A stretch of DNA of 24,785 bases from a virus, in IMG/VR virus record IMGVR_UViG_3300027824_000016, positions 1 through 24,785 of that record; one strand, written 5' to 3'. A program made the translations under genes and the position numbers. Below are positions 1 through 24,785 of this stretch, piece after piece. The notes beneath the pieces were generated by a model, which saw only the letters and a list, made by a program, of their open reading frames with translations, was not told where the DNA came from and ran no database searches. The number at the start of each line of letters is the position of its first letter. The first letter of the stretch is position 1.

Positions 1-651
1 CGCCGCCCCGGCCCCGCCGCCGCTGCATCCCCAACCCCCCGACGCCGACCCCCACCCCGTAAAAACGTAGGAGGATGCCGCCAGCGAGCCGCCGATCCCC
101 GGGACGAGGATGCCCACGTTGTCAGCGGCCGCTGGTGCGGAGAAAGAGAACCCGATAGCCGGGATTCCTCCGTAGCCGACAAGAGAACTAGATCCTGCGG
201 TGCCCCCGCCGCTGCCGTTGGCCGAGTCGCCCCCGTAGATGGTGGGCTGACCGCCTCCGGTGATCGACGAGTTGTTCCCGGGGTTGCCCGTCGCTCCCGA
301 TATCCCTGTTCCCCCGGCTCCTATCGTGATGACCAACGGGGTGATCCCGTCCGAGGTGAGGGTCCCGTCACCGGTCCCCGCACCGGCACCGCCCCCGCCA
401 CTGTGTACCCCGTTGGACACGGTGCCCACCGTTCCTCCGCCGCCGCCGCCGCCACTGGAGATGATGAAGCGGTAGGTGCCCTTGGGGACGATGATGGTGG
501 TGGTAGCGGCGAAGTACTGGTAGCTGACGGGAAGGGTGGGGACCGGTGAGCCGGTAGCACTGAGCGCCGGGGCAGCACTCACCGCTGCCCGGGCGACCAC
601 GGTCGGCCACGATCCGATCCCGATTCCCCGTCGCACTCCCTTGTTGGCCAT
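1..651 (-). CDS. Glycine-rich phage adhesin/tail-fibre protein (3' end off window)
   Basis: An open frame starts at ATG 651 and runs without a stop to the left edge, giving 217 codons with the C-terminus missing. Its start overlaps the stop of the gene before it in a TAATG arrangement. Residues about 1-50 are ordinary sequence. Residues about 58-73 (YQYF, TTTIIVPKG, YRFIISS) lead directly into a run of seven glycines, followed by repeated Gly/Ser/Thr/Asn-rich blocks to the edge. A short beta segment entering poly-Gly is the pattern of the glycine-rich domain found in phage receptor-binding proteins and tail-tip adhesins. Its place at the end of the fibre genes agrees with a host-attachment role. 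The receptor cannot be inferred. Confidence in coding is high; the adhesin role is inference from composition and position. Confidence 0.8.
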   Translation of the reverse strand, partial: MANKGVRRGIGIGSWPTVVARAAVSAAPALSATGSPVPTLPVSYQYFAATTTIIVPKGTYRFIISSGGGGGGGTVGTVSNGVHSGGGGAGAGTGDGTLTSDGITPLVITIGAGGTGISGATGNPGNNSSITGGGQPTIYGGDSANGSGGGTAGSSSLVGYGGIPAIGFSFSAPAAADNVGILVPGIGGSLAASSYVFTGWGSASGGWGCSGGGAGAA

Positions 652-1235
652 TACAGGGCTCCCCCGAACGCTATGACGTTAATCAGTTGGGAGGCGACGA
701 ACGAAGTGGCAACCAGCGACCATCCGGCAGGAATCTCCAAGTTGGAGAAAAGCACCGCCGAGAAGAATGGGATCACCGTGGTCGACGGGGTGATGGCGGT
801 CACCAGTTGGGAGAAGTGGGCATGGTAGGTCGTCCCATCGTAGAGGTAGAGCTGCACCACCCCGGCCAGGGTGGTGCCGGTGCCCACGAAGTCGACTTCT
901 TCGATCTTCACCCCGTTGGTGCCAAAGGTCAGGGTCACGGTGCTCGAGGCGGTGGCGGCGATCGAGAGCACCAGCGTTCCTCCGACGTTGGCCACGACGG
1001 TCGTGCCGGCTGCGATGCCGGTCCCGGTAACGCTCATGCCGTTCGCCACGTTCGGGAAGGCGGTTGCCGTGGCCAGGATGGAGCCCGAGACAGTGGTCAC
1101 CGAGGCAACGGTGAAGGCGACGGCGGTGGCGATGGTGACGGCGTGGGCCGGGGCGGTGTATGAGCTATCGGCGGTGGCCGAGAGCACGCTGGATCCGACG
1201 ACCGGACCGGCGGCGAACTGTGGTTGGTTGGCCAT
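651..1235 (-). CDS. Putative tail/fibre-associated structural protein
   Basis: A 194-residue protein starting at ATG 1235, preceded by a good AAGGAG ribosome site about 8 nt upstream. It is rich in Ala, Val, Thr and Ser, with alternating hydrophobic residues that suggest an all-beta fold. Residues about 40-105 hold a segment with the pattern VNGMSVTGTGIAAGTTV-like (here ANGMSVTGTGIAAGTTVVAN), a motif I know from repeated beta modules in phage tail and surface proteins. No signal peptide, catalytic motif or membrane segment is seen. It sits between the fibre gene (1248-2267) and the glycine-rich adhesin, so a role in the distal tail is likely, but no specific family is recognised. Confidence 0.75.
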   Translation of the reverse strand: MANQPQFAAGPVVGSSVLSATADSSYTAPAHAVTIATAVAFTVASVTTVSGSILATATAFPNVANGMSVTGTGIAAGTTVVANVGGTLVLSIAATASSTVTLTFGTNGVKIEEVDFVGTGTTLAGVVQLYLYDGTTYHAHFSQLVTAITPSTTVIPFFSAVLFSNLEIPAGWSLVATSFVASQLINVIAFGGAL

Positions 1236-1247
1236 TGGGGGATCTCC

Positions 1248-2267
1248 TTATCGGAAGGTGGATGAAAGGTAAAGCTCGGCGGCGATCTGTGACTCATCTA
1301 TAGCTGTCAACGGGGCCAACAGAGCTTCGGCTGTCTCGGCCCGGGAGGTTTCCACTCCTACAGCGAGGTCGGTATAGGCCGTTGTGGCGAGTTGGGTGCT
1401 GTTGGTGAGCGGCGCCGCTGTTGGTGCCGTGGGAACGTTTATAAACGCTGGCGAAGAAAGGAGTGCCACCCCTTCCAACGAGTGAGCGAGGACAATCCAC
1501 ACGGACTGCGCCGGGTAATACTGGATCCAAACTTCCTCGTTGATGTTCGAGAGAACCAGGGTCGTAGGTCCCGTGGTCGTGTTGAAGTGGGCCCCCGCAT
1601 TTGCGGCGATGGTAAGGGTGTTGGTCCCGGCGACGATCTTGAGGACGTTCTGGGCCCCGCTGTAGGGGGCGAGTAGCGTGGCGGTCAGAGCGCCGCTGGT
1701 CGTGTCGAACCGGACGATCTGGCGGTCGGTGACGTTGACACTGGTTGTCTGTACCGGCAGAGAGACGAGCGACTGCGTGGCGATCCGGTTCCACGTCTGA
1801 GATGAAGTGTCGATGGTGAGGCCGGCTTGGGGAGCGTTGAGTCCCCAGATGGTGTCGGACTGGACCCCGCCGCCCGCCGCGTAGGATCCCGTGTTGACCA
1901 CGAACACCTGGAGACCCAGAACCGTCGAGGTCGTGGCGAAGTTGGCCGGTCGGGTCCATGCCCCCGAGGCGACTGTCCAGAGGCCGTTTTGAGAGGCTGT
2001 GGATTGGTTGACGAGGAGTACCACGTCGCCGGCCGAGGGCGTGTAGCCGTCGATGACGACGATGCCCGTGAGGGCCGCCACGTTGGTCGTGGCCACCGCC
2101 TGGGCGAACGTTCCGCGAGTGGTGACGGTGGGAGCGACGGTCGGCGTTCCGCCGATGACGATAGATGGGTCCCCCGCCGCTACCGAGGTGACGGTCCCCG
2201 ATCCGCCACCCCCGCTACTGGGTGCCCCGAGAACCGGGCCGAACCCCGCTCCCCCGCCCGTGGCCAC
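1248..2267 (-). CDS. Tail fibre protein
   Basis: A 339-residue protein starting at GTG 2267 directly after the stop of the upstream gene (2268). Residues about 10-45 are a glycine-rich leader followed by GTVTSVAAGDPSIVIGG, a motif common in phage fibre proteins. The middle is beta-rich, with patterns such as GDVVLLVNQSTASQNGLWTV that recur in fibre and collar proteins. The C-terminal part has SSPAFINVPTAPTAAPLTN then STQLATTAYTDLAV, the linker seen near the ends of many tail fibres, followed by a short helical tail (residues about 300-339). No chaperone or sialidase domain is evident. Together with its neighbours it likely forms the adsorption apparatus. The fibre call rests on these motifs and is fairly secure; the receptor is unknown. 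Confidence 0.85.
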   Translation of the reverse strand: MATGGGAGFGPVLGAPSSGGGGSGTVTSVAAGDPSIVIGGTPTVAPTVTTRGTFAQAVATTNVAALTGIVVIDGYTPSAGDVVLLVNQSTASQNGLWTVASGAWTRPANFATTSTVLGLQVFVVNTGSYAAGGGVQSDTIWGLNAPQAGLTIDTSSQTWNRIATQSLVSLPVQTTSVNVTDRQIVRFDTTSGALTATLLAPYSGAQNVLKIVAGTNTLTIAANAGAHFNTTTGPTTLVLSNINEEVWIQYYPAQSVWIVLAHSLEGVALLSSPAFINVPTAPTAAPLTNSTQLATTAYTDLAVGVETSRAETAEALLAPLTAIDESQIAAELYLSSTFR

Positions 2268-2582
2268 TTACTGCCTGCCGCTCAGTACCGCCGCCTTCGG
2301 AGTCCCCGAGGCCGCTATGGCGTACATGCTGTCCGAGCCGACCACGTTGGAGGGCAGGGACGCGCCGGCGGCCAGTGGGAACCCGACCGTGGTATCGGTC
2401 ATCGAGGACGGCCCCAGGTAGATCACGATGGCCGCGTCGATGTTCTGGACGATCATCGGAACCGGGTCCCCGGCGTCATGAGCCTGGAAATGCCCGGCGG
2501 TGGCAGCGGGCGTGGATTCGGTCACCCAGAGCAACGTGGCGGTCGAGGCGTTGAGGGCGACTTGACGTGACGAGGCAGCCAT
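2268..2582 (-). CDS. Small putative virion (tail) protein
   Basis: A 104-residue protein from ATG 2582 to a stop that abuts the fibre gene. It is mostly short beta strands: residues about 10-20 (ATLLWVTEST), 42-56 (PMIVQNIDAAIVIYLG) and 65-104 (GFPLAAGASLPSNVVGSDSMYAIAA, interrupted here by no charged block). Such compact beta proteins occur beside tail-fibre genes and may be small trimer or decoration modules. No known family is recognised with certainty. The ribosome site is weak, and translational coupling is unlikely because the previous gene ends 9 nt upstream. Confidence 0.7.
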   Translation of the reverse strand: MAASSRQVALNASTATLLWVTESTPAATAGHFQAHDAGDPVPMIVQNIDAAIVIYLGPSSMTDTTVGFPLAAGASLPSNVVGSDSMYAIAASGTPKAAVLSGRQ

Positions 2583-2591
2583 ATCGGGATG

Positions 2592-3098
2592 TTACCGCTC
2601 AGCGGCGTCCCCTGGGTGGGATTGTCGGCGGTCCAGGGCGACCCTGCGGGCCTGGAGAACCGCACCCCGGGTGGACTTGGGGCTGCACTTGGCCTCCCAC
2701 TCCCTGCGCCTCGACGCCCGGGCGTCGTACTGGGCCTGGTTGAGAACCCCGTTGTAGCGCATCCAGAGCTGCTTGTGGCCGTAGACCGGGGTCCGCTGCA
2801 TGATGGACCAGTCCTCGTAGGGATGCTGGGTCTTGAGCCAGTAGCGGACCTCTCGGATGAACCAGGCCAGCCGGTCCACGGTCTGCTTCACGGTGACCCG
2901 GTGGTCGTTCTTGTCCCGGCCCGCCTTGAACTCGGCCAGCATCGCGAACTCGCCCGGGTGCTGACGCAGTACTTCCATCCCCGCTTCCCAGGGCTTGGGC
3001 TTCTTGGGTCCCCGGTTATTGCGAGCCGTGGCGGGGGGCGGGGGTTCCCCGAAGATCGGCTGGGAGTGGATCTTCTCGCTGGGACGCGGCTCAGTCAC
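2592..3098 (-). CDS. Hypothetical protein, Trp/Arg-rich
   Basis: A protein of 168 residues if it starts at GTG 3098. That start is preferred because it has AAGGA 8 nt upstream and overlaps the previous gene by 8 nt. An upstream in-frame TTG at 3128 is possible but has no ribosome site. The first 40 residues are proline-rich and probably disordered. Residues about 60-150 are helical with many aromatics (WFIREVRYWL, EDWSIMQR, KQLWMRYNG) and a basic C-terminus with several RR pairs. I do not recognise the family. It is the last gene of the four-gene cassette that starts at 3631, just before the fibre genes. A nucleic-acid-binding role would fit the charge but is a guess. Confidence 0.7.
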   Translation of the reverse strand: MTEPRPSEKIHSQPIFGEPPPPATARNNRGPKKPKPWEAGMEVLRQHPGEFAMLAEFKAGRDKNDHRVTVKQTVDRLAWFIREVRYWLKTQHPYEDWSIMQRTPVYGHKQLWMRYNGVLNQAQYDARASRRREWEAKCSPKSTRGAVLQARRVALDRRQSHPGDAAER

Positions 3099-3348
3099 CC
3101 GGCATATCCTTCCCCAGAAGGCGGCCAAGAGACGCCCAAGCCGGGTAGTCGTAGGGCAACATCTCGTCCCAGAGCTTGTCGGCCACCTCGCATAGCTCGT
3201 CGTAACTGGCCCAGAGGTCGAGTACCTCGGCGGTGTGGGTGTCCATCGGGCGGCGCTGGGTAGCCACGGCCAACCACTTGCGGACGTTCTCGATGCTTAC
3301 CCCCCTCATCCGCCGAACGTATGCCCCGCCATCGGTCTGGATGCTCAC
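3091..3348 (-). CDS. Hypothetical small protein
   Basis: An 85-residue protein starting at GTG 3348, in a GTGA overlap with the stop of the ribbon-helix-helix gene. It is helical and acidic in the second half, with aromatics (LDLWASYDELCEVADKLWDE) and a basic N-terminal third. No cysteine pairs, membrane segments or catalytic motifs are seen, and no family is recognised. Tight overlaps on both sides show that it is co-translated with its neighbours in the 3631-2592 cassette. Confidence 0.7.
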   Translation of the reverse strand: MSIQTDGGAYVRRMRGVSIENVRKWLAVATQRRPMDTHTAEVLDLWASYDELCEVADKLWDEMLPYDYPAWASLGRLLGKDMPGD

Positions 3349-3533
3349 TCGCCCTCCAAGGTAAGCCAGAGGCCCAGGGCATCGTTCAAGACATCTGTCC
3401 AGTTATGCAGATCCGGCTTGCCCTTGGCGATCTCCTTGTCGATCACGTCGGCTACGGGGACCGGGACGCGGACGGACTTGTGGACCGTGTTGCCCGAGAG
3501 CCCTGTGGTGGCCGGTGTAAAGCGGGGTCTCAT
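3345..3533 (-). CDS. Ribbon-helix-helix-like DNA-binding protein
   Basis: A 62-residue protein. The start at ATG 3533 is chosen because it overlaps the upstream stop in an ATGA and gives a compact domain; the longer frame to 3620 would read through the zinc-knuckle gene. After a short basic leader, residues about 18-28 (VHKSVRVPVPV) form a likely beta strand, followed by a helix (ADVIDKEIAKG), a turn (KPDLHNW) and a second helix (TDVLNDALGLWL). That is the layout of Arc/ParD-type ribbon-helix-helix repressors, which dimerise and bind operator DNA through the strand. It sits second in a cassette whose promoter carries a palindrome at 3634-3646, so it could act there, but this is inference. Confidence 0.65.
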   Translation of the reverse strand: MRPRFTPATTGLSGNTVHKSVRVPVPVADVIDKEIAKGKPDLHNWTDVLNDALGLWLTLEGE

Positions 3534-3631
3534 GGCAGCGGCACCGGCTTGTGATCGGAATAACACCACGGGCACAAAGGTTCCCCGTGAAACATGAAGA
3601 CCCGGCCGCATCGGGGGCATGGTTGGAGCAC
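3530..3631 (-). CDS. 33-residue zinc-knuckle microprotein
   Basis: A small frame from GTG 3631 to TGA 3530 encodes 33 residues with two CxxC pairs (CPRC at about residues 5-8 and CPWC about 22-25). That is the minimal arrangement for one zinc ribbon. Its stop overlaps the next gene's ATG (ATGA), which supports translation. There is no Shine-Dalgarno sequence upstream. A promoter-like -35/-10 pair places the transcription start at or next to the GTG, so it may be read from a leaderless message. Function is unknown; zinc ribbons of this size often contact DNA, RNA or a protein partner. A longer upstream frame exists but is antisense-type shadow of the 1453-residue gene. Confidence 0.6.
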   Translation of the reverse strand: MLQPCPRCGRVFMFHGEPLCPWCYSDHKPVPLP

Positions 3632-3666
3632 ATGGTTACCGTAACACGGTGTATCCGCAGGGTCTA
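3631..3666 (-). promoter_or_regulatory. Candidate leaderless promoter for the 3631-2592 cassette
   Basis: Reading the minus strand, TAGACC (3666-3661, four of six matches to TTGACA) is followed by a 17 nt spacer and TACGGT (3643-3638, the TAnnnT form). Standard spacing from the -10 puts the transcription start at 3631, which is the G of the GTG start codon. The -35 box includes the stop codon of the preceding gene. It has the same layout as the promoter at 24447-24419. Confidence 0.5.
3634..3646. repeat. Palindrome GTTAC-S-GTAAC, copy 1 (possible operator)
   Basis: On the plus strand this reads GGTTACCGTAACA, an inverted repeat with a single central base and five perfect pairs (GTTAC/GTAAC). 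It spans the -10 box of the promoter just upstream of the zinc-knuckle gene. A second copy is at 24420-24432, also over a -10 box. A repressor-binding role is inferred. Confidence 0.5.
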
Positions 3667-6600
3667 GTACCCGCTTGGTGTGGGCGGCGGGGTGAGGGTC
3701 GCCGCGGGTGGTGCGCCCGGATACGCGGCGAGGGCCTGGTTGTACATGGCCGCGAGCTGCTGGGGGCTGATCTCGTAGTCGGCGTTGAGCGGGTTGGGGA
3801 CGCTTGCGTAGCCTGCCAGCCCCGAGAAGTCGCCGGTCTGGAGTGCCTGGGCGGACGCGGCCTTGGCCACCTGGTATCTGGCCGCCTCGTCCTTGGCCGC
3901 GATCTGCTTGAGATTGACCGTGGCCACCTGGCCGGGGATGCCGAGGGACTGGTAGATCCCCTTGATGGCCGCCTTGCGGTTGGTCTGCCACTCCCCTCTC
4001 GCCGCGCCCACGGCCTGCATGAGGGTGCCCAGGGTGCCCACCTGGGGGATGAACTGCTCCACCGCGGTCCCGAGATTTCCCTGGTTGCCGGCGGTCGAGA
4101 TGCCGTAGATGTCGTTGTAGGTCAGGGTCGGGTAGAGCGAGTTGTCCCCGTACTGGGCCAGGCTCGGGGAGATGAACGAGAGCGGGGCCGTGATGGCGGG
4201 GTTGAGCGCCTGGATGTATCCGGTCAGCGAGGCGTAGTTGGCCACGTCCCTGAATGGGTCCAAGAACCGCGTGTCCACCGTGGTCACGTTGCCCATGTTG
4301 TCGGGGCTGCCCAGTTGGAGCAGGAACTGGAGGCGCATCGGGAGGCCCTTGGGCACGGCCGCCGATTCGTGGTAGGCCACCTGGGAGAGCACCATGGCCC
4401 GCCAGGGGTGGTCGAACGGATACGTCATCACATAGCCGAGGATGTGGCGTGTCCAGCCGTAGAAGGGCATGAACGAGGTGGCGATGCTGCGCTCGATGGG
4501 GGACATGCGACGGAGGTTGCCGAAGACCTGCTCGACATGGTGCTGGCCCTCGTAGGCCATCCGCTCGGCCGTCATGGCTACTCGCTCGCCGGTCACCGGG
4601 TCGGTGAAGGACCCCCTGCGCCCAGCCTTGGCCGACCCGTCGAGCAAGGCGATGGAGGACTGCATCTCGCGGACGAAGCCGGTGAAGGCGTAGTTGAGGT
4701 CGCCCAGGGCCTTGACCCAGTGGAGCGGCTTTGCCGCTTGAATCGCGATCTTCTGCCGCAGGACGATGTGTTCCTCGGCTCCCAGACGCACCGCATCATG
4801 GGCAGCCCGGAAGTTGTACTCGCTCAACGGGTCGGGCTGGAAGCCGATCTCGGTGTTGCGGGTGTGGCGCATGAACTCGTCCACCTGGCCGGTGCGGACC
4901 ATCTTCCACGCCTTGCCGATCATGGTCAGGGCGTAGGGGCTGGAACGGAGCGCCAGCATGGTCGTGCCCCCGAACAGGACGTGGGCCGTGTAGCGCGGGG
5001 ACAGGGCCAGGATCGAGAACCGGAAGACCTCGGTGCCCTTCCCGATCAGGCCAAGCTCGGTGTGCCGGTTGATGTTCTCCAGGGCCCGGACGGTGGAAGC
5101 GGGGAGGTACAGGTCCTCGTTTCCCCAGCTAGGGAGCCGGAAACCGTAGAGAGCCTTTGGGTCGAACTTGCGGAGGCCGTACTTGACCGCGGCGTCCTCG
5201 ATCGACGTAGGCACCGTGCCGGTCTTGCCGTGCCCGAACCCGAGGCCGTTCATCTGGACGATGAAGTCCCTGAGTTGGCCCGCAGTCACCGTGATCGGCT
5301 TGATGTGGTGTTCGAGCAGGTCGATGTGGGCGTCCCGCATGACGGTCTGCCTGAGTGCCTTGTCGGCGGCCACCTCGAAGTTGTGGCGGTCGCTGGTCAG
5401 GTCGAACATCCGGGCCTTGACCGCATCCTCCTTCGGTATCCCCCGGCCCACGATGGGGTGGATCTGCTTGCCGACCCGGGACTCGTCCCAGGCGTGGGTG
5501 ACCGGGACGTAGGGGGGGTCGAGGCCCTGGGCCTGGAGGGTCTGGATCTCGTCGCGGGCGCTGGTGGCCGCCTCGGTCCTGGCCTGGGTGGCCTCGGAGC
5601 GCAGTTCGGCGTCCATGGTCGGGTCGTCGAAGATGTCGTGGAAGTAGAGCATGGAGAGTTCGGCCAGGATGCGGGGGTCCTTGGTCCGCTCGGCCACCTC
5701 CCGCTCGGTCAGGCTCAGCTTGCGCTGGAGGCCCTTCTTCACCGTGTCCATGACCTTGGTGTGCTTGAGCAGGTTCCGCTCGTAGATGGCCATGTAGGCG
5801 TCCCGGTAGTTGGCCGGCGGGTGCTCCCAGATCGACTCCTGGTAGGCACGCAGGGCGTCCCCGTAGACCTTGGCCGCCTGTAGCCACGCCTTGGCCGTCT
5901 TGCGTCCCTCGACGATCTCGCGGTGGCGGTCGGTCTGGGCGGTGAGGCGCTTGTGGTGGTCCAGGCGCTGCTCGGCCCGCTCGGCCCGGTGGCGGTCCTT
6001 CAATGCCTGGGTGCCGATGCTGTCGTCGTGGCTGATCTTGCGACGCGACGCCAGCCATGCCTGGTTGACCCTGGCTTCTTCCTGGCGGACCCCTCGCATG
6101 ATCTCGGCCAGTTGCTCGGGGGTGGCCCGGACCGCGGCGTTGTCCCCCCGGGTCCTCACGGCATCGATGAGTTGGGCACGCAGGAGGTCGTTGCGCTCCC
6201 TGGCCCGCCGCGTCTTCTCGCCCATCAGGGTCCGCTCCCGTGAGTGGCGCTGCCTGAGTGAGCGTCCCTCGGCCTGGCGCTCCCGCTTCGCGGCATCGGC
6301 GCGGTCCCTCAACGCCTGCTGGTGCTCGTCGAGAGCGGTGACCTCGTGCTGAGCCTGGCCCTCGCGCTCGTAGATCCGGTCGTCGATGGCCCTGGTCAGG
6401 CGCCTCCCGATGGAGACCACCTTGGAGGTCTGGGCCACCAGGTCCCGTACCGCCATATAGGCCGGGTCCACCGAGGCGTCCATGGCCTTGGCGTCCCAGC
6501 GTGAGAGGGACCGGAGCATGTGGGGGACCAGGGCGGAAATCTGGTCGATCTTGCCGTCCTTCATCAACTGGATCAGGCTCTCGACCTCCCCTCCCTGGCC

Positions 6601-8025
6601 AAGGAGGGTTTCTGCCTGTGGACGACGCTTGATCGACTCGGCCCGGAACTTGGTCTTGGGCCGCGAGACCGTCTCGTCCAGGCGGGAGTCGGTGGCCATG
6701 CGCTGCTGGGCTGCCTGGAGGGCGGTGGTGAGCTTCCCGGCCGTGGTCTCCAGAACCGCCCGGTTGGCCTGGGCGTGCTTGACGAGGCGGTCGGTAGGCT
6801 CCAGTTCCCTCAGAAAGCCCTCACGGGCCTTTTCTGCCCCTTTCCAGGCTTTGGCGGGCTCTGCCACCGGAGAGGACTCGTAGAGCCCTGTACCGCCGTC
6901 TGTGGTCCTCAGGGCGACGACTGCGGGGTTCCCCTTCTCGTCCAGCCTGGACAGCTTGTCCTCGGCCTCGTAGGACATGACCCGCTGCCACTGTTCCAGG
7001 GCCTCACGCAGGGCGGGGGTGGTGGCCGGGTCGTCGAGGGCCTGGGCCACGACATCGCCCTTCTTCAAGGCGAAGTTGTCGAGGATGGCGCCCATCTTGG
7101 CCTTCTCGGCCGGGGACAGGTGCTGGACGGCCTCGGAGAAGGGGGCGTAGATCCAGTTCTTGGTGTCGAAGGCCATCTGGCCGGTGTCGTTGACCGCCGC
7201 GGCCAGATCCCGGGTGGCCTTGGTCACGTCGGTGTAGTTGTGCCCCTGGGCCCAGGAGTTGACGATCTCCCCCAGGCTGAGCTTGCGGGGCATCCCGTTG
7301 TCCAGGGTGACGCCCAACTTGGACAGTCGTCCAGAGGGGGTGATGTTGGCGATCCCCTTGGCGATCAGGCTGGCCGAGGAGGCGTCCCCGATCTGGGCCG
7401 GGGTCATGCCCAGGTGTCCCGCGAGGCGTGCCCCGAGTTCGGTGGTGGCCGCCGCCCTGGCCGTCAGGCCCCCGAAGATGTCCCCGAACGGCACCACGTC
7501 GAGGCCACTGACCAGGGGGTGCTCGGCCAGTTTCTTGGCACCCGAGGAACCGGACAGGGACGGGTCGGTCTGGAGGACGGTGCCGACATCGGCCGCCCCG
7601 GGGATCAGGCTGAGCAGGGTGTCGTTGAGCCAGTTCCCGACCGTGCCCCCGAAGGTCTTGGCCTCCAGCCTTTTGGGGTCCGCGATGTCCATGACCGTGT
7701 TCTGGGTCAGGTGCCACAGTCCCTCAGGCAGGTTGATGAGGCCGGTGGCGATGGAGGCGACATCGTGGCGGGCGTTGCCGAAGACGTTGGAGGGGTTCGG
7801 GTTGTCGGTCGGGGCTGGGGTGACGTTGTTCGGGTTCTGGGCGGCCAGGATGGCCCGGTTCCGCTCGGCCGCGGACATCCCGTAGCCGTAGTTCTGGAGC
7901 CGTTGCTGGTCGTACTGGTAGACCGGCAGGTAGGTGGAGGCTGGGATGCCCTGTGCCTGTGCCCAGGCAGCCGCCTTGTTCCACTGGGAGGTGAAGGTCT
8001 CGACCGCCGGCCGTGAAGTGGCCAC
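3664..8025 (-). CDS. Giant internal virion / DNA-ejection protein candidate
   Basis: A 1453-residue protein, the largest gene here, starting at GTG 8025 with GGAGGG 6 nt upstream. Residues about 1-110 are Ala/Asn/Gln-rich. Residues about 545-735 are a long, very highly charged helical stretch (many R/E, for example RDRADAAKRERQAEGRSL) likely to form coiled coil. Around 1000-1040 and 1185-1225 are hydrophobic aromatic segments that could enter a membrane. The C-terminal 200 residues are Ala/Gln/Pro-rich. It follows two other Gln/Ala-rich proteins, like the trio of internal proteins that T7- and P22-type phages eject to build a DNA channel; T7 gp16 is of similar size. I see no clear lysozyme or transglycosylase motif. 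A large polyvalent protein is the main alternative. Coding is certain; role is inferred. Confidence 0.8.
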   Translation of the reverse strand: MATSRPAVETFTSQWNKAAAWAQAQGIPASTYLPVYQYDQQRLQNYGYGMSAAERNRAILAAQNPNNVTPAPTDNPNPSNVFGNARHDVASIATGLINLPEGLWHLTQNTVMDIADPKRLEAKTFGGTVGNWLNDTLLSLIPGAADVGTVLQTDPSLSGSSGAKKLAEHPLVSGLDVVPFGDIFGGLTARAAATTELGARLAGHLGMTPAQIGDASSASLIAKGIANITPSGRLSKLGVTLDNGMPRKLSLGEIVNSWAQGHNYTDVTKATRDLAAAVNDTGQMAFDTKNWIYAPFSEAVQHLSPAEKAKMGAILDNFALKKGDVVAQALDDPATTPALREALEQWQRVMSYEAEDKLSRLDEKGNPAVVALRTTDGGTGLYESSPVAEPAKAWKGAEKAREGFLRELEPTDRLVKHAQANRAVLETTAGKLTTALQAAQQRMATDSRLDETVSRPKTKFRAESIKRRPQAETLLGQGGEVESLIQLMKDGKIDQISALVPHMLRSLSRWDAKAMDASVDPAYMAVRDLVAQTSKVVSIGRRLTRAIDDRIYEREGQAQHEVTALDEHQQALRDRADAAKRERQAEGRSLRQRHSRERTLMGEKTRRARERNDLLRAQLIDAVRTRGDNAAVRATPEQLAEIMRGVRQEEARVNQAWLASRRKISHDDSIGTQALKDRHRAERAEQRLDHHKRLTAQTDRHREIVEGRKTAKAWLQAAKVYGDALRAYQESIWEHPPANYRDAYMAIYERNLLKHTKVMDTVKKGLQRKLSLTEREVAERTKDPRILAELSMLYFHDIFDDPTMDAELRSEATQARTEAATSARDEIQTLQAQGLDPPYVPVTHAWDESRVGKQIHPIVGRGIPKEDAVKARMFDLTSDRHNFEVAADKALRQTVMRDAHIDLLEHHIKPITVTAGQLRDFIVQMNGLGFGHGKTGTVPTSIEDAAVKYGLRKFDPKALYGFRLPSWGNEDLYLPASTVRALENINRHTELGLIGKGTEVFRFSILALSPRYTAHVLFGGTTMLALRSSPYALTMIGKAWKMVRTGQVDEFMRHTRNTEIGFQPDPLSEYNFRAAHDAVRLGAEEHIVLRQKIAIQAAKPLHWVKALGDLNYAFTGFVREMQSSIALLDGSAKAGRRGSFTDPVTGERVAMTAERMAYEGQHHVEQVFGNLRRMSPIERSIATSFMPFYGWTRHILGYVMTYPFDHPWRAMVLSQVAYHESAAVPKGLPMRLQFLLQLGSPDNMGNVTTVDTRFLDPFRDVANYASLTGYIQALNPAITAPLSFISPSLAQYGDNSLYPTLTYNDIYGISTAGNQGNLGTAVEQFIPQVGTLGTLMQAVGAARGEWQTNRKAAIKGIYQSLGIPGQVATVNLKQIAAKDEAARYQVAKAASAQALQTGDFSGLAGYASVPNPLNADYEISPQQLAAMYNQALAAYPGAPPAATLTPPPTPSGY

Positions 8026-8028
8026 GGG

Positions 8029-9150
8029 TTACCCTCCGGTCGATGAAGGAACTTGGGAGGTCCCCGAAAGAGCCGAGGGGGGAGTGCCCGAGGTGTTGGT
8101 GAGCGCGGGCAGCTTCGGAGTCCCGGTGGTCCCGGCCGAGGCGGGCAGGTTGAAGCCAGCGGCGTTGTAGGCGGCACGCAGGGCGGGAGTGAGCTGGACC
8201 CCGGTCGGCAGGGTGCCCCCGTAGATGGCGTTGGACTGGATGTGGCTGACCAGGGTGTTGAGCCAGTTCTGCTCGGGGGCGGTGGTGATGGCCGCGGCGT
8301 TGGCGGCCCCGTAGTTCCCGAGGGCGGCGTCCACCCCTGTCGCACCCGTCTGATACGCCTTCTCGTAGTTGCCCATGGCCTGCTCCAACGGGGCGGCCTG
8401 GGCCTGACCGGCGGCCAGGTTGGAGTTGAGCCACTGGGCGGCCGACGAGTTGGGAGCGAGACCCAGGTGGCCGAGAGCCTGCCCGCCCGCCTCGGCGGTG
8501 GCCATGGGGGTCACCTGTCCCGCGAGCACCGGATCCAGGTTCTTCTCGATGGCCAGGTCCTGGTTGGTCAGGCCCGAGGCGATCAGATCCCAAGGGTTGA
8601 CGGTGGTAGCCGCCTTGGACGTACCGCCGCCGGTCGATGGTTCACCGGGGCGGTGTCCCTCCCGCCAGGTGGCTTCGCGCTTGACCTCGGCCAACTGATC
8701 CGCCGATCCGGTCCAGTCCTTGCCGTACAACTGCTTGCCGATCTCATCGACGGTCGCGTTCTCCTGGGGCGAGAGGGACCCCTGGTCGATGGTCTTCATG
8801 CCCGAGAGCGCCCGCAGGTTGGCGACCCGCGACTGCTCGCCGGCCTTGGCCTCGTCCGCCTTGAGGCTCAGAGCGGGGTCCGAGGTGACCGGGCCGGTCT
8901 GGGGAGGGGTGTCCTGGGAGCCGCCGGGGCTGCTCTTGGTGAAGGGCTTCTCGATGTCCTCCCACGTGGACTCGGCGCTACCGGCGAAGGTCTCCCCGGC
9001 GCTCTTGAGGGCGTTGTCGATCTTGGTCTCCCACCCGGGCGAAGCCGTGAAACCCGCCTGCTGGAGGGCGTTCAGGGTCTTCTCGGCCTTGGCCGGGTCT
9101 ACCCCCAGCGCCTTGGCCAACTTGTCGAGCGTGTCCTGGGATACTGGCAC
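8029..9150 (-). CDS. Putative internal virion protein
   Basis: A 373-residue protein starting at GTG 9150, preceded by AAGGTAG. Residues 1-35 look like a small helical domain (LDKLAKALGVDPAKAEKTLNA). Residues about 60-110 are a Ser/Pro/Gly linker. Residues about 165-300 are Ala/Asn/Gln-rich and helical, and the last 50 are Pro/Ser/Thr-rich. No catalytic motif is seen. Such low-complexity, Ala/Gln-rich proteins next to a giant ejection protein usually belong to the capsid-internal core and leave the virion with the DNA. The assignment is from position and composition only. Confidence 0.65.
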   Translation of the reverse strand: MPVSQDTLDKLAKALGVDPAKAEKTLNALQQAGFTASPGWETKIDNALKSAGETFAGSAESTWEDIEKPFTKSSPGGSQDTPPQTGPVTSDPALSLKADEAKAGEQSRVANLRALSGMKTIDQGSLSPQENATVDEIGKQLYGKDWTGSADQLAEVKREATWREGHRPGEPSTGGGTSKAATTVNPWDLIASGLTNQDLAIEKNLDPVLAGQVTPMATAEAGGQALGHLGLAPNSSAAQWLNSNLAAGQAQAAPLEQAMGNYEKAYQTGATGVDAALGNYGAANAAAITTAPEQNWLNTLVSHIQSNAIYGGTLPTGVQLTPALRAAYNAAGFNLPASAGTTGTPKLPALTNTSGTPPSALSGTSQVPSSTGG

Positions 9151-9170
9151 GGTCCAACGCTACCTTGCCA

Positions 9171-10097
9171 TCACTGTCCGAGGGTGGCTCCGAGGCCGGT
9201 GGCCACCCCTGCCTGGGAGAGAACCGCCTGGGCCGCCTGGGCCTGACCACCCTGGGCGTTCATGGCCGTGGCGAGAAGTTGCTGGGGCTGGGCGCTGATC
9301 CCCAACTGCTGGAGGGCGAAGCCGAGTTGGGGGACCACCTGCTGCACGTCGAGTCCCTGTTGCTGGGCCGAGAGTGCGAGCTGGGCCTGGGCGTTGGCGA
9401 TCTGCTCCTGCTGGCCTCCGTAGCCGACCTGTTCGGACTGCTGGCTGAGTTGGGCGAGCTGCTGGTTCCGGTAGATGTCGGCCTGCTGCCAGGCGTACTC
9501 CTGAGCCGCGGTCCCCTGCTGCTCCTTGGACCCCTGGGTGTTCAACGTCCCCGAGGCCGCAAGACCCCCCTGGAGGTTCTGTTGCTTGTTCTTGTAGGCC
9601 AGGGCCGCCTCGGCCTGCTGCTCGGGGAACTGCTGGGCCTGGAGGCCGTACTGGCCGGTCTCGATGCCCTGCTGGGCCGCCGCCGTACCCGCCTGCTCGG
9701 CCAGTCCCTGGCCCTGGAGTTGGGTCCCCTGGTAGCCGAGAAGGTCCGAGGCCAACTGGTAGCCCGAGGTCGAGATGGCGTTCTGCCCCTGGACCGCCAT
9801 GCCCGGGACAGCGGTCCCCAGGCTCTGCTCCGCGGTGGAGAAGGTGAGGCCGCCCTGGGCCATGCCGATCCCCGACCCGCCCATGAGGTACTGGGCGATC
9901 TGGGAGGCCACGGTCGGGTCGGCCTGCAACTGGGCTTCGATGCTTCCGACGTTGCCCGGGACGGGCGCTGGAGCGGCCGGCGCCCCGCCTTGCTGCTTCT
10001 GGTTGGCCGCCGCCCATGCCTGGGGCGTGTTGGCCTGCCCGCCGAGCATGGGGTTCGCCGGGGCCGGGGGATCGGGGGTGTAGCCCTTGAACGGCAT
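9171..10097 (-). CDS. Gln/Ala/Gly-rich putative internal virion protein
   Basis: A 308-residue protein starting at ATG 10097, immediately after the adaptor-like gene. Glutamine, alanine and glycine dominate residues about 120-308 (repeated AQ, QQ and GQ patterns), while residues 1-50 are Pro/Ala-rich. There are no cysteines, and there is little charge. Long helical, Gln-rich proteins of this sort resemble the smaller ejection proteins of short-tailed phages, such as T7 gp14 or P22 gp7 in composition and position. Identity with either is not claimed. It forms a row with the next two genes, probably one ejectosome set. Confidence 0.65.
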   Translation of the reverse strand: MPFKGYTPDPPAPANPMLGGQANTPQAWAAANQKQQGGAPAAPAPVPGNVGSIEAQLQADPTVASQIAQYLMGGSGIGMAQGGLTFSTAEQSLGTAVPGMAVQGQNAISTSGYQLASDLLGYQGTQLQGQGLAEQAGTAAAQQGIETGQYGLQAQQFPEQQAEAALAYKNKQQNLQGGLAASGTLNTQGSKEQQGTAAQEYAWQQADIYRNQQLAQLSQQSEQVGYGGQQEQIANAQAQLALSAQQQGLDVQQVVPQLGFALQQLGISAQPQQLLATAMNAQGGQAQAAQAVLSQAGVATGLGATLGQ

Positions 10098-10811
10098 TTA
10101 CCACCCGTCCGATGACTCGCCGCCCATGGCGTAGAGGGGCGGGTAGCCGACGTTGCCGGTCTGCATCACGTCGGCCAGGTCGGTGAGGTCGCGGGTCCGG
10201 TTCATCATCTCGGCCAGGTTGGCCTCGTAGATGCCCTTGGCCGCCTGCCAATCGGGGTCACGGTCCTTGCGGCGTGCCCGATAGATGGCGTAGTCGTACA
10301 CGATGTCCTGCCACCCGGGCTGCGTGTCGATGTTGGTGGTCCCGGTGACCGCGGCGGCTGCGCGGTAGTAGAACAACTGCAAGGTGCCGCTCTGGCCCGG
10401 GGACGGGTAGAGCATGACGTAGGGCTGGATCAGGCCGGTGGAGCCATCGGTCTTCTCCCACATCGTCCAGAATCGGGGCCAGGCGGCGGGCAGGGAGGGG
10501 AGGATGCCCCACTCGTCGTCCATGGCGTTGTAGCGCCGGTACTCGCACGGGTAGGTGATCGTCGAGCCGGTGGGGGTGAACTGGCTCCGGTGGCCGTTCA
10601 AGAAGTCGGCGGGGCAGTTGTAGGTCTGGGTGAGGGCGGTGACCGAGATGGAGTCGATGTTCCACAGGATCTCGGCTCTACGGGAGACCTCCAGGCACCC
10701 CTCGTTGATCCAGGTGGTGAGTTCGGTATCGGACCAGTACACGGCACTGGCCTCGTCGAGAAGGGACCGGACCGCGACAATCGCGTTGGTCATACTCACC
10801 GTGGCGGGCAT
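10098..10811 (-). CDS. Head-to-tail adaptor (gp11/gp4-like neck protein)
   Basis: A 237-residue protein. It starts at ATG 10811; an internal ATG six codons later is possible. Residues about 8-45 have the pattern of small phage adaptor proteins: a helix with RSLLDEASAVYWSDTELTTW followed by INEGCLEV, where paired Trp-Ser-Asp and Trp-Ile-Asn-Glu-Gly are typical. A central beta region (residues about 55-150, NIDSISVTALTQTYNCPADF and later PYVMLYPSPGQSGTLQLFYY) precedes C-terminal helices rich in R, D and E. This order (helices, beta domain, helices) fits the ring that joins the portal to the nozzle in short-tailed phages. The call is fairly secure as a neck/adaptor protein; the exact family is not. 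Confidence 0.7.
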   Translation of the reverse strand: MPATVSMTNAIVAVRSLLDEASAVYWSDTELTTWINEGCLEVSRRAEILWNIDSISVTALTQTYNCPADFLNGHRSQFTPTGSTITYPCEYRRYNAMDDEWGILPSLPAAWPRFWTMWEKTDGSTGLIQPYVMLYPSPGQSGTLQLFYYRAAAAVTGTTNIDTQPGWQDIVYDYAIYRARRKDRDPDWQAAKGIYEANLAEMMNRTRDLTDLADVMQTGNVGYPPLYAMGGESSDGW

Positions 10812-10820
10812 GGTCAGATC

Positions 10821-11579
10821 CTAACTGTAGAACTGGGTCGTGTGGGCGTTTACGGTGACCGTGCCGAGAGCGGTGACGTTGGAGGTCTGCATGTACAGGT
10901 CGTAGGTGGGAGCGGACGACGGGACGCTGGTGTCCTGTACGCCCATGGGGAAGGACAAGTGCATCGGATAGAGATACGCCGGTTCGGTCAGGTTCCAGTA
11001 GGCCATCGACGTGAACGCCCCACCCAGTTGGTCGGTGAAGGTAAAGCTGGTGTCGTAGAGATGGCCTTGCAACTGGAAGAAGTCGGTGGCGGTGGGGGCC
11101 CCGGCACCGGAGGGATTGAGGCGCACGTCCACCCACATCTGGATATTCGACACAAGCGCGCCCGCTGGCTTGGTGATCGTGTTGGACAACTGGACCCAAC
11201 TGGACACCCCGCCGCCGGCGGCCACCCACGACGGTGTGCCGAAGGTGTCGATCTGCTCGTTCGCCGCCTTGACCCCAGTCCCCCCGGTCGCATTGACCGT
11301 CACGATGCCCTGACCGCCCGAGGGGCTGAGGGTCACGTTGGTCCCGGCGACGAGTTGCTGAACGTAGTTCCCCCACTGAGTAACCACCTTGCCCACCTGG
11401 TTGACCTTGGTGGTTAGGGCCTGGTTGTTGGCCGGGTTCGGAGGCAGGACCGTGTTTGTGTAGAGCTGGAGGGCCCGGTTGTTGTCCTGCTGCTCCTGGG
11501 TCCCCTCGGTGATGTGGGGAAGAAGAAGGGGGGGCGAGCCGTTGTAAGTGCCGGCGTAGGGGATCGGGTTGGCGGGCAT
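10821..11579 (-). CDS. Fibre-like virion protein
   Basis: A 252-residue protein starting at ATG 11579, overlapping the previous stop by one base (TGATG). Residues about 28-75 are helical (EQQDNNRALQLYTNTV, then KVNQVGKVVTQWGNYVQQL) and could be a short coiled-coil stalk. Residues about 77-98 (VAGTNVTLSPSGGQGIVTVN) match the short beta turn motif common in phage fibres. The C-terminal 150 residues are a beta-rich domain with regular hydrophobic spacing, like a carbohydrate-binding or head domain. Lying between nozzle and adaptor genes, it may be a short appendage on the neck or nozzle rather than the main fibre. Confidence 0.65.
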   Translation of the reverse strand: MPANPIPYAGTYNGSPPLLLPHITEGTQEQQDNNRALQLYTNTVLPPNPANNQALTTKVNQVGKVVTQWGNYVQQLVAGTNVTLSPSGGQGIVTVNATGGTGVKAANEQIDTFGTPSWVAAGGGVSSWVQLSNTITKPAGALVSNIQMWVDVRLNPSGAGAPTATDFFQLQGHLYDTSFTFTDQLGGAFTSMAYWNLTEPAYLYPMHLSFPMGVQDTSVPSSAPTYDLYMQTSNVTALGTVTVNAHTTQFYS

Positions 11580-13309
11580 CAGTTACTCGTCGGGATGTGG
11601 GTGGTCTCCTGGTACGCGAAGGAGACCGAGTGGATGATCGGCGCGGAGTTCGAGCCGGTGGTGTTGTCGGCGTTGAGGATGACCACGACCTGCTCGGCCC
11701 CGAGGAGGGAGACGTTGAACCGGTACTCCTGGGTGGCCGTCGTCACCGCGGCCGTCGTGTAGGGACCAGCGGTCACAGCCCCGGTGGGCGCCTGGGATTG
11801 GAGCGAGACCGAGACCGTTCCGCCGGCCTGGGGGCACGACGCCCGCACGACCACCTGGCGGACATCGACCAGATGATCGTCGGAAACCTTCATCGACAGG
11901 GACTGCCACTGGTAGTGCTGGGCCGGGACGGTAGCGTCGAACTCGGTGATCCATTGCTTGGCCCCGCCCGTGATCGAGATGGGTGAGGCGTACATCTGGT
12001 TCTCGAAGACCCCGGGCGAGAAGTGGAAGAAGGTATGGCCCGCCGCGTAGCCGGTCTGGGCGGAACGGGGGTAGAGAACCCACCACGACCCGGTGGTGGT
12101 GTCGAAGACGTAGTTGTTGGAGAACAGGACCAGATCGTTCCACCGCTGGACGAAGAAGCCGTAGTTGTTGGACGCGATGGCGCTGGTGGTGCAGTCGAAG
12201 AAGTCGTCGTCGAGCTGGGCGCTGATCTTGGTGGAGGTGTTGCCCCCGTTCCAGACCCAGGCCCCCGCGTTCTGGGAGCAGTAGACCAGGCCGTCCCGGG
12301 TGGCCCCGGCCTTGCCGTAAAAGTCCCCGGTGGACATGACCCCGGGGTAGGGAGTGACCTGGGCGGGTGAGAATATGTCGCCGGTCAGCACGATCCCGCC
12401 ACCCTGCTTCTTCACCAGGAACAGTTCGCCGGACGAGATGGAGCCCATGCACCCGTAGCCGAAGGGGCTCTCGGGGCCGAGGATGGTCTGCTGGAAGCCG
12501 AAGACGTTGGAGTTGGGGGGGTCGGTGAAGCAGACCTGCTCGTTCACGTTGAAGGTGGAGATGGGCCACTTGTAGCCGATGCCCGACAGGGTGACCAGGC
12601 GGTTCTGGTAGCCGATCAACTGGCCTGAGACCTCGCTCCCCGCGGTCACCAGGTCGGCCAGCGAGAAGGTCACAGAGCCGGGCGAGGCGATGGTGCCGCC
12701 CCAGGGGTAGACCTTGTTCGACCCGTTGGAGGGGTAGACGAACAGGTGACCCGAGGTCGTGTTGGCGTCGGTCAGGACGGCACCGGGGAAGGCCAGGACG
12801 GGGGCGCCCACGTTGACGGTGGACGGGTAGAGCGCGTTGTCGATCATGCGCGACCAGGTGGGGTAGGGGGCGCCGAAGATCCCCGGGGTGGTGGGGTCGA
12901 TGGCGTTGCGGAGCAGGTTGGCCGACGAGGTGGTCAGGTCGTCGGAGTAGATGATCGTGTAGTGGTGGGTCCCATCGTCGCCTTCCAGGCCGATGATGGC
13001 CTCGGTGTCCCCGTTGTTGAGGGCGGGGTTGACCGTCATCATCGTCACATAGAGCGTCGTGGCGCCACCGGGAAAGGCCGGGCTGTACTGGTAGGCGTTC
13101 TTCACCCCGGGTAGGGGACCGAGGCCGCCCCGCGGGAGGGCGATGCAGGCCCAGGTCCCCGCCTGGTTCGCCGCTCCTTGGGGGGAGGCGACGATGGGAG
13201 TCTGCGTAGCGACCTTGGAGTAGTCGTAGACGCCCGGGGTGAAGTCCTCAATGGTCATCCACTGGTAGGGCTGGGTGGTGTCGCCGCCCGGCACGGTTCC
13301 CGAGGGCAT
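11579..13309 (-). CDS. Nozzle-like tail protein (beta-propeller type)
   Basis: A 576-residue protein from ATG 13309. It is beta-rich throughout, with spaced aromatic and Gly/Asp turns (for example GSNKVYPWGGTI, IGYQNRLVTLSGIGY, GAWVWNGGNT, RWNDLVLFSNNYVFD). Short strand-turn-strand units repeat about every 50 residues between 140 and 450, as in a propeller. The last 110 residues look like a separate beta sandwich. Size, fold pattern and position next to an adaptor-like gene fit the nozzle or tail-tube B role of short-tailed phages, as in T7 gp12 or P22 gp10, which close the portal after packaging. Sequence motifs specific to those families are not evident, so this is a structural inference. 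Confidence 0.6.
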   Translation of the reverse strand: MPSGTVPGGDTTQPYQWMTIEDFTPGVYDYSKVATQTPIVASPQGAANQAGTWACIALPRGGLGPLPGVKNAYQYSPAFPGGATTLYVTMMTVNPALNNGDTEAIIGLEGDDGTHHYTIIYSDDLTTSSANLLRNAIDPTTPGIFGAPYPTWSRMIDNALYPSTVNVGAPVLAFPGAVLTDANTTSGHLFVYPSNGSNKVYPWGGTIASPGSVTFSLADLVTAGSEVSGQLIGYQNRLVTLSGIGYKWPISTFNVNEQVCFTDPPNSNVFGFQQTILGPESPFGYGCMGSISSGELFLVKKQGGGIVLTGDIFSPAQVTPYPGVMSTGDFYGKAGATRDGLVYCSQNAGAWVWNGGNTSTKISAQLDDDFFDCTTSAIASNNYGFFVQRWNDLVLFSNNYVFDTTTGSWWVLYPRSAQTGYAAGHTFFHFSPGVFENQMYASPISITGGAKQWITEFDATVPAQHYQWQSLSMKVSDDHLVDVRQVVVRASCPQAGGTVSVSLQSQAPTGAVTAGPYTTAAVTTATQEYRFNVSLLGAEQVVVILNADNTTGSNSAPIIHSVSFAYQETTHIPTSN

Positions 13310-13310
13310 G

Positions 13311-13691
13311 TCAGAAACCCGTCAGATCGGCAAAGCCCACCGAGGGCGGGAAGACCAGCGGCGAGCGCCGTTCGGAGCCGGACAGGATGCCCCGGGCGGT
13401 GAGCAGGTCGCGGACCAGGTTGACCTTCTCGTAGGTGGCGCAGAGTTCCCCGCGGCCCTGGAGGACCTCGGCTAGGAACTCGATGGCGGCGGCCTCGGAG
13501 TTCTTCGACCGGGCCACGGCAGACAGGGAGGGGTCCTGCTGCTGCCACGCCTGCCAATACTTGCGCCGGAAGCGGAGTTCCTTGTCGGCCAGGGAGGCGT
13601 GCTGACCCGCCAGGCCGGTGTCGCCCATGACAAGGCGATGGAGTTCGGCCAGGAGGTCGTCGTCAGACCGGGACAAGTAGCCCTCGGCCAC
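13311..13691 (-). CDS. Small helical protein, possibly head-associated
   Basis: A 126-residue protein from GTG 13691, two bases after the preceding stop. It is mainly helical and charged: DDDLLAELHRLVMG, then DKELRFRRKYWQAWQQQDPS, and an EFLAEVLQGRGELCATYEKV segment. The C-terminal 20 residues are Pro/Phe-rich and may be extended. There is no known motif. It lies between head genes and the nozzle-like gene, where small neck or completion proteins are usual. No family is recognised. Confidence 0.65.
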   Translation of the reverse strand: MAEGYLSRSDDDLLAELHRLVMGDTGLAGQHASLADKELRFRRKYWQAWQQQDPSLSAVARSKNSEAAAIEFLAEVLQGRGELCATYEKVNLVRDLLTARGILSGSERRSPLVFPPSVGFADLTGF

Positions 13692-13693
13692 GG

Positions 13694-14341
13694 TTACTCT
13701 CCCGTCAGGCTCTGGTCCTGCTTCTCCATGAGGGAGCTGATGAGACCGTTCATGCGCTCAAGTTCCTGGCGCATCTGGGCGTTCTCGGCCATGACACCAT
13801 CGAGCGCCCGGCGCTGGCCGGTCACGTCCCGCTCACCCACGTTGAGGACCGGGTACGCGTCCATCTCGGGGTCGAAGGCCGGGAAGTTGATCCGGTAGCC
13901 GGTCTCGGGGTGGGAGACCACCAGCTTGGGGGCGGCCCTGGTCAGTTCCTTGCGGTCCTCGAACTGGATGCCGTAGCGGGCGAACAGGTGACCCAACTCG
14001 TCACCGCGCCGCATGACCTGACCCTTGTTGCCGTTCCCGTCGTCGTAGACCGCCGGCCTGTCGTCAGACCTCGGGTCTCCGAGCACGTTGACGATGGCCT
14101 CGAAGGGGACGGACTTGGTGGCCCCGGGCTCGACGACCCAGCGCCTCCGGTTCCACGCGAACTCGACGGGCTTGCTGTCGTCGTTCTTGACCGACAGGAC
14201 ATCGCCGGGAATGAGGGCCGGGAGTTCGGCGCGGGCGAACATCGACGGCGGCTCGGGCTCGGGCTCGACATCGCCCTGGCGAAGCGTCCGGGCCAGTTCA
14301 TCGGGACGGAGAACCTTGGAGCGTGCTCCGGGCTGGGTCAT
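13694..14341 (-). CDS. Virion-associated protein with C-terminal coiled coil
   Basis: A 215-residue protein. ATG 14341 is chosen because it overlaps the previous stop (ATGA) and gives the natural domain start; a longer frame to 14494 would invade the previous gene. The central part holds a beta unit with VEFAWNRRRWVVEPGATKSV followed by PFEAIVNVLGDPRS. This pattern of wrapped strands ending in a helix and GDPRS is one I have met in uncharacterised proteins near phage capsid genes. Residues about 175-210 (MAENAQMRQELERMNGLISS) are a short coiled coil. It might be a capsid-surface or neck-linked protein. Function unknown. Confidence 0.7.
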   Translation of the reverse strand: MTQPGARSKVLRPDELARTLRQGDVEPEPEPPSMFARAELPALIPGDVLSVKNDDSKPVEFAWNRRRWVVEPGATKSVPFEAIVNVLGDPRSDDRPAVYDDGNGNKGQVMRRGDELGHLFARYGIQFEDRKELTRAAPKLVVSHPETGYRINFPAFDPEMDAYPVLNVGERDVTGQRRALDGVMAENAQMRQELERMNGLISSLMEKQDQSLTGE

Positions 14342-15033
14342 GTCAGGTAACCGTACAGGGTCGAAGCCGAGCCGGTGATCGCGGTATAGGCCGCACCAGG
14401 CAGGGCGGTCGGGGTGGTCTGGCCGGTGGACGAGGCGCCGGCGACGATGGGGGGGATGGCGTCCACGGTGGCCGCAGCCCCGGTGTACCCGCACATGGTC
14501 GGCTGGGTGCTGGCCGCGATCACAAACCCCATGTAGTACAGACCCGAGTAGGTGGTGGTGAACGAGGTTCCCGCACCGGCCGCCACGTTGGCGATGGCGT
14601 AGGACTGGACCGTCGAGGCCGCCAGGTCGGTCGTGGTGTTGTCAGCCGAGATGGCCAGGGGGACCCGGGCCGAGTTGGTGAGCACCGCCCAGTTGTGGGT
14701 CACCGTGACCGACGCCGTGGTGCCGCTGACGAAGTTGAGGTTGTTGACCACCGTGTTGACCGGCACGTTCACCGCGGCCAGGTACAGAGTCCCCGAGGCC
14801 ACGGCGATGGTGACCGACTGGCCCGCCTCGGGCCGACCAATGGTCTGGCCCACGTTGGTCGCCGGTCCGGTCCCCGCGGTGCCTCCGCTCGGGAAGGTCT
14901 GGAGGGCCTGGGCGAACTGGTTCATCAACTCGTCGAGCGACCCCGTGGCGGTGGGGGTGGTGCCCGCGGCGGTGATGATGTTCTTCCACAGTTCCGCCAG
15001 GGAACCGGGAACCGGGAGAGTGGCCTTGGTCAT
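14338..15033 (-). CDS. Beta-rich putative head or surface protein
   Basis: A 231-residue protein whose ATG (15033) overlaps the previous stop (ATGA). Residues 1-50 are a helical leader (GSLAELWKNIITAAG, SLDELMNQFAQALQ). Residues about 55-231 are a beta-rich Thr/Ala/Val domain with repeated TxTxVxN patterns, ending in a compact strand (YTAITGSASTLYGYL). This looks like a surface-exposed jelly-roll or head domain joined to a short helical anchor. It lies two genes after the major capsid protein, so it may decorate the head. No family is recognised. Confidence 0.65.
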   Translation of the reverse strand: MTKATLPVPGSLAELWKNIITAAGTTPTATGSLDELMNQFAQALQTFPSGGTAGTGPATNVGQTIGRPEAGQSVTIAVASGTLYLAAVNVPVNTVVNNLNFVSGTTASVTVTHNWAVLTNSARVPLAISADNTTTDLAASTVQSYAIANVAAGAGTSFTTTYSGLYYMGFVIAASTQPTMCGYTGAAATVDAIPPIVAGASSTGQTTPTALPGAAYTAITGSASTLYGYLT

Positions 15034-15572
15034 GCCCGGTACAGCCTCGCCCAGATCAGTCCGACCGTCGTGGTCGAGTAGGTAGTCTGGGTGGTCAGGG
15101 CCTCGCCGTAGACCGAACCCGGGATCGGGGTGATGGTGCCCGCCGGGGCCGAGGTCAGGATGCCCGCCGTGTTGGCCGAGAGGACCAGGCGGTCGTGGAT
15201 GGTCGTGTGGCTGTCCACGAAGACCGGGGCGATGCCCTGGGTCTGGACCTGGCAGATGGCATTGGCGGCGACCGTGGTCAGAGCCGGTCCGGTGAGAAGC
15301 GCCGCGTTGATCGGGGTCAGGATGCTCCCGTCACCGATGACGACACCGATGGCGTCGGCCAGGTTGCCGTCCCCGGTCACACAGGCGATGACGGTCGGGA
15401 TCGTGTAGGTCCCCCCGTCGCCAGCGATGGAGAATGGGACGGTCACGTTGAACTTGACCACCGTGCCGACGTTGAGCGCGACGGCACCGTTCTTGTACTG
15501 CTCGACGTAGGTGTCGAAGACGGGCTGCGAACTGAAAACGCCCGCTACGTTGGCTGACATGCCTGTGGGCAC
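15030..15572 (-). CDS. Putative capsid decoration protein
   Basis: A 180-residue protein from GTG 15572 with AAAAGGAG about 6 nt upstream. Residues about 30-90 have a beta pattern (ALNVGTVVKFNVTVPFSIAG, then TVIACVTGDGNLADAIGVV) like the DUF2190-type capsid proteins, in which a strand-rich barrel follows a short N-terminal tail. The C-terminal half repeats the strand pattern and ends with VGLIWARLYRA. It lies immediately after the major capsid gene, where cement or decoration proteins normally are. It may bind the capsid surface and stabilise it against internal DNA pressure. The family match is by resemblance only. Confidence 0.6.
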   Translation of the reverse strand: MPTGMSANVAGVFSSQPVFDTYVEQYKNGAVALNVGTVVKFNVTVPFSIAGDGGTYTIPTVIACVTGDGNLADAIGVVIGDGSILTPINAALLTGPALTTVAANAICQVQTQGIAPVFVDSHTTIHDRLVLSANTAGILTSAPAGTITPIPGSVYGEALTTQTTYSTTTVGLIWARLYRA

Positions 15573-15583
15573 TGGTTCTCCTT

Positions 15584-16564
15584 TTACGCCGTTAGCGCGG
15601 TCATCTTGCCGTTGAGCTGCGGGTTGGTGCAGATCAGGTTGCAGGCCACATAGACCAGCGACGTGATGACCATTTGGTCGGTCGGCTGCTGGAAGTCTCC
15701 CACCACCCAGTCCCCGTTCGTGTTGACCGCAAGCTCCATGTAGTCGTCGTTGACGAAGCAGAGCAGGTTCCCCGAACCCGAGGCGGCGCCCGAGGTGGGG
15801 ATGTGCTCATCGACGAGCCAGGGCTGGTTCCTGTACCAGCCACCGGAGAACCCGCCCGAGGCGAAGGTCTGGTCAACCACCGCGGTCGGCTGGGTGTACT
15901 GGACCTGAGGCTGCAACAGGTTCTCGTAGCGGGTCAGATTGGCCCGGACCGAGGCGGTGAACTTGGGGGCGCGGGCACCGATGGTGCAGAGGTCCCACAG
16001 CGAGTTCAGCGCACCGATGGACAGCGTGGTCGTGGTGCTGTCGATCTGGGCCTTGAGCCAGGTGTACGAGGATCGGGTCAGGCCGGCGTAGGTGGACGAC
16101 AGGGTGCCGTCATCGATCACTTCGAGCAGGCCGTCGATGTCCTTGTAGTTGGCACCGTAGGACCACATCTGCGTGGCGATCCGGTCGCGCAGGTCCATCT
16201 TGGAGTTCTCGCATTGCTCGACGACCAGGTTGGCCACCGCGTACTCCGAGTCGGCCCTGATGAGGTCACGCTGGGCCAGGGTGACGTTGGTGTAGTTCTC
16301 CTTCCAGAGCCACACCCCGTCCAACTCGGTGTCGGAGGGCTCGACGTTGAGAACCTCGGGACCGTAGAACGATCCGCCGGTCGCCCAGGGCTGGTAGATG
16401 AACCGGGACTCGATCTGGTAGCCGCCACGGCGGACGACCTTGTTCTGGGTGAACAGTCGCCAGGTGACCGGACTCCCCTTGTAGTACACGTCGGTCGCTT
16501 CCTCACGCAAGATTCGCCGTGAGATCGACGTGATGGTGTCTACACCAACAGGTGTTCCGGCCAT
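15584..16564 (-). CDS. Major capsid protein
   Basis: A 326-residue protein from ATG 16564 with a GAGGGAGGG site about 10 nt upstream. Residues 1-50 form an N-arm (GVDTITSISRRILREEATDV, then VTWRLFTQNKVVRRGG). Residues about 75-200 hold helices with aromatic and charged residues (TELDGVWLWKENYTNVTLAQ, the LIRADSEYAVANLVVEQCEN helix, and MWSYGANYKDIDGLL). The C-terminal half is strand-rich (GGWYRNQPWLVDEHIPT, then LCFVNDDYMELAV and DQMVITSLVYVACNLIC). Size, position after the scaffold and this layout fit an HK97-fold shell protein. No protease gene or maturation cleavage site is visible, consistent with use of a separate scaffold. Confidence 0.85.
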   Translation of the reverse strand: MAGTPVGVDTITSISRRILREEATDVYYKGSPVTWRLFTQNKVVRRGGYQIESRFIYQPWATGGSFYGPEVLNVEPSDTELDGVWLWKENYTNVTLAQRDLIRADSEYAVANLVVEQCENSKMDLRDRIATQMWSYGANYKDIDGLLEVIDDGTLSSTYAGLTRSSYTWLKAQIDSTTTTLSIGALNSLWDLCTIGARAPKFTASVRANLTRYENLLQPQVQYTQPTAVVDQTFASGGFSGGWYRNQPWLVDEHIPTSGAASGSGNLLCFVNDDYMELAVNTNGDWVVGDFQQPTDQMVITSLVYVACNLICTNPQLNGKMTALTA

Positions 16565-16570
16565 CTCTTA

Positions 16571-17599
16571 CTACCCTCCCTCTCGTTCCCGCTTGTATGA
16601 GCGGGCGAACTCTTGGATCAGCAACCCTCGCGACTCGGGGTCAAACTTACCATCGGCTCTCGCGGTAAGTGTGGGACGGGTCGGAGCGGGGGCGGCGGGT
16701 GATGCGGCGGTGGAGACCGCGGTGGCCCTGTTCTGGCGCTCCTGATCGGCAGGCGTGCGCTTGGAACCGGGGGTCGTGGGCTCGATTGGGCTGAGCACTT
16801 TGGCCCTGAGCCCCTCGTCGCGAAGCAGGGTGACCTCCAGGGCTTCCTCACACCCACGCTGGAAGTCCGCAGGTGTCGGCTCCTCGCGGCCGTTCTGCCG
16901 GGCGATGGCCGAGGCCAGCGCGGAAGGGAGTCCCTGGGTGCCTGCCTGCCTCGCCAGTTGGGCCACGTCGGAGGGTTCCAACTTGCCCGCCCACCGCCTG
17001 GCGAAGCTGTTCCCCGCCGCGGTGGCCGCGTTGAACGACGCCTGCTCGGTCTGTGCCTGGACCGAGGCTTCGTGCTGGAGCCGCCGGTACTCGACATCGG
17101 CCTTCTGAGTGGCCAGGATCTCGGCCTGCTGGGTGTAGAGAATGGCTTCGGCCGTGCCGGGGATGATCTCGTCGGGCAGGGAGAACTCGACGGGGACCGG
17201 CGGCGCAGGTGCCGCAAGGGGGACTTGTGGAGGAGCCACCGCAGGAGGCCCGTCGAGAACTTCGAGGATCCGCTGGGAGGTGTCGGGATCGGCCAGCGCA
17301 TCGCGCAAGTGCAGGAGACCCTCGCGCTCGGCGGTCGGTATCTCGTCCCAGGGATCGGGAGTGGTCGGGCCGGCACCGTCCCCAGCCGGCTCGACCAACT
17401 CCTCGACGGGCGGGATTTCAGCCCCACCCTCCACGTCCGGGCCAGGACCCGGGGGTCGTGCGTCCATGCGCTCGGCATGTCCGGCGATCTTCTTCTCGAA
17501 CTCGGCCATCAACACGTCGGGGTCGAGGTCCGCCGGGGCGAACTCGTCGTCTCCCGGGGCGGGAGTCGGGACGTGGAACAGGTCTTGGATGCTCGGCAT
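16571..17599 (-). CDS. Scaffold protein
   Basis: A 342-residue protein starting at ATG 17599 in a TGATG overlap. It is acidic and proline-rich over residues 1-150. Residues about 150-210 are an Ala/Gln/Glu helical region (ILYTQQAEILATQKADVEYR), probably coiled coil, and the C-terminus is basic (FARSYKREREGG). An acidic disordered front, a helical middle and a short basic C-terminal tail is the usual architecture of internal scaffolds, whose tail contacts the capsid protein. Its position immediately before the major capsid gene is also typical. It should leave the shell before or during DNA packaging. Sequence identity with a named scaffold family is not visible. Confidence 0.7.
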   Translation of the reverse strand: MPSIQDLFHVPTPAPGDDEFAPADLDPDVLMAEFEKKIAGHAERMDARPPGPGPDVEGGAEIPPVEELVEPAGDGAGPTTPDPWDEIPTAEREGLLHLRDALADPDTSQRILEVLDGPPAVAPPQVPLAAPAPPVPVEFSLPDEIIPGTAEAILYTQQAEILATQKADVEYRRLQHEASVQAQTEQASFNAATAAGNSFARRWAGKLEPSDVAQLARQAGTQGLPSALASAIARQNGREEPTPADFQRGCEEALEVTLLRDEGLRAKVLSPIEPTTPGSKRTPADQERQNRATAVSTAASPAAPAPTRPTLTARADGKFDPESRGLLIQEFARSYKREREGG

Positions 17600-17958
17600 C
17601 AGCCGGTAGCCGCCATCTGACCGGCGAGGCGCCGGGCGTCATCGGGTGAGATTCCCGAGCCGGACGGGCCGCCGTCGCCACCGGGGCCGGGGGGGGCACC
17701 GGGGGGCATACCACCGGGAGGCCCGGGAGGGGGACCAGCGCCGGGGGGCATCCCGCCACCAGGGGGCGGGCCAGCGCCAGCGCCGGGAGGCATGTGACCG
17801 GCCTGGGTGGCCTTGACGCACATACCCAGAATCTGGGCCAGGTCCTTCATGTGGGGGGACGCGTCGGGAGCCAGCATGGCGGTCGTGGCCGCCGCCGCGA
17901 TCTGCTGGAATCCTTCGGCAACCGAGGTGGGTGCCCCGGTCGTCCCCTTCGCCGCCAT
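17599..17958 (-). CDS. Gly/Pro/Met-rich low-complexity protein
   Basis: A 119-residue protein. ATG 17958 is chosen because the longer frame to 18024 would overlap the preceding gene by 64 bases. Residues 1-65 are helical (SVAEGFQQIAAAATTAML, then MKDLAQILGMCVKATQAG). Residues about 66-100 are almost wholly Gly, Pro, Met and Ala, with repeats of the GGMPPGA kind. The last 20 residues are again helical (ISPDDARRLAGQMAATG). The flexible tract may link two small helices. Such proteins can occur before scaffold genes; its function is not known. Confidence 0.65.
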   Translation of the reverse strand: MAAKGTTGAPTSVAEGFQQIAAAATTAMLAPDASPHMKDLAQILGMCVKATQAGHMPPGAGAGPPPGGGMPPGAGPPPGPPGGMPPGAPPGPGGDGGPSGSGISPDDARRLAGQMAATG

Positions 17959-17960
17959 GA

Positions 17961-18131
17961 CTAGAGCGGCGGGTTCTCGTTGACGGCCGGGATCGAGCCG
18001 GTCGCCTTGTAGTCCGAACCCCACGCGTCGGTGTGGGTCTGGCCCTGCTTCATAATCTTGGCCTTGCCCTTGGGCACGGCCAGGTTGGCGGGCTTGACGA
18101 CCTGACCTGGGGTGGACGCACTCTCAGCCAT
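17961..18131 (-). CDS. 56-residue hypothetical protein
   Basis: A small frame from ATG 18131 to TAG 17961 encodes 56 residues. It is preceded by AAGGAGA at a good distance and lies directly downstream of the promoter at 18191-18164, so it is the first gene of the capsid operon. It is basic in the middle (KGKAKIMKQGQTH), followed by the small segment DAWGSDYKATGSIPAVNENP. No cysteines, membrane segment or known motif is seen. Its translation is supported by the ribosome site and its two-base spacing to the next gene. Confidence 0.65.
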   Translation of the reverse strand: MAESASTPGQVVKPANLAVPKGKAKIMKQGQTHTDAWGSDYKATGSIPAVNENPPL

Positions 18132-18163
18132 GAGGATTCTCCTTCTCGTCGGCTGGCCGGAAC

Positions 18164-18191
18164 CCTATACCCAGGCGGGCAGGGATGTCAC
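18164..18191 (-). promoter_or_regulatory. Capsid-operon promoter
   Basis: On the minus strand GTGACA (18191-18186, five of six matches to TTGACA) is separated by 16 nt from TATAGG (18169-18164, four of six matches to TATAAT). The start should fall near 18157, giving a leader of about 26 nt before the ATG at 18131 and room for AAGGAGA. It follows the hairpin at 18206-18240 by 15 nt, so termination and re-initiation are adjacent. Confidence 0.6.
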
Positions 18192-18205
18192 GGACCCCCA
18201 GGCGC

Positions 18206-18240
18206 GAAGACACCCCGGTCCAGAGAGCCGGGGCATCTTC
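18206..18240 (-). terminator. Strong hairpin, probable terminator
   Basis: Read on the minus strand, GAAGATGCCCCGG pairs with CCGGGGTGTCTTC over 13 base pairs, two of them G-U, with a 9 nt loop (CTCTCTGGA). No T-run follows, so if it terminates it is of the U-tract-less kind reported for high-GC bacteria. It lies after the small basic genes and before the capsid promoter. Confidence 0.55.
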
Positions 18241-18263
18241 AAACGACTTAGGTGAGGAGGCGC

Positions 18264-18326
18264 CTACCGGCCCTTCCGCCCATGTCGCTTTCCGTGGCGC
18301 TTGCCGCGCTCGCGAATGGAGTCCAT
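18264..18326 (-). CDS. 20-residue basic peptide
   Basis: A very short frame from ATG 18326 to TAG 18264 encodes 20 residues, nine of them Lys or Arg. It is preceded by an excellent ribosome site (GGAGGGAGGTGA, about 5 nt before the ATG), which partly overlaps the stop of the gene before it. The strong site suggests real translation. If so, the peptide could bind nucleic acid or RNA-like surfaces, but there is no direct evidence. It is the last gene before the hairpin. Too short for any family match. Confidence 0.5.
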   Translation of the reverse strand: MDSIRERGKRHGKRHGRKGR

Positions 18327-18331
18327 ATGGG

Positions 18332-18502
18332 TCACCTCCCTCCGGATCTTGACGACTTCCGCTTTGAGCGGGAGTGCTTGCGACCTCTGCGGGCGTTGGA
18401 AAGAGAAGCGGCTACGGCCTGCTTCTGCGGGTAGCCAGAGTGCATCATCTCGGAGATGTTGCTGCTCACCGTCTTGCGGTCGCTACCTTTCTTCAACGGC
18501 AC
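18332..18502 (-). CDS. Conserved small phage protein (PLKKGS...PQKQAVA type)
   Basis: A 56-residue protein from GTG 18502 to TGA 18332. It reads PLKKGSDRKTVSSNISEMM followed by a PQKQAVAASLSNAR block. This is a widespread small phage and bacterial family (PLKKGxSxKTIxxNI then PxKQAVAxAL). I believe it is annotated as a DUF6496-like protein, though I cannot confirm the number. The C-terminal third is an added Lys/Arg/Ser-rich tail. The function of the family is unknown. It starts five bases after the end of the 44-residue gene. Confidence 0.75.
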   Translation of the reverse strand: MPLKKGSDRKTVSSNISEMMHSGYPQKQAVAASLSNARRGRKHSRSKRKSSRSGGR

Positions 18503-18505
18503 CGT

Positions 18506-18640
18506 CTACATCCGTCCTTGTCGCTTCGTGCCCAAGCGCCTGCGGGCCACGGAGCGGGTGAGCGCACCGTTGAAGCGTCGGCCCGAGGGCTTCTTTCCCC
18601 TTCTACCGCGAACGGTAGCACGCGGGTTGTTGCGGATCAT
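18506..18640 (-). CDS. 44-residue Arg-rich protein
   Basis: A small frame from ATG 18640 to TAG 18506 encodes 44 residues with 13 Arg and 3 Lys and no acidic residue, spaced along the whole length (for example RGRRGKKPSGRR and RSVARRRLGTKRQGR). Its start lies four bases after the preceding stop, so it is probably coupled. Composition suggests direct binding to DNA or RNA, perhaps charge neutralisation of packaged DNA, but I see no homologous motif. Overlapping plus-strand frames here are shadows. Confidence 0.6.
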   Translation of the reverse strand: MIRNNPRATVRGRRGKKPSGRRFNGALTRSVARRRLGTKRQGRM

Positions 18641-18643
18641 GGA

Positions 18644-18844
18644 TCAGTCGTCGGGGTCGGCCCGGTTGGAACCGTCGCACATGTTGACGCCTTCGTTGCC
18701 GTGGGGCCCGGTGTAGAACTCCTCGGGCTCCTCGAAGCGTCCCTGGTTGGACGAGGGGTGGTTGGACCCGTCGAACGCCAGACCCGAGATGATCCGACCC
18801 CGGTTCTTGGTCGAGAGGTTCGGGTGCATGTTTGATGTGGGCAT
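18644..18844 (-). CDS. 66-residue hypothetical protein
   Basis: ATG 18844 overlaps the stop of the gene before it (TAATG). The protein is Asn/Gly/Ser-rich with short motifs (NRGRIISGLAFDGSNHP, EPEEFYTGPHGNEG) and a Cys near the end (MCDGSN). There are no predicted membrane segments or cysteine pairs. It is not recognised, but its tight coupling supports expression. It may be a small virion or regulatory protein of this phage group. Confidence 0.6.
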   Translation of the reverse strand: MPTSNMHPNLSTKNRGRIISGLAFDGSNHPSSNQGRFEEPEEFYTGPHGNEGVNMCDGSNRADPDD

Positions 18845-19020
18845 TACGCCTCCTGGTTTGCGAAGAACTCAGCGAGGTCAGGGCGGCCGACTGGGTTGTC
18901 ATGCCACGCCTGGACCTTCTCGGAGTCACAGATGGCGACTCGGAACCCGTCCCCATCTGGCGGACCGTACTCATGGGTCTCGTCGGCTACCTCGCCACAG
19001 TTCACGCACTGTTGGGTCAT
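18844..19020 (-). CDS. 58-residue zinc-binding-like protein
   Basis: A start at ATG 19020 is chosen for its GGAAGGA ribosome site about 7 nt upstream; an in-frame ATG at 19056 would add 12 residues but has only a weak site. The protein has a CxxC pair at residues 5-8 (CVNCGEVADETHEYG), then His and a lone Cys (residue about 31), resembling half of a zinc ribbon. The C-terminal half is acidic and aromatic (VQAWHDNPVGRPDLAEFF). It is similar in style to the zinc-knuckle proteins at 20897-21280 and 3530-3631. Function unknown. Confidence 0.65.
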   Translation of the reverse strand: MTQQCVNCGEVADETHEYGPPDGDGFRVAICDSEKVQAWHDNPVGRPDLAEFFANQEA

Positions 19021-19070
19021 GGGTGAATCCTTCCACAAACTGAACAGGTCGAACATGGATGCCCCAATCC

Positions 19071-20900
19071 CTAATGTGCGTGTCCGGTGCCGGGACCCTT
19101 TGCCTGCTGGGGCTGGGCGTGGGCGATGGCCGCCTTCTGCTGGTCCTCGGCCTGCTTGCGGGCGAGCACGGAGTCGGCGTGGGCCACCTGGTACGCCTGG
19201 AGCACGAACAGGTCGTCCACGCAATCGGCCTGCTTGAGCTGCATGGCCTCTTGGATTCTGGCGGATCGGCTGGTGGGCTTCTGAGAGCCGGCGTTGACGG
19301 TCAGAGCGAAACGGAGGGGCTGGATCTTGAGCTTGCCCTTCTCGTCCACCTCGCCATTGGGGGAGTAGAAGTGCTGGGCGGCCAGGCGGATGGAGTTGGA
19401 CTCGCCGTCCTGGCCGACGATGGCCACGAACCGCTGGGTGTCGTAGTTGGTGCAGATGAGTTGGGCGATCAGCTCGTAGGCGGTGGACAGGCACGTTTCG
19501 AGGTTCCGCATGGCGGCGCGGACCCGGACGAACCCCGCCTCCTGGGAGGCCGAGACCTGCTTGTCGGTCGCCCGTCCCGAGGGGACCTCGCCCTTCTGGG
19601 AGCCCTGGATGCCCGAGATCCGCTCGATCTCCTCGCGCCAGAACATGACGAACTCCATGAGGGACTGGGGAAGGTTGGGGGGGCTGAGCCAGTCCGGCCG
19701 CTGGCCACTGGCGGTGTTGGCCCCGCCGTTGACTTCGAGGACCTGGCCGGGGCGGGCGACGAAACTGGCCCGGTCCACGCCTGATCCCTTGATGCCCACG
19801 AACATCGGGTTGCCGGTGAAGATGATGTTGTTCTGGCCCATGGCGAGAAGCTGGTTCATGGCCAGTTGGCAGGGGGCCAGGTCGCGCATGATGGGTGATC
19901 CGTAGAGGTCGCCGGTCTCGATGTCCACATAGCGGCAGTAGGGGTGGCGGTCGAAGCCGAAGATGTTCTCGGCCAGGTCGTCGAGCAGGATGTGGTTGCC
20001 GGACCAGACGGTCACCCGCCAGCGGTCCACCACCACTTCTTCCTCGTCCACCGTGGGATCGGTCCCCTCCCTGGTCACCCGGAGGTTCTCACGCCTCCAG
20101 CACTCGTAGACGTTGACGCCCTTGGTCTGTGAGGCGACGTGGCGGGGTGCCCCGCCCGGAGGCCCCCAGGTGGTGGGTCCCTGCCCGGCGTCCACGGGGA
20201 TCAGCCAGGAACCCTTCTGGCGGGAGGACATCTCGTTGGGGGGGATGTGGTCGGAGTTGGCCTCGCCCATCGAGACCGCCGAGGCGATGAGGGAGGCGGA
20301 TACCTCGGGGAACCGGCGCTCGATCTCGGTGAGCGTCATCGTGTGGACCTCGAAGATGTACTGGGCATCGTCGAGGGTGGAGGCCCAGGGGTCGAGGTAG
20401 ATGCACCAGGGGTTGGTGGCGTTGAGGACCACGTTACCCAGGCCCTCCTCCATGCCCGCGTCCCAGCCGACTTTCAGAATCCCCATGCCGTAGAGAGCCG
20501 AGTGCCACAACATCTGGACGACCTGGGTGTACCAGTGCTGGGTGGCGAAGTTGGCGTTGATAACCGCCTCCAACTGGGCGGCCAGGGTGTTTTGGGGGAT
20601 GGCGAACAGGGAGAACGGGTCACAGGCCGGGGTGATCGAGCAGGTGATCTCCTGGTCGAGCATCCAGCCGATACGCGAGTCGATGGCCGGGGCCAGCTCG
20701 TTCGCTCTGACCCCCGCTGCGACCGGGGTGGCCGAGGCGGCACGGTTGTTGACCAGCCGGTAGTTCCGCTTCCACTCCGCGCCCAGCGAGCCCTTGTGCT
20801 GCTTGGACTCCAGGTACATATCTTCGAGATAGTCGATGTAGGTGGCGTCGGAGACCGCGGGGTCCCGGCCTACTTGGATCATCGTCCCCTGGTTTTTCAC
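19071..20900 (-). CDS. Portal protein
   Basis: A 609-residue protein from GTG 20900, overlapping the stop before it by four bases. Residues 1-60 contain a Tyr/Arg-rich helix (DYLEDMYLESKQHKGSLGAE, WKRNYRLVNN). Residues about 95-190 carry the usual portal pattern: TLAAQLEAVINANFATQHWY, then WHSALYGMGILKVGWDAGM and NPWCIYLDPWASTLDDAQYI. Residues about 290-410 span the wing and stem region, and the C-terminal 90 residues are Ala/Gln-rich and helical, probably the barrel reaching into the head. This resembles portals of short-tailed phages. It makes the dodecameric DNA entry port and works with the terminase to package DNA. Confidence is high. Confidence 0.9.
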   Translation of the reverse strand: MKNQGTMIQVGRDPAVSDATYIDYLEDMYLESKQHKGSLGAEWKRNYRLVNNRAASATPVAAGVRANELAPAIDSRIGWMLDQEITCSITPACDPFSLFAIPQNTLAAQLEAVINANFATQHWYTQVVQMLWHSALYGMGILKVGWDAGMEEGLGNVVLNATNPWCIYLDPWASTLDDAQYIFEVHTMTLTEIERRFPEVSASLIASAVSMGEANSDHIPPNEMSSRQKGSWLIPVDAGQGPTTWGPPGGAPRHVASQTKGVNVYECWRRENLRVTREGTDPTVDEEEVVVDRWRVTVWSGNHILLDDLAENIFGFDRHPYCRYVDIETGDLYGSPIMRDLAPCQLAMNQLLAMGQNNIIFTGNPMFVGIKGSGVDRASFVARPGQVLEVNGGANTASGQRPDWLSPPNLPQSLMEFVMFWREEIERISGIQGSQKGEVPSGRATDKQVSASQEAGFVRVRAAMRNLETCLSTAYELIAQLICTNYDTQRFVAIVGQDGESNSIRLAAQHFYSPNGEVDEKGKLKIQPLRFALTVNAGSQKPTSRSARIQEAMQLKQADCVDDLFVLQAYQVAHADSVLARKQAEDQQKAAIAHAQPQQAKGPGTGHAH

Positions 20901-21280
20901 TTCACACCCTGGTCATGGAGCGCCTTGCGCTGGGGGTCGAGGTCGGCTTCCCGGTCCGACGAGGACATGCCGTGGAGGTCGTTCAAGGCGTCGGTGTCGC
21001 GGGCGTCCACCTGCTCCACTTTCACGTCCATCCCGAGCCTGCGGGACTCGCGGTCTATGCCCTGGGCCAGGACATTATCGAACTCCCTGCGGTTGGCAAC
21101 GTACTGGCCGACGACCGGGTTCCATCCCTCGTAGCCGCCGCCCGAGACCGTGGTTCGGATCTGTACGGAGTCCCAGCGCCGGGGTGAGATGGCACCGCAC
21201 TGGGGGCACATCCCCTCTGGCCCGCGGGAATGGTTGGTGAACCGGCCGTGGACCTTGCACCGGAACTCGAACTCGGTCAC
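20897..21280 (-). CDS. Zinc-ribbon protein, FmdB-like
   Basis: A 127-residue protein. GTG 21280 is chosen because it overlaps the terminase stop (GTGA) and starts the domain cleanly; a longer frame to 21319 would enter the terminase gene. Residues about 3-40 hold FEFRCKVHGRF then MCPQCGAI, giving CxxH and CxxC ligands of a zinc ribbon similar to FmdB. Residues about 45-125 are a helical, charged tail (REFDNVLAQGIDRESRR, then DREADLDPQRKALHDQG). Small zinc-ribbon proteins are often found between the terminase and portal genes in phages. The role is unknown; a link to DNA packaging is inferred from position. Confidence 0.75.
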   Translation of the reverse strand: MTEFEFRCKVHGRFTNHSRGPEGMCPQCGAISPRRWDSVQIRTTVSGGGYEGWNPVVGQYVANRREFDNVLAQGIDRESRRLGMDVKVEQVDARDTDALNDLHGMSSSDREADLDPQRKALHDQGVK

Positions 21281-23001
21281 AGCCAATCCTCGATCTCGTT
21301 CTCGACGACCAGGGACCATCCCCCGTCCTGGACCCCGAATCTAGCCCCCGCCGCGTTCATAACGGGGGTTCCCACGTTCGGGAGCCTGGGCATACCGGGG
21401 CCGACCGGGCCACCGGGACGCAAGCTGAGCAGGTTGGACTCGTTGACCGAGTCCCAGTCCATCGTCTGGCTCTCGGTCACCACGGTCATTATGCAGACCA
21501 TGAGGCTGGTTACGCAGTCGTCGTGGCCCGAGCGTCTCGCCGGTCCCCAGGTCCCGTCCTCCTGGAGGATGTACTGGGTCATCTCGTAGTAGGTGGCCGG
21601 GTGGTGGATGGTCACCCCGAGTCGCTTTACCAGGCCCTGGGTAGTGCCCACCGCCCAGGACTTGTTGCCCCGGGACATCGACCAGGCCAGGGTGGCGTTG
21701 GAGCGGCGCACCCGGTCGGGCCGGCGGTCGAACCAGATGTACGGGTAGTTGTTGTCCCGCAGCACGGTCAGGATGTTGGAGCCACCGCCCTGGATCTCGG
21801 TGTTGGCCATGGCCATGTTGTAGAAGTAGCAGAGTTCGAGAACCTTGTTGCCCAGCGTCTTGGGGTCGGTGTGGCCGTGCCAGACCGCCACCTGCTCCAT
21901 GGTCGCCCGGTCGATGACCTGGATGCAGGCCGGGTCGCCCTCCAGGGTCAGGGTCGGGTCGATGGCCACCGCGTACTGGCGCTTCTTGCGGGGGTCGGGG
22001 TACTGGTAGACCCAGAGTTTGCCACCGGGGTCGGGCTGGAAGGACATCTGGCCGTTGTCGTTGAACAGGAACCCGCGGTCACAGTCCACGTCCGGCTCGT
22101 AGCAGAGTCGGAGCTTGGGCAGGTCGAAGACGTTGGAGCCGGTGGACAGGAAGGCTTCCTCGGGAGTGCAGGGGTACTCCTCGTGGAACTTGTCGAGGTT
22201 CCCGAACGAGGCGATCTTGCGCCTGCGCCAGGCCAGTTTGGCCAGGGTCATGTGGTCGGGGAACTGGGCGAGTAGATCGCGCTCGTCCTCGTCCAGATCA
22301 GCGAAGGTGAGTTGGTGGTTGCGGTTGGCGTACTCCTCATGCAAGAACCAGGGGAAAAACATCGGCGTGAACATGGAGTCCGAGTCGGGGTCACAAGCCG
22401 ACATCCAGGTCTCGTAGTAGTAGCCGCCGACTCCCTCGGCGGTGGACTCCAGAACGACGATGGTGCCCGGCTCCTCGGGGACCGACTCGGTGAGGCCGGA
22501 CACGTCAATGGTGCCGTCAGGCCACCGGGCCACCTCGGAGCAATGGACGGCGCGGAGGGTCTTGCCACGGCCGGGGTCCTTCTTGGTGGCGGTGTCCGCG
22601 ATGATCGAGGACTCCAGGCCCTTCCACTCAAGGTAGCCCTCCCGGTCGTAGCGAGTCTGGAAGTCGGCCCGGAACGGTCCCATCTCCCAGTACCGCTTGG
22701 TCATGGAGAACAGGTAGTTGGAGTCGTCGCGCTCGGTCGAGAGGACCAGGGCGTTGGTGCCGGGGAACAGGAAGGCCCAGAGGAACAGGACGGCCTCGGT
22801 GATCGTGGACAGTCCGAGCTGGCGGCCCTTGAGGATGATGAGACGGATCGGTTTTTCGTGGTTGAAGTCGTACTCGATCTTGGCGACGTAGGCCCGCTGG
22901 GCCCAGGCGAAGGCATCGTCCTTGCGGAGCCGGATGACCTGGCCCTTCTTGGTCTTGATCGACAACTGCTCCAGAAGCGGCCAGAGGTCGAGGTTCTTCA
23001 C
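21277..23001 (-). CDS. terL: Terminase large subunit (packaging ATPase and nuclease)
   Basis: A 574-residue protein starting at GTG 23001. The ATPase half has a Walker A-type loop at residues 59-66 (GRQLGLST), a Walker B-type segment at about 150-156 (LRAVHCSE) ending in Glu, and a coupling motif at about 186-190 (STAEG). The nuclease half has acidic residues fitting an RNase H-like site: Asp348 (AVAIDPT), Glu402 (NTEIQGG) and Asp494/495 (SGHDDCV). This enzyme cuts concatemeric DNA and drives it through the portal using ATP. It follows the small subunit candidate and precedes the zinc-ribbon and portal genes, the normal order. Length fits the family. Confidence 0.93.
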   Translation of the reverse strand: MKNLDLWPLLEQLSIKTKKGQVIRLRKDDAFAWAQRAYVAKIEYDFNHEKPIRLIILKGRQLGLSTITEAVLFLWAFLFPGTNALVLSTERDDSNYLFSMTKRYWEMGPFRADFQTRYDREGYLEWKGLESSIIADTATKKDPGRGKTLRAVHCSEVARWPDGTIDVSGLTESVPEEPGTIVVLESTAEGVGGYYYETWMSACDPDSDSMFTPMFFPWFLHEEYANRNHQLTFADLDEDERDLLAQFPDHMTLAKLAWRRRKIASFGNLDKFHEEYPCTPEEAFLSTGSNVFDLPKLRLCYEPDVDCDRGFLFNDNGQMSFQPDPGGKLWVYQYPDPRKKRQYAVAIDPTLTLEGDPACIQVIDRATMEQVAVWHGHTDPKTLGNKVLELCYFYNMAMANTEIQGGGSNILTVLRDNNYPYIWFDRRPDRVRRSNATLAWSMSRGNKSWAVGTTQGLVKRLGVTIHHPATYYEMTQYILQEDGTWGPARRSGHDDCVTSLMVCIMTVVTESQTMDWDSVNESNLLSLRPGGPVGPGMPRLPNVGTPVMNAAGARFGVQDGGWSLVVENEIEDWL

Positions 23002-23005
23002 GGCC

Positions 23006-23440
23006 CTAGTGTGGCAGGTCAGGAACCTGGTTCAGAGGCACGAACTCGGCGAATGCGCTGTCGTCCTCCGAAGGTGGCCCGCTGCCCTCGGTCATCTCCC
23101 GCATCCGGACCAGCAACTCGTCGCGCTTCTCGGCGGTCTTCTCCGGTGTCCGGCGGGCGTTGACGGCGACGGTCTTGCCGATCACCAGCGAGGCGGCCCG
23201 CACCTGGTCGGCCGGGACGTTCTTGCCGTTGACGGCGCGGTTCATCACGTCGATGGCGTCCCACTCCAACTGCGTGAGGTATTCCTGCATGTCGTCGGTG
23301 CCGTACTTCTCGACTCGTAACTGGTCCCGGTAGGACTTCACGAAGACCGGATCGAGGTCGAAGACCCGGGCTACCAGGGCGTGGGGGACTCCTTCTTGGA
23401 GCAGGCCGCCCACCAGTGATTCGAGCAGGGTGTCATCCAT
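23006..23440 (-). CDS. terS: Terminase small subunit (candidate)
   Basis: A 144-residue protein from ATG 23440 in a TAATG overlap with the previous frame. Residues about 5-42 form a helix-turn-helix-like segment (LLESLVGGLLQEGVPHALVA, then RVFDLDPVFVKSYRDQL). Residues about 50-115 are an oligomerising helical region, and the last 30 residues are acidic and probably flexible. These are features of small terminase subunits, which bind the packaging site and regulate the large subunit. It directly precedes that gene. The family is diverse, so this is inference from size, motif and position. Confidence 0.75.
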   Translation of the reverse strand: MDDTLLESLVGGLLQEGVPHALVARVFDLDPVFVKSYRDQLRVEKYGTDDMQEYLTQLEWDAIDVMNRAVNGKNVPADQVRAASLVIGKTVAVNARRTPEKTAEKRDELLVRMREMTEGSGPPSEDDSAFAEFVPLNQVPDLPH

Positions 23441-23547
23441 TATTCGTCCATGTCGAAGACGCGGACCAGGACGGCGCGGTCCTTGAGGGCGTGCATCTTG
23501 AGGGCCAGTTCGGCCTGGTTGGACTGGACGATCACGGTGACTGCCAC
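23440..23547 (-). CDS. Downstream frame with unresolved start (possible frameshift product)
   Basis: The frame ends at TAA 23440 in a TAATG overlap with the small terminase. Protein-like sequence with regular strand and helix patterns (VEFIAVGGGV, GTVAVTVIVQSNQAELALKM, LVRVFDMDE) is visible from about position 23650. No ATG, GTG or TTG exists in frame between about 23655 and GTG 23547, which leaves only 35 residues if normal initiation is required. GTG 23547 has AGGAAAG about 9 nt upstream. The alternative is -1 slippage from the preceding gene at the AAACCCC heptamer (23661-23655). I list the conservative start. Function unknown. Confidence 0.5.
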   Translation of the reverse strand: MAVTVIVQSNQAELALKMHALKDRAVLVRVFDMDE

Positions 23548-24101
23548 GGTTCCGTTCTTTCCTGATCGAACGCCTCCCCCGACTGCGATGAACTCGACAT
23601 CGGGTTCGATCCGTTCCTTGGCAATGGCGGTAAGGGAACTCGTAACACTTCGGAGGGGTTTACCCCCTGGCTCTCCAGCCAGGCGACTGAGTTGGTCAAC
23701 TGTTCTCGCAGTTGTGCGTTCTCGTAGCGAAGCTGCTCCCTCCGCGAAAGATCCCGGCCGTCCTCCTCCGCCTCCCTCTGTTCGACCGCCAGGAGTTCGG
23801 GACCCAGGGGGAGCGAGTCGATCTCTGACTCGGGCGATCTCTGCGTCGTCGTCTGCGGCATCCCCGGCTCGCCACTCGTCGGCTGTCGGCTCTGCGGCCC
23901 GAAGACCATCGTCTGTGCCAGGTCCGACATCGCGGTCGTCGTCTCCCGTAGAGCCGAGATCGTCTCCCTCGTCGTCGCGTCGGTGGCCTGCCGCTCCGTA
24001 CTCATCGCCTGGGTCGCTGTCGTCCACGAACGGTTCACGATCAGGAGGCAACAGGTGAGCAGCCCCAAGGCGACCACTCCCAGGATTACCAGCGGCCACA
24101 T
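23532..24101 (-). CDS. Membrane-anchored coiled-coil protein
   Basis: A 189-residue protein. ATG 24101 is preferred because it overlaps the preceding stop (TGATG); a TTG one codon earlier is also possible. Residues about 2-23 are a transmembrane helix (LVILGVVALGLLTCCLLIV) with a short N-terminal end. Residues about 30-150 are mainly Thr/Glu/Gln/Arg-rich and form a likely coiled coil (EREQLRYENAQLREQ-like pattern), ending with WLESQGVNPSEV. The last 40 residues are Ser/Pro-rich and probably disordered. This is the shape of an inner-membrane spanin or lysis-accessory protein, but a spanin would be unexpected if the host is Gram-positive. Function uncertain. Confidence 0.65.
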   Translation of the reverse strand: MWPLVILGVVALGLLTCCLLIVNRSWTTATQAMSTERQATDATTRETISALRETTTAMSDLAQTMVFGPQSRQPTSGEPGMPQTTTQRSPESEIDSLPLGPELLAVEQREAEEDGRDLSRREQLRYENAQLREQLTNSVAWLESQGVNPSEVLRVPLPPLPRNGSNPMSSSSQSGEAFDQERTEPWQSP

Positions 24102-24193
24102 CAACGCCCCGTCCGCGTGACGATCAGGAAACCGATCCAGACCACGCCCCAGAGCGCGAGGAGGCCGTAGACGATGGCCGCGTCGATCTTCAC
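24101..24193 (-). CDS. 30-residue single-pass membrane peptide
   Basis: A short frame from GTG 24193 to TGA 24101 encodes 30 residues. It has a GGAGGA site 3 nt upstream, its start overlaps the HTH gene's stop (GTGA), and its stop overlaps the next ATG (TGATG). Residues about 5-26 are hydrophobic with two Trp (AAIVYGLLALWGVVWIGFLI), flanked by a Lys near the start and Arg residues at the end, giving one probable transmembrane helix. It lies between a regulator and a membrane-anchored protein, so it may be a partner or holin-like peptide. Function unknown. Confidence 0.65.
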   Translation of the reverse strand: MKIDAAIVYGLLALWGVVWIGFLIVTRTGR

Positions 24194-24411
24194 GACTCCT
24201 CCATCCGCCGGCCCCAGGTCTTAGTGGCCGCCTGGCGCGAGATGTCCATGGCGTCCCCGATCAGTTCCCAGGAGACTCCCTGTCTCCGTGCCGAGGCTAC
24301 CGCCAGGTGGAGTTTTGCGTCCGCATCCTCGCGGGCCAAGAAGTGCTTGCGGATGACGGTGTAGCAGCGGCGCTTGACCGACTCGATGGGGGAATCCGGC
24401 CAGCGGGGCAT
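24190..24411 (-). CDS. Small helix-turn-helix protein
   Basis: A 73-residue protein from ATG 24411. Residues about 28-70 contain a compact helix-turn-helix with the pattern ARRQGVSWELIGDAMDISRQAATKTWGRR, split here as ARRQGVSWELIGD and AMDISRQAATKTWGRR. That is typical of actinobacterial and phage HTH proteins (SWxxIGxxLxxSRQAAxxxxG). The N-terminal half is a charged helix (REDADAKLHLAVA). No ribosome site is visible upstream of the ATG; the promoter at 24447-24419 places transcription at or within one or two bases of it, so it may be read leaderless. The palindrome at the promoter could be its own operator. Confidence 0.75.
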   Translation of the reverse strand: MPRWPDSPIESVKRRCYTVIRKHFLAREDADAKLHLAVASARRQGVSWELIGDAMDISRQAATKTWGRRMEES

Positions 24412-24418
24412 GCAGAGA

Positions 24419-24447
24419 AGGTTACGGTAACCCTACCCTCATGTCAA
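24419..24447 (-). promoter_or_regulatory. Candidate leaderless promoter
   Basis: On the minus strand a consensus TTGACA (24447-24442) is followed by a 17 nt spacer and TAACCT (24424-24419, a TAnnnT -10 box). The expected start is at 24412-24411, where the ATG of the HTH gene lies, and no Shine-Dalgarno is present. It begins two bases after the stop of the upstream gene. Confidence 0.7.
24420..24432. repeat. Palindrome GGTTAC-G-GTAACC, copy 2 (possible operator)
   Basis: A perfect 13-base inverted repeat with one central base lies over the -10 box and adjacent spacer of the promoter at 24447-24419. A near-identical copy is at 3634-3646 over another promoter. It may be the site for the HTH protein it precedes or for the ribbon-helix-helix protein at 3345-3533. 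Confidence 0.55.
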
Positions 24448-24449
24448 GG

Positions 24450-24785
24450 CTACAACTGGGTGGCGGGGGTCTCCGTCCCGGCTGCGGCAGCGGGGGTGGC
24501 GGTAGGGGTGCCCACGGTCAGGACCGCGGTGACGGTCGGGGCCACGACGGCGGGGGTCACAGTGACCGCGACGGGGGCCGGGTCAGCGATGACCGTTCCG
24601 TTCGGGTCCAGGGCGCCGGTCAGGGCGGCCGAGACACTGGAGTCTCCCGCGGCCTCGAAGGCGACCGAGGCGTCCAGGGCGTCGGTGGCCGTCACAGCCA
24701 GGATGCCGGTGTTGTCGGACGAGAAGCTGGCGGTCGCGCCGGTAACGGTGGCCGGTGAGCCGTCCGCGTTGACGAACGTCACTGA
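24450..24785 (-). CDS. Ig-like domain protein (5' end off window)
   Basis: The frame is open at the right edge and ends at TAG 24450. A GTG at 24782 exists, but the frame continues upstream (codon TCA at 24785), so the N-terminus is probably cut off. The 111 visible residues form a beta-sandwich pattern (VTFVNADGSPATVTGATASF, then SSDNTGILAVTATDALDASV and AGDSSVSAALTGALDP) resembling bacterial Ig-like (Big2-type) domains, with an Ala/Thr/Pro-rich C-terminal tail (residues about 75-110). Such domains occur in phage surface proteins and may help virions stick to surfaces. It belongs to the gene group before the promoter at 24447. Confidence 0.7.
   Translation of the reverse strand, partial: SVTFVNADGSPATVTGATASFSSDNTGILAVTATDALDASVAFEAAGDSSVSAALTGALDPNGTVIADPAPVAVTVTPAVVAPTVTAVLTVGTPTATPAAAAGTETPATQL

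Follow-up and report, generated by a model that had tools for sequence, protein, structure and literature searches.

We analyzed a window of 24,785 bases from a viral record that is itself a fragment; whole-looking related records are 37 to 40 kb long. The window holds two copies of a GTTAC-N-GTAAC palindrome, each at a predicted promoter (Table 1). At site 1, read on the minus strand, TAGACC (3666-3661) is followed by a 17-nt spacer, TACGGT (3643-3638), 6 nt, and the GTG at 3631. The earlier note had described this layout, with the palindrome over the -10 box, and it proved correct on re-reading. The TAG of the -35-like TAGACC is also the stop codon (3666-3664) of a 1453-aa ORF, for which we found no match among 50,697 phage records. 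The cassette behind this promoter starts with a zinc-ribbon-like ORF (CPRC...CPWC, GTG start) whose stop overlaps the ATG of a ribbon-helix-helix (RHH)-like ORF. Pfam searches gave nothing above cut-off for the 33-aa ORF and no match for the 62-aa ORF, and general family searches gave no convincing match for its neighbors at 3091-3348 and 3530-3631. The best Foldseek matches of the 62-aa model were ParD-type RHH chains, but with E values above 1.

Table 1. Features at the two palindrome sites (coordinates within the window)
Feature	Positions	Strand	Remarks
62-aa ribbon-helix-helix-like ORF	3345-3533	-	Conserved across 12 aligned relatives
33-aa zinc-ribbon-like ORF	3530-3631	-	CxxC...CxxC counterparts at the same place in relatives
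Predicted leaderless promoter, site 1	3631-3666	-	TAnnnT 6-7 nt before the start in 17 of 30 related junctions
Palindrome GTTACCGTAAC (GTTAC-C-GTAAC), operator-like, site 1	3635-3645		Covers -10 box, 3 nt before start
1453-aa ORF, function unassigned	3664-8025	-	Relatives found in other records
Large terminase subunit (TerL)	21277-23001	-	Similar to annotated terminase large subunits; alignment
73-aa HTH protein, candidate regulator	24190-24411	-	phrog_686, E 5.8e-8; RelI match in PDB
Predicted promoter region, HTH/packaging operon	24411-24456	-	Two overlapping readings
Palindrome GTTACGGTAAC (GTTAC-G-GTAAC), operator-like, site 2	24421-24431		9 nt before ATG 24411

The site 2 copy overlaps the -10 region of the HTH gene's own promoter, which can be read as TTGACA-17-TAACCT-7-ATG or as TAGCCT-17-TACCGT-12-ATG. 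In the second reading the palindrome is aligned with the promoter as it is at site 1; the leaderless start is predicted here from spacing alone. The HTH ORF sits on the packaging side of the map, with the TerL gene downstream in the same direction. Compared with RelI in the PDB, the 73-aa protein alone gave an E value of 3.6e-4, and as a family profile it was homologous to both Mycobacterium tuberculosis RelI (7.5e-15) and ClpC2/Rv2667 (8e-7). A fold search with the 73-aa protein returned no meaningful match, and a search for its relatives in a viral contig collection found none there.

Sites 1 and 2 lie 20,786 bases apart. The earlier note had reported the palindrome at two intergenic promoters; our search of all 24,785 bases bore this out, with exact copies in the two promoter gaps, none in ORFs and none elsewhere in the fragment (shuffle expectation 0.00). 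Every copy with up to 2 mismatches lay inside an ORF. A single palindrome of such size in the 60-nt gap at site 1 is unremarkable (p=0.30), and palindromicity of single junctions was not above chance over 30 junctions (combined p=0.71). In 300 dinucleotide shuffles of the fragment's six gaps (747 nt), none reproduced the observed occurrence of a single palindrome family in two gaps (p<=0.003). We dropped whole-contig recurrence of perfect palindromes as an uninformative measure, because many coding palindromes recur and the fragment's GGTCAC-1-GTGACC outscores GTTAC; the gap-restricted test (any 5-base arm, any spacing up to 7) was devised after it. Applied to 29 contigs, with p=1 given to those lacking a recurrent family, it yielded a combined p of 8.5e-6, which supports recurrence generally rather than each named motif, as some contigs are close relatives and in several, including the related records G1 and G4, a G-run or a different palindrome from the named one ranked first.

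Related loci were found through the 1453-aa protein (32 loci) and through TerL (80 loci). Past the stop codon of the 1453-aa homologue, the distance from TAnnnT to an ATG or GTG is exactly 6 nt in 10 of 30 junctions and 7 nt in another 7; other spacings occur 0 to 5 times, and shuffling gives about 0.8 per spacing. Taking TAnnnT at 6 to 7 nt as the mark of a predicted leaderless promoter, one is present at site 1 and at 17 of the 30 related junctions, and this retention of spacing argues that the promoter is conserved. Small CxxC and RHH genes come next in many of these junctions. A neutral sigma-70 scan found nothing at a 9-of-12 threshold, so the support is comparative and does not derive from consensus strength. 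Three relatives carry a leaderless-type promoter before the gene after portal (G1 25088, G3 4161, and 31753_23 33519); we looked for one behind the fragment's portal gene and saw none.

Exact GTTACNGTAAC was absent from four related records with the same gene order, and among 128 loci it occurred, besides the fragment's own copies, only in L109 at 6897. The earlier note had named such missing conservation in relatives with unchanged gene order as an outcome that would refute shared control. We read the loss of the exact palindrome as probable divergence of the operator, an interpretation formed after seeing the result, because the promoter is retained, as is the tendency to repeat some palindrome, and what differs is the palindrome's sequence. 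In G1 (IMGVR_UViG_3300038479_000011), GCAAGGNNCCTTGC lies in gaps at 2795, 30899, 30918, 32369, and 33307; in G3, GCAGGNNNNCCTGC at 27506, 32507, 33417, 35034, and 35053; in 41412_48, GCAACNNNNGTTGC at 656, 26942, and 26958; and in G4, TGTCACCCNNNGGGTTACA at 5566, 25372, and 37657. Among the G4 sites are counterparts of both sites of the fragment, one at the zinc-ribbon/RHH promoter and one at a promoter that precedes the packaging genes. Exact copies of GCAAGGNNCCTTGC, GCAGGNNNNCCTGC, and GCAACNNNNGTTGC are confined to gaps in their respective records, and at one mismatch the G3 and 41412_48 palindromes also have copies inside genes. These counts are descriptive, since the motifs were picked by comparison and then scanned, and the gap limits are approximate, as they come from a simple home-made gene caller. 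In many other related contigs we saw no repeated gap palindrome. Together, these comparisons support the palindrome as a lineage-specific element and a putative operator shared by sites 1 and 2.

Other repeated palindromes were also seen. G1 has a second family, TTGTAC-N6-GTACAA, with three copies within 130 bases of its early region (33151-33280). TGTAC/GTACA palindromes are repeated in gaps of 47160_15182 (14760, 25416, and 26681) and 47160_11057 (1735 and 3137), with one copy in each over the promoter behind the 1453-aa homologue.

Grouping near-identical contigs by eye, we counted about 16 contig groups with an HTH counterpart in the TerL neighborhood. Of these groups, 9 had TGCA-N8-TGCA palindromes with two or more inner pairs, versus 3 of 60 HTH-negative contigs, an association that may partly reflect shared ancestry, since the HTH-bearing contigs are also closer relatives. 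The last A of the palindrome is usually the first base of an ATG, and in L061, L055, and L057 it is the HTH gene that begins at this ATG. The fragment's operator differs from this TGCA class in sequence and half-site spacing, which speaks against the HTH protein as its binder. By eye, the end of the recognition helix is where the fragment's protein is most divergent (TKTW versus xxR[YF]), and the predicted operator would match this divergence, a correspondence that is suggestive only.

We propose that both sites are controlled by a phage repressor acting as a dimer, whose likeliest identity is the 73-aa RelI/ClpC2-type HTH protein, and give this a probability of roughly 0.45. Under this proposal, the palindrome at site 1 would be an 11-bp operator covering the -10 box of the zinc-ribbon/RHH promoter, and the copy 20.8 kb away, over the HTH/packaging promoter, would be bound by the same repressor. 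The HTH protein, encoded directly at site 2, would bind both as a dimer and block RNA polymerase at the -10 box and start, thereby autoregulating the operon that encodes it and keeping the RHH cassette repressed. Repression, dimer binding, and the HTH protein as binder are what we infer. We favor this protein because of its homology to ClpC2, a documented autorepressor whose palindromic operators lie at a leaderless start, and because the relatives show this layout. The earlier note's suggestion of one regulator for both operons thus fares unevenly: the two sites do lie at promoters only, and several relatives repeat palindromes of their own (in G4, at both counterparts), but the exact sequence is not conserved.

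Recurrent operators also occur in relatives that lack the HTH gene, which implies another regulator at least there. The RHH protein could fill that role in the fragment too, autoregulating site 1 and, at site 2, repressing the packaging operon. Autoregulation is common among RHH proteins, the 62-aa model has ParD-type RHH chains as its best fold matches, and a recurrent palindrome at the RHH-cassette promoter of the HTH-lacking relatives G4 and 32174_17 makes this protein a serious rival. Yet its fold matches are above the E value of 1, the fragment's RHH protein groups with the HTH-bearing clade (99/99 support), and in that clade we saw no recurrent operator at the RHH promoter, a result that also weighs against the HTH protein. 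We consider control by the RHH protein rather unlikely on balance. We judge it unlikely, too, that a repressor from the missing early region binds both sites, with the HTH and RHH genes only as targets. About 14 kb of early region would be missing if the genome is like its relatives, which are mostly 37 to 40 kb, and several related records carry further operator copies there; but among 30 early-region or neighboring proteins of G1 and G3 we recognized no such repressor, save the HTH protein and a WhiB-like gene.

Finally, the palindrome may be no operator, having arisen by chance or as a side effect of the resemblance between the -10 sequences (GTTAC..T) of the two promoters. The lack of enrichment at single junctions would fit this, as would the presence of only two copies in the fragment and of GGGTTACA at the -10 of two related records, G2 and G4. 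Gap recurrence nevertheless exceeds that of shuffles, and the recurrent palindromes of relatives bear no relation to the -10 box, which makes such an origin very unlikely in our view.

Phage_integrase (PF00589) and Resolvase (PF00239) domains were absent from the fragment and from ten related virus records, some of which may be fragments. The absence of these two domains is compatible with other routes of integration; with no integrase domain found, the circuit need not be one of lysogenic immunity. G1 encodes a WhiB-like protein (34474-34833; phrog_472, E 8.8e-25), and this gene together with the HTH family suggests actinobacterial hosts, which would fit leaderless transcription. A genome collection scan returned just two loci, one in an Acidobacteriaceae MAG and the other in an Acidimicrobiaceae MAG, too few to assign a host from them. 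In G3, TerL is apparently split over the record ends (1-1186 and 39551-40270), and G1 carries a direct terminal repeat of 120 bases; each of the two records may therefore represent a complete genome.

These patterns suggest a switch protein, encoded by the phages themselves, with a binding site that has diverged from one phage to another. With considerable doubt, we extend this to a picture of an uncultured, integrase-less phage family in which separate operons are coordinated by a small repressor of the ClpC2/RelI type whose operators merge with leaderless start codons, and in which fast operator turnover leaves related phages with mutually incompatible versions of the circuit. If true, this would provide a compact regulatory circuit for a phage family marked by the 1453-aa protein, which is unmatched in the phage records searched. 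It would also add phage operon control to the roles of the RelI/ClpC2 repressor family, and the diverged pairs of repressor and operator would form a natural set for mapping specificity.

Among known systems, the immunity repressor of the temperate cluster A mycobacteriophages acts at dispersed stoperator sites, which are asymmetric and oriented. The circuit proposed here likewise relies on a single phage repressor with several scattered sites that are specific to a lineage, but the fragment's sites are palindromic, few, and at promoters, and no integrase was found in the records searched. RelI is the closest solved structure to the phage HTH protein by sequence. RelI (Rv2664) is the antitoxin of RelS-RelI and its HTH family is specific to actinomycetes (PMC13284704). 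In contrast, we identified no toxin partner adjoining the phage HTH gene, and the text consulted on RelI does not describe its binding to operators of this kind (PMC13284704).

ClpC2 represses itself from a pseudopalindrome that lies 1 to 2 nt before its leaderless ORF, and many species have another copy upstream (PMC10030653). Its operator, CGTCAAC-n5-GTTGACG, is of another form than the fragment's GTTAC-N-GTAAC sites, which also lie farther from the start. Moreover, the phage HTH protein is without Clp domains, and a second phage operon is covered by the palindrome as well. TTGACA...TGTCAA upstream of a related HTH gene in Curtobacterium phage Root was rejected as a parallel, since an ordinary leader with AGGAGG lies between. 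The likeness to ClpC2 consists of a homologous HTH region, by profile, and a palindrome at the gene's own predicted leaderless promoter (site 2). This layout of operator at leaderless start is also found in the phage relatives and in the cultured Arthrobacter phage PeggyLeg03 (L129, OQ995425.1). There, a tandem GTCAAC-N5-GTTGAC pair (2430-2482) has the published ClpC2 operator form and stands immediately in front of a hypothetical protein gene whose product is related to the RelI/ClpC2-type HTH, with one palindrome ending a few bases before the ATG.
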